Positions 1-39,051 of a stretch of 39,051 nucleotides of DNA are shown piece after piece. How positions within the stretch are numbered: the first letter of the stretch is position 1; every line of letters begins with the position of its first letter. The position numbers were made by a program, and so were the translations under genes. The notes beneath the pieces were generated by a model. The model saw only the letters and a program-made list of their open reading frames with translations, was not told where the DNA came from and made no database searches. Source of the DNA: a virus; the IMG/VR virus record IMGVR_UViG_3300027987_000372, positions 1 through 39,051 of that record; one strand, given 5' to 3'.

Positions 1-144
1 CAGGTCCGAACTTTCGCACCGGCAACGACTTCATCAGGCTCAGTCGAGTGGTGTCAGTCTCGCACTGAGGAAACGCTGGACGCGCCGTGACCGTTTCAGT
101 TGTTGCTCCGCCCGCACCAGCAGTCTCCAGTGTTTCCCACGGAT
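1..144. repeat. Terminal direct repeat, left copy (circular overlap)
   Basis: Bases 1-144 are identical to 38908-39051. The repeat lies inside a single open gene that reads through the junction, so it is most simply the overlap of a circular or circularly permuted molecule and not a gene duplication. The unique genome would be 38907 bp. A true short terminal repeat of a linear virion DNA cannot be excluded from sequence alone. Confidence 0.95.
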
Positions 145-298
145 CATGCGCTCCGCCAGTGGACGCGATCCATGGGATAGGCGGCAAAGGCTCAGGTGTG
201 TTGGGCCCACAACACAATGTTGCTAAGCCTCCACCGGCAAGCAAAGCAACAGAGAACGTGAACTTGTACGCGTGATTCTTCTTGATGTTTCCGATCAT
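1..298 (-). CDS. Papain-family (C1) cysteine protease, N-terminal part; continues at 38907 down to 38249
   Basis: This is the 5' part of a 318-residue protein whose gene crosses the window ends. The reading frame at 298-1 joins in frame to 38907-38249. I place the start at the ATG at 298 because AAGGAG lies 8 nt upstream; an in-frame ATG at 304 is only 2 nt from that site. The protein begins MIGNIKKNHAYKF, followed by a weakly hydrophobic Ala/Gly/Leu segment (about residues 13-29) ending in two cysteines, then a Pro/Thr/Gly-rich linker. This looks like a signal peptide or signal-anchor. A lipobox is possible but not canonical (Thr-Leu-Cys-Cys). The catalytic domain is described under 38249-39051. 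The gene is the first of the leftward unit and starts 50 bp from the divergent HTH gene. Confidence 0.85.
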   Translation of the reverse strand, partial: MIGNIKKNHAYKFTFSVALLAGGGLATLCCGPNTPEPLPPIPWIASTGGAHDPWETLETAGAGGATTETVTARPAFPQCETDTTRLSLMKSLPVRKFGP

Positions 299-326
299 TG
301 CCATGTCTCCTTGACGTCCACCGGAG

Positions 327-354
327 GTTATGCCATTGGCATAAACAGATGCAA
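327..354 (-). promoter_or_regulatory. Candidate leftward promoter for the protease unit
   Basis: On the minus strand TTGCAT (354-349) is followed after 16 nt by CATAAC (332-327), with the expected start near 320, about 22 nt before the protease ATG at 298. The match to a sigma-70 consensus is partial. The dyad at 328-344 overlaps the -10 element and spacer, as expected for a repressor site. Inference from position and motif only. Confidence 0.35.
328..344. promoter_or_regulatory. 17-bp perfect dyad (operator or translational hairpin)
   Basis: TTATGCCATTGGCATAA is a perfect inverted repeat (8-bp arms, 1-nt centre) in the 50-bp gap between the divergent protease and HTH genes. It directly follows a GGAGG at 323-327 and precedes the HTH ATG at 349. 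As DNA it could be an operator for the HTH or RHH protein. As RNA, folding it would bring GGAGG to an effective 4 nt from ATG 349, whereas the linear distance of 21 nt is too long. A minimal frame MPLA-stop begins at 330. Confidence 0.6.
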
Positions 355-597
355 CCCCAAAGTTCGAAGCCATGGTCAACGGACGACGCGCGTTTGCTGC
401 GCGACGTGGTGGGGCTGCTCGGAGGGCAAGCCAAGGCCGCTACCGCAATCGGACTATCGCAGTCAGCGATCTGTAGGTACCTGTCGCAGGAGCGAGTCCC
501 ACGATCGGTGTTCACCGCGAGCGCACTGCGCCAAAAACTCAGGAGTTTACGATGCCAGTTGACGAAGAAAAGCGAAGAGAAACACGAACCAAAGTGA
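349..597 (+). CDS. Small helix-turn-helix DNA-binding protein (Cro/XRE-like)
   Basis: The protein has 82 residues. The middle region (LLGGQAKAATAIGLSQSAICRYLSQ, about residues 20-45) has the spacing of a helix-turn-helix: an A-x-A-x-G-x-S turn followed by SQSAICRYL as recognition helix. The C-terminus is basic. It is the first rightward gene, and its 3' end overlaps the next gene in another frame. The only good ribosome binding site (323-327) is separated from ATG 349 by the dyad at 328-344, so translation may depend on that structure. Its small size and place at a divergent control region suggest a Cro- or CII-type switch regulator. The operator assignment is inference. Confidence 0.7.
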   Translation: MQPQSSKPWSTDDARLLRDVVGLLGGQAKAATAIGLSQSAICRYLSQERVPRSVFTASALRQKLRSLRCQLTKKSEEKHEPK

Positions 598-722
598 CGC
601 TGCGCATCCGTAACGATGTGGCAGAGATGCTCGACAGCGCAGCGTCCGCAAAAGACGAGTCACGCACCGCGTTCCTCGAGCGCATTATTGAGAGAGAGTT
701 CAGGAGAGGACTCAAGTCATGA
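552..722 (+). CDS. Ribbon-helix-helix (Arc/CopG-like) regulator
   Basis: A 56-residue protein starting MPVDEEKRRETRTKVTLRIR. An AGGAG at 541-545 lies 6 nt before the ATG. The pattern KVTLRIRNDVAEML (one strand, then a helix) followed by SRTAFLERIIEREF (second helix) is the classic ribbon-helix-helix layout. It overlaps the HTH gene's 3' end by 46 nt in a different frame, and its stop overlaps the next start (ATGA at 719-722), so the three genes are probably translationally coupled. Known Arc/CopG proteins are dimeric repressors that bind short dyads. The GTCCACC palindromes downstream are possible targets, but nothing in the sequence proves it. Confidence 0.75.
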   Translation: MPVDEEKRRETRTKVTLRIRNDVAEMLDSAASAKDESRTAFLERIIEREFRRGLKS

Positions 723-952
723 GTGATGAGCTGCGTGATAAGGCGATTGCGTTCCTGTCATCGTCTGATGATGTGCCAAGGTTTCTCGGATTGGCCGTCC
801 CAATAGAGGCGTTCTTGGACATGGACGTTCGTTCAGTGGAGGCTGGAGACGAGTTCGTGGTCGACGGTTGCACAATACGAGATAACTACGTTTTTTTGCG
901 CCTCAGAAAAAAAGGACGTCCACCATGTCGATTCTGGTGGACGTCCACCTAA
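719..952 (+). CDS. Hypothetical 77-residue protein
   Basis: It starts at the ATGA overlap with the ribbon-helix-helix gene. The body is acidic (SSSDDVPRFLGLAVPIEAFLDMD) and unrecognised. The last 13 or so codons (KKGRPPCRFWWTST) are encoded by the 11-bp inverted repeat at 914-946, which in its second copy (1818-1858) lies wholly outside coding sequence. The natural C-terminus may once have been shorter, with the frame now running into a regulatory hairpin. Confidence 0.6.
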   Translation: MSDELRDKAIAFLSSSDDVPRFLGLAVPIEAFLDMDVRSVEAGDEFVVDGCTIRDNYVFLRLRKKGRPPCRFWWTST

Positions 953-989
953 TGATGGTCCATAGTCACTCTTGTCAGGAGAGAACACC
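907..989 (+). repeat. Duplicated leader module, copy 1 (hairpin + RBS)
   Basis: An A-run, then GGACGTCCACC (914-924), an 11-nt loop and GGTGGACGTCC (936-946), then a conserved stretch ATAGTCACTCTTGTCAGGAG that supplies the ribosome binding site for the gene at 990. The block recurs at 1818-1894 with only a few differences. The right arm also forms the 14-bp palindrome GGTGGACGTCCACC (936-949). It may act as an RNA hairpin, a DNA operator or both. Confidence 0.75.
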
Positions 990-1163
990 ATGAACTCATA
1001 CGACACGCTATGCGACTCAGATACTAACGAAGAACTCACCGCTGACGATCTGGGGATCACAGACGAGCAATACGCTGACGCATTGGCAGAGTCGGCTGGT
1101 GCAGGTGAAACGGGGCACATCAGGCTCGAAAACGGGAGACGCGTGTACGGTTCCGCCTACTGA
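990..1163 (+). CDS. Hypothetical small acidic protein
   Basis: A 57-residue protein starting MNSYDTLCDSDTNEELTADD. AGGAG lies 8 nt before the ATG, inside the duplicated leader module. It is strongly acidic in the first half and ends HIRLENGRRVYGSAY. No family recognised. An upstream in-frame TTG at 972 would sit inside the leader and is not favoured. Such small acidic early phage proteins often act on host enzymes, but no specific target can be read here. Confidence 0.6.
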   Translation: MNSYDTLCDSDTNEELTADDLGITDEQYADALAESAGAGETGHIRLENGRRVYGSAY

Positions 1164-1188
1164 GGCTGGCTCTGGCACCGGCCACCAC

Positions 1189-1217
1189 GCCCGAACACAG
1201 GTAACGCTGTGGAGGGC
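1189..1217 (+). promoter_or_regulatory. Intergenic stem-loop before the gene at 1238
   Basis: GCCC-gaa-CACAG-gtaacg-CTGTG-ga-GGGC folds into a two-part stem with a GTAACG loop. The sequence CCCGAACACAGGTAACGCTGTGG recurs at 1486-1508, so it is a repeated element. No T-run follows, so it does not look like a strong intrinsic terminator. It could be an RNA processing or attenuation site. Confidence 0.6.
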
Positions 1218-1237
1218 TTGGGGTGTTGGAGGTATAC

Positions 1238-1450
1238 ATGAAGGTAGCCAAGTACAGAGTATCACTGCCGAGGCATTCCACGACGCGCGACTGCGCGTCA
1301 TTGCGTGGCGCCTTGATCCTGTGCAGATCTGAGGTCAGAGACGGCTGGCGCGACTCTGTTGTGCTCCGGCTATCAGATGGCGCAGTAATGGCCCTGGCGG
1401 TTCATGGGCCGCGCGGGACGTACCGCGTGATGCGCACAGGCACTAGGTGA
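1238..1450 (+). CDS. Hypothetical 70-residue protein
   Basis: It starts MKVAKYRVSLPRHSTTRD. GGAGG lies 5 nt before the ATG, which favours it over the upstream in-frame TTG at 1223. The protein is basic, with a central beta-rich part (SVVLRLSDGAVMALAVHGPRG). It is not recognised. It stands alone between two copies of the same stem-loop element. Confidence 0.6.
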   Translation: MKVAKYRVSLPRHSTTRDCASLRGALILCRSEVRDGWRDSVVLRLSDGAVMALAVHGPRGTYRVMRTGTR

Positions 1451-1483
1451 TGCGTCTGTATCCGAGCCACCCCACCACGCCCC

Positions 1484-1514
1484 AGCCCGAACACAGGTAA
1501 CGCTGTGGCGGGCT
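1484..1514 (+). promoter_or_regulatory. Intergenic stem-loop before the gene at 1535
   Basis: AGCCCG (1484-1489) pairs with CGGGCT (1509-1514) and CACAG (1492-1496) with CTGTG (1503-1507). It is the second copy of the element at 1189-1217, again followed within 25 nt by a GGAGG and a start codon. Confidence 0.6.
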
Positions 1515-1534
1515 TGAGGGCGTAGGAGGGAATC

Positions 1535-1807
1535 ATGAACAACTTGATACCGCTAGCATCCATACCGTTACCTGCGCGACGCGTCGAATGTGCAACTCGC
1601 AAGGCATACAGCAGTTGCTCAGCTGCTCGCGCAGCGGCGCAATACCGAATAGACGTTGCGCCTGGCTGTCACTCTCGACCGTCGTTTGACCCGCCTGTGC
1701 TCGGATGGGTCCTCACGCGAGACGCGGCTGTTGCCATTACTGAACAGTTGACTCGTATGCTAGACGGCACCTCACACCGTCGCACGTCGTGCGAGCAGCT
1801 GAAGTAG
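1535..1807 (+). CDS. Hypothetical 90-residue protein
   Basis: It starts MNNLIPLASIPLPARRVECA, with AGGAGGG a few bases upstream. It is basic and Ala-rich in the middle (SSCSAARAAAQYRI), with the second half reading VLGWVLTRDAAVAITEQLTRML. No recognised domain. The stop at 1805-1807 is followed immediately by the second duplicated leader. Confidence 0.6.
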   Translation: MNNLIPLASIPLPARRVECATRKAYSSCSAARAAAQYRIDVAPGCHSRPSFDPPVLGWVLTRDAAVAITEQLTRMLDGTSHRRTSCEQLK

Positions 1808-1817
1808 GCGAGCAAAG

Positions 1818-1894
1818 AAAAAAGACGTCCACCTGTCGATCTAGGTGGACGTCCACCTAAGGATGGTACATAGTCACTCTTGTCAGGAGAGAAC
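1818..1894 (+). repeat. Duplicated leader module, copy 2 (hairpin + RBS)
   Basis: Copy of 907-989: A-run, GACGTCCACCT (1824-1834), 8-nt loop, AGGTGGACGTC (1843-1853), then the same conserved tail ending in AGGAG for the gene at 1895. Here the whole block is non-coding. The loop differs most between copies while both arms are kept, which supports a functional stem. Confidence 0.75.
1843..1858. promoter_or_regulatory. 16-bp perfect palindrome, operator candidate
   Basis: AGGTGGACGTCCACCT is fully palindromic. The 14-bp core GGTGGACGTCCACC recurs at 936-949. Half sites GACGTCCACC occur at 313-322 (ahead of the HTH gene) and 4121-4130. This distribution across the rightward unit fits a phage regulator's binding site, possibly the RHH protein at 552. 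The link is inference. Confidence 0.5.
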
Positions 1895-2104
1895 ATGACA
1901 CACCAAGCACAGAACACCGAAAGACTCGACCGCATGGCGCGCAGCGCAGGGGCATTCTCGAGTTGGGATGACCTGGCCGCCAAGATTCACAGCGGATACA
2001 CCCCAACGCTCAGCCCTCGCTCTGCGTGCGCTACTACACTGGCTATGGCGTTGAAGGTACACGGGCTGCCTGCGTGGAACCCGGAGACTGGAGCGAACTG
2101 GTAG
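1895..2104 (+). CDS. Hypothetical 69-residue protein
   Basis: It starts MTHQAQNTERLDRMARSAGA at the ATG 5 nt after the AGGAG of the second leader module. Not recognised. It holds a helical region (SSWDDLAAKIHSGY) and then SACATTLAMALKVHGLPAWN. The two genes driven by the duplicated leaders (990 and 1895) do not resemble each other, so the leader and not the coding region was duplicated. Confidence 0.6.
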   Translation: MTHQAQNTERLDRMARSAGAFSSWDDLAAKIHSGYTPTLSPRSACATTLAMALKVHGLPAWNPETGANW

Positions 2105-2122
2105 GGTCAACAGAAGCCGCTG

Positions 2123-2151
2123 GCCCCCGTGGAGGCAATGCTCCTGGGGGC
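2123..2151 (+). promoter_or_regulatory. Intergenic stem-loop before the gene at 2173
   Basis: GCCCCC (2123-2128) pairs with GGGGGC (2146-2151), and inside it GGAG pairs with CTCC around a GCAATG loop. It lies between the stop at 2104 and the GGAGG at 2162. The loop resembles those at 1201 (GTAACG) and 2626 (GCAATGAA). Confidence 0.65.
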
Positions 2152-2172
2152 TTAGTGGCGTGGAGGAATGCA

Positions 2173-2598
2173 ATGTCCAAGCAAACTAAGTCAGTAAAGC
2201 AAAGCAAGTGGTCGTTATCCGCAAAGTACAACGAGGTGGACTTCGTTCGAATATTCAGCGACGTTCCAAGTGACGTCAACGTGCTGCGTGTTCAAGTTGG
2301 CGAACTCCGTGTGCTAGCGATACGTACTGACGCGTGGTACCGTGCACAGAGGATTGATTCGATATCTATCGAATGGGGGCCTCGAGAGAACTACATCCAC
2401 CTTGGGATTACCCCAACCGGCAAGCTGTCGCTTGAGATTGATGGCGCGCCAAGTATTAAGGGATGGATGATGACCCTGTGTACTGTGGAGGATGAGTTGA
2501 GCAAGAAAGCTCGCACGGCTCAAGAAGTGAAAAAGTACCTGGAGCTAACTGAGCTCGAATACAACAGGAAGCATACCATCACGGTGGAGGTATTCTGA
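2173..2598 (+). CDS. Hypothetical 141-residue protein
   Basis: It starts MSKQTKSVKQSKWSLSAKYN, with GGAGG 6-7 nt before the ATG. The frame is open further upstream, but that part crosses the previous gene and a hairpin. The protein has a Lys-rich N-terminus, a mixed beta middle (LRVQVGELRVLAIRTDAWYR, SISIEWGPRENYIHLGITPTGKLSLEI) and a C-terminal charged helix (ELSKKARTAQEVKKYLELTELEYN). No family recognised. Confidence 0.65.
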   Translation: MSKQTKSVKQSKWSLSAKYNEVDFVRIFSDVPSDVNVLRVQVGELRVLAIRTDAWYRAQRIDSISIEWGPRENYIHLGITPTGKLSLEIDGAPSIKGWMMTLCTVEDELSKKARTAQEVKKYLELTELEYNRKHTITVEVF

Positions 2599-2615
2599 CA
2601 GTTTGATTGTCTGGG

Positions 2616-2643
2616 GCTGCCCGTGGCAATGAACACGGGCAGC
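2616..2643 (+). promoter_or_regulatory. Strong intergenic stem-loop before the gene at 2675
   Basis: GCTGCCCGTG (2616-2625) and CACGGGCAGC (2634-2643) form a perfect 10-bp stem with an 8-nt GCAATGAA loop. A small second stem CTGGC/GCCAG (2646-2661) follows, then GGAGG. No U-run is present. Confidence 0.7.
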
Positions 2644-2674
2644 ACCTGGCACTCAAGCCAGAGGAGGAAGCATC

Positions 2675-2890
2675 ATGGTGGGAACGCTAGAGCTGATGGC
2701 TCCGTCGTTGGCAATCGTGGGGCTTGGGGCTTCAATAATCGCGACAGCGTACATCGACTCGATTCGATGTGCGAAGCGCGACGCCGAGAAACTGACGAAG
2801 CTCAGGCTCGGCCAAGACGCAATCGAGACGCAACGGTACAAGTACGTCCAGGCCTTCCTGGACACAATGAAAGAACCCGAAGGATGGTAG
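2675..2890 (+). CDS. Small single-pass membrane protein, function unknown
   Basis: A 71-residue protein. GGAGGA lies about 7 nt before the ATG. Residues 7-26 (LMAPSLAIVGLGASIIATAY) form one transmembrane helix, followed by a charged helix (AKRDAEKLTKLRLGQDAIETQRYKY). Early small membrane proteins of phages often act in superinfection exclusion or on host membrane enzymes, but nothing specific is seen. It ends 5 nt before the chosen start of the next gene. Confidence 0.6.
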   Translation: MVGTLELMAPSLAIVGLGASIIATAYIDSIRCAKRDAEKLTKLRLGQDAIETQRYKYVQAFLDTMKEPEGW

Positions 2891-2895
2891 TAGAG

Positions 2896-3582
2896 ATGGA
2901 AGACAGAGTAAAGGCTTGGAAAACGCGTTCAGTAGGACCACTCGGATCGGACTACGCAACCATCGAGGTTGCGCGCATTGACGACGAAGAGTCGTGCTCG
3001 CTTATGCGGAAGCGCACAATCAATGAGCTGAAAAAGCATTACGTATCGGACTACGATACCATCGACGTGCTTTCAGCTGTATCGAACAGAGACCTAGCGA
3101 ATAACATCGGATGCGCAGTCGGCGGATACATCATCGGACAAGCAATGATGCTGATCGAAGAACTTTCTGGCGTTGAGTGTCACCTTCCGGATGAACTCGT
3201 CCTTGTTGCCCCGATGTCTGGAGGGCACGCTGTAGCACTGATGGCTGCAGCATCACTCATTGGAGATCCACGAATCAAAACAAGGGTGGTCGCTTACGAC
3301 CACAGGGCGAAGTGGGGTGAAGCGAAGGGGTTCTTCAGGCCTTCGCTTCCCCTAAGCGAAACATCAATGGCTATCTTAGTTGACGACGTTGTGAAGTCGT
3401 CAATGACGTTGCACCGGACGTACTTGGCCGCGACGTCGTGTCTAGGAAAGGAACCAGTTGGAGCTGTCGTTCTGTTCGACGCAGGGTGCATCGACCAGAG
3501 GACAAGGCTTTGGATGGGTACTGAAGGTGTGCCTTTGCACTCAGTGTTCGAAAAAAAGGAGTTCATCAGTGACTTGTCATGA
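2896..3582 (+). CDS. Phosphoribosyltransferase-like protein (type I PRTase fold)
   Basis: A 228-residue protein. The key signature is AILVDDVVKSSMTLHRTYLA at about residues 159-178: hydrophobic strand, Asp-Asp, then a small-residue/Thr loop, matching the PRPP-binding loop of type I phosphoribosyltransferases (for example VLVDDVITTGGT in orotate PRTases). Upstream, LVLVAPMSGGHAVALMAAAS is compatible with the PPi-loop region of the fold. Family members join a base to PRPP in nucleotide salvage or synthesis; the base used here is not readable. The start is uncertain: ATG 2884 has no space for a ribosome binding site, so ATG 2896 is preferred. The next gene begins inside its 3' end. Confidence 0.6.
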   Translation: MEDRVKAWKTRSVGPLGSDYATIEVARIDDEESCSLMRKRTINELKKHYVSDYDTIDVLSAVSNRDLANNIGCAVGGYIIGQAMMLIEELSGVECHLPDELVLVAPMSGGHAVALMAAASLIGDPRIKTRVVAYDHRAKWGEAKGFFRPSLPLSETSMAILVDDVVKSSMTLHRTYLAATSCLGKEPVGAVVLFDAGCIDQRTRLWMGTEGVPLHSVFEKKEFISDLS

Positions 3583-4201
3583 CAATCCTCTCAGCGAACT
3601 GCTCGATGAGCTGAAGTGCGCAGCGAGTGCAATTGGATTCAGTTCCATGGCAGCAAAGGCCGAAGCGTGCTCAAACAAGTACCTGGTTCGAGACGAGACG
3701 TGTGAGTACATCTCTCCGAAAGAGCTTGGACTAACCGTCGCAGAGTACATCGACATCATTGAGCTATGCATGCCACTCAACAAGTGCCGGTTGAGGTGCG
3801 GTGGCGTGGTTTCGTTGCCGTACAAGAGTGGCTGCCAACGTGTGCGCGCCGTAGAGTGCGAGCGGCGCGTCAAGTACCACGACGTTGCATCTGGTAACAC
3901 AACTTCCACGTACACTCACGTGGACGGTAGCGTCCACGATCTGGACGAGTATACCAAACGATTCACGTTGTTCGAATCGTTCGCGGATGCCGTCAATGTC
4001 CCTCCTCCTACAGTGTCAGCTTTCCCGGCTGCGCCGAGCATAGTGCTCAGTTCTGAAGACGACGATAACGTTATCGTTTCAGCAGCCATACTCGCGTTCG
4101 CGTTCAGGGAAGTTGACAAGGACGTCCACCTTGTGGTGGAGTATCCGCGTCCACCTCAACCAGAACCAGAGGACTGTCCTGCGACCGTCCGTGGAGACTG
4201 A
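3569..4201 (+). CDS. Hypothetical 210-residue protein
   Basis: GTG start chosen because GGAG (3558-3561) is 7 nt upstream; the gene overlaps the PRTase-like gene by 14 nt. It begins VTCHDNPLSELLDELKCAAS. The first half is helical and Cys-containing (KAEACSNKYLVRDETCEYIS, IIELCMPLNKCRLRCGG), and a C-terminal part is acidic and Pro-rich (SSEDDDNVIV, PRPPQPEPEDCP). No domain recognised; the six or so N-half cysteines could bind a metal. Its 3' part contains a copy of the GGACGTCCACC motif (4120-4130). Confidence 0.6.
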   Translation: MTCHDNPLSELLDELKCAASAIGFSSMAAKAEACSNKYLVRDETCEYISPKELGLTVAEYIDIIELCMPLNKCRLRCGGVVSLPYKSGCQRVRAVECERRVKYHDVASGNTTSTYTHVDGSVHDLDEYTKRFTLFESFADAVNVPPPTVSAFPAAPSIVLSSEDDDNVIVSAAILAFAFREVDKDVHLVVEYPRPPQPEPEDCPATVRGD

Positions 4202-4202
4202 C

Positions 4203-4301
4203 ATGAGACAACCGAACCCGAGTATCCTGCTCGATATAGCATTCGGAGTCATTCTGTTCCCGGTGCTACTCGCTGCACTGATACTCTTCCTTTGCATGTG
4301 A
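4203..4301 (+). CDS. Very small membrane protein (32 residues)
   Basis: It reads MRQPNPSILLDIAFG and then an uninterrupted hydrophobic helix (VILFPVLLAALILFLCM) to the stop. GGAGA lies about 7 nt before the ATG, and the gene starts 1 nt after the previous stop and ends 6 nt before the nuclease gene. Position, ribosome binding site and clear transmembrane character support a real gene despite its length. Function unknown. Confidence 0.5.
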   Translation: MRQPNPSILLDIAFGVILFPVLLAALILFLCM

Positions 4302-4307
4302 GGCCGT

Positions 4308-5339
4308 ATGCAAGAGTCAGAAGAAAAAGTTCCAGAAGAGATCTCAATATCTGAGATCAAGTGTCACAACACGTGCCCGATGAAGCGTGCGTACCAGTAC
4401 GTCATGCTTCGCAAGCCAATCGAGAATGCAGCCGCTTTGAACATCGGCACTGCTTTCCACGCCGGCATGAACGCGTGGTGGAGCGTAGAGTTACGCGACA
4501 ACAACGGGGAACCAAAGAACAAGGACGAGTTGCTTGAGTCAGCTCTCTACTCTGCTTCGAAAAAACTGAAGTCGACAGAGGGGATGAACGAATACGACTT
4601 GGCGTCAATCCGAGCCATGCTGTTGCTGTACCACTCGAGATGGAAAGATCAGCTTCTTGTTCCGCTCGCCGTTGAGCAGCGGTACAAGCGGACGATCGCC
4701 AACCCATACTCTGGGCGCAAGCTACGCAACTATGTGCAGGTAGGATCGATCGACGTGGTTGCATTCGATCCAGAAGAGAACGAGACTGTACTCGTTGAGC
4801 ACAAGTCGACATCGTTCGATATCTCACCAGGTGAACCTTACTGGAAAAGGTTGTTGTTGAACTCGCAGGTTTCGAACTACTTCGAGGGAGCAATCGCGCT
4901 CGGGTATCGAACAAAGAGATACATCTACGATGTGATTCGAAAGCCCACCATAAGACCGCTAAAAGCAACTCCTGAAGAAGACCGCAAGTTCGTGAAGGCA
5001 ACAGGAAAGCTGTACGCGAACCAACGTGACAAGGACGAGACACCGGACGAGTACTTCGACAGGATTCTTGAGAGCTACTCCAAGTCTCCAGCGTCATTCG
5101 CAGGAAGACAGATCATTACCCTAAGCGATCAAAGACAACGCGATGCTCAGGGCGACCTGGTGTTGACTCTCAAGGCAATCAACGAGTACGACTCGTTGGG
5201 GCACTGGCCGCGAAACGACGAGGGATGCAACCAGTGGAACAAGATGTGCCAGTTCTTCGGTGTCTGTACCGGAGAAGCAAGCATTGACGACTTCACAATG
5301 TTTGTGTCAAAGTCAGCAAAGCACGAGGAGCTCTTGTAG
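4308..5339 (+). CDS. PD-(D/E)XK nuclease with Fe-S-type cysteines (Cas4/RecB-like)
   Basis: A 343-residue protein. The motifs follow the RecB/Cas4 order: an N-terminal Cys pair in IKCHNTCPMKRAYQY (C19, C23), GTAFHAGMNAW near residue 50, an Asp in SIDVVAF near 148, the E-x-K in LVEHKST (near 164-166), and the Q-x-x-x-Y motif in NSQVSNYFEGA (near 187). The C-terminus carries C307-x6-C314-x5-C320, which with an N-terminal Cys would make a 4Fe-4S cluster as in Cas4 and AddB. Such enzymes resect DNA 5' ends. Its position before a Sak4-like ATPase and an SSB points to a phage recombination or replication-coupled repair module. Confidence 0.85.
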   Translation: MQESEEKVPEEISISEIKCHNTCPMKRAYQYVMLRKPIENAAALNIGTAFHAGMNAWWSVELRDNNGEPKNKDELLESALYSASKKLKSTEGMNEYDLASIRAMLLLYHSRWKDQLLVPLAVEQRYKRTIANPYSGRKLRNYVQVGSIDVVAFDPEENETVLVEHKSTSFDISPGEPYWKRLLLNSQVSNYFEGAIALGYRTKRYIYDVIRKPTIRPLKATPEEDRKFVKATGKLYANQRDKDETPDEYFDRILESYSKSPASFAGRQIITLSDQRQRDAQGDLVLTLKAINEYDSLGHWPRNDEGCNQWNKMCQFFGVCTGEASIDDFTMFVSKSAKHEELL

Positions 5340-5365
5340 TTCCAATCACTCAAGCACGAGGTAAT

Positions 5366-6391
5366 ATGGTCCAAGTAACCGAGGCTTTCGCTCAAGCGAG
5401 GGCTACCGCAGCTGCAGCAGCCGCAACTACAGCAATGCCTGCTGCGCAGTCTGGTAAGAACGACATGTTCTCCCGCATTCGAGCGGGCAAGATCATCAGG
5501 GCGCCACGCATAGTTATCCACGGCCCCCCAGGTGTCGGGAAAACCACGTTCGGCGCCGCGTCGCAATCACCGATCTTTCTGAGCCCAGAGAACGGTTCAG
5601 ACTTGTTCGATGTTGCGCGATTCCCTGTTCCACAGACGTACGAAGACGTTATGCTTGCTGTTCGGCAATTGCAGACAGAGAAGCACGACTTCCGCACTCT
5701 AGTGATCGACACCAGCGACGCGATCGAGCCAATATTCTGGAAGAAGGTTTGCCGTGACGCGGGCAAAAAACGCATGGTTGACATAGGATACGGCAAAGGA
5801 TACGAGGCAGCAGCTGAGATGTGGCGCGCACTATGCTCGTCGCTAGACTCACTGCGCGACATGCGCAAGATGACAATAATTGTGCTTGCGCATTCGATGG
5901 TTCGCACGTTCGCAAACCCAACCGGTGATGACTACGACCGGTACGAGATGAAAACGCACAAGCACGTGTCGGCGATCTTGCGAGAATGGTGCGACATCCA
6001 GCTGTTTGCGCAGCAAGAAGAGTTCGTTCGGGAGCGCAACGGGAAAGTCAGAGCAACCTCAACCGACATACGCTACATGCATAGCGTTAGAACCTCAGCG
6101 TGGGACGCGAAGAGTCGGTTCAATATTCCGCAACGTCTTCCTCTCGATTGGGAGGAACTCGAGCACGCAATCAATGTGGCTGTCACAGGAGGCACGAGCA
6201 ACATCATCGCAGAGATCCGCGAGAACCTAATGCATGTAGACGAGGACACGCAAGCAAAAGTGCTTGCGTCAATCGACAAGGCTGGTGATAACCAGCAACA
6301 ACTTTCACGAATCAAGAACAAGCTGTGCTCGATAGTGGCCGAGACGCAACGTCAGCACGCGGAGCTTCATACAGACCAGGACAACGAATAG
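5366..6391 (+). CDS. Sak4-like RecA-fold ATPase (single-strand annealing/recombination)
   Basis: A 341-residue protein. Walker A GPPGVGKTT is at about residues 53-61 and Walker B TLVIDTSD at about 111-118; a later strand (TIIVLAHSMV) with a polar end resembles the sensor strand. Before the P-loop is an Ala-rich stretch (ATAAAAAATTA) and SRIRAGKIIRAPRIVIHG, typical of phage Sak4/RecA-core ATPases (often annotated AAA family ATPase). The C-terminal third is helical and Gln-rich. With the nuclease upstream and SSB downstream it should catalyse strand annealing or exchange during phage replication. GAGG precedes the ATG by 4 nt. Confidence 0.85.
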   Translation: MVQVTEAFAQARATAAAAAATTAMPAAQSGKNDMFSRIRAGKIIRAPRIVIHGPPGVGKTTFGAASQSPIFLSPENGSDLFDVARFPVPQTYEDVMLAVRQLQTEKHDFRTLVIDTSDAIEPIFWKKVCRDAGKKRMVDIGYGKGYEAAAEMWRALCSSLDSLRDMRKMTIIVLAHSMVRTFANPTGDDYDRYEMKTHKHVSAILREWCDIQLFAQQEEFVRERNGKVRATSTDIRYMHSVRTSAWDAKSRFNIPQRLPLDWEELEHAINVAVTGGTSNIIAEIRENLMHVDEDTQAKVLASIDKAGDNQQQLSRIKNKLCSIVAETQRQHAELHTDQDNE

Positions 6392-6397
6392 AGCATT

Positions 6398-6431
6398 GCG
6401 GGCTTCCACATGGCGGCCCGCACTCTTTTTT
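6398..6431 (+). terminator. Terminator-like hairpin directly upstream of ssb (attenuator candidate)
   Basis: GCGGGC (6398-6403), a 12-nt loop and GCCCGC (6416-6421) are followed by ACTC and six T residues (6426-6431), the form of an intrinsic terminator. The GGAGG for ssb starts at 6432 and its ATG is at 6441, so no promoter fits in between. It should reduce ssb transcription unless read through or antiterminated. Confidence 0.7.
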
Positions 6432-6440
6432 GGAGGAATC

Positions 6441-7256
6441 ATGTGGGAAAACATCGACGACAATGACGCGCCTCAGCAGGTGCAACAACAACCGCCACGT
6501 CGCGCTGCATTCGAGTGGGAGCCTGGGATCTATCCAGCGCGTTGCTCAGGAGACTCGCGCTGGGGAATGTCGCAAAACGGGAATCCCCAGCTGTGCCTAG
6601 TGTTTCAGATCACCGACGGCCCAGCAAAGGGTCGGTACGCGTCGTGGATTGGCACATTCTCCCCCGGAAAGGCTACTGAGATCGCTGAGCGAGCGTTGCG
6701 CGCTTGCGGATGGAAAGGTGTAGATCTGAACGACCTAACAGGCATCGAAGACAACGATGTCGAGTTAGATGTTGAGACCGAAGTGTCTCAGAGAACAGGG
6801 AACTTGTATCCCAAGGTTCGCTTCGTGAATCGCCCAGGCAGTGGGGCGATGATTCAGTTTCAACAGCCGCTCGAAGGGGCTGAACTGCACTCCGTGCTCG
6901 CCAACATCAACGCTGATATCCAGGCGATCTGGTTCGAGCGGAACCCGCACCAACAGTCTCAATCCCAAGCGCAGAATCGGCAACGGCCACCAGCCCGACA
7001 GCCAGAGGATAAGCAGCAGCGGCTGCAGCCACAAAGGCAACCTCCGCCCCAACAACAGCCAAGACCTCAGCCCCAAAGCCTGCCGCCACCCCAACAACAG
7101 CCAAGGCCTCAGCAGCAAAGCCTGCCGCCTGCTCAGCAGCGGCTGCAGGTTCCTCGCCAGCATCCGCAACGGCGCCAGGCGCCACCTCAGCAGCCTCCTG
7201 AACAGCCTCAGGGCGGGTACTACGACCAGGGACAGGACGACGACTTCCCGTTCTGA
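6441..7256 (+). CDS. ssb: Single-stranded DNA-binding protein (DUF669-type) with DDDFPF tail
   Basis: A 271-residue protein starting MWENIDDNDAPQQ, with GGAGG 4 nt before the ATG. The folded part (about residues 20-170: EPGIYPARCSGD..., LVFQITDGPAKGRYASWIGTF, GNLYPKVRFVN) resembles phage DUF669/OB-type binding proteins. A long Gln/Pro-rich linker (about 170-255) follows. The protein ends DQGQDDDFPF, which matches the acidic tip of bacterial SSB (DDDIPF) that recruits host replication and repair proteins. It would coat ssDNA made by the upstream nuclease and load the Sak4-like ATPase. It is the last gene of the rightward unit. Confidence 0.85.
   Translation: MWENIDDNDAPQQVQQQPPRRAAFEWEPGIYPARCSGDSRWGMSQNGNPQLCLVFQITDGPAKGRYASWIGTFSPGKATEIAERALRACGWKGVDLNDLTGIEDNDVELDVETEVSQRTGNLYPKVRFVNRPGSGAMIQFQQPLEGAELHSVLANINADIQAIWFERNPHQQSQSQAQNRQRPPARQPEDKQQRLQPQRQPPPQQQPRPQPQSLPPPQQQPRPQQQSLPPAQQRLQVPRQHPQRRQAPPQQPPEQPQGGYYDQGQDDDFPF
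7047..7130 (+). repeat. 42-bp tandem repeat in the ssb linker
   Basis: Two near-identical 42-bp copies beginning CCCCAACAACAGCCAA start at 7047 and 7089. The period is 14 codons, so the frame is kept and each copy encodes PQQQPRPQ(P/Q)QSLPP(P/A). It extends the disordered linker and could vary in copy number by slippage. Confidence 0.8.
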
Positions 7257-7297
7257 GGGGACTGGTCAGCTCAGTCCAGCTTAGCTCAGAATAGAAA

Positions 7298-7327
7298 AAC
7301 GAGGCCTCCCACCATGGGGGCCTCGTT
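7298..7327. terminator. Bidirectional intrinsic terminator between convergent units
   Basis: AACGAGGCC pairs with GGCCTCGTT, extended by TCC/GGG pairing around a small CACCAT loop. On the minus strand it is followed by TTTTT (7298-7294), a strong terminator for the leftward structural unit. On the plus strand it stands 41 nt after the ssb stop, with a weaker T-rich tail (TTCTGCTTT). Confidence 0.85.
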
Positions 7328-7396
7328 CTGCTTTGGTTTCCCGAGGTATTGTTGTGAGTAACCTCACCAGGGATACCAGGCCCCGTAAAAAGTGCA

Positions 7397-7429
7397 AGGC
7401 CCTAAGGCGGTGGGGGTACCTTAGGGCCT
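7397..7429. terminator. Second inverted repeat in the convergent gap
   Basis: AGGCCCTAAGG (7397-7407) and CCTTAGGGCCT (7419-7429) form a perfect 11-bp stem with an 11-nt G-rich loop. There is no T-run on the plus strand; on the minus strand the downstream sequence TTGCACTTTTTACGGGG contains TTTTT a few bases beyond the stem. With 7298-7327 it forms a double stop between opposing units. I see no gene elsewhere in 7257-7498. Confidence 0.65.
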
Positions 7430-7498
7430 GTCAGAAGCGGAGCATGTGAGCTGCAATGTCTCGCTGGGGCTGGAAGGTAGCCCTGGCCTTCGAGCATG

Positions 7499-7648
7499 TC
7501 AACGCTTTCGTTCGCGTTGCCTCTTTCTGAACTCAAGTGCGCTGGAAAGCGCAATTGCAACAGCCTGCTTCTGCGGTTTCCCGGCCGCCATCTCACGCCT
7601 GATGTTCTCTGAGACCGTCTTTTTCGAGCTGCCTTTTTTCAGTGGCAC
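7499..7648 (-). CDS. Small basic conserved phage protein (PLKKGSSKKTVS...GKPQKQAVAIALS)
   Basis: A 49-residue protein with a GTG start; AGGAGG lies 5 nt upstream and overlaps the stop of the preceding gene. It reads as the widespread small phage/prophage protein with an N-terminal KKG-S-KKT segment and the motif E-M-x-A-G-K-P-Q-K-Q-A-V-A-I-A-L. It is highly basic. The function of the family is not established. It is the last gene of the leftward structural unit, before the terminators. Confidence 0.8.
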   Translation of the reverse strand: MPLKKGSSKKTVSENIRREMAAGKPQKQAVAIALSSALEFRKRQRERKR

Positions 7649-7656
7649 GGATCCTC

Positions 7657-7974
7657 CTATTCAACCGCGGCGAACATGCTCGGGTCAACGCGCACCTGGA
7701 AGTCTCCGGTGGTCGTGCGAATCGTTCCTGAACCAGTGACACGAAACCAGTAGATGGGGGATTGGTCCAGCGTGATCCACATGTAGTAAACACCAACACT
7801 GTCCCTAGTGATCTCTGCAGCCGCGTATGTCGCTGACTTCAGGATCCCCTCTGGTGTTTTCCACTGAATGGTGACACGGCTCGGGTCAGCGAGCGTATCG
7901 GTTTCGTCGCGAAACGTCATCTGGATCTTGATGCGAGACCCGATTGGAAAGCCTTTTCTACTTGTAGAACTCAT
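7657..7974 (-). CDS. Small beta-rich virion/appendage protein
   Basis: A 105-residue protein starting MSSTSRKGFPIGSRIKIQM. It looks like a single Ig-like or fibronectin-like beta sandwich (VTIQWKTPEGILKSATY, VGVYYMWITLDQSPIYWFRVTGSG), a form common among small phage tail or capsid-surface proteins. Its ATG overlaps the stop of the LamG-repeat gene (ATGA, 7971-7974), so the two are coupled. Function not known beyond probable virion surface. Confidence 0.6.
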   Translation of the reverse strand: MSSTSRKGFPIGSRIKIQMTFRDETDTLADPSRVTIQWKTPEGILKSATYAAAEITRDSVGVYYMWITLDQSPIYWFRVTGSGTIRTTTGDFQVRVDPSMFAAVE

Positions 7975-9494
7975 AGTGCAACTCCAAAGAAGTCCGCCTC
8001 AACGCTGCAGTTAGTGACGTCCTCATCAATCGACGCTTGCAACGTCAAGCTTATCTCAAGTGACGCTTGCGAAGTCACGGTTATCTCAAGTGACGCGCTG
8101 AACTCGTCCTGAGGCGAGCGGATGGTTTCAGTTTGGTACGATTGGTACTCGGCAATCGCCGCTGAAACGACAAGCGTAGCCGTCGCAGAATCAGAATGAA
8201 CAGCAGAATACTCATCTGCAGTAGCAGATACCACCACGCCGGCAGAAGACGATTCGGACTGTGAGGTGCCAGTTTCTTCTACAGACGCTGAAACCACCAC
8301 CTGAGCAGCAAACGACTCTGAATGTGACTGCCCAGTCTCTGTTACGCTTCCAGAGATCACTGCTGTTGAGCCAGCGACTATGCTCTCAGTTTGCACCGAA
8401 GCAGACTCTGTAGACGCTGAGGCAATTGGCATGGCGGATGCCACTGACTCAGTTTGGGCAGATACTGACTCCGACGAAGTAGCATTCACACTGCTGCCAG
8501 CGTTCAGCGATTCGGTTTGCGCCGACACTGACTCCGCGGAAGTTGCGCTTACTCGCACTCCGGATGCCAACGATTCAGTCTGGGCTCCAATCGCCTCGGC
8601 AATAGAACTTGCAATGAGCAATGCCGCGGCAATGTTGTCTGTTTGCCCTGTTCTAATCTCTGTGAGCGCCGAAGAAACTAGAACAGCAGCAGCAATGGCA
8701 TCGGTCTGAGTAGACGCCGACTCAGCAGAGGATGCCGAGATCGCTGTCCCACCTGTGGAGTAAACCCTCCTGATGAACGACTCATGGCCAAGGTACGGAT
8801 CGCTGCTAATGAGCGCGATCTCCTGAGCGTCCAGAACGCGGTTGAACGCTCGTGCGCAATAGATGGTACCGTCGAACGAGCTAGCGGTCTCAAAGCGATT
8901 GGTCGATATGCACAACGGGTCACCGGGAGTTACCGGGTACCCAATCCCCGAGCCATCCTGATTGTACGAGTCACCACGTGCAGCTGCAGTTCCGTCGAAG
9001 TACGCGACAATGCCGCTGTAGTTGTTGGTGCCATCGTACGTGCACACCAACACGTGCTCCCCTGTTCCTGGCGGAGTGAATGTTGCTCGAACATCAGTCG
9101 AGCTCCTGATGAGCTCAAGCTTGAAGTACGCAGCAAGCTCGTAGTACGTACCGAATGTCCAACCACCAGAAGAGAAGTAGTCGCAATGGCAACCAAGACT
9201 CAAGTTGGTCGAGGTTACTTGATTGTAGTAGTACACCCACGTTGCTGGTGTCGCGTGAAGCGTGTTGGTGTACTGATGGTCACCGAACTGAACGCAATCC
9301 TCGTAGTACCAGTTCCCACCGAACTTCTTGCCTGCTGTTCCAAGGGAACTGGTTGCACCTTGCGTTATCGAGCCTACGAGTGTTCCGGCGTATCCCTTGG
9401 CCGCGTCACACGTAGGATTGCGCGCATCCCACGCGAACACGCATCCGCGATTGATCGGATGTCGCTTGTCCAGTCGTGGGGAGTAAACTCTCAC
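7971..9494 (-). CDS. LamG-like appendage protein with ten 21-residue repeats
   Basis: A 507-residue protein. Residues about 1-245 form a concanavalin/LamG-like domain (RGCVFAWDARNPTCD..., HVLVCTYDGTNNYSGIVAYFDGT, GTIYCARAFNRVLDAQEIALI), typical of carbohydrate-binding phage tail and appendage proteins. Residues about 251-463 are ten tandem ~21-residue units of the form VSATSAESVSAQTESLNAGSS, low in aromatics and rich in Ser/Ala/Thr/Glu. A short C-terminal region with internal repeats (SLEITVTSQASLEISLTLQ) ends the protein. It probably binds the cell surface through LamG and extends by a repeat stalk. The start overlaps the preceding stop by ATGA. Confidence 0.75.
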   Translation of the reverse strand: MRVYSPRLDKRHPINRGCVFAWDARNPTCDAAKGYAGTLVGSITQGATSSLGTAGKKFGGNWYYEDCVQFGDHQYTNTLHATPATWVYYYNQVTSTNLSLGCHCDYFSSGGWTFGTYYELAAYFKLELIRSSTDVRATFTPPGTGEHVLVCTYDGTNNYSGIVAYFDGTAAARGDSYNQDGSGIGYPVTPGDPLCISTNRFETASSFDGTIYCARAFNRVLDAQEIALISSDPYLGHESFIRRVYSTGGTAISASSAESASTQTDAIAAAVLVSSALTEIRTGQTDNIAAALLIASSIAEAIGAQTESLASGVRVSATSAESVSAQTESLNAGSSVNATSSESVSAQTESVASAMPIASASTESASVQTESIVAGSTAVISGSVTETGQSHSESFAAQVVVSASVEETGTSQSESSSAGVVVSATADEYSAVHSDSATATLVVSAAIAEYQSYQTETIRSPQDEFSASLEITVTSQASLEISLTLQASIDEDVTNCSVEADFFGVAL

Positions 9495-9958
9495 GTTTCA
9501 CCAAAGTAGTACAGGCTGTGGTTGCCAGCGGTTGCGTTGAGAGCGACGGTAGTCCCGTTCACCACGAACAGGATTCCGTACTTGTAGATGTTGCATCCTC
9601 CACAGTGTTGTGACAGCGCCGCATTGAACGAGTACGCTTGCGACGAATCCGACGAAACGATCATGTTCGCCAATAGATGCCCATACGTCCAGAGTTGCTC
9701 TCTTGTCACCGCAAGACCGCTTGCGTCGCTTGCGCCGAAGTCGTCTGGATAGCTTCCAGTTGGCGAAAGCCCAACGAACCACACTTCAATCGGTGATCCT
9801 GCAGTTGGTGATGTTCCGGTGGTTATGCGACCTCCGATGGTGACGTTCTTGTACGAACTGATATCGAATTGGGTTGATTGCCGTCCAGTAAGTAGCGTTG
9901 AACTGTACGCCAGACTTGCAAGAGTGATGGTGATTGAAGTGTTGGTTCCGAATGACAT
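9491..9958 (-). CDS. Small beta-rich phage surface protein
   Basis: A 155-residue protein starting MSFGTNTSITITLASLAYSS. The layout (short Ser/Thr-rich strand, GRQSTQFDISSYKNVTIGGRI, then PIEVWFVGLSP, and a C-terminal strand ILFVVNGTTVALNATAGNHSLYY) resembles small beta-sandwich proteins often found beside tail-fibre genes in podoviruses and siphoviruses. No enzymatic motif. It lies within the appendage cassette and is coupled to the LamG-repeat gene. Confidence 0.6.
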   Translation of the reverse strand: MSFGTNTSITITLASLAYSSTLLTGRQSTQFDISSYKNVTIGGRITTGTSPTAGSPIEVWFVGLSPTGSYPDDFGASDASGLAVTREQLWTYGHLLANMIVSSDSSQAYSFNAALSQHCGGCNIYKYGILFVVNGTTVALNATAGNHSLYYFGET

Positions 9959-9964
9959 GGTGTA

Positions 9965-10618
9965 TCACTTTTCTACGATCAAGAAGTCCCTGACCGCTTC
10001 TCTGTCCGTGTCACCTAATGCAGAGGCGTACTGAATCACGTTGTGAGTTGATGCCTTTCCGTAATCCACAGCTGCACCAGCATAGACTCTGCAGCCAAGC
10101 CTTATCCCCGATCCGTTCGCCCCAACTGCAAGAGTTCCAGCGTAATCACCGTCGAGATAGAAGTAGACGTCAACGCCAGATCTCTTGACGCAGAACACGT
10201 GAGGTAAAAGGTCCAACGTTCCGTAAGAGAACGCTGCGTATCCAGTGGCAAAGAAGCTAAAAGCTGTTCCTCCGTGCCTGACTCCCCATCCTCCTGTTGC
10301 GCTTGGGTCATGAGCGGTGAACATGACGGAGTTGGATATTGATCCTGTATTGAACTTTGACACGCAGAAAAACGTAAAGTCAGTTCCGGAATCGGCTGTC
10401 AACAGACAACAATCATCAACTCCGTCTGTAGTGGCTCCGCCTGACGCTATCAATGGCGCGCTTGTAAGGCCAAACGAGCCACCTGCGCTTCCAAGGTTTC
10501 TCCACGAATAGTGAAGCGGCGCAATCACAGTGGCCCCGGCAACCGGAACCCTGTCCGCAAAGGCTTCCTCTACTTGCAGACCGCGAGCCATTACAGTTCC
10601 AGATCCGAGGCCAATCAT
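9965..10618 (-). CDS. LamG/concanavalin-like appendage protein
   Basis: A 217-residue protein with the jelly-roll signature DFTFFCVSKFNT ... FCVKRSGVDVYFYLDGDYAGTL ... GCRVYAGAAVDYGKASTHNVIQYASALGDTDREAVRDFLIVEK. The ending (ALGDTDREAVRDFL) is the usual last strand and helix of phage LamG fibre domains. It shares the fold with the first half of the 507-residue protein. Probable carbohydrate or cell-surface binding. The start ATG at 10618 lies 2 nt after the preceding stop. Confidence 0.7.
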   Translation of the reverse strand: MIGLGSGTVMARGLQVEEAFADRVPVAGATVIAPLHYSWRNLGSAGGSFGLTSAPLIASGGATTDGVDDCCLLTADSGTDFTFFCVSKFNTGSISNSVMFTAHDPSATGGWGVRHGGTAFSFFATGYAAFSYGTLDLLPHVFCVKRSGVDVYFYLDGDYAGTLAVGANGSGIRLGCRVYAGAAVDYGKASTHNVIQYASALGDTDREAVRDFLIVEK

Positions 10619-10620
10619 GA

Positions 10621-10893
10621 TTACCTGTCCCAGTAGATGACGAAGTTAGTTGCTGTTCCGCTGACGATCTGATCGAACTCACCGTAGAACGGAACGCCTG
10701 CCAAAAGGTACACCGTCTCGTCGGTTCCGACGCTTCCGCCGACATGGCGTAGCACCGCTGTTCCGGTTGCTGACGGTTGAATGCCTATTGCGTGACGCCC
10801 CCTCCCTGAAGGGTCAACAGCCTTGCAGTCGATGGCTGCTGCGACTGACGCATAGGTCTTCCACCACGGAGTAGGAATGGTAGGTGCGGACAT
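10621..10893 (-). CDS. Small virion/appendage protein
   Basis: A 90-residue protein with SGRGRHAIGIQPSATGTAVLRHVGGS and VPFYGEFDQIVSGTATNFVIYWDR. This is the general pattern of short phage proteins that carry a GR-A-I strand early and end in a TNFVIYWD-type strand, often found near tail or head decoration genes. The function is inferred only from cassette context and beta-strand content. Confidence 0.55.
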   Translation of the reverse strand: MSAPTIPTPWWKTYASVAAAIDCKAVDPSGRGRHAIGIQPSATGTAVLRHVGGSVGTDETVYLLAGVPFYGEFDQIVSGTATNFVIYWDR

Positions 10894-10904
10894 GGTTCAC
10901 TCCG

Positions 10905-11279
10905 TTATGCCGGTTGATTGTGAGTCCAGCTGGTGACGTTCATGGTTTGGCCGCTCGTGATTGATGTGTTGTCAACAATCATGTCAGCTCCTGATGTCCC
11001 GATGCTTCCACCCCACAGCTTGGTGGAGTCACGCGAGAACACGGCGTACTTGGCGAGAGTTCCGGTCGCAGACGCTGTCCCGGAGAGCGGTGTACCGTTG
11101 GCGGTGGCGACACCAACCGACGCTGCGCCGAATGCCGGGTTCGGCAGATTGATTGTGATGAGCGTGGCGTCGGCAGCGGTGTAGCAAACCAGCGTTGCTG
11201 TTCCCGCTCCTGAATCAACCAGGTCAACGACGCCATCACATGCCGCGTTCCTGGCTACGGTTTCTAGGGTAACTGTCAT
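10905..11279 (-). CDS. Small phage structural protein (ARNAACDGVVDLVDSGAG family)
   Basis: A 124-residue protein starting MTVTLETVARNAACDGVVDL. The N-terminal helix with ARNA-x-x-D-x-x-V-D-L-x-D-x-G-A-G followed by NPAFGAASVGVATANGTPL is a pattern I recognise from small phage proteins encoded beside tail-fibre genes, usually annotated as hypothetical or tail-associated. No active-site motif. It heads the appendage cassette after the RyR-domain gene. Confidence 0.65.
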   Translation of the reverse strand: MTVTLETVARNAACDGVVDLVDSGAGTATLVCYTAADATLITINLPNPAFGAASVGVATANGTPLSGTASATGTLAKYAVFSRDSTKLWGGSIGTSGADMIVDNTSITSGQTMNVTSWTHNQPA

Positions 11280-11285
11280 GTTTCC

Positions 11286-11798
11286 TCACAGCCTGTTGAT
11301 TGGTACTGAACTCGAGTCGTTGATGGTTGCCATGACGGGCGGAAGGAGATCCCCTCGCTCGAACGAGATGCACAGCGAGCGCGCAACAACGCGCACGGTC
11401 ATCAAGTACATCTCAGCTTTCACTCGCTGCGATTCAGGAAGCGCCTCGTACTCAACGAGACACGGGTGCTCTTTCTTGGCCTCGTCCTCGACAGGTCCGT
11501 ACTTCCACCCGTGCTCGAGCTTGAACTTCATCCAGTTCTCATGAGACTGCTTTGGTGTTGCGCCATTCAATGCGCTTGACACACCGTCGCGTGACGACTC
11601 ACGTATCTCTTCTGTGACATCGTTCCATCCCAATGGGATGTCGGCATCGATTGCGATGCAGTAGGCTCTTTTCACTTCGTGAGCTGCACGTGCGCAAGCC
11701 TCCACGATCTCTTTTCCGTGCGCACCTTTGATTGCTTCTGCATGTTTGGTCATTGCGTCATTCGCTCCGCTTTGGTTCGGGGCGCCGAAGCGCCCCAT
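11286..11798 (-). CDS. RyR-domain protein
   Basis: A 170-residue protein. The central part HENWMKFKLEHGWKYGPVEDEAKKEHPCLVEYEALPESQ is the signature of the ryanodine-receptor (RyR) domain: H-x-x-W, helix, GW-x-YG, D-x-x-KK-x-HP-L-PY/EY-x-L-P. RyR domains occur singly in many bacterial and phage proteins, where their role is not settled (nucleotide or peptide binding has been suggested). The N-terminal helix is Ala/Glu/Lys rich. It lies between lysis-type genes and the appendage cassette. The ATG at 11798 is chosen; ATG 11753 is an alternative. Confidence 0.85.
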   Translation of the reverse strand: MGRFGAPNQSGANDAMTKHAEAIKGAHGKEIVEACARAAHEVKRAYCIAIDADIPLGWNDVTEEIRESSRDGVSSALNGATPKQSHENWMKFKLEHGWKYGPVEDEAKKEHPCLVEYEALPESQRVKAEMYLMTVRVVARSLCISFERGDLLPPVMATINDSSSVPINRL

Positions 11799-11804
11799 TG
11801 ATCT

Positions 11805-12131
11805 CTACAGCAGCCCCTTTTCCTTACCAACCTTCACAGCAAGGTCGGACTTGGTTTGCTGAACAGCCTTGTTCGCTTGCTCACTTGGCCGAGTCGCGAG
11901 AAAGATGTCGACGATATCCGACACCTTGCACAGTGCCTCGGTCCACTGGGACACCGAATACCCACGAATCTTCGCTGCTTCAGCGACCTCTGAACGCGTG
12001 GACAATGCCGACTCGCACGCGTCCTGGGCAAGGTCATTCACTGTCTTTGCCCATGGCAACGCTGCGCATCCGTTGGTAGCGCCAGCCGCAATGAACGTCA
12101 CTAGGCACAACATTGGTGCAATTCTAATCAT
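11805..12131 (-). CDS. Small lipoprotein, o-spanin candidate
   Basis: A 108-residue protein starting MIRIAPMLCLVTFIAAGATNGCAALPW: a short basic start, hydrophobic core and the sequence ATNGC as a plausible (not perfect) lipobox with Gly at -1. The rest is helical and soluble (KTVNDLAQDACESALSTRSEVAEAAKIRGYS). It starts inside the end of the holin-like gene (8-nt overlap, another frame). A lipoprotein next to a single-pass membrane protein with a long helix is a common spanin-pair arrangement, suggesting a Gram-negative host. The pairing is inference. Confidence 0.6.
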   Translation of the reverse strand: MIRIAPMLCLVTFIAAGATNGCAALPWAKTVNDLAQDACESALSTRSEVAEAAKIRGYSVSQWTEALCKVSDIVDIFLATRPSEQANKAVQQTKSDLAVKVGKEKGLL

Positions 12132-12543
12132 TCTCCAGTTTCTCCTTCTGTTCTTTCGCCAGTTTCTCTGCCAGTTTCTCTGCGTGCAGTCTATCGTCGA
12201 GCGCACGCTTCGTTGACTCCTGAATGATCCTCTCAAGAGCCTTTTCTGTCAACTGCGACTCTTGGCGAGTCGCTTGCACAACGTCTTGACTTGTCTGTGT
12301 GCGAGCTGACGATACTTGATACTGCGTCATCGCTCCAATGAGCGCCATCGCAACCGAAGTTACCGAGGCTACAACCTTGGTGAATCGTGCGTTCCCCCGA
12401 CGAATCTCTCCTTTGATCTCCTTTTCGAACAGCTCCTCGAGCTTGGTCACTTTTACTTCCAATCTGTTCACTGCATCGAGTGCGATTCTGCCGTAGTCCG
12501 TGTTCCCAGACCGCGGTTGCTCTTCAATGGTTTCTTCTGGCAT
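12124..12543 (-). CDS. Holin-like or i-spanin-like single-pass membrane protein
   Basis: A 139-residue protein. A charged coiled-coil-like N-terminus (VNRLEVKVTKLEELFEKEIKGEIRR) is followed by one transmembrane helix (about residues 58-76, VASVTSVAMALIGAMTQY) and a long charged C-terminal helix (LTEKALERIIQESTKRALDDRLHAEKLAEKLAKEQKEKLE). GAGG lies 4 nt before the ATG. The form suits either a phage holin of the coiled-coil, one-helix class or an inner-membrane spanin subunit. It overlaps the lipoprotein gene. Confidence 0.6.
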   Translation of the reverse strand: MPEETIEEQPRSGNTDYGRIALDAVNRLEVKVTKLEELFEKEIKGEIRRGNARFTKVVASVTSVAMALIGAMTQYQVSSARTQTSQDVVQATRQESQLTEKALERIIQESTKRALDDRLHAEKLAEKLAKEQKEKLEND

Positions 12544-12561
12544 GTATCCTCGCTGTCTCGC

Positions 12562-15249
12562 CTAAGATTCTCTGTCGTCGGTCGAATTGGCTCTGTTGCG
12601 CGCAAAGCGCTTCAAGGAAGTCCCAGATGGTCTCGCTGCTGACGGTGGCGGTTGCTGTGCCTTCATCAGGGCGTGAACACGCTGGTAAGCTGCAATCACT
12701 TCGGGTCGCGCTGTTGCGTCAACTGGAACCCCAAGGAAGATCCCTGCGTTCAACCTGTCTTGGTAATCAGGGACGCGTTGCCTCGATGCCTGATCTGCCA
12801 ACTTCGACACGAGCGCCCGCGACATCAACGAGTACAACTCGGGGGAGGTAGCGCGCAACGTCTCAACCTGCTCGGGGGTAATGGTTCCGTCCCGCATGTC
12901 ACCAATGATGCGCGTTGGATCTCTAACTAGTTTCTCGCGATCTAGGAACCCGAGTTTCTCACTCTCCGGAACATCCTGAGGGTCTAGATTGGTGCCGCTC
13001 ATCAGGTCACTGAACCCTGGTGAGGTGGGAAGAATGCTTGCAAGATGCGCGTTTCCGCGCGACAGGACAAGCGCCGTGGACTCTGCGAGATCAGGGTTTC
13101 CGGCCATCACGGGAGCCAACGCATCGTGGAATGATGCGACGTACTTGTCACGCTGGTCTTCCCGAGCAAGTACAGCGTCACGCTGGCGATTGAATTGCGA
13201 CGTGACGCGCTCAGTGAACCCAATCAGATTCGCTTTCGCTGACTCGGTTCGAATCGAATTCGTAACCCGAGTTGAGATCTGCTGAGCCGTGTCCGAAGTG
13301 GCTTGGGTGAGTTTGCGCCAATTCGAGTAGCTGTTCGCTACCGTGGCCATCACCCTGTCTCCCGCAGCAGAGCGGATGAACTTGTTCGCCAATATCGACG
13401 CTGCGCCGGCTGCGAGCCCGCCAATTCCCCCACCGAAAACAGCTGCGCTCCCCACGCCTGCAATGGTGTCGGTAAGCCCTACAGAACGATTACCGGCAGT
13501 TGATGCCGCTCGCTCTTCGGCAATTCGCTTGACCTGAATCCAATCGGCGTAACCAGCGTTCGACTCGCGGAACTCTTTCGCAAGCCCTGTCTTCGACGCT
13601 TGCGCATCAACCTGGTCCTTTAGAACAGTGCGCAGATCCTGGTAAGCAGAAGCTCGCGGGTCCTGCGTGGTACCCCAATGTTTCACCTGCTTGTCGACGC
13701 GCTGACGTAGCTTCCACAATTCCTTGTACGAAAGCTCAGCTACTCCACCACTCTTTGCTGAAGAGTCGAGGGTTGCCTGGAACCGCGAAAACGCTCGCTT
13801 GGCGTTGGCAATTCTCCCGTTGAACTTGCTGCCAATCTTTCCCCCGCGGTTCAGTTGCTCGTACGCATATCGAAGGTACGAGGTGGCAGCTTCGAGTTCC
13901 TTCGCCGCGCTTCCTAGCCCAATGGTTCGCAGGTGCTGTTGGGTTACCGACGCTTCTCGCTCGAAGTACGTCAACAGCGGGCGACTGATGGTTGCTTTGC
14001 CACTCAATGCCGCATTGAGCTTGGTGTACGTTTCGGAGATGTTGTCACCGAGCTCGCGGGCCACGCGAATGTCATCGGCGCGTCGCACTGAAGCATACAA
14101 CGGCTCGAGATCTGACTGGATGCGCTTCGCTAAAGCATGGTCAGGGCGGAATGGGCTCTCGCGTAGCTTGGCAAGCACGCGTGTTTCAACATCCTGGATC
14201 ACGGTTGCCACGTTCGCCTTTTGGCCAGTGGCTTCAAGATCGTCGTAGACCTTGCTGATTCGCTCTCCGTAGTGGTTCACCCGCTCTGTAGCGAGCTCTT
14301 TTGCCGAGTCTAGGTCATGGCGCACGGCGCGCCCCATGGCGCCCTCACCAGTGAACCCACCCTCTTCCAGGATGCGACGTCCAATGCGCGCCGGAGCATC
14401 TGGACCGCCTTCTTTCACGATGCGCTTGATGTCGCTCCCGAGGGCGCCCATGGCAGTGAGCGCCTTGGTTTCCCCAAGAGCAGCTGCCCCGCGCGTCCCA
14501 CCGAGCATGTCAGATATCACCGGTGTCTTACCGGCTATCTCTACTCCTTTGCGACCGATGGCACTGAAAGCCTTGGCACCGGCTGACACCGCGCCTCCGA
14601 GCAGACCTCCGAACTCTGCGCCGCCCTTGACGTGCGACAGCAGCATCTCTGCCGTCAGGTCCCTGTTCTCAATCGATGCCTCGGTCAGCGCCTGTCCGGC
14701 CCCGATTGCGCCTCCTTCAACCGCTCCAGTGACAGCCCCGCCAGCGACCTTGGCTATTGCTGCCCTGGCGCCGCCAGCTGCCTCGCCGGCGAGCACCCGC
14801 TCAACTGTCCTTCCTGCGGTGCCAGCTACACGAGAGACAGCGGCAACAGGCGCTCCGACGACCTTTGCCGCCTTCCCTGCCACGCCCAAGGCCTTCACCT
14901 CTCCAAGGCCTGGTAGCAGGAACCCTGCGGCTTCCCCCGCCACGCTGGGGGCCTTGAAGGTCGCGTCGCGCATCTTGCGCGCCTCGCGGTACTCGGGGGA
15001 TTGTGACGCGGCCCAGTCGAATGCCCCGAGTGTTGCGCTGCTGAGTAGGTGCTCGCCGAACGACTTCGCTCCCTCGACGAAAGTTCTTCCTTCCCCTTGC
15101 TGATACTGGCGCAAGCCAGCCTGTTCAGGCGTCTCGATGGTGAGCCCCTGCTCGTCCTGTGCCGCTTGAACGTCGTCTGGATGTACTTCAACCGCTGACC
15201 CCGTTGAGGGGTCCACCATCGTTACCCAATCTTGCGCCTTGCCGACCAT
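12562..15249 (-). CDS. Large ejection-type internal virion protein
   Basis: An 895-residue protein. It has long Ala/Gly-rich weakly hydrophobic stretches (GEAAGFLLPGLGEVKALGVAGKA; VAGGAVTGAVEGGAIGAGQAL; GVGSAAVFGGGIGGLAAGAAS) between charged helical regions, resembling podovirus ejection proteins that form the trans-envelope channel. I find no transglycosylase signature. Near its N-terminus DWVTMVDPSTG echoes DWVTERLAQ at the start of the 670-residue protein. It begins at a TAATG overlap (1 nt shared) with the 670-residue gene. Function is inferred from position after the nozzle gene and composition. Confidence 0.65.
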   Translation of the reverse strand: MVGKAQDWVTMVDPSTGSAVEVHPDDVQAAQDEQGLTIETPEQAGLRQYQQGEGRTFVEGAKSFGEHLLSSATLGAFDWAASQSPEYREARKMRDATFKAPSVAGEAAGFLLPGLGEVKALGVAGKAAKVVGAPVAAVSRVAGTAGRTVERVLAGEAAGGARAAIAKVAGGAVTGAVEGGAIGAGQALTEASIENRDLTAEMLLSHVKGGAEFGGLLGGAVSAGAKAFSAIGRKGVEIAGKTPVISDMLGGTRGAAALGETKALTAMGALGSDIKRIVKEGGPDAPARIGRRILEEGGFTGEGAMGRAVRHDLDSAKELATERVNHYGERISKVYDDLEATGQKANVATVIQDVETRVLAKLRESPFRPDHALAKRIQSDLEPLYASVRRADDIRVARELGDNISETYTKLNAALSGKATISRPLLTYFEREASVTQQHLRTIGLGSAAKELEAATSYLRYAYEQLNRGGKIGSKFNGRIANAKRAFSRFQATLDSSAKSGGVAELSYKELWKLRQRVDKQVKHWGTTQDPRASAYQDLRTVLKDQVDAQASKTGLAKEFRESNAGYADWIQVKRIAEERAASTAGNRSVGLTDTIAGVGSAAVFGGGIGGLAAGAASILANKFIRSAAGDRVMATVANSYSNWRKLTQATSDTAQQISTRVTNSIRTESAKANLIGFTERVTSQFNRQRDAVLAREDQRDKYVASFHDALAPVMAGNPDLAESTALVLSRGNAHLASILPTSPGFSDLMSGTNLDPQDVPESEKLGFLDREKLVRDPTRIIGDMRDGTITPEQVETLRATSPELYSLMSRALVSKLADQASRQRVPDYQDRLNAGIFLGVPVDATARPEVIAAYQRVHALMKAQQPPPSAARPSGTSLKRFARNRANSTDDRES

Positions 15250-17261
15250 TACTTCGCCTGCCTTGTGCGGATCTTGGTCTGGTACGGGATGTTTGCGTTC
15301 GGGTCGAGCGTGATGCGTTGCTCGTACTGCTTACGTTTCCTGTCGACCAAGGTAGTCAACATGTCCAACCGAACCAACTTGTCCGCCATCGAAAACCGAT
15401 CGTTGACGAATTCGCCAGTAAGACCCTGGGCTAATTCCTTGTCGCTTTCGGACATGACACCGAGGCCCAGCATCACGCGAACCTCGCCCATTGCCATGTC
15501 AGATATAGCCTTTACATTCGCTCTATCAGTTGCGTTCCAAGCCGATCCTTTGGTCGCAAAGCCACGCAACTGTCTGAGGCTGTCAGTCATGTTGTCCAGA
15601 GATGACATTCCAGCTTCGAAGTCGTTCTTGTTTTTTACGTATCCGATTCCTCCCCCTGGCAACTGAACCTTGTGTTCCTGGTCGAATCTTGCCTGTGCAA
15701 GCTCGTTTCTTCCGAGCGCCGGTGGCTGCCCAGTAATGCTCTTCATGTATTCGTCGGCTGCCCATGGGCCGCCTTTTACGTACTCGAGCTTCATCTGACG
15801 CTCTTGCTCTGGGGTGAGAGCAAGATCCTTCGCGAGCCTTGTAAGTCCGGCGATCCCGCCTGCGTATCCAGTTGCCCTTGGTGGCTGCCATGCGTACGCA
15901 GCAGTGCGCTCTGCGCCGACGAGTTGCTCTTCGTACTTCGCCTTCTCGACCGCGAGCTGGTCAGCCATCATGCTCTTTTGGGCACGGAGTTCAGTCATTC
16001 TCTCGCGTGCTGCTTGCCTCCGTAGCTGGTTCTCTAGTTGTGCTGTGAACAACCACCTGAGCGCGTTGTCCGCAGATTGTGGGTCGCGAAACTTCAACAT
16101 CGCATCGCCTAGCAGGCTTCTTTTTGCGGCGATCTCGGTACCAACGGTGTCAACCATGGCGCGATGCTTGGCAACTTCGCCGTCAATCTCTGCCTTCACG
16201 AGGTCGAGCATCGCGTTCTGGCCGCCCGCCAGCGCTTGCCCCGCTGCCCCGAGTCCGATAGCGAACGAGATCCTCAGGCGGTCGCCGAACGACTTCGAGT
16301 CCCAATACTGGGAGACCGGATTGACCGCTGCCAACCGCTCCTGTTTTTTCAGCGTCTGCACCACGTCGCTGACGTGGCGGTCAACAGCGGCACGTCGTGC
16401 CTCTTCGTCGCGCTGAATCTGCAGCTGCCTGTCAGCGAGACCCCGGCCGACCAAGTACGCGTCGCGTTCCGCCTGTGCCTGCTGGTCTTCCTGGCTCTGG
16501 ATTGCCAACCTCTGGTCGAGCAGCGCCTCCCCCTCGGCCTCACCAGTGGCCTGGCGGGCGCGCTCATACTGGGACGGTGCCACAGCGGTTGGAGCGCGTT
16601 TGGCAGCGTTCTCGTGGAACAGGCGCTGGTACCGATCTGAGTACGTCTCAGTCGTGACCATACGTCTGTTGCCACTCTGAACCACCCGCTGATACAGCGG
16701 CCTACCCTGGGCGTCGGTGAGTGTGCGCCCCTGCTTGGTGATGATGGGCTTGCCCATCTGCTCAGGAGTCGGGTCGTCTACGCCTGGCAGGGGGCGGTTT
16801 GGCAGCGCCGTTGGCACGTCTCCTGGCATCGGTCCAAAGCCACGCTGCACCCACTGTTCTCCGGTCTTGGCGATGCGCTCCGGAACGTACCCGCGCGTCC
16901 CCTGGACGTACGCGTTGGTCAGCATCCCGAGCCCTCCCATTGGCTGAGGCTGAGGCTGCAACTGAGGGTACTCGGGCACCTGTGCCGTAAACTGGCTAGG
17001 ATCGGTTGAGACAAGCGGTTCCGAGTATGTGGCCTCTTGCTGAGGTGGTACCGACATCAGCTGCTGAGGAGGCAGAGACTGGGGCCCGGCAGGCACTTGC
17101 GGTTGGACCTGAGGTTGCTGGGGGGAGATCGTGCGTGCCTCCCATCCAAGGCCTCCTGGCAGTGACTGCGGCGCTTGGGTGCCCGGATCTACCGACATCA
17201 GTGGCTCTTCGGAGGACTCAATCTGGGCGAGTCGCTCAGTAACCCAATCGGGGGCGGCCAT
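15249..17261 (-). CDS. Ejection-type internal virion protein, Gln/Pro-rich N-terminus
   Basis: A 670-residue protein starting MAAPDWVTERLAQIESSEEP. Residues about 30-110 are Gln/Pro-rich and probably disordered; about 210-430 is a long charged, Gln/Arg/Glu-rich helical region with a hydrophobic glycine/alanine segment in the middle (ISFAIGLGAAGQALAGGQNAM). The C-terminal 150 residues look folded. It sits between two other ejection candidates and shares 1-nt start/stop overlaps with both. Structural role inferred. Confidence 0.6.
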   Translation of the reverse strand: MAAPDWVTERLAQIESSEEPLMSVDPGTQAPQSLPGGLGWEARTISPQQPQVQPQVPAGPQSLPPQQLMSVPPQQEATYSEPLVSTDPSQFTAQVPEYPQLQPQPQPMGGLGMLTNAYVQGTRGYVPERIAKTGEQWVQRGFGPMPGDVPTALPNRPLPGVDDPTPEQMGKPIITKQGRTLTDAQGRPLYQRVVQSGNRRMVTTETYSDRYQRLFHENAAKRAPTAVAPSQYERARQATGEAEGEALLDQRLAIQSQEDQQAQAERDAYLVGRGLADRQLQIQRDEEARRAAVDRHVSDVVQTLKKQERLAAVNPVSQYWDSKSFGDRLRISFAIGLGAAGQALAGGQNAMLDLVKAEIDGEVAKHRAMVDTVGTEIAAKRSLLGDAMLKFRDPQSADNALRWLFTAQLENQLRRQAARERMTELRAQKSMMADQLAVEKAKYEEQLVGAERTAAYAWQPPRATGYAGGIAGLTRLAKDLALTPEQERQMKLEYVKGGPWAADEYMKSITGQPPALGRNELAQARFDQEHKVQLPGGGIGYVKNKNDFEAGMSSLDNMTDSLRQLRGFATKGSAWNATDRANVKAISDMAMGEVRVMLGLGVMSESDKELAQGLTGEFVNDRFSMADKLVRLDMLTTLVDRKRKQYEQRITLDPNANIPYQTKIRTRQAK

Positions 17262-18550
17262 TATCGTGCCCTCCCGCTGCTCTTGCCAGCACGACGCCCG
17301 CCACCCTCGAGCGCCTCAAGTCGCTTGTTTAGTCCGGCTTGGTTCGCCAGCAGGAACCCAAGCGCACGCCGTTGGTCGATAGCCTGCATCTCGCCATCTA
17401 TCACTGCTTTCTTGCCATCTGGTGATTCCCCGAGATCCTGCGTCATCACTCCTTGCCGCGGAGTGAGAGCGTCGGCGAACGCCATGTCGTGGACCATTCC
17501 TCGCGCCTCCGGAGGAACCCCAGCCGCGTCCTTCTGGGCAATCTGCTCGGCGAACTCAGGCTTGTACGAGAACTCGTAAGCGTCGACAGGGCCCAGGTTT
17601 TCCTTGGATCGCTTGTCACTCATGAGCCCGGCACCAGCCGAGCTCAGCCCGGAAGATAGTGCAGAGATGATCCCTGGATCCGCGGTACCCATCGAAGCGG
17701 CCAAAGCCTGGGGGTTCACCGGAGAGTATCCCGCCACCGGATTAGCGGAAGCTTGCATGGACGGAGTCGCAACCGGGGCTGCCGCGGCCACTGGGGCCCC
17801 CATGGGGGATCGGGTGAGCCCCTGTGACAAGGCCTCCCCCCAATTCGCGCTCGTGGGCTGCACATCAGTCTTTGCCCGCACGTCCGAGAGAAGCCCGATG
17901 AGCGGTGCAGCCATTGCCAGGCCGGCACCAGTGCCCTTCTGTGCCCGCTCAGCGTTGCCAGTCGACACCCCAGCCTGTGTAGCCTGTTGCTGCCCAACCG
18001 CCTGCTGGTTTGCCTTCTCGGCCTCGAGCTCGAGCTGTTGGGCTGTCAGGTCCTGCTGGCGTTGCTGCCCAACCACAGATGCCATCTGCTCGCGGGCAGC
18101 GAGCTGCTCTTGAGCGCGCAGCAGTGCTGCGTCACGCATCGCCTGTGAAGAGGCCTCCTCTCCGGCGTACGCAGCCTCACGTTGGGCAAGTCCACGCGAC
18201 ACACCGCGCGCGTTCGCCGCAAGTGTGGAGGCGTTCCGGAGCGCCTCGGCAAGGCCTTGTTGCTGCTGCAGCTCAGCCACCGAAGGTCCATTCCCTTCAA
18301 TGGTTCTTTGGTACTGCTGCGTCAGGTAGTCCTGCTGCTGCCGTGCGTTTTGCGCTCGCTGTGCCTCATCAATCCACTGGTTTCGGTTGAGCGTGTAGAC
18401 GTCGGGTGAGAATGACGTCTGTCCGCCAACCGTAGACTTGATTCCACCCCAGAGCCCAGAGCCAACACTCCGGACTCCACCGACAAGAGTCTTGGCGATC
18501 CCGCCTACTGCTCCACCGACTCCCTTTACGATATCGTCGAATAGACCCAT
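17261..18550 (-). CDS. Virion protein with S74-like intramolecular chaperone motif
   Basis: A 429-residue protein starting MGLFDDIVKGVGGAVGGIAKTLVGG at the ATG that shares one base with the preceding stop. A glycine-rich amphipathic N-terminus is followed by a Gln-rich helical region (about 70-210). Two short matches to the SD-x-R-x-K signature of peptidase S74/tailspike chaperone domains are visible: LSDVRAKTDVQ (about 218-228) and MSDKRSKENLGPVDAYEFSYK (about 309-329). The second is followed by GMVHDMAF and a terminal helix (RRALGFLLANQAGLNKRLEALE), as in S74 domains. In S74 proteins this part trimerises fibres and self-cleaves at the Ser. Here it is short and lies in an ejection-protein cassette. 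Confidence 0.65.
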   Translation of the reverse strand: MGLFDDIVKGVGGAVGGIAKTLVGGVRSVGSGLWGGIKSTVGGQTSFSPDVYTLNRNQWIDEAQRAQNARQQQDYLTQQYQRTIEGNGPSVAELQQQQGLAEALRNASTLAANARGVSRGLAQREAAYAGEEASSQAMRDAALLRAQEQLAAREQMASVVGQQRQQDLTAQQLELEAEKANQQAVGQQQATQAGVSTGNAERAQKGTGAGLAMAAPLIGLLSDVRAKTDVQPTSANWGEALSQGLTRSPMGAPVAAAAPVATPSMQASANPVAGYSPVNPQALAASMGTADPGIISALSSGLSSAGAGLMSDKRSKENLGPVDAYEFSYKPEFAEQIAQKDAAGVPPEARGMVHDMAFADALTPRQGVMTQDLGESPDGKKAVIDGEMQAIDQRRALGFLLANQAGLNKRLEALEGGGRRAGKSSGRAR

Positions 18551-21500
18551 TACTTCTTCGCCTTTTCTCGGCCGCGCCCAGTTCCGGGCATCTGGCCCCA
18601 TTCGATTCCAAAGCCAAGCAGGACGAACGCGTACGACTCGTACGTTGGATCCCGCGGGATGTCTTTGATGATAATCCGCATCGCTTTCGATTGTTGGTAC
18701 TTCACATGAATTCCGAACATCAAGTGATGCGGTGAATCAGTGTAGCAAGCATCAACCGCCTCGTCGGTGTCCCATTGCCTGGTGGACGAGGCCTGCAATC
18801 TGTAATCGTGCGCGTACGAAAGTTCGTACCCGGCATACGAATTGTTGTCACGCCCGAAGACGTAGATTCTCCAGACGCGCGTGAACCCAAGTAGCGAATC
18901 GAGTTTCAGATTCGCTGTCTCGACGTGGATCTGGTACCCGACGCCGTAGTTCTGGATCCCGTCAGTGTACAGATACGTTGCCCACTCTCCAGGGCGCCTC
19001 TCGCGCATCAAGTAACATGACGGGTCTTCGTAGTACGCGCCTTCCAGATCATCGTAGACCGCCATCCAGTTGCCGTCGAGGATTCGAACGATATCCCCAA
19101 CTACAAGAGAACGCGACGGAGTGAGGGTGACGGTTGGGTTGCTTTGGGTTGTCCACTCGTCGAACTGGGAGTGCCATAGAGCAATAGCTCGCTCGGTGTT
19201 GGCTGCGCTATCATCCCAGGTGACGAATCTGCAGATCTGGTACTCTGGGTCCCAGCTTGCCGCGAGCACCCTGAGACGCTTCGCGTTTCCCGTGAAACGC
19301 TCCGCGATGCCTCCTGAGATGACTCTGGGGGAAAGCGATTGGTCGATGAATTCGATTCCGCGCGAAGACTGGAATACGATGCCATTGTCGACTCGGCAGA
19401 GAGAATTCGCTGTAACGCAACCAAACTGGGTGGGCAAACGTTGGGGTGGGGTGAATGTCCCTCCTGTGCCCGTATCTGTCGGACCATCTCCGCTAATCCA
19501 GTAGATTCCGTCGATCGCAAAGATGAGTAGTCGATCGTCGAAGCCGATAATTCCCGTAACGTCCGAGCGAACTTGGAACGACAGTGCGTCATTGAACGCG
19601 AACTCCTCACCATTGACAGTCTCTCGCGTGTACCAGATGGTCGATCCGTTTGCGCCCCATACTCGGTTCTGCCATACGCAAGTGAACCGGATGCTTGGTG
19701 GCGGGACATTCGCCAGGATGCCGCTGTTCGTGTACAATGTCGGCACGCCGTCGCGAAACAGCATGGCTGGGGTGAGGTTCACCGAGACGTCCCCGGTTGG
19801 GTACCAGGTGTTCTCGATTACCTGCATGCTGCGGTAATAGTTGACCCCAGCACTATCAGAAACGTAGACCACCAGACGGCACTCAGGATGCGACGTGACG
19901 CACAGCGGGGTGTACGTGACCTGAATCACTTCCCCGGCTCCGATGGTGACCGAGCCGCCAAACGATGGCGCTGAGCGCGTGATGCGCCCCATCGAGTCCA
20001 CGGACTCCCAGCACGCGGCTACCCGGTACGTCCCCGCTGTCATGCTCGGGGTGTCCGTGACGTTCAGCACCGTGATCTCGCCAAGATCAGACTGGGGGCG
20101 GCACGGGAAGCCCATCTCGTGTCCCTGCCCACCGTCGTAGACCCACGGCATCGAGCCAGCGAATACCGTGCACAGGTCGAGGGTGCCCCACCCAAAGCGC
20201 TCTGGCTCACGAGTGTCGAGATCCATGAGCGCAAGATTGTATTCCTGCCCGCTCACCGAAACGGTTGGATAGACGGTATAGAACCGTCCACGCTGGTGCC
20301 ACGACTGCACCACCGAGTTGCGCCCGCGGCACATCGGGTAGTCTTGCAGTGCCCCGTCTGCTCCGTTGGCAATCTCTCCCCCCAGAATGCGTCCGTACAC
20401 GCGATAGTTGGTTGCTGGGTCACCACCAGTCCACCCAGCGCGATACGGGCCAACGAACTCCACAACGCACGCATCGGCAATCACTCCGCGCACCGTGGGG
20501 ACGTACGTCTGCCCGTTGTGGTACCAGGGGCGCCCGAACGGGCGAATCGACGACGTGGCAAGCCGCGGCGTCTCGGGGGACAGAGGCGCGGCCGCCATTG
20601 CCTGCATCAACAGCGCCAGCAATCCCTGAGTCTCACCGTCGTCACGCTCCCACGTGAGCCAATAGTTGTCGTAGCGGTCAGTGCTGCTGAGCGAGAAGAC
20701 CCCAGCCCAACCAATCTGACACCCTGCCCTACCGTCGCTGGTTGCGTCAGCGCCACTGGCAGTGACAATGTTGTCGATCTCAGTGAACGTCGAGCTCGGG
20801 TAGGCCGCGACGTGCCAGAGCCCGTAGACGTTAGACGGAGTCCCGACGCAGCCAGATGCGAGCACCGAAAGATGTGCTGCAACAGAAAGGCCAACTGGAT
20901 CGCATGCACACTGAAGGCTCCAGTAGACAGGTACAGCCGACGTTACCGAGTCGATCGTCATCGTGTCGCCAGACGTGTACGTGAGAGTCCCTGACCCCTC
21001 CGGAACGTACATCGAGGCGTTCAGCTCGCTTGCGCCGTACGTGGACTTCACGATGAACACGCGCTTCTCTGGAGCGATCGTGTCGTCATCATCATTCACG
21101 CAGACGTCAAAGTTGGTGGCGTCGGTTGCCATCAGATATGGCGAACTGTGGCTCCAAGGAGCGCCAGCATTCACGTAGACGCGGTACACGTTCCCGTACA
21201 GGTACGAAACCTGGTCATCCACGTAAAAGATGTGAAAGTACCAACTGCCAGATGAATGGCGCACGCCAATTACTCTGCAGATTGTGCCAATCAACGCGGT
21301 AGTTGCGAGCACCTCCTGGTGCAGGATGCTTCGCGTTCTGATGTCGATTACCGCGTACTCGATGCGCACGGAAACCGACGTTTCGAGCGTAGCCCAGACG
21401 CAGCACACCACACCATCAGTGTTCCCATACAGGACCTCAGAGTTTCCGGCGAACGCGCAGTCCCACATGATTGGAGGAAGCCCAGACTGCGAATGCGAGA

Positions 21501-21891
21501 ACTCGAGGATCTTCTGCGAAGAGAATCTCCCAATGTGACCCTTGGTAACCCAGTGAACTGGGGTGAATTCGTTGTCCGACTCAGCCTGTGCCCTGGCAAT
21601 CAGTGAAACTGGCAGGTGATCGGCATAGTACCCATCGCGCGTCTCACCAATCCAGAGCGCCTCGTTTCCGCGAGCTGCTACCCGATCTGGGATCGGGAGG
21701 TAGTCGTACCCATGTACTTCCTCTGCTTGCGCGTGCCACCCACGACGCTTCATGAGCTCGCCCTGGCGATTGAAGAAGACATTGTGCGCCTTCACCAGCT
21801 TCGGCGAATCGAATAGTTCTGGTGACGCGGACTGCTCTTGCCCACCAATGAACATGAACGAGTTGCGTTGCGGCACGAGTGGCGATGCCAT
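18550..21891 (-). CDS. Very large tail nozzle protein (gp12-like / stabilisation protein)
   Basis: A 1113-residue protein starting MASPLVPQRNSFMFIGGQEQ, then SPELFDSPKLVKAHNVFFNRQGELMKRRGW, the typical opening of podovirus nozzle proteins (T7 gp12-type, where a N-terminal A-x-N-x-x-x-x-x-x-G-x-L-x-x-R-x-G element is common). The long body is beta-rich with repeated short strands. Length exceeds T7 gp12 (about 790 residues), so an extra domain is likely. It lies downstream of the adaptor gene and shares one base of start/stop with its neighbours. No depolymerase motif was identified by eye. Confidence 0.7.
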   Translation of the reverse strand: MASPLVPQRNSFMFIGGQEQSASPELFDSPKLVKAHNVFFNRQGELMKRRGWHAQAEEVHGYDYLPIPDRVAARGNEALWIGETRDGYYADHLPVSLIARAQAESDNEFTPVHWVTKGHIGRFSSQKILEFSHSQSGLPPIMWDCAFAGNSEVLYGNTDGVVCCVWATLETSVSVRIEYAVIDIRTRSILHQEVLATTALIGTICRVIGVRHSSGSWYFHIFYVDDQVSYLYGNVYRVYVNAGAPWSHSSPYLMATDATNFDVCVNDDDDTIAPEKRVFIVKSTYGASELNASMYVPEGSGTLTYTSGDTMTIDSVTSAVPVYWSLQCACDPVGLSVAAHLSVLASGCVGTPSNVYGLWHVAAYPSSTFTEIDNIVTASGADATSDGRAGCQIGWAGVFSLSSTDRYDNYWLTWERDDGETQGLLALLMQAMAAAPLSPETPRLATSSIRPFGRPWYHNGQTYVPTVRGVIADACVVEFVGPYRAGWTGGDPATNYRVYGRILGGEIANGADGALQDYPMCRGRNSVVQSWHQRGRFYTVYPTVSVSGQEYNLALMDLDTREPERFGWGTLDLCTVFAGSMPWVYDGGQGHEMGFPCRPQSDLGEITVLNVTDTPSMTAGTYRVAACWESVDSMGRITRSAPSFGGSVTIGAGEVIQVTYTPLCVTSHPECRLVVYVSDSAGVNYYRSMQVIENTWYPTGDVSVNLTPAMLFRDGVPTLYTNSGILANVPPPSIRFTCVWQNRVWGANGSTIWYTRETVNGEEFAFNDALSFQVRSDVTGIIGFDDRLLIFAIDGIYWISGDGPTDTGTGGTFTPPQRLPTQFGCVTANSLCRVDNGIVFQSSRGIEFIDQSLSPRVISGGIAERFTGNAKRLRVLAASWDPEYQICRFVTWDDSAANTERAIALWHSQFDEWTTQSNPTVTLTPSRSLVVGDIVRILDGNWMAVYDDLEGAYYEDPSCYLMRERRPGEWATYLYTDGIQNYGVGYQIHVETANLKLDSLLGFTRVWRIYVFGRDNNSYAGYELSYAHDYRLQASSTRQWDTDEAVDACYTDSPHHLMFGIHVKYQQSKAMRIIIKDIPRDPTYESYAFVLLGFGIEWGQMPGTGRGREKAKK

Positions 21892-22238
21892 CAGTAGATC
21901 AAGACCTTTCCCTTGCAGATGGTGTCAAACTGCAAGAACAGCTGCGAAGAAGTCCTGGTGCCAGAGGTCTCGTATGGCATGTATGAAGTTGCGGCGATCA
22001 GCTCGAGGAGTATCCAACCATCTGGTATACGTCCGAGCCCGTGGGTAAACGCAACACTTACTGGTACCGCGGTTGCGTTGAACTCATGAATCGTTCCCTT
22101 GGCAAACAGGTTTGGCGAACGCATCATCTCGCCCACCTGGCGAGCGAGCTCGGACACGTCGTCGCGATCGCTCTTCACGACCTTTACTGCCGGGTTATCC
22201 AGCTTGCGTGCCTGTGTTGCCTTCATCGGTACGGCCAC
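21891..22238 (-). CDS. Small head-tail/tail-associated protein
   Basis: A 115-residue protein starting MAVPMKATQARKLDNPAVKV. The second half (FNATAVPVSVAFTHGLGRIPDGWILLELIAATSYM ... CKGKVLIY) has the pattern of small phage beta proteins with F-x-H-G-L-G-R-I-P-x-G-W, seen in tail-fibre-associated or connector-side proteins. It overlaps the adaptor gene by 16 nt and the nozzle gene by 1 nt. Precise role unknown. Confidence 0.6.
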   Translation of the reverse strand: MAVPMKATQARKLDNPAVKVVKSDRDDVSELARQVGEMMRSPNLFAKGTIHEFNATAVPVSVAFTHGLGRIPDGWILLELIAATSYMPYETSGTRTSSQLFLQFDTICKGKVLIY

Positions 22239-23113
22239 CTCGGGAACGAACCAGCTCCGATGTTGTTGGTGCTGTTGACGCGCCGAATCTTGTTCGGTAG
22301 CGCTTTGCGTGGCGAGCTTACACTGGTCTCCAGCAGCTTGGCCTCGAGCGCCTGTCGCTGCCGCTGGAAGCTTGAGTCGCTACCCTGCTTCTCGAGGCAC
22401 TGTGCGGCGCAGTCTGCCACCACGTACCCAATGTGCGGATGGTTCGGTAAAAGACTTGGCGCCGGAACGTACGTCACCTGCACGGCGTAGTACGACTTGG
22501 GGACTGGCAAGAACTCAATTGCCGCGCCCATGTGGTTGGCAATCGTGTAGACGGGTGTCGCCCCGTCGTAACCAGACAGCGAGAACGCATTGATTGGACC
22601 GTGCCGTAGCCGGTACCCAACCTCGTGCTGAATCCAGTCGGCTGGGTCATAGCTCATCAGCTGCGTCGGTGTCTCGAGCGCATGCATCGGGTAGATGAGC
22701 TTGTTTGAGGTGTTCACCTGCCACAGGTCGGTGCGCCTCACTTCGTGAGAAGAGGTGGTCCCAACCTCTCCAGTAACGCGCGTCACGGTGCCCTCGACGA
22801 AGCTGCACCGCACCAGAATATTGAACTCGTCTGGCAACGAGTACGATGTCGAGTATCCAGTGTCCGGTCCTGGGATCTCGGACTCTGGATTCAGCGTTGG
22901 ACGAGGCCACGCGACGGTTGGATCGCTTCCAGGGCGCACCTGAATCCAGGTATGCTTCGCCCAGTATTCGGCGCCGTAGCGCTCAACCAGCAGGAACTGC
23001 AGCTGGCGCAACGATGTGTCAACCCAACCGTCGAGTGTCTCATCCGAGATGAACTCGGAATCAACCATGTCGGCTGCTTCTCTGATCTCGTGCAAAAGTT
23101 CATCTCGGTTCAT
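22223..23113 (-). CDS. Head-tail adaptor protein
   Basis: A 296-residue protein. The N-terminal helices (DELLHEIREAADMVDSEFISDETLDGWVDTSLRQLQFLL) and the overall size match the adaptor family found between capsid and nozzle genes in many podoviruses (T7 gp11-like / SU10 adaptor type), which joins portal to nozzle. The middle is beta-rich and ends with a helix (CAAQCLEKQGSDSSFQRQRQALEAKLLE) as in those proteins. Gene order (portal, scaffold, coat, decoration, adaptor, nozzle) agrees. Confidence 0.7.
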   Translation of the reverse strand: MNRDELLHEIREAADMVDSEFISDETLDGWVDTSLRQLQFLLVERYGAEYWAKHTWIQVRPGSDPTVAWPRPTLNPESEIPGPDTGYSTSYSLPDEFNILVRCSFVEGTVTRVTGEVGTTSSHEVRRTDLWQVNTSNKLIYPMHALETPTQLMSYDPADWIQHEVGYRLRHGPINAFSLSGYDGATPVYTIANHMGAAIEFLPVPKSYYAVQVTYVPAPSLLPNHPHIGYVVADCAAQCLEKQGSDSSFQRQRQALEAKLLETSVSSPRKALPNKIRRVNSTNNIGAGSFPRWPYR

Positions 23114-23125
23114 GCGTTACCTCAA

Positions 23126-23488
23126 TCAGTCAGTCGCTCCACAATGCACGAGCATCCAGTCAACGATCTGTCCAGTCGTGTCAGCAGCTGCAGCGCCAGA
23201 CACGTCATAAACAACGATGGTAATCGTGGTCGTTGTAGAGGTGGTCGCGACGGTGTGCCTTACGGCAACCTTGTCGTCAGTCGCGCTGTTGTCGACGCTT
23301 GCCACCTTGAAGATGGTGTTCAGCTTCTTTGGGATCGTGACAACGAACGTGCCGACGCCACTGCGAGTTACCGTCGCCATCTTGCCAACCTGGCTCGTTG
23401 GCGTCGAGGTATTCGCAGTGGTGAACTGGCCGCAGTAAACGACGCATCCACGTCGCGCGACCTTCAGATCACTATAGATTCCATTCAT
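23126..23488 (-). CDS. Head decoration protein candidate
   Basis: A 120-residue protein starting MNGIYSDLKVARRGCVVYCG. It is Thr/Val-rich and beta-rich (FVVTIPKKLNTIFKVASVDN, TTTTITIVVYDVSGAA). It directly follows the coat gene on the same strand, where decoration or cement proteins are normally encoded. A 9-bp hairpin separates the two genes. Assignment rests on position and composition. Confidence 0.55.
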   Translation of the reverse strand: MNGIYSDLKVARRGCVVYCGQFTTANTSTPTSQVGKMATVTRSGVGTFVVTIPKKLNTIFKVASVDNSATDDKVAVRHTVATTSTTTTITIVVYDVSGAAAADTTGQIVDWMLVHCGATD

Positions 23489-23502
23489 GTGAACCTTTCA
23501 GC

Positions 23503-23524
23503 AAGGGGCGGATTCCCGCCCCTT
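23503..23524 (-). promoter_or_regulatory. Hairpin between coat and decoration genes
   Basis: AAGGGGCGG (23503-23511) and CCGCCCCTT (23516-23524) form a perfect 9-bp GC-rich stem with a 4-nt loop, 28 nt after the coat stop on the minus strand. No T-run follows, so it is more likely an RNA stabiliser or partial terminator that sets coat:decoration ratio. The AAAGG for the next gene follows it. Confidence 0.6.
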
Positions 23525-23551
23525 AGCTAGATTGCTTGCTCAGCTGATTGC

Positions 23552-24775
23552 TTACGCCGGGAACCCAATGTGCATGACGTTGCGCATGTTCTTGAACACG
23601 GTGTTCCAGTACCCGCCGAAACGGATCTCAACTCCGTCAGCGCTCGACAGCGCAATCGCGCCTCCGGTGCCCATTCCTTCGGTGATTAGTTCGAACGGGT
23701 TGCCAAGGGACCACAGCTGGAAGTCGCTGATATTCATGAGCTTGCCTACGTAACGTGGGCAGTTCTGATCAGCGTATACGTTCACCGCACCCTTTGGACC
23801 ATTCACCACGATCGCCTGATACGAAACGCTCGCGATCGGTTTCCCGTTTGCTCCGATGGCATTCTTGTTGATTCTCTGGAAGTTGCCCGCTTGCTTCGCA
23901 AAGGAACCCCAGTCCAGTGGATTGATGAACAGCGAGTCCGCTTCACCGCGGAACATCGCGAGCGCATCGAGGATGACCTCATCAATGCTTCCTGCGCTAG
24001 GGGAGTAACGCTGTCCGCACATCGCCACGCTGTTCTGCCTGTCGACGCCGAACCACACAGCTGCTGATGTGGGTAGCGTCGTGGGGTTCCAGCCCATGAT
24101 CCCACTCGGAACAGCCAGATAATCTCCACTCGGGACGATGTAGTCCGACGCTGCAACACCAGTAGACTGAGCGCTCCACGTGGTGCCGCACGACAGTGCT
24201 CCAGAGTCCTCGTTGACAACCGTTAGAGTGACGTCGCCAACGTTCACTGCCGAGTCTCCAGTCGTGAACGTGTTGTAAACTCCGTTCTTCCTGAAGTTGA
24301 TGACCTGAGTCGCGTCGGACAACGTGATGGTAGCGCTGCCTACGGTTGACCCTGAAGAGATCTGACCGATTGCTCCAGTACCATCACCCCAGATGAGCGA
24401 ACCAGCTCGCTTCTTGAGCTCAAGAATCGCCGTCTCGGTCTGATGTTTCATCGCGTCGACGAGAGCGCCAGGGTTCCTTTTAGAGGCAAGCATGGCCTCC
24501 CGAGCAAGCTGACGAACAGCGTACAACGGCTTGCGCACGATGTTTGGCTTCTCGTGATCTGGAACTCCTGCTTGTGCCTGGGCAACAGAGAACGTTGAGT
24601 GTGCGCCACCACCGGCGTCAATCATCCAATCAAGATACTTGGATGCTCCGTAGAAGCCATTCCACTTGCCCATGAGCCCCAACATGGGGGACGCGGGGAG
24701 CACGTGGTTGATGATCCCGTCAGGATACAGGATGTGATAGATCTCAGAGATATTTGCAGTCGTTAGTACAGTCAT
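23552..24775 (-). CDS. Major capsid protein (HK97-fold type)
   Basis: A 407-residue protein. It opens MTVLTTANISEIYHILYPDGI and PASPMLGLMGKWNGFYGASKYLDWMI, followed by an E-loop-like polar region and helix (KNPG-type segment REAMLASKRNPGALVDAMKHQTETAILELKK), then beta-rich P/A-domain sequence to NPFELITEGMGTGGAIALSS ... WNTVFKNMRNVMHIGFPA. This matches many tailed-phage HK97-fold coat proteins in size and layout. It starts at an ATGA overlap with the scaffold gene and has no clear ribosome binding site of its own, so coat translation seems coupled to scaffold. Confidence 0.8.
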   Translation of the reverse strand: MTVLTTANISEIYHILYPDGIINHVLPASPMLGLMGKWNGFYGASKYLDWMIDAGGGAHSTFSVAQAQAGVPDHEKPNIVRKPLYAVRQLAREAMLASKRNPGALVDAMKHQTETAILELKKRAGSLIWGDGTGAIGQISSGSTVGSATITLSDATQVINFRKNGVYNTFTTGDSAVNVGDVTLTVVNEDSGALSCGTTWSAQSTGVAASDYIVPSGDYLAVPSGIMGWNPTTLPTSAAVWFGVDRQNSVAMCGQRYSPSAGSIDEVILDALAMFRGEADSLFINPLDWGSFAKQAGNFQRINKNAIGANGKPIASVSYQAIVVNGPKGAVNVYADQNCPRYVGKLMNISDFQLWSLGNPFELITEGMGTGGAIALSSADGVEIRFGGYWNTVFKNMRNVMHIGFPA

Positions 24776-25887
24776 TGATCGTCAGCCTTGGCCATCGCGG
24801 ACAGCCGTCTGATTGCGTATTCGCGACGCTCGTGTTCGTCCATATCGCGAATACCGGTTTGCGCCGACGCGGCATCGTCGTTGCTGACAGTGCGCGTCGT
24901 CTTGTTCCTTTGCTTACCGTTGGCCTCGCCCTTCTGAGGCTTCGCCACCTTGCGCGCCTTGGGCGGTGTCCTGCCGGATCGCGCATGCTCTTCCTGTGAA
25001 TCGTCCTCGAGCATGTCAAGGACCTCTTCAATTGGTAGAGCAACGCCGGTCGCAGCGTATTCCTTCTCGACCACCTCGAGAGCTAGAATCCTCAAGGCCT
25101 TGGCCGGTATGTGGGAAACCGAAGGCCACCGTTCGGTGTCAGCCTCCAGTTCCTTCACCACGTTGTCTTGCCACTCGGAGATCTTCTGCTGGACCTGCCG
25201 AGCTTGCTCAGCTTGCGAAGCTCGATGCTGCTCTTGCTTCGCTTCTTCTCGCTCGCGTTTGATCGCCTCTCGTTCTTCGTTGAGCTCGGCGCGTAGCCTC
25301 CTGAGCTCTCGAGTTGCCTCGCTGTCGCCACCGTTCTTCGAACGCTTCTCGACCCTGGAAACGAATTGTTCCCAGTAATGATCGGTGCTCTTGCCGGTCT
25401 TCTCGGCAAGGTACTCTACGATATCATCGATTGTCTCAAGCTCGTCAACCCTAGACGAACTACGCGATTCGAGCTTTGCTCGTAACTCGTCGTTCTCTTT
25501 GGTCAGCTTCGTATTGAGACGCTGCGCTGCATTCGCGCTGTTGGTGATGCGAGTGAGCTCATGGTCTCGCTCTCGCTCCTTGCGACGCGTTTCGCGCTCA
25601 GCTATTCGCTTCTCCCGCTCCAGTTGCTCCGGGGTCTTCTTCTCTGCGGTCTTTGCCGCAGGCTTCTTCTCTTCTTGTTTCTTGCTCTCGCCAGCCTCGC
25701 CAGCACCGTCGTCAATGTTATCGTCTTCGTCGTCTACAGTTCCGTCGTCGACGCTTTCATCATCATCACCGTCGTCGTCATCGCTCAGTGACGTCAAAAA
25801 GTCCAACGCCTTGTCGTAATCTGACGACTCAGGAGGGGTTGCTGCTGCGTTGCTAGTATCGGTTGGCGGTGTATGCTGCTCTCCCAT
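24772..25887 (-). CDS. Scaffolding protein
   Basis: A 371-residue protein, highly charged and low in aromatics. The first 70 residues are extremely acidic (LSDDDDGDDDESVDDGTVDDEDDNIDD), then come long charged helices (EKKTPEQLEREKRIAERETRRKERERDHELTR; RRLRAELNEEREAIKREREEAKQEQ) and a basic C-terminal part (KARKVAKPQKGEANGKQRNKTTRTVS). An acidic body with coiled coils and a basic tail, just before the coat gene, is the standard form of a phage scaffold. AGGAG lies about 10 nt before the ATG. Confidence 0.8.
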   Translation of the reverse strand: MGEQHTPPTDTSNAAATPPESSDYDKALDFLTSLSDDDDGDDDESVDDGTVDDEDDNIDDGAGEAGESKKQEEKKPAAKTAEKKTPEQLEREKRIAERETRRKERERDHELTRITNSANAAQRLNTKLTKENDELRAKLESRSSSRVDELETIDDIVEYLAEKTGKSTDHYWEQFVSRVEKRSKNGGDSEATRELRRLRAELNEEREAIKREREEAKQEQHRASQAEQARQVQQKISEWQDNVVKELEADTERWPSVSHIPAKALRILALEVVEKEYAATGVALPIEEVLDMLEDDSQEEHARSGRTPPKARKVAKPQKGEANGKQRNKTTRTVSNDDAASAQTGIRDMDEHERREYAIRRLSAMAKADDQ

Positions 25888-25926
25888 ATCGGGGTATCTC
25901 CTGGGCTACGCGAACCCTGGGTTTGG

Positions 25927-27819
25927 TTACTCCGTTCCCATAGGGAGCGGACCTGGTGGTAGGTCCTCTTGCCCTGGGATCGGAGGCGTCTGCACTGGTT
26001 CCACTTGGCCAGGCATCGGACCACATCCGGCGCCTGGGATAGATTCTGGTGTTGCAGATGGCGCTAGCGCCTTCTGTGCTTCCATCTGATAGAAGATGCA
26101 CTTCTTCGAGAACGCAAGAAGCAACTCGTACCGTCCCTTAGGGACGTTGGTCTGCATCTGCAGACGGTTCATCGCCTGGCTGCACAGCTTCAGTGCTAGT
26201 TCGATGTCCCACGTTGGCTCAGGCGTAATCGAGTCACCGTCATCGAGGATTCTCTCTTCGATTACGTAACGCAACAACTCGTACATCGAGTTGTTGTTGC
26301 GCATGTACGACTTCAGATCTGGCATCTCAAGCATCTCACCCATCTGTTGTGGGTCGCTGATAATCCCTAGATCTCGCATGTCGCCAAGGTCTTCGAGCTT
26401 GCCACTGAGTGTCGTAGACAACGACGAAGATGGCTGCACCTCGAGCACGAACTCGTCGCGATCATCAGCGAACTCTGAGAAGTCAATCTTCTGGATCCCG
26501 AATGGACCGACGTAAACCAGTGGACTCTTTTCCTCATCATCGCAGGAATCAATGTCCTCGAGGGCGTCCAGAATGAGCTCGCCTACGTCGACAACGCGCT
26601 GCTCGCGTCGCTGCAAGATGTCGTGAATAGAGTCATCAATCATGTCCGAGTACGCGCGCAGTGCCTTGCCAGAGTTTAGTCCAGCAGGTTTCATAGAAGA
26701 TGCCGCGAATTCGCTCACCCCAGACACCTGGAACATCGAGCTCTTCACACGGTCAGAATGATTGAATGTCTCAGGGTTCACCGCGGACGGAGTTACAATC
26801 TCTGGTTTGGTACCGCTGTACCAGATGAAGTTTCCGCATTCATCGCTGAAGTCTGTTTCCACCACCTTTGATCCGTGCTCGAGAAGCACGTACGGCTTGA
26901 TTAGTGCCATGGCCTCTTGACGTGCCATCAAGGTGCGGTTGAGCTCCAACTGAAGCCCAACCAAAGTCTCCACTGCGCCAACGCCGAAGAACCCACGTGG
27001 CGCCAGAAGAAACCTGGAGATTGCAATTGGAAAGTGGTCGCGCTTCCATTCACAACCGTCGATAATTGTACCGTCGATTGCGACTGCTACGCGCCCGTCT
27101 CCCGCTCCCTCAAACGAGGGGAGCCGCCAGCACGTTACGACGTCAATCATGTCGCCATTGCCACCTGTGAGGTAGTTCACGTCATCGAATGACGTGGGCC
27201 TCGCCGTCATGATCTCTTCCTTGAACTTCGGGTGGAGCTTGGCGAACTGTCTCCTGTCGACGCACTGCCACCTATACAGAGTGCGTGGCGTACCGTACCT
27301 TGCCTCGGCAGCGTCCACCATCAGTTCCCACGGGGGGACAATCTCACCGTACACGCTTCCCTTTCTGTGTCCGACGTAGATTGCTCCTGTTCCGCAGAGA
27401 ATCATGTGGAGGTCGCTCAGGCGGAATAGCTCGTACGCTCTAATCCTGCGCATCGAGGCCCAGATTGCCCGATCGCGAACCTTGGCTCGCCTCATCAGAC
27501 CGAAGTCTGACTCATCAGTTAGCACTGAAGGGCGAGGCCTCGAGCGAGAGAACTTGGCACACAGAACTGACGTGATTCGCTGAATAGCGTTTTCGTTCAG
27601 CACGTCACGCATTAGCCCAAGCATCACCGCGACTGAGTTGTCTGAGCCGTAACCCTCAATCGCGTCGTTGTGGTACAGGCTCATGAAGAACCGATAGAAC
27701 TCAATCCTCGTTTTCGACTTGCTCTTGATCGCGTCGAATCGCTCAAAGATGCACGAGCTATCTGCGCCAGGTGCAACCTTTCCGTCGTACCACTGCTCTT
27801 GAGGTAGTTCGTAATTCAT
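25927..27819 (-). CDS. Portal protein
   Basis: A 630-residue protein from ATG 27819 (MNYELPQEQWYDGKVAPGAD); an in-frame TTG at 27825 is the other option. Portal features are the N-terminal wing with repeated helices (ERFDAIKSKSKTRIEFYRFFMSLYHN), a middle beta region around RKGSVYGEIVPPWELMVDAAEARYG, and the stem/crown region (GFFGVGAVETLVGLQLELNRTLMARQEAMALIKPYV; SGKALRAYSDMIDDSIHDILQRREQRVVDVGELILDALE). The C-terminal tail is Pro-rich (PPIPGQEDLPPGPLPM). Its place before scaffold and coat agrees. The portal forms the dodecameric DNA gate of the capsid. Confidence 0.8.
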   Translation of the reverse strand: MNYELPQEQWYDGKVAPGADSSCIFERFDAIKSKSKTRIEFYRFFMSLYHNDAIEGYGSDNSVAVMLGLMRDVLNENAIQRITSVLCAKFSRSRPRPSVLTDESDFGLMRRAKVRDRAIWASMRRIRAYELFRLSDLHMILCGTGAIYVGHRKGSVYGEIVPPWELMVDAAEARYGTPRTLYRWQCVDRRQFAKLHPKFKEEIMTARPTSFDDVNYLTGGNGDMIDVVTCWRLPSFEGAGDGRVAVAIDGTIIDGCEWKRDHFPIAISRFLLAPRGFFGVGAVETLVGLQLELNRTLMARQEAMALIKPYVLLEHGSKVVETDFSDECGNFIWYSGTKPEIVTPSAVNPETFNHSDRVKSSMFQVSGVSEFAASSMKPAGLNSGKALRAYSDMIDDSIHDILQRREQRVVDVGELILDALEDIDSCDDEEKSPLVYVGPFGIQKIDFSEFADDRDEFVLEVQPSSSLSTTLSGKLEDLGDMRDLGIISDPQQMGEMLEMPDLKSYMRNNNSMYELLRYVIEERILDDGDSITPEPTWDIELALKLCSQAMNRLQMQTNVPKGRYELLLAFSKKCIFYQMEAQKALAPSATPESIPGAGCGPMPGQVEPVQTPPIPGQEDLPPGPLPMGTE

Positions 27820-27821
27820 GA

Positions 27822-28061
27822 TCAAAACTTCGGAATGTAGGCACCTGGGAACGCACTATTCAGCGCGTCAGTGATTGACTTCCGTTGGTCTGTCTTCACT
27901 GAGTTTACAGCTTCAACTTGTTGTGGGGATTGTCGGGCTGGGACAAGACCAACCTTGCAAGCCCCTGCGTCATTGAATTCTATCTCGGTGCAACGATCCA
28001 AGAGTCCTTCGTCGCGCAGCATCCTAACCACAGCAAGAAGGCCATCTGTTCCGTTCGCCAT
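27822..28061 (-). CDS. Small hypothetical protein, first gene of the structural unit
   Basis: A 79-residue protein starting MANGTDGLLAVVRMLRDEGL. No Shine-Dalgarno sequence is visible before the ATG at 28061, and the best promoter match places the transcript start at about the ATG, so it may be translated from a leaderless message. The sequence reads DRCTEIEFNDAGACKVGLVPARQ and ends in ITDALNSAFPGAYIPKF. No domain recognised. It precedes the portal gene; a head-assembly role is possible. Confidence 0.6.
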   Translation of the reverse strand: MANGTDGLLAVVRMLRDEGLLDRCTEIEFNDAGACKVGLVPARQSPQQVEAVNSVKTDQRKSITDALNSAFPGAYIPKF

Positions 28062-28105
28062 AACGCGAACTAGACACTCATAAAAAGCCGGGTCAATACT
28101 GAGAC
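28062..28105. promoter_or_regulatory. 44-bp divergent control region, overlapping face-to-face promoters
   Basis: Rightward: TAGACA (28071-28076), 18-nt spacer, AATACT (28095-28100), expected start about 28107 at the terminase ATG (28106). Leftward, on the minus strand: TTGACC (28096-28091), 16-nt spacer, TCTAGT (28074-28069), expected start about 28062 at the ATG 28061. The -35 of each overlaps the -10 of the other. Neither gene has a ribosome binding site. Motifs are imperfect; the symmetry and lack of SD on both sides are the evidence. Confidence 0.45.
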
Positions 28106-29530
28106 ATGACTGAGCTGAGCATATCCGACTACTGCCCACACCCACCAAGTCCCAAGCAACAGCTGTTTTTGAGCATGCGCTATAAGGTGGTCGGGTACGG
28201 TGGGGCCGGCGGTGGAGGAAAGAGCGATGCCCAGCTCATGGCGGCACTACAAGGCATCGAGATCCCGTCATACCGCGCCATCTTGTTGCGAAACTCGTTC
28301 AAGTCACTGTCACTCCCTGGCGCACTTCTAGATCGCTCCCACGAGTGGTGGGATCGCTCACCGGCGAAGTGGCGCGAGCTCGACAAGACGTGGACTTTCC
28401 CGAGTGGGGCGCGAATCACGTTCGGGTACCTCGACAAGCTGAAAGACCTCGAACAGTACCAATCGTCGGAGTTCCATTACATCGGATTCGACGAGTCAAC
28501 GCAGTTCAACCCATACCTCATCACATGCATGTTCGCGCGTCTCCGGAGACGCAAAAGTGGCTTTCCTAAAGCCTTTCCATTACGAGTGCGCTTCACGACG
28601 AACCCGGGCGGTATCGCCCACAAGTGGCATGTAAAGTTCTTCAATGTCCCCAAGGCTGCTGAAGTTGATCGCTTGAAAGGTCCAGTGGTATCGCGTGATG
28701 ACTTCGGGGTGATCCAACGCGTATTCGTTCCGGCGTACGCGCAAGACAACCCAGGACTCGACATCGACAACTATCTCGAGAGCCTATCGTTCCTACCTGA
28801 GGTGCGTCGCAAACAGATTCGCGACGGGCTCTGGGTCGAGGACATCACGATGCTCGTGTACGGCAAGGCCATCAGAGCACGAATCGAGCAATGCCTTCCA
28901 GATGGTGGGTACAAGTTCTGGTACCTGCTATCTATCGACTTCGGTGCATCGAGGTCTACTGCGTTCACGATCTATGCGGTCTGTGAGGAGCTGCAGCAGA
29001 TGTACGTAGTGAAGTGCTACAAGCCAGAGAACGCGAACAACGCTGCTGACATAGCAGAGCGCTACTACGAGCTCGACTCCATCTACCACTTCAATCGCGT
29101 CGTTGCCGACCACGGAGCACTTGGTAAGGGGTACATCGACGAGATGCGTAAACGCTTTTCAATCCCCGTGCAGAACGCCGAAAAGCAGAACAAGCGCGGG
29201 TATATCGATCTATTCAACGACGCAGTGGAGCGAGAAGAGGTAATCTTCCTGCCAGCAGCGTATGAGGGATTCTACGAAGAGGCTGGTGCCCTAATCTGGA
29301 AAGATGAGAATCGCATCCTCGAGATGCCAGGGATGGCGAACCATCGCTGCGACTCTACGTTGTACGGCTTCCGCGAGGCAAAGCACTACACAGCAACGCC
29401 TAAAAAGCAAGATGAGCTCAAGCCACATGACCCGATTGAGGATGCGATAATGGCCCGCGTCCGGAAGGAGCAGGCCACTATCAACAGGCTAGGAACTACT
29501 ACGTTGCCCAGTCTATATCGTCAGAGGTAG
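28106..29530 (+). CDS. terL: Large terminase subunit
   Basis: A 474-residue protein with all expected motifs. ATPase: Walker A GGAGGGGKS at about residues 32-40 and Walker B HYIGFDEST with D129/E130. Nuclease (RNase H-like): D278 in SIDFGASRS, D335 in VVADHGALG and D446 in DPIEDAIMARV. It packages genome DNA into the capsid through the portal. It is alone on the plus strand between two leftward units, 44 bp from its divergent neighbour, with no SD before the ATG; its last 10 bases overlap the end of the opposing gene at 29521. I do not see a small terminase beside it. Confidence 0.92.
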   Translation: MTELSISDYCPHPPSPKQQLFLSMRYKVVGYGGAGGGGKSDAQLMAALQGIEIPSYRAILLRNSFKSLSLPGALLDRSHEWWDRSPAKWRELDKTWTFPSGARITFGYLDKLKDLEQYQSSEFHYIGFDESTQFNPYLITCMFARLRRRKSGFPKAFPLRVRFTTNPGGIAHKWHVKFFNVPKAAEVDRLKGPVVSRDDFGVIQRVFVPAYAQDNPGLDIDNYLESLSFLPEVRRKQIRDGLWVEDITMLVYGKAIRARIEQCLPDGGYKFWYLLSIDFGASRSTAFTIYAVCEELQQMYVVKCYKPENANNAADIAERYYELDSIYHFNRVVADHGALGKGYIDEMRKRFSIPVQNAEKQNKRGYIDLFNDAVEREEVIFLPAAYEGFYEEAGALIWKDENRILEMPGMANHRCDSTLYGFREAKHYTATPKKQDELKPHDPIEDAIMARVRKEQATINRLGTTTLPSLYRQR

Positions 29531-29940
29531 TCCTCGTACAGGTACAGCTCGTCGTCTCCGTGCTGAACCACCACCGCCACTGCGCCTGGCCCGCAGAGTC
29601 CTTGGCAGTCAGTGGTTCCATGAACGATGTCCACGAGCTGGTAGTCGCCAACATAGAATCGTTCATCAGGCGTCGCGTAGCACGAGTACCTGTTGCCGGT
29701 TACCCGGCACCCTGTGCCAGCGTCACGCGCCACCCTGAAGTCTCCGTGGACCACGTTGCACGCCATGTACTCGGCCGGTAGTACCCTCTCTACGCTGCAA
29801 AGATCGTCTCCCATGTTCGTGTACGTCGAACCTTCAGATGTACTACTCACTGCCTCTGCTGCCATCTCCTGTGGCATCGGTTCGCATGACGTTGGTGTTG
29901 TTAGCGCTGTCGCAAGAAACATCACTGCTACGTTTTTCAT
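29521..29940 (-). CDS. Secreted or lipid-anchored small Cys-rich protein
   Basis: A 139-residue protein starting MKNVAVMFLATALTTPTSCEPM: lysine, hydrophobic core, and TPTSC as a possible lipobox (Ser at -1). The mature part has several cysteines (LCSVERV, MACNVV, TGCRV, YSCYAT, TDCQGLCG) that could form disulfides, so it probably works in the periplasm. Phage proteins of this type may be superinfection-exclusion lipoproteins or lysis inhibitors; nothing seen decides. It starts within the upstream gene (98-nt overlap) and converges on terL with a 10-bp overlap. Confidence 0.6.
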   Translation of the reverse strand: MKNVAVMFLATALTTPTSCEPMPQEMAAEAVSSTSEGSTYTNMGDDLCSVERVLPAEYMACNVVHGDFRVARDAGTGCRVTGNRYSCYATPDERFYVGDYQLVDIVHGTTDCQGLCGPGAVAVVVQHGDDELYLYEDYL

Positions 29941-30262
29941 CTTTCTCTTTCTTTCGCTCCTTTTTCCCTGCTTGATATGCGTGCCATGCCATGGCTACCG
30001 CAAGTGCGTCCCAGCGGTGTCCAGCGAACGGACCCATCTGGCATACCTCAGACTTGGTTTTTGGCTCATAGCGCGACGATACTGCGCTCGATATGAACAC
30101 CGATGCGTTGCGCATCAAGAGGATGGCTCCACGATAGAACCTTGAGTCTATCGCCTTGTTTCCAGATGGTTCAAGCATGCTCCAGCCATCGGTCTTCAAT
30201 GCCGCAACGACGCACTCGTGAGCCTTTCTGAGCTCCTCTGCGAACTCGTCATCGTTGTCCAT
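29843..30262 (-). CDS. Hypothetical protein, paralogue of the 30592-30921 gene
   Basis: A 139-residue protein starting MDNDDEFAEELRKAHECV, with its ATG sharing one base with the upstream stop. It contains FAGHRWDALAVAMAWHAYQ, closely matching FVGHKWDALAAAMSLYIHE in the gene at 30592-30921. Its basic Lys/Asp-rich C-terminal tail (QAGKKERKKEKDEK) overlaps the next gene. The paralogous pair points to a duplicated gene. Fold not recognised; the GH-x-W-D-A-L-A motif resembles a helix cap. Confidence 0.6.
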   Translation of the reverse strand: MDNDDEFAEELRKAHECVVAALKTDGWSMLEPSGNKAIDSRFYRGAILLMRNASVFISSAVSSRYEPKTKSEVCQMGPFAGHRWDALAVAMAWHAYQAGKKERKKEKDEKRSSDVSCDSANNTNVMRTDATGDGSRGSE

Positions 30263-30585
30263 CAATCGCACCCAAAGGCCTTCCTAACCGCAAGAATGGT
30301 CTTCTCTAGACTCTCTTTCGTGTACTTCAGGTGAGCGATGCCATTCTCAAGACAATCGATCTTGTTTCGAAGAGAACGACTCTCTTCGTTGCTCTCATCA
30401 ATAGCTACCCTGCATTGCTCCTCAAGTTGCTCGAACCTGTCGTGTCGAGTGTACTTCACAGATCTATGGCGATGCGGGCAACGAATCCACTGCTCGTCGT
30501 CACACCATCCTCGCGTGCAGGCTCCAACCATTCTCTCGTCTGCAACACCGCACACGTTGATTGTATCGTCATGAATACCGCACAT
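30262..30585 (-). CDS. Cys-rich, coiled-coil small protein
   Basis: About 107 residues from ATG 30585 (a GTG at 30591 is equally possible). The first half is Cys/His-rich (MCGIHDDTINVCGVADERMVGACTRGWCDDEQWIRCPHRHRSVKY), a plausible zinc-binding region. The second half is a charged helix with coiled-coil look (FEQLEEQCRVAIDESNEESRSLRNKIDCLENGIAHLKY). The start follows directly on the stop of the previous gene, so it is coupled. Function unknown. Confidence 0.6.
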   Translation of the reverse strand: MCGIHDDTINVCGVADERMVGACTRGWCDDEQWIRCPHRHRSVKYTRHDRFEQLEEQCRVAIDESNEESRSLRNKIDCLENGIAHLKYTKESLEKTILAVRKAFGCD

Positions 30586-30591
30586 ACCCAC

Positions 30592-30921
30592 CTACTTCCT
30601 TTTTGGTTGCATCTGCTCGTGGATGTACAGCGACATTGCTGCCGCTAGCGCATCCCACTTGTGGCCGACGAACGGCTCGTACTCGCATGTTCTTGATACC
30701 CTGCTCGGGTGTAGAACGTACGATAGAGCCATATCGCTGAACAGCTTGGAGTGTCGCAGCAACTTGGCCACGCTCCTCTTGTAATCCGGTAGAGCGCCGC
30801 TGTCGAAGACACTTGTTCCATGCGAGAACGGATCGGCTATTGACCAATGAATGTCGCCTGTCTCGACCACCTCACGAATCGCGTCGTACGCTCGCTCTAC
30901 TTCTTCTGACGGATGTCTCAT
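30592..30921 (-). CDS. Hypothetical protein, paralogue of the 29843-30262 gene
   Basis: A 109-residue protein starting MRHPSEEVERAYDAIREV at the ATGA overlap with the upstream C2H2 gene; the longer open frame to 31008 would overlap that gene heavily. It shares the F-(A/V)-GH-(R/K)-WDALA-x-AM segment and the preceding helical region (VAKLLRHSKLFSDMALSYVL) with the gene at 29843. It ends in a basic tail (MQPKRK). Confidence 0.65.
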   Translation of the reverse strand: MRHPSEEVERAYDAIREVVETGDIHWSIADPFSHGTSVFDSGALPDYKRSVAKLLRHSKLFSDMALSYVLHPSRVSRTCEYEPFVGHKWDALAAAMSLYIHEQMQPKRK

Positions 30922-31259
30922 CACTCGTCCTTCTGCTTCCTGGCACGAGGGTGCATCTTCGCCATGTGCCCACCTAGCCCTTGTGAGTTCAGAAAGACCA
31001 TTCCGCATTCAGGACACTTGAACTGCGACTCGCCCTCGTACTCGGCTTGCTCTTTTTCGTCTGCCACCTCGTACCACTCGTACACTGCGACATAGACCCT
31101 TCCGCTGTCAAGAACGCATCGCGCTTGCCTAATGTCGGGCAGCACGATTAGGTCCTTTACCTTCAGTACGTTCCACTCATTGCCGATGTCACCTTTCCCA
31201 TTGATGGGCGCCGGTGTCGATAGTCTAACCCTTCTTGCCTGGATTCTCTTCAACGACAT
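30921..31259 (-). CDS. C2H2 zinc-finger protein
   Basis: A 112-residue protein. The C-terminal segment FKCPECGMVFLNSQGLGGHMAKMHP has the exact C-x2-C-x12-H-x4-H spacing of a classical C2H2 zinc finger, with the conserved hydrophobic positions. The N-terminal two-thirds are beta-rich (VLKVKDLIVLPDIRQARCVLDSGRVYVAVYEWYE). C2H2 fingers are uncommon in phage proteins and suggest DNA or RNA binding. It begins 35 nt inside the end of the HTH gene and ends on an ATGA overlap. Confidence 0.7.
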   Translation of the reverse strand: MSLKRIQARRVRLSTPAPINGKGDIGNEWNVLKVKDLIVLPDIRQARCVLDSGRVYVAVYEWYEVADEKEQAEYEGESQFKCPECGMVFLNSQGLGGHMAKMHPRARKQKDE

Positions 31260-31971
31260 ACGTACCTACTTTCTGCTCGATAACTTCGTGCCCAAGTGCG
31301 TCGAGCGTGTTGTCGTCGCTCGATATCGCTGGCAGTCCCTTTGGCACAGGAGGGGTCCAGCCCAATGCAATGAGTTGTTCAGCGGGCGACGACGCGCTCA
31401 CGTCTCCCGGACCGATACGCTTGAGCTCGCCTTCTAACGCTGTGCGCGATACGCCAATGATGAGTTGGCCGAGACGGCTGGTTGCGCCGATTGCCGCCTC
31501 ATAGTTTCCGTGCTCTTCGCAGATATCTGCCAAGTCCTTCAGGTGCTGCAGCGTGTCGATGAAGTACGCGCTCAGCTGCGACATGCTGATCTTGGCATTG
31601 ACACGTGCTGCGGCCGAGATGGCCCATTGCCTCACCTCGCTCGGTGGATATCCCCACACGCGTGCCAGGTCGAGACAACGGCGAGGATCCCAGATTCCAC
31701 TGGCCATCTCACGAGAGATCAGTCTCACTCCCTTGGCGCGCATCTTGGGGGATATGGGCGACTTCTTGATCGTCGCGGCGATCGAACGACGCTCACATTC
31801 GTTCGTCACCGAGTTCCTACTTACGCCAACCGTGCGAGCAATGAATGCGATGCTGTGGCCTTTTTTAGCCAGATCCGCAATCTGATCCAGCTTGTCCTGA
31901 GTCACTCGACGTCCACCAATGTTCGCTTTCTTTGCTTTGCTGCTCTCTTTCTTTTTCGCCGTTTTCGCCAT
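31225..31971 (-). CDS. HTH protein, candidate small terminase subunit
   Basis: A 248-residue protein from ATG 31971 (MAKTAKKKESSKAKKANIGG), placed 1 nt after the previous stop. The basic N-terminus is followed by a helix-turn-helix (DQIADLAKKGHSIAFIARTVGVSRNSVTNECERR, about residues 25-60), as in DNA-binding domains of small terminases, then a helical core with ARVNAKISMSQLSAYFIDTLQHLKDLADICEEHGNYEAAIGATSRL. The last part is Pro-rich and flexible. It could recognise packaging sites for terL, although terL is in another unit; a regulatory role is the alternative. Confidence 0.5.
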   Translation of the reverse strand: MAKTAKKKESSKAKKANIGGRRVTQDKLDQIADLAKKGHSIAFIARTVGVSRNSVTNECERRSIAATIKKSPISPKMRAKGVRLISREMASGIWDPRRCLDLARVWGYPPSEVRQWAISAAARVNAKISMSQLSAYFIDTLQHLKDLADICEEHGNYEAAIGATSRLGQLIIGVSRTALEGELKRIGPGDVSASSPAEQLIALGWTPPVPKGLPAISSDDNTLDALGHEVIEQKVGTYVVEENPGKKG

Positions 31972-31972
31972 G

Positions 31973-32161
31973 TTATCGCTTTCGAGTCGTCGGTGGACGC
32001 AGTGCACGTTCGCGCTGTACACGTTCCAGCGAACGCAATGCGCTTTCCCTCTCTTCGATTCTTTCTTCGATTGCAGCGAGTCTTGTCCTCGTCAAATCTC
32101 GAGCTCGACTGCGCTGTCCTTGAGCTGAAAACATCCTGGGCTTCATCGGGTCGTCTCTCAT
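31973..32161 (-). CDS. Small basic helical protein
   Basis: A 62-residue protein starting MRDDPMKPRMFSAQGQRSR at an ATGA overlap with the preceding gene. It is very Arg-rich, with a helix of the form LAAIEERIEERESALRSLERVQRERALR (Arg/Glu heptads, coiled-coil-like). It ends 1 nt before the next start. Longer frames over the same DNA are shadows. Function unknown; a small nucleic-acid or protein-binding role is plausible. Confidence 0.55.
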   Translation of the reverse strand: MRDDPMKPRMFSAQGQRSRARDLTRTRLAAIEERIEERESALRSLERVQRERALRPPTTRKR

Positions 32162-32880
32162 GGATCATTACCCCACGGGTTGTGCTCCTCTTCGAGAAGC
32201 AGTTCTTGTTGACGTTGCGGCTCGTAGCGAATCGAGCCGATTCCTTCGTCGATGTCGCTTACGGCATCGTTGAACTTTCGTCGCGCTTGCAGGTCTCGGT
32301 GAAGCACCGGCCGCTTCGCGTAACGCCCTGAGCGAATCTCACGCTGGTATCCGTGCATCCGTTGCCAGTCCTCAAGCTCCCAGAGAACGCGCTCACCGGG
32401 GTCTGTGGACCCAAGGAACTCGACAGCTGTTGCCCTGGCTGAGTCGCGCTCCCGCTTGTTCTTCCCGAGCTCGCCGGCGAGGGCCGCCCGAGCAAGGACG
32501 ACAATCTTTGCCCGCTTGCGTTCCTCTTCAGCCGCTCGCTGCTCTTCGTGTTGTTTGATTGTCTCTCCCTGCTTGTCCCACATCTGCAGCCAAAGGCGCG
32601 CCAAACACGCCGCAGTGACACGGCAACGGACGCCGCACAGTTCCCTCAGCTGCGACGCATCGAGGCGCTCAGTGGGTCCTGTGCGCTTCAAAAGCCCAGC
32701 TTCCGCCTCGGCGCTGAATGGAAAGTGCTGGTTCACCCACGCTACCCAGCCGCGAGCCGTGGTGTCCTTCGGCAATTCAGGCACCCCGTGGGGAATCCTC
32801 GAGGAAACGCACGGGACCCCCCATTGCTCTATCGGCTCCGAAGGGTTACTCGCAAAAGAAAAAAGCGAAACATTACTCAT
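32158..32880 (-). CDS. Hypothetical 240-residue protein
   Basis: It starts MSNVSLFSFASNPSEPIEQW. The first third has WVAWVNQHFPF, the middle is a long charged helix (QGETIKQHEEQRAAEEERKRAKIVVLARAALAGEL), and the C-terminal part is basic (YQREIRSGRYAKRPVLHRDLQARRKFND) before an acidic end. No family recognised. It lies just downstream of the initiator candidate, with 112 nt between them that hold a promoter-like AT-rich patch. Confidence 0.6.
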   Translation of the reverse strand: MSNVSLFSFASNPSEPIEQWGVPCVSSRIPHGVPELPKDTTARGWVAWVNQHFPFSAEAEAGLLKRTGPTERLDASQLRELCGVRCRVTAACLARLWLQMWDKQGETIKQHEEQRAAEEERKRAKIVVLARAALAGELGKNKRERDSARATAVEFLGSTDPGERVLWELEDWQRMHGYQREIRSGRYAKRPVLHRDLQARRKFNDAVSDIDEGIGSIRYEPQRQQELLLEEEHNPWGNDP

Positions 32881-32911
32881 ACTTGCACCGTTTTCTGCTC
32901 AATCAAAGGCC

Positions 32912-32929
32912 TACGAATATAATACGAAT
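32912..32929 (-). promoter_or_regulatory. AT-rich promoter-like patch with direct repeats
   Basis: On the minus strand the sequence ATTCGTATTATATTCGTA holds two ATTCGTA direct repeats around TATTAT (32924-32919), a good -10 match about 39 nt upstream of the ATG at 32880. No clear -35 was found. This is the only non-coding stretch between the initiator candidate and the 240-residue gene, so an internal promoter is plausible. Confidence 0.35.
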
Positions 32930-32992
32930 GTTGCTGGATTCGGTTCTTTCCATTGATGAACTCGCAATAAACTACCATATCGCCTCAAACGG

Positions 32993-34192
32993 CTAATGCA
33001 CGTTCCCCCGCGAGTACCGACGGCGCTCTTCCTCGAGCATTGCTGACACTCGTGGGTCCACGTCTGGCTCGTCCTGTTCGAGTAGCTTGCGTAACACCAC
33101 CATGCTCAGGTCCTCGATTCCGTGACGACGATTGGTCCCGTCCGATGGCATCTCCCCGCGGCACCACGGATCCGTTTCGGCAATCTCGCATGCCCGCAGA
33201 ATCCTCTCGAGTGGCACTTGCTCGAGTAGCGTCAGGATATTCGCCAATTGCCGATTGCTGCGCGAGTACGGAGCCAGAGGCACATTGGGGAGGCCTACTG
33301 CCTCTGCCCATGCCTCGTGCACCCGCACGACCTCTGGTCGCAGGTGAACGTCAACCATTGCCGCGTTGGTTGGGTGCTCTCGGCAGTAGCGGGCGAGATC
33401 GGCGATTGGGAGTTCCCTCGTTACCCTTCTCGCAGTCTCAATTCTGCTCTCGCGCCTTCGTTGGTCCAACGTCCGCTCTGATTCACCCTCCGGAATGGCG
33501 CCGAGCAGATCGCCCGAAAACTCTATGCCGTTTGCGGACGTTTCACGCCGTGTTTCACGTGGGCTCTCGATCGGTGGCTCCGAGCGAAGGGGCGTGGGGC
33601 TCGCGAGAGGGCCACGGAGCGGGAGCGAGGCCTGCTGGGGCGTCTGGTTCTCCCTCTCGGGCGCAGCCTCTTGCCGCTGCCGCTGCCGCCGTCGCGCACG
33701 CTCTTGCGGGCGCGTTGCGGCTTCAGCTTCCTGCTTTTCTTCCTGCTTCTCTTCCTGCTTCGGGTGCACCACGTGCACTGGTACCCGTGCACCACGTGCA
33801 CTACCCCCGTGCACCACGTGCACTACCCCCCGTGCATCTGGTGCACCAGTGCATGGCGTGCACCCGTGCACGTGGTGCACCCGTGCGAAGTCCAGTTCGC
33901 ACTGCGGGTTTGCCATATCTGCCAACATGGCCACCCAGTCGGATGCCAGCCGGTAGGAGTTCACGAGACCTCGCCGACGGTAGATTGTGAGCAGTCCCGA
34001 GGCCTCCAGATGTTCGAGCTCGTAGAGCACGCACCTGCGGGATAGAGATGACATCGCCATCAACCTCCCGATTCCTGGTCGCATCTTCGGTGCGTGCTCA
34101 ATCAGTACCAAGAGCACGAGTTTCGAGACCGCACGCAGTGGGCTCCCCAGCACGGCCGCACGCGCGGCAACGAAGTCGAAGTGCTCTGACAT
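32993..34192 (-). CDS. Winged-helix replication-initiator candidate (lambda O-like organisation)
   Basis: A 399-residue protein. Residues about 1-85 form a winged helix-turn-helix (SKLVLLVLIEHAPKMRPGIGRLMAMSSLSRRCVLYELEHLEASGLLTIYRR), as in phage O-type origin binders. Residues about 105-145 are encoded by the repeat array at 33764-33880 and read as unusual His/Val/Arg-rich sequence. Then comes a Gln/Arg/Glu/Pro-rich linker (about 145-225) and a C-terminal helical domain (REHPTNAAMVDVHLRPEVVRVHEAWAEAVG; NILTLLEQVPLERILRACEIAE) like replisome-organiser C-termini that contact a helicase loader. Origin repeats within the initiator gene are typical of lambdoid replication. Protein-level match is by pattern only. 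Confidence 0.65.
   Translation of the reverse strand: MSEHFDFVAARAAVLGSPLRAVSKLVLLVLIEHAPKMRPGIGRLMAMSSLSRRCVLYELEHLEASGLLTIYRRRGLVNSYRLASDWVAMLADMANPQCELDFARVHHVHGCTPCTGAPDARGVVHVVHGGSARGARVPVHVVHPKQEEKQEEKQEAEAATRPQERARRRQRQRQEAAPERENQTPQQASLPLRGPLASPTPLRSEPPIESPRETRRETSANGIEFSGDLLGAIPEGESERTLDQRRRESRIETARRVTRELPIADLARYCREHPTNAAMVDVHLRPEVVRVHEAWAEAVGLPNVPLAPYSRSNRQLANILTLLEQVPLERILRACEIAETDPWCRGEMPSDGTNRRHGIEDLSMVVLRKLLEQDEPDVDPRVSAMLEEERRRYSRGNVH
33764..33880. repeat. Iteron-like array inside the initiator gene (putative origin)
   Basis: Six copies of a 15-bp element with GTGCAC ends. GTGCACCACGTGCAC is exact at 33764, 33787 and 33809 (22-23 bp apart, about two helical turns). GTGCATCTGGTGCAC at 33832 and GTGCATGGCGTGCAC at 33849 are degenerate. 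GTGCACGTGGTGCAC at 33866 is the exact inverted copy. The exact copies fall in two different frames, giving VHVVH twice and ARGAR once, so the DNA is what is kept. A Lys-Gln-Glu-encoding polypurine tract flanks it (33724-33762). Confidence 0.8.
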
Positions 34193-34195
34193 TGG

Positions 34196-34828
34196 TTACC
34201 TTAGGAAGACCACCAAAGTCGACGAATCAACAGCCTTGACTTGCGCCTCATCGTAATCCCCTTGGGGTTCTATGACTCGCAACGCAGATGAGAGCATACT
34301 GCAGAGCAGGCTCGCTTCGTAGTTGCTGCACGTCATGTGCGTCAAGAACTCTATTGCCCTTGCCTCTGCGCTCTGAAGCGATCGGGGTTCCTGCGTCTCA
34401 TTCGGATCCGGTTCATCTGAAGCAGAGTTGCGCTCACATAGCGGCTTTATTCGCTGGAGGATCTCCTGTTGCCCTCGCGAAAGACTGTACAGCTCATTGA
34501 GAATCTCTTCAGTGCGATCCTCTGGTGAGACACGCTCTTCCGAGCGTAACTGGTTCGATGCATCCGGTTGAATCCAGCTTACCTGTGACAAGATGCATTC
34601 GAGCTGTTTTTTCAAGTCGCGAATGTCGACCATTGCCTGAACTTGCTTCGATGGCTTCGTGTACCCAATCACGAAACCAAGCATTGTTTCAACGAGCGTC
34701 TTTACTGGCTCGTTTTTGATTACCTTGGCTTCCTTTAGGCCCTCAAGATCCTTGTGAAGAATCGCCATCCTTTCCACCAGGAAAAGGAATTCAATCGTAA
34801 TATCGAGTACGCGTCTTGCTTCGTGCAT
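34196..34828 (-). CDS. Hypothetical 210-residue helical protein
   Basis: It starts MHEARRVLDITIEFLFLVERM. It is mostly helical (LVERMAILHKDLEGLKEAKVIKN; IRDLKKQLECILSQVS; RTEEILNELYSLSRGQQEILQRI) with a Glu/Asp/Pro-rich loop before the last 60 residues. No recognised fold. The gene lies 3 nt before the initiator candidate and is the first gene after an intergenic region with a perfect TATAAT, so it may open a separate sub-unit with the initiator. Confidence 0.6.
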   Translation of the reverse strand: MHEARRVLDITIEFLFLVERMAILHKDLEGLKEAKVIKNEPVKTLVETMLGFVIGYTKPSKQVQAMVDIRDLKKQLECILSQVSWIQPDASNQLRSEERVSPEDRTEEILNELYSLSRGQQEILQRIKPLCERNSASDEPDPNETQEPRSLQSAEARAIEFLTHMTCSNYEASLLCSMLSSALRVIEPQGDYDEAQVKAVDSSTLVVFLR

Positions 34829-34859
34829 GTTCTTCTCTAAACCTTCTGATATTACTTAC

Positions 34860-34865
34860 ATTATA
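34860..34865 (-). promoter_or_regulatory. Perfect -10 element (TATAAT) upstream of the 34828 gene
   Basis: TATAAT reads on the minus strand at 34865-34860, about 25-30 nt before the transcript's first ATG at 34828. A -35 is not clear: TTGCAA lies 20 nt further up and no better hexamer is at 16-18 nt, so activation may be needed. Confidence 0.4.
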
Positions 34866-34941
34866 GACGAATCGGGCTTCAAGGATTGCAACGGCTCGAT
34901 GCGTCTAGTATCCTGCTTGCTGTTCGAGTGTGAGCGTAGTG

Positions 34942-34993
34942 CGGCTGCCGGTACACGATTCCCTATCCCCCCTCTTTCGGGTACCGGCAGCCG
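34942..34993. promoter_or_regulatory. 13-bp perfect inverted repeat, long loop
   Basis: CGGCTGCCGGTAC (34942-34954) and GTACCGGCAGCCG (34981-34993) flank a 26-nt pyrimidine-rich (plus strand) loop. It lies between the gene at 35001-35351 and the promoter-like region for 34828. There is no T-run on the minus strand. It could be a factor-assisted terminator, an RNA regulatory stem or a protein site. The remaining 34829-34941 shows only the TATAAT. Confidence 0.6.
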
Positions 34994-35000
34994 TTCCGTT

Positions 35001-35351
35001 TCATGAGTAGGCCTTCACCACTTTCATTAGGTCACTCAAGTTGAATGAAAGCGTGCAGAACTCTGAAACCAGAGACACCTGGTTCATGTCTTCGTCTACT
35101 ACCTCTTGGATCGCCAATGCGTTCGTTGATACCAAGTAGTTCTTGTCGGCATCGATCAACTTATTCAGGATGCTAGTGATCCCTTCATCTCTCTGAATGA
35201 TGCTAACCAGCTCAGTAACCTTGGTCGGCACGGTTGACGTTGCTGCTGTTCCGTCTGGCTCTGAGACGATCGGGATCTCAGTAAGATAGCGAGCCAGTTT
35301 TATCAGATTCACATGTGCTGATTCTGAGACTTCTATCGTGATAGATATCAT
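35001..35351 (-). CDS. Hypothetical 116-residue protein
   Basis: It starts MISITIEVSESAHVNLIKLA at an ATGA overlap with the upstream gene. Short beta start, then helix (VNLIKLARYLTEI), Thr/Pro-rich loop, and helical region (VTELVSIIQRDEGITSILNKLIDADKNYLV ... NLSDLMKVVKAYS). No known domain. It ends 8 nt before the long inverted repeat at 34942-34993. Confidence 0.6.
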   Translation of the reverse strand: MISITIEVSESAHVNLIKLARYLTEIPIVSEPDGTAATSTVPTKVTELVSIIQRDEGITSILNKLIDADKNYLVSTNALAIQEVVDEDMNQVSLVSEFCTLSFNLSDLMKVVKAYS

Positions 35352-35905
35352 ACTCTTACCTCAATGAGCACGAAAGCGCGCTCGTTGGGCGGGAGATATT
35401 CCCACCAATGTTGCTGCTGCACTACGCTGCGAGCGTCGCTGCTTATGACGCCTAGTCGTTCAGCGACATCTCGCTTGTTGGGTTTCGCGATCATGTCGAT
35501 CGCTCGCTTTGCTGGGTTCGACCCAGCATCGTTTGGACGGCTTGAGAACTTCACTGCGATGAGCTGAGGCCTCGCGAACACAGTATCCAGTGGCCACGAG
35601 TTGCGCCACTTCGAGCAATCGTCCTTTTGCTCCTGAATCGCTGCCCACAGCTCCTTTCGGTTCTTCTCTCGCAAGTACCCAATGTGCTTCATGTGGGCCT
35701 TGCGCATTGACTTGTTCGCCTCGAGACAATACTCCGCCGGAAGGGCGAGACGAAACAGCACCTGCTCACGAAGCGCTGGGCGGTCAGAGAACGACTTCAC
35801 TGGAGGCGCGGCAAGGATCTGCTGCGCCAAGAAGATCGCCCTGTGGTAGTCAAACTCTGGCCTTACGCATTGCTTTCTTCTTTGCCTTCTTTCGCTTTGC
35901 TCCAC
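35348..35905 (-). CDS. Hypothetical protein; faint RusA-resolvase resemblance
   Basis: About 185 residues if it starts at GTG 35905 (VEQSERRQRRKQCVRPEF); the frame is open to 36118, but that part is a shadow of the neighbouring gene. The C-terminal part (NPAKRAIDMIAKPNKRDVAERLGVISSDARSVVQQQHWW ... AFVLIEVRV) has the D-x-x-x-K/helix/V-I-x-x-D order seen in RusA Holliday-junction resolvases, but the usual D-N and D-D pairs are not clear. I treat the match as weak. Helical N-terminal half (LAQQILAAP, LPAEYCLEANKSMRKAHMKHIGYLREKN). Confidence 0.45.
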   Translation of the reverse strand: MEQSERRQRRKQCVRPEFDYHRAIFLAQQILAAPPVKSFSDRPALREQVLFRLALPAEYCLEANKSMRKAHMKHIGYLREKNRKELWAAIQEQKDDCSKWRNSWPLDTVFARPQLIAVKFSSRPNDAGSNPAKRAIDMIAKPNKRDVAERLGVISSDARSVVQQQHWWEYLPPNERAFVLIEVRV

Positions 35906-36320
35906 CGACGAGTGGTCCTTCGTACGGCGCGTCCCCCGGTTCGTCGAGATCACACTCGCAGTCGTTTGCTGAGAGCGGGAGCGACGTTTGGCGCTCTTCG
36001 TTGAGCATTGCTCGCTCTGACACGGTTTCTCTCGTGTCGTTGCGGATTGTTGTAACATTCCCGAGCTCGTAGTTGCTGAATACCGTGCATTCGACATCCT
36101 GGTACTCCGACTTGTCACGCACTTTTGAGAGAAGTTTTTTTCTTCTTGCCTCGAGTTCCTCTAGTTCCGCCTTGTGCTGCTTCTTCACAGCCTCGAACGC
36201 AGCTGTCACGTCCGAGATCTCCTTGTCGCAATGCGCTGCCTCGTCGGCGAACTTGCGAATCTGGTCCTCTGTCAGTTCCACTCTCAAGTGGTGAGTCACC
36301 ATTCTCTGTTGTGTTTTCAT
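35850..36320 (-). CDS. Conserved phage protein with coiled coil
   Basis: A 156-residue protein from ATG 36320 (MKTQQRMVTHHLRVELTEDQ). The helical region DKEISDVTAAFEAVKKQHKAELEELEARRKKLLSKV (a coiled coil) is followed by DKSEYQDVECTVFSNYELGNVTTIRNDTRETVSERAMLNEERQ, a pattern known in small phage proteins that end with V-x-I-R-x-D-T-x-E. The C-terminus is very basic (AKRKKAKKKAMRKARV). It starts 205 nt inside the upstream zinc-finger gene. The AAAAAAA tract at 36135-36141 lies in this frame (AGA AAA AAA CTT). Function unknown. Confidence 0.7.
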   Translation of the reverse strand: MKTQQRMVTHHLRVELTEDQIRKFADEAAHCDKEISDVTAAFEAVKKQHKAELEELEARRKKLLSKVRDKSEYQDVECTVFSNYELGNVTTIRNDTRETVSERAMLNEERQTSLPLSANDCECDLDEPGDAPYEGPLVGGAKRKKAKKKAMRKARV

Positions 36321-36783
36321 TGTTGCTTCTTTCAAGCGCCATCAAGCGCCGCTCGAACAGACCTTCGTCCTTCTGTTCGCCATCAAACGTATTCTCCCAG
36401 TTCTCATCGCACATGTGCATCCCGAGCGAGTAGCACTCTGGGCACACGTGTTTCAGGCACCGTACGCATCCCCATCCGGCAGTGAACTTGCTTCCGCAGT
36501 GGAAACACGTGAACTCTCCGCGTTCAATTGCGTAGAGCCATTGCGTTTGCTGCCGATACCACTTTGGCCCTCCCATGGCGATCTGGTCCTGGGTTAGATT
36601 GATGCGCTTCTTGCAGGAAGAGCACACCTCAACTTTGCCGATTCTGCTGGACCTAGTGAGTGTCCTAGCCTTTCGAGGGAACAGCCTTCCGCATCCGCAT
36701 CTGACAATCCAACGCAATATGTCTGGATCGAATCTAACCGGGTGGACACCTGCCACCATCACACCTGGTCGAATTGACTTCAT
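36115..36783 (-). CDS. Multi-zinc-finger protein with long overlapping tail
   Basis: A 222-residue protein starting MKSIRPGVMVAGVHPVRFDP. It has at least four Cys pairs: VRCGCGRLF, EVCSSCKKR, FTCFHCGSKF, GCVRCLKHVCPECYS and MHMCDENW, so it should bind several zinc ions, possibly on nucleic acid. The last 70 residues (after EQKDEGLFERRLMALERSNN) are Gly/Arg/Lys-rich and encoded on DNA that also codes for the 156-residue protein, so this tail is likely an unconstrained extension. Start overlaps the upstream stop (ATGA). Confidence 0.6.
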   Translation of the reverse strand: MKSIRPGVMVAGVHPVRFDPDILRWIVRCGCGRLFPRKARTLTRSSRIGKVEVCSSCKKRINLTQDQIAMGGPKWYRQQTQWLYAIERGEFTCFHCGSKFTAGWGCVRCLKHVCPECYSLGMHMCDENWENTFDGEQKDEGLFERRLMALERSNNENTTENGDSPLESGTDRGPDSQVRRRGSALRQGDLGRDSCVRGCEEAAQGGTRGTRGKKKKTSLKSA

Positions 36784-37184
36784 ATCATGTACCTCCTTCT
36801 ACCTCTGTTGCTCTGATATCTGCTACCCGACAACGCGGTTCCGTTTTTCTTCTGCACCTCCTTTCCTATCCGGCACAGCGCAAACGCACACTGGCATTGC
36901 CGTTCTGACTTGGTTGCAGCCCATTCAAAGTATCGCTTGAGCGGATGAGCAGAATCAACCAGTGTTCTCACAGACATGATGTCGATCAGGTTGAACTCTC
37001 TGAGCATGTCGTCAGTCGAGAGTATTACCGAGATGCCGCCCTTCACATGAAGAATGGCATCACAGTATGGGCACCTGAACGTGGGGCGACTCAAGTTGAA
37101 TGAGTACTCATGATGAGTTGGATCGACAGGAGATGCATCGATCCACATGTAGAGCTGTGCAGGGGTTTTGAGCTTCCAGCTCAT
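36780..37184 (-). CDS. Zinc-ribbon-like small protein
   Basis: A 134-residue protein starting MSWKLKTPAQLYMWIDASPV. It has FRCPYCDAILHVKGG and a later Cys cluster (ERQCQCAFALCRIG), consistent with a zinc ribbon. A basic tail follows (NRGRRRYMI). Its start and end overlap neighbours by ATGA, so it is part of a tightly coupled run. Function unknown. Confidence 0.6.
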   Translation of the reverse strand: MSWKLKTPAQLYMWIDASPVDPTHHEYSFNLSRPTFRCPYCDAILHVKGGISVILSTDDMLREFNLIDIMSVRTLVDSAHPLKRYFEWAATKSERQCQCAFALCRIGKEVQKKNGTALSGSRYQSNRGRRRYMI

Positions 37185-37849
37185 GTTGGTTCACCCCACT
37201 TCTCCCAGAGCCCATCAGTTTCTCGCTCTACATTCTCGAGCACTTTCTCAAGTGAGGAAGCATATGTAACAGGATTCGCCGTGAAGTACGCGTGCCTGCG
37301 CAGCGCCGTGCAGTACTCTTCCGGATCTCCATGTATCAGCCCAAGAAGCACGTCTTCTCTGCCTGGTGCGCTGACGTACTCAAGTTGGTCAGCAACACCA
37401 GCAGTGAGCGACTCGAACGCTCTGAACTTCGACCACGGATGCTTCGGAAGCAACGATACCGTAACGTACCTTTCTCCGTCACGCATGTATTCTGGGCCAA
37501 CGATCACGAGGCTTGGTCCCATTGCTTTCACTGTTGGCAACTTTGCAACTGGGATCTCTTCCCCGCACTGGAAGAACTGCCAGTCACCACGTGAGCGCCC
37601 GTACTTGCGATTACCAATGTTCCAGCACCGACACTTGTTACGACCTGTCTCAAGGAACGCATGCGCGATCTTGAGATTCACTGCCTTACGCGAAGGATAC
37701 GAAGCCGAATCAGTTGACAGTTCCGGGAAGCGCTTATCCGCCTCTGGCCCACGGAACCTTCGAGTCAATGTTTCCCATTGCAACAGCAGCTCGTTCCACA
37801 GGATGTTTGCGTTCAATGGCGTCACGATTGATTGTAGTTCTCTTGACAT
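37181..37849 (-). CDS. Hypothetical 222-residue protein
   Basis: It starts MSRELQSIVTPLNANILWNE; AGGAG lies 6 nt before the ATG, which supports this start even though the first 116 nt overlap the previous gene. The protein has a helical N-terminus, a Cys/Arg-rich part (RNKCRCWNIGNRKYGRS; FFQCGEEIP) and a beta-rich middle (SLVIVGPEYMRDGERYVTVSLLP). No family recognised. Confidence 0.65.
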   Translation of the reverse strand: MSRELQSIVTPLNANILWNELLLQWETLTRRFRGPEADKRFPELSTDSASYPSRKAVNLKIAHAFLETGRNKCRCWNIGNRKYGRSRGDWQFFQCGEEIPVAKLPTVKAMGPSLVIVGPEYMRDGERYVTVSLLPKHPWSKFRAFESLTAGVADQLEYVSAPGREDVLLGLIHGDPEEYCTALRRHAYFTANPVTYASSLEKVLENVERETDGLWEKWGEPT

Positions 37850-38165
37850 TCACTACTCCTTCCCAGTTTCCGCATTCGTTGCACATTGGTGTCAATTCAG
37901 CGTTTTCGTATCTACGGATCACGCACGACGCGAACAGCGCGTAGTGTCCGCAACGAATGAACTTCACCAACCACTTGACTTTCTTGGTCCAGGGATTGTC
38001 TCTGACGATCCCCTCGAGACGAAGTCCCAGCAGCTCTTGGCCGATGTAGTAAGCATACTCTTGCCGGTGCGGGTTTGGTTTTCTAGACCGCGCATCTTCG
38101 CGAGTTTCTGGCACTTCCGTGTCGCCGATCCGTCTTCTGTTGCCATTCTTGGCCGGCTCTGCCAT
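37734..38165 (-). CDS. Small zinc-binding-type protein
   Basis: A 143-residue protein from ATG 38165 (MAEPAKNGNRRRIGDTEVPE), where AGAGG is 7 nt upstream; the ATG at 38171 is too close to it. Cys pairs FIRCGHYALFASC and MCNECGNW suggest a zinc ribbon of the R-C-G-H type. The N-terminus is Arg/Asn-rich. The C-terminal 38 residues are encoded on DNA shared with the next gene. It is the second gene of the leftward unit after the protease. Confidence 0.6.
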   Translation of the reverse strand: MAEPAKNGNRRRIGDTEVPETREDARSRKPNPHRQEYAYYIGQELLGLRLEGIVRDNPWTKKVKWLVKFIRCGHYALFASCVIRRYENAELTPMCNECGNWEGVVNVKRTTINRDAIERKHPVERAAVAMGNIDSKVPWARGG

Positions 38166-38200
38166 CGTCATACCTCTTTCTGTTTCGCCGCAGTTAGACA

Positions 38201-38238
38201 CCCCGGTCGCAGTGGCGTGAACCGCTACGGCCGGGGTC
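38201..38238. promoter_or_regulatory. Imperfect inverted repeat after the protease gene
   Basis: ACCCCGG (38201-38207) pairs with CCGGGGT (38232-38238) and AGTGG with CCGCT inside (38212-38227). It fills the gap between the protease stop (38249) and the next ATG (38165) on the minus strand. There is no T-run on that strand, so partial termination or RNA processing is more likely than a hard stop. Confidence 0.5.
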
Positions 38239-38248
38239 GCTTTTCGTG

Positions 38249-39051
38249 TCACGAGGCAGCTGGCACCATCGGGCAAACCATGTAGGCGCCCGAGAAGAAC
38301 AACCGGTACAGATCGGACACGGTGTAGTAGTAGAAGCCACCGCCAACTCCCCATGAGTCTCCCCAAGAGTTGCGAAGCCACATGCGTTGGTTGAGCACGT
38401 CGAAACCGAGTGCTTCAGTCGAATGTCCACCCTGAAGGTCACCGGTTACGCTAGTTGCTCCACACAGGTCTGTGACGTTGCCAGAGGAGTACCAGTTTTG
38501 ATCGAACGCGCATGGCCCGCTCATCAGAGCGTCATGCCACCCCTGAGGGGATTGCTCAATCTGGCGTACTCCGCGCACCCATCCCCAACGCAACGCCACG
38601 GACATCGTGCTGGTGGCGTAGCTTCCGTTGTCCGTGGGAGGGTATGCGCCACGGCAAGTGTCGTCTGTGATCTGGCAGCCACGGTCGAGCCTCGTAGCTG
38701 CAGAGTACAGCGCAATTGCATCGGACAGAGACATGTGCCTGTCGTACGGATACGTCGACAATACTCCGTCCACTGACGCTCCGGTGCAAAGCCCGACGTT
38801 CCCTTGGTCGAGCGACCCCTTGTCGTTTGGTGTCCACCAAACATCGTCACCAGTCACTGGATCGGCAGCCATAGTAGCAAGCGCAGACTTGGATCTGGGC
38901 TGCATCGCAGGTCCGAACTTTCGCACCGGCAACGACTTCATCAGGCTCAGTCGAGTGGTGTCAGTCTCGCACTGAGGAAACGCTGGACGCGCCGTGACCG
39001 TTTCAGTTGTTGCTCCGCCCGCACCAGCAGTCTCCAGTGTTTCCCACGGAT
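38249..39051 (-). CDS. Papain-family (C1) cysteine protease, catalytic domain; 5' end continues at 298-1
   Basis: The C-terminal part of the 318-residue protein that crosses the junction. All four papain-family landmarks are present in order: oxyanion Gln Q134 in DQGNVGLC, nucleophile C140 in GLCTGAS, His H261 in GGHSTEALGFD and Asn N279 in RNSWGDSWG. Extra Cys (CQITDDTC, CAFD, CGAT) could form disulfides, agreeing with an exported enzyme. Phage papain-like proteases are unusual; possible roles are cell-wall or outer-membrane protein degradation at entry or lysis, or processing of virion proteins. It heads the leftward unit. The longest frame inside the window begins before 39051 and is cut by the window end. 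Confidence 0.88.
   Translation of the reverse strand, partial: PWETLETAGAGGATTETVTARPAFPQCETDTTRLSLMKSLPVRKFGPAMQPRSKSALATMAADPVTGDDVWWTPNDKGSLDQGNVGLCTGASVDGVLSTYPYDRHMSLSDAIALYSAATRLDRGCQITDDTCRGAYPPTDNGSYATSTMSVALRWGWVRGVRQIEQSPQGWHDALMSGPCAFDQNWYSSGNVTDLCGATSVTGDLQGGHSTEALGFDVLNQRMWLRNSWGDSWGVGGGFYYYTVSDLYRLFFSGAYMVCPMVPAAS
38908..39051. repeat. Terminal direct repeat, right copy (circular overlap)
   Basis: Identical to bases 1-144 throughout. Both copies fall inside the protease gene and preserve its frame, which is expected if the molecule is a circle written with an overlap. Confidence 0.95.

Follow-up and report, generated by a model that had tools for sequence, protein, structure and literature searches.

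A virus record of 39,051 bases, the whole of which is the window analyzed here, carries six exact units of the form GTGCA-N5-TGCAC inside its gene for a winged-helix replication initiator, and we consider it likely, with a probability of roughly 0.8, that these units are lambda-type iterons of the gene's own initiator, a protein of the HTH_36 type rather than a lambda O, and hence that they constitute the phage replication origin. This reading rests on the finding of an array at the same position in homologous initiator genes of otherwise unrelated phages, together with matches of the protein to replication-initiation PHROGs, an AT-rich stretch beside the array at the level of the family and replication genes downstream. 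The features that are needed in what follows are listed here.

32993..34192, minus strand: winged-helix (O-like) replication initiator gene, 399 aa (PHROG matches and family profile)
33941..34180, minus strand: N-terminal winged-helix domain, recognition-helix sequence SRRCV (AlphaFold model and alignments)
33866..33880, minus strand: iteron 1, GTGCACCACGTGCAC, read VHHVH, frame 0, exact GTGCA-N5-TGCAC
33849..33863, minus strand: iteron 2, GTGCACGCCATGCAC, read CTPCT, frame 2, exact GTGCA-N5-TGCAC
33832..33846, minus strand: iteron 3, GTGCACCAGATGCAC, read APDAR, frame 1, exact GTGCA-N5-TGCAC
33809..33823, minus strand: iteron 4, GTGCACGTGGTGCAC, read VHVVH, frame 0, exact GTGCA-N5-TGCAC
33787..33801, minus strand: iteron 5, GTGCACGTGGTGCAC, read SARGA, frame 1, exact GTGCA-N5-TGCAC
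33764..33778, minus strand: iteron 6, GTGCACGTGGTGCAC, read VHVVH, frame 0, exact GTGCA-N5-TGCAC
33718..33763, minus strand: purine tract adjoining iteron 6, candidate opening region, 82% purine
32158..32880, minus strand: 240-aa gene downstream of the initiator, in the position of lambda P, of no recognized family

Results

Six units maintained as DNA. On the plus strand GTGCACCACGTGCAC is present in three exact copies that start at 33764, 33787 and 33809, in steps of 23 and 22 bp, with one exact inverted copy at 33866-33880 and further copies at 33832 and 33849. An earlier note on this DNA had reported the three exact 15-mers and the inverted copy within the winged-helix gene, all of which are confirmed; the remaining two copies, which it had called degenerate, are indeed present but their arms conform exactly to GTGCA-N5-TGCAC and only the 5-bp core differs. 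The conserved unit of the array is the arm pair and not the whole 15-mer. When up to three mismatches are allowed the 15-mer has 14 matches in the genome (2.08 expected) and none of 100 shuffles reaches as high a number, such repeat counts being inflated by the self-palindromic GTGCAC. The six exact GTGCA-N5-TGCAC units all lie in the initiator array, with none elsewhere in the 39-kb record.

In coding order (minus strand) the units follow one another in steps of 17, 17, 23, 22 and 23 bp and make use of all three codon frames. Shuffling synonymous codons of the initiator gene, with protein sequence and codon usage held fixed, gave a mean of 1.6 units and a maximum of 5, so that six were reached in 0 of 20,000 shuffles. 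Selection on the array at the level of DNA, which we judged by frame statistics, synonymous shuffles and distant relatives and which had been proposed before, is supported by the mixed reading frames and by the synonymous shuffle. The array has the hallmarks of the lambda type in that it lies inside the gene of the initiator itself, past the codons for the N-terminal DNA-binding domain, and in that an iteron spacing of about 20-24 bp (23, 22 and 23 bp, plus the two 17-bp steps) is maintained as DNA.

The initiator and its surroundings. The N-terminus of the initiator matches PHROGs 1032 (E=2e-6), 270 (E=4e-5), 8540 (E=1e-3) and 4617 (E=3e-3), all of which are replication initiation families, the family winged-helix profile matches the 399-aa protein with E=5.8e-13, and the AlphaFold model of the N-terminus (mean pLDDT 84) has the order helix-helix-HTH-wing. 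By PHROG matches, family profile and model, the window initiator therefore has an HTH_36/O-like winged-helix N-terminus. A Pfam search of the protein called nothing, neither HTH_36 nor PF04492 (Phage_rep_O), and the protein does not belong to the lambda O family (PF04492); of 50 members of its own family, 49 have HTH_36 and all 50 match replication-initiation PHROGs. A PDB fold search with the modeled domain gave matches to winged helices of a generic MarR/ArsR-like kind, all of them above E=1e-3, a result that confirms the fold and leaves the initiator role unsupported. Searches with the whole initiator protein gave no relative in IMG/VR or among named phages, relatives being reached via the DNA pattern only, and those with the terminase and portal proteins gave distant contigs only, two and one respectively.

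For the 240-aa product encoded downstream there is no PHROGs match and no significant Pfam match, and neither a loader nor a helicase was recognized downstream. The corresponding 44 downstream genes of array relatives include 9 DnaC-like loaders, 4 DnaB-like helicases and 3 P-like loaders, and in named relatives a P, DnaC or DnaB-like gene is next in line. Between genes upstream of the initiator operon there is a 17-bp inverted repeat with an 18-nt loop (34942-34993, 94% complementary), possibly a terminator or operator.

Elsewhere in the record head, portal-adaptor, internal-virion and terminase genes are recognized. The ends of the record form a perfect 144-bp direct repeat (1-144 and 38908-39051), reflecting either true terminal repeats, podovirus-like genes being present, or the overlap of a circular assembly. 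A recombination block at 4308-7256 (plus strand), with a PD-(D/E)XK exonuclease, a Sak4-like annealing ATPase (PHROG 124, E=3e-41) and a weak DUF669 gene, is far from the initiator and on the opposite strand. In the left, plus-strand gene block a 62-bp repeat (92%; 926-987 and 1834-1895) contains the palindrome GGTGGACGTCCACC, with a third related site, GGACGTCCACC, at 4118-4139, and these look like operator sites of a regulator. The minus strand also includes a gene at 7971-9494 with a concanavalin/laminin-G-like lectin domain (E=6e-7), whose product is possibly a virion adhesin, and one at 38249-38941 with a weak match to papain-type cysteine proteases (Peptidase_C1, E=0.002, below cut-off) that would be unusual for a phage.

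The stretch beside the array. The polypurine tract adjoining the array had been put forward as a possible opening region. The tract itself is real, with 82% purine over 33718-33763 that places it among the top 0.2% of the genome's 40-mers, but the 40 bp that adjoin the array are 47% AT, close to the 44% of the whole genome, and the sequence immediately beyond them drops to 23-28%; the candidate opening region of the window phage is thus strongly biased toward purines and only weakly toward AT. Across 68 gene clusters of relatives (among the matches listed) the 50 bp directly beyond the array exceed the locus in AT by 0.12 (12 points), with the enrichment found in 90% of them, and the most AT-rich 40-mer of the 400 bp that follow lies no more than 60 bp from the array in 52 of 63 (among the matches listed). 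Cumulative GC skew, suggested earlier as a check, shows no turn at 33.8 kb in the window record; the skew tracks gene direction and is uninformative.

Recurrence of the pattern. A search for two exact units matched a single viral contig, L001, an AT-rich phage whose winged-helix protein shares about one quarter of its residues with the window initiator and whose winged-helix gene contains identical 15-mers with identical GGGGGTA spacers. With the pattern relaxed to GTGCA-N5-TGCAC-N2-12-GTGCA-N5-TGCAC at least 119 viral contigs were obtained, as compared to 3 with the pattern reversed as a control. Starting from L001 a winged-helix profile was built, which, run on the array-bearing reading frames, detected the domain in 97 of 120 viral loci among the matches listed, a few more being truncated at contig ends, and in 20 of 118 genome loci. 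In the resulting 117 array genes (68 clusters at 60% identity, among the matches listed) the array begins 17-59 codons past the winged-helix domain, successive exact units are mostly 21-24 bp apart and more than one frame is used in 72 of the 117, the two leading frames accounting for 255 and 112 of 400 units. The 5-bp core is similar within a gene (1.3 mismatches) and dissimilar between genes (3.1; again among the matches listed), while the invariance of the arms in this comparison is a product of the search pattern itself.

According to genome titles the hosts belong to Bacillota, Synergistota, Pseudomonadota, Actinomycetota, Bacteroidota, Acidobacteriota, Planctomycetota and Chloroflexota and include a deltaproteobacterium, with MAG contigs possibly misbinned; Thermus is a further host, from the named phages. 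Named toxin-converting phages were excluded from the relatives that were fetched. Several genome contigs from Gallionella-type and Isosphaeraceae assemblies (L133, L135, L141, L145 and L152 as well as L136, L137 and L150) have several GTGCA..TGCAC pairs per assembly at fixed spacing outside initiator genes; these are probably dispersed genomic repeats unrelated to iterons and were left out of the analysis.

The order of the spacings is directional. Among the matches listed, clusters that have both 17-bp and 22-23-bp steps have the 17-bp steps at the end nearer the winged-helix codons in 11 cases and at the other end in 0. The window array is of this bipartite type, with 17-bp steps before those of 22-23 bp, and the CCGCA-type phages MD8 and TC7 follow the same plan. 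One guess is that such an array combines a loading or regulatory half with an opening half.

Relatives chosen by protein. A further set of relatives was gathered without regard to the motif, by protein alone, among named phages, among plasmids and in a phylum sample. Loci L260-L271 are from genomes picked for the motif, so statements independent of the motif are based on that sample and on tblastn matches in phages and plasmids. Of 40 genes that lack a GTGCA array, 13 contain in the same place a chain of at least three other 15-bp two-arm units with 16-26 bp spacing, as compared to 4 of 448 control windows taken from these loci, and at the sensitivity used a chain of at least three units was not detected in 27 of the 40. 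Arms found at the array position include CCGCA..TGCAC (MD8, TC7), CTTCA..TGAAG (a Brevibacillus plasmid), TCCCA..GGGAT (GF-2) and GTGTC..GTCAC (mEp010). The array as a feature is thus often retained even as its letters change. The loss of the 15-mers in phages that keep the protein had been named beforehand as an outcome that would speak against the origin; many relatives do keep the domain without them, but in part of these a different array occupies that position.

The third position of the recognition-helix motif SRR[ST]V is arginine in 61 of 68 GTGCA clusters, which derive from among the matches listed, versus 24 of 48 others (Fisher p=4e-6), and [RK]R occurs in 42 of 68 versus 5 of 48 (Fisher p=1e-8). 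Both p values are uncorrected for relatedness, and the apparent association of arm sequence with the recognition-helix arginine is for this reason only a lead.

Comparison with lambda and other initiators. The origin of phage lambda lies within gene O, as is also the case in Stx phages (PMC7466680). Analyzed with the same tools, lambda O shows its iterons over codons 116-138 at distances of 20, 24 and 23 bp, with all three frames in use and sequence of 72% AT beyond them; it is a PF04492 (Phage_rep_O) protein with E=6e-36 and is not found by the family profile. Common to lambda and the window phage are an N-terminal DNA-binding domain, iterons in the linker region of the initiator's own gene that are 20-24 bp apart and in several frames and, as an expectation, theta replication with the host replisome; an AT-rich tract adjoining the last iteron links lambda with the family as a whole, the window phage itself having a strong purine bias but a weak AT bias there. 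The two differ in iteron sequence, that of lambda being ATCCCTCAAAACGAGGGA, and in number, with four in lambda and six in the window phage, where an upstream 17-bp-spaced sub-array is included; moreover, unlike lambda O the window initiator is not a PF04492 protein and does not have a recognized P gene beside it. Edwardsiella phage GF-2 bridges HTH_36-type initiators and lambda O: its initiator combines an HTH_36 N-terminus with a C-terminus that matches the PHROG of lambda O (E=2e-63), its repeats, TCCCA..GGGAT, resemble those of lambda, and P is found downstream.

Phage and plasmid proteins annotated as HTH_36 or 'replication initiation O-like' (PF13730; PHROG 8540, 1032, 270, 391) belong by profile to the same winged-helix family and, as in the window family, have an array at the same gene position and often a loader or helicase next, although members such as those of MD8, TC7, the Brevibacillus plasmid, GF-2 and mEp010 differ from the window phage in their arms. 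In Thermus phages Lalka8/27a/27b eight GTGCA-N5-TGCAC units, 21-23 bp apart, are located at the start of an O-like gene that is followed by a DnaB-like helicase and a primase; unlike that of the window phage these arrays are without a 17-bp sub-array. The paper on these phages names the O-like protein, and iterons are not mentioned there by term search (PMC11437467). In PLE RepA the DNA-binding domain covaries with the iteron sequence and swaps as a module (PMC8263062); the iteron-matched DNA-binding domain is a likeness to the window family, whereas RepA is a RepA_N-type initiator whose iterons are non-coding and ∼30 bp long (PMC8263062).

Discussion

The step from lambda-type initiator iterons to an origin, taken in the earlier note, has gained support from the PHROG matches, the recurrence of the array, the AT-rich neighborhood in relatives and the gene context. 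We infer that the initiator binds the array and that opening and initiation take place there, in the following manner. The winged-helix domain, whose codons shortly precede the array, would bind the GTGCA-N5-TGCAC units, probably as one initiator dimer per 15-bp dyad at sites about two helical turns apart, so as to form an O-some-like complex that would help open the adjacent purine- and A-rich stretch. The C-terminal part of the initiator may then bring in host helicase and replisome, directly or via a loader, and array and adjacent stretch together would be a theta-type origin built as in phage lambda. Counting against the origin reading are the weak opening region, the absence of a GC-skew turn, the lack of a recognized loader or helicase and of an HTH_36 Pfam call, and the many genes of the same family without a detectable array.

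Another reading is that the initiator binds the array mainly to regulate itself, the sites acting as an intragenic operator or roadblock and the origin being at some other locus. Autoregulation through iterons is frequent among initiators, many repressors have winged-helix domains and the array is downstream of the gene start, yet the sequence after the array is AT-rich in 90% of clusters (among the matches listed), helicase loaders or helicases are beside the gene in many relatives and the proven origin of lambda is in the same place with the same spacing, so that we regard this reading as unlikely. Somewhat less probable still is that the array is the site of another protein, a partition, packaging or host factor, and is in the initiator gene by chance. 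Spaced-dyad arrays do serve as centromeres or packaging sites as well, but here, in phages that are unrelated, the array comes after the winged-helix domain of one and the same gene and its arm sequence appears to be associated with the recognition helix of that domain.

We give very little credence to selection of the repeats for the protein, as a repetitive Val-His/Ala-rich linker, a reading that is largely refuted by frame use: one type of site is read VHVVH, SARGA, CTPCT or APDAR within the window gene, several frames are used in 72 of 117 genes (among the matches listed) and relatives have other repeats at the same spot, even though the location is a low-complexity linker and two frames predominate (with 255 and 112 of 400 units, among the matches listed). 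Chance, low complexity or an assembly artifact is hardly credible and was rejected; the palindromic GTGCAC does inflate repeat counts, but neither the genome shuffles (0/100) nor the synonymous ones (0/20,000) reproduce the array, which recurs independently in other contigs, isolates and named phages.

With the origin reading preferred, the window array alone is a fresh instance of the known lambda-type plan. The GTGCA-N5-TGCAC iteron is undescribed in the full-text literature searched, most subscription papers being outside it, and relative to that literature one iteron type shared as DNA by phages of about ten phyla, a directional bipartite spacing and a putative association of arm sequence with the recognition-helix arginine are provisionally new. 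A broader proposal, which we put forward tentatively and at slightly less than even odds, is that GTGCA-N5-TGCAC is a very widespread and ancient phage iteron, found in ∼10 bacterial phyla in all frames of winged-helix initiator genes, with a directional plan (17-bp units first, 22-23-bp units beside the opening region) and a specificity code (recognition-helix arginine with arm GCA), so that origins and initiators could be matched from sequence alone. For most uncultured phages the replication origins are unknown, and with a DNA word as origin marker in a recognizable gene they could be mapped from sequence across many contigs. If changes in the arms go hand in hand with changes in the recognition helix, the family may offer a natural collection from which to learn how the match between initiator and origin is preserved during divergence and during recombination between phages of distant hosts.

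Follow-up and report, generated by a model that had tools for sequence, protein, structure and literature searches.

The window, which is the whole 39,051-nt stretch of viral DNA analysed here, encodes across its map junction a papain-type cysteine protease of 318 residues. This putative protease is probably exported and tethered to the host envelope, where it would cut envelope proteins during lysis and contribute to the failure of the envelope layers that lie beyond the peptidoglycan. We hold this reading with moderate confidence, chiefly on the fold of the protein, its N-terminal architecture and the lysis genes beside its relatives.

A papain-type protease gene across the map junction

Bases 1–144 of the window are repeated exactly at 38908–39051, and this identity of the ends makes the window a circular genome of 38,907 bp. 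The repeat is best read as an overlap left by assembly, the genome being circular or permuted. It lies inside the protease gene, and a physical DTR was rejected because it would cut that gene. The minus-strand reading from 298 to 1 and on from 38907 to 38249 is open throughout. The 5′ part (1–298, −) is colinear with the homologues L012–L015 and encodes signal residues 6–28, Cys29–Cys30, a Pro-rich stretch and a Gly/Ala/Thr-rich linker; the 3′ part (38249–38907, −) encodes the C-terminal end with the catalytic domain. The N-terminal stretch contributed by the other end of the record, CCGPNTPEPLPPIPW, is colinear with GCEACGPKPTPVPVPPEP of L014/L015. Since the N-termini of L014 and L015 lie on single unbroken contigs, the join of the two ends is real.

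The alternative in-frame ATG at 304, 6 nt upstream of ATG-298, would give a protein of 320 residues. The Shine-Dalgarno sequence AAGGAG is 8 nt from ATG-298 and just 2 nt from ATG-304, so the 318-residue start is favoured. No sigma-70 promoter was seen upstream of the gene. The linear record shows only a 230-residue ORF starting with ATG or a 266-residue ORF open at its 5′ end. The original prediction, made from the sequence, was that the gene crosses the junction, starts so as to give 318 residues and loses its N-terminus in linear annotation; the end identity, the open frame, the colinearity with L014/L015 and the spacing of AAGGAG bear it out.

Q134, C140, H261 and N279 (Q82, C88, H209 and N227 in the numbering of the linear part, to which 52 is added for the full protein) stand in papain order at the positions first proposed, and all four are invariant in 59 aligned family members. 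The window sequence alone scores 17.4–18.9 bits against Pfam Peptidase_C1, below the 20.7-bit cut-off. The phrog_16701 family, annotated as 'peptidase', matches the protein with E 2e-16, and the profile of the 59-sequence family finds xylellain, also with E 2e-16. A single-sequence AlphaFold model was unusable (pLDDT 31), and the model built from the 59-sequence alignment was used instead (mean pLDDT 81, pTM 0.82). Its best Foldseek match is xylellain (E 5e-8). The nearest solved fold is likewise xylellain (PDB 3ois, Z 17.0 over 190 residues); papain gives Z 15.2 and the cathepsins near Z 15. The papain-family assignment thus survived both the profile search and the structure model, in which the papain fold was present. 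Tetrad order, modelled fold and profile similarity place the window protein among the xylellain-type C1A peptidases, and proteolysis is its predicted activity.

A seeded IMG/VR scan gave 217 confirmed relatives, and relatives occur in 25 isolate-phage records, mostly Gordonia, Streptomyces and Arthrobacter phages. A plasmid search returned one weak Streptomyces match. Apart from one Kuenenia MAG, the scan of genomes yielded only actinobacterial relatives, probably in prophages, and thus indicates no host for the window; as a guess, the Gly/Ser-rich linkers might point to a myxobacterial host. Acquisition of xylellain-type C1A genes by Caudoviricetes has been published (PMC10380794), and the 217 relatives show that phages carry the family widely; the earlier statement that C1 proteases are unusual in phages is thus not supported. 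While such proteases are already known in tailed phages, a tethered version encoded within a lysis cassette seems to be new.

The N-terminal signal, linker and cysteines

An N-terminal signal that ends in Cys and leads into a linker, first Pro-rich and then rich in Gly/Ala/Ser/Thr, is found in five of 98 distinct family members (the window, L012, L013, L014 and L015) and is absent from the other 93 tested. The five form one monophyletic clade with support of 100/99. They have in common four extra invariant cysteines (27, 180, 196 and 259 in the linear-part numbering), which are expected for folding in an oxidising compartment. Between L014 and L015, dN/dS is 0.14 over the whole gene, indicating purifying selection, and 0.08 over the signal and linker, showing that the N-terminus is constrained too.

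Signal, Cys and linker make export probable, as had been proposed. The proposed SAR-type anchor was not supported: in each of the four closest relatives a Cys terminates the hydrophobic stretch and the linker comes next, and the catalytic domain is a C1 protease rather than any known peptidoglycan-hydrolase domain. Judged from these N-termini, the clade protease would be a lipoprotein-like envelope enzyme rather than a SAR-anchored one. TGAC of L013 and ATAC of L012 fit a lipobox. The context of Cys29 in the window, ATLC, has Leu at −1 and is not a canonical lipobox, so the signal may be cleaved or uncleaved. Lipidation is therefore likely for the clade, less so for the window protein.

Lysis genes around the protease

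Three full-length relatives, G001, G003 and G004, are syntenic with the window over the portal, capsid, internal virion protein and tail genes (G001, G002 and G003 are the genomes labelled L012, L013 and L014 above). A capsid-protein search, independent of the protease, returned the same three. G007 and G008, relatives by MCP, are without the protease, but both are fragments. In G001, G003 and G004 the protease gene immediately follows the tail genes and shares their strand.

The protease stop codon in G003 and G004 overlaps the start of a gene for 150–155 residues with WCGAF and HHAI motifs, read by eye as a CHAP-like putative endolysin; the G003 protein gave no match in Pfam, PHROG, NCBIfam or PDB. 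Both phages also have, upstream of the protease, a Tad2-like gene and a gene for a membrane protein that contains a lipobox-like cysteine. The Tad2-like anti-Thoeris gene (PF11195, E 6.5e-28) stands directly upstream, in the 29264–29476 region of G003 (L014:7405–7620, +) and at the equivalent place in G004, inside the putative lysis cassette. In G002, an unrelated Mu-like phage, the stop codon of the protease gene and the start of a GH25 lysozyme gene (E 1e-23) overlap, and the upstream membrane/lipobox protein is homologous to that of G003 (E 2e-20). These homologues (G002 29753–30478, G003 28569–29264, G004 1805–2434) have N-terminal membrane segments and an internal lipobox-like cysteine, and are possibly holin–lipoprotein fusions. 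In G001 the gene overlapping the protease stop codon encodes a GH10 xylanase (about 37336–38208, +; PF00331, E 4e-47).

Separate membrane, lipoprotein, protease and lysin genes form cassettes in L016, L124, L128 and L147. In L128 and L016 a lipoprotein with a Pro/Gly linker is encoded immediately upstream of a signal-less protease; L128 is placed, with weak support, as the sister of the tethered clade. The order in L123/L124 is coiled-coil membrane protein, small membrane protein, lipoprotein, protease and GH25 lysin, the GH25 domain being confirmed. A response-regulator receiver-like gene lies directly upstream of these putative holin/lipoprotein/protease/GH25 cassettes (L123 4429–4782, L124 4433–4786). 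In Gordonia phages the protease gene lies between the amidase and holin genes, and several actinophage members sit among tRNAs or elsewhere, which counts against a role in lysis. Relatives of the window protease are thus linked to holin, endolysin or spanin genes.

Because the neighbour gene calls are crude, the enrichment numbers are indicative: around 96 distinct proteases, 11 lysin ORFs were found, ten within 2 kb, one at 3 kb and none at 4–8 kb (359, 325 and 458 kb of sequence available in these classes), and when 150 near and 150 far ORFs were scanned with Pfam, seven lysis-type matches fell near the protease and none among the far families listed. The probes for the 11 ORFs were GH25 and the Lilbeanie lysin, with seeds ignored; the other lysin queries came from near the protease. 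By our own arithmetic, a uniform spread of the 11 has p of about 7e-5.

The window itself is arranged differently from G003 and G004. In the window the recombination genes separate the protease from the last tail gene; in G003/G004 they lie beyond the lysin. The window protease therefore heads a leftward gene run, away from the tail genes. Replication genes follow further along the run; the protease could therefore be expressed early, which counts against a lysis role. Two genes downstream of the protease in this run, 37181–37849 (−) encodes a putative endolysin, a FlgJ-like glucosaminidase with the catalytic-Glu motif AHAFLETG. It matches nearly the whole of PF01832 (E 0.011) and, by BLASTP, E. 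coli FlgJ (E 0.022, colinear over residues 58–218 through the catalytic-Glu motif). The match was not seen in NCBIfam, PDB or a genome profile search, so this lysin stays a candidate. Between it and the protease is an ORF of about 143 residues (37734–38166, −) for which no relatives were found.

The 139-residue product of 12124–12543 (−) has a single membrane segment at its centre and a C-terminus that is charged and helical, and it may be i-spanin- or holin-like; a DUF1615 match on it was discarded as noise. Its gene is overlapped by 8 bp by the gene for a small lipoprotein-like protein (11805–12131, −), which may be o-spanin-like. Among the tail genes, 11286–11798 (−) encodes a RyR-domain protein (PF02026, E 4.6e-12; phrog_5154, E 2e-33). 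The product of 7971–9494 (−), with a LamG-type lectin domain (PF13385, E 6e-7) and a repetitive Ser/Ala/Glu-rich C-terminus, is likely a receptor-binding tail protein. Beside the exonuclease/Sak4 recombination genes, 2623–3582 (+) encodes a phosphoribosyltransferase-like domain (PF00156, E 0.001, below cut-off).

The original prediction had argued for a lytic, entry or host-surface protease on the ground that no lysozyme, amidase or transglycosylase was recognised elsewhere. Given the FlgJ-like candidate and the pair at 12124–12543 and 11805–12131, that premise is probably wrong and the argument probably fails. The linkage to lysis genes in relatives gives independent support to the lytic reading, which is the likeliest of the three.

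The leftward run, divergent from a small helix-turn-helix-like reading frame, would also suit an envelope moron, an exported and anchored protease that would be produced early or by lysogens and would block superinfection by trimming proteins of the host surface, such as receptors. The exported, tethered layout of the clade fits such a role too, as does the place of some actinophage members in accessory regions. We consider it unlikely, because the protease gene closes the late operon behind the tail genes of G001, G003 and G004, is coupled to lysin genes in unrelated phages, and is accompanied by no integrase recognised in the window by profile searches. Less likely still is a secreted degradative enzyme, part of a hydrolase cargo module rather than of lysis, digesting extracellular protein, matrix or prey. 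The xylanase coupled to the protease in G001 is not a lysin, and mannanase and endoglucanase genes lie near the protease member of GX15bay; against this, the coupled partner in G002, G003 and G004 is a lysin or lysin-like gene, and anchoring would limit release. A virion- or tail-associated protease serving entry is very improbable, for beyond its position adjoining the tail genes in G001, G003 and G004 nothing supports such a role, the signal, terminal cysteine and disulphide-type cysteines are unsuited to a tail part assembled in the cytoplasm, and the neighbours are lysins.

A proposed accessory role in lysis and its parallels

For the favoured accessory lysis role, the following path can be proposed. 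In the five-member clade a C1A endopeptidase is fused to a lipoprotein-type export signal and a flexible linker. The protein would be exported through Sec, stay tethered to the envelope, facing the periplasm (at the outer membrane if lipidated), and fold there with two disulphides. It would then cut envelope proteins, for example the tethers between outer membrane and peptidoglycan or other protein layers. Cutting around the time that the endolysin opens the wall would help the outer layers to fail, and the protease would act beside holin and endolysin, not in place of the endolysin. Such a role, if true, would assign a function to a family of more than 200 phage proteases that is usually filed as 'peptidase'.

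The third step of Gram-negative lysis, breakage of the outer membrane, is carried out by spanins or disruptins. We know of no enzyme used in this step. If true, an envelope-tethered papain encoded next to endolysins would offer a proteolytic way of carrying it out. A bolder proposal is that in phages of some Gram-negative hosts an outer-membrane-anchored papain, formed by fusion of the cassette lipoprotein to the C1 protease, severs envelope protein links and partly or wholly replaces the outer-membrane disruption by spanins. We offer this tentatively and think it doubtful.

The two-component spanins (Rz/Rz1) and mycobacteriophage LysB are parallels in the way they work, as a third, outer-layer step of lysis, and the spanins also in the small lipoprotein of the arrangement. 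However, membrane fusion by spanins involves no catalysis, and LysB is an esterase, whereas the window protein is a protease of unrelated fold. A spanin pairs inner- and outer-membrane subunits for membrane fusion; the window protein has just the lipoprotein-like half. SAR endolysins, too, are phage lysis enzymes that carry a hydrophobic segment at the N-terminus and are exported. In the window clade, unlike in these, the segment ends in Cys and a linker, and the enzyme is a papain, not a muramidase, with no known peptidoglycan activity.

The phrog_16701 proteins of Gordonia, Arthrobacter and Streptomyces phages, annotated as 'peptidase' or 'cysteine protease' (for example Sixama gp109, GMA2 gp38, Aleemily gp29 and Mufasa8 gp26), belong to the same family, with 25–33% identity and an invariant tetrad. 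Several of their genes sit in a lysis cassette, adjoining LysA amidase and holin. Unlike the window clade, the actinophage proteins examined have no signal peptide, and a holin would thus be needed for them to reach the wall. Xylellain (3ois) and the xylellain-type bacterial C1A peptidases are closest in fold and sequence and have the same Q-C-H-N order, at about 17% identity between xylellain and the window protease. The window clade differs from xylellain in its export signal, its Pro/Gly linker, its four other conserved cysteines and its lysis-cassette setting.
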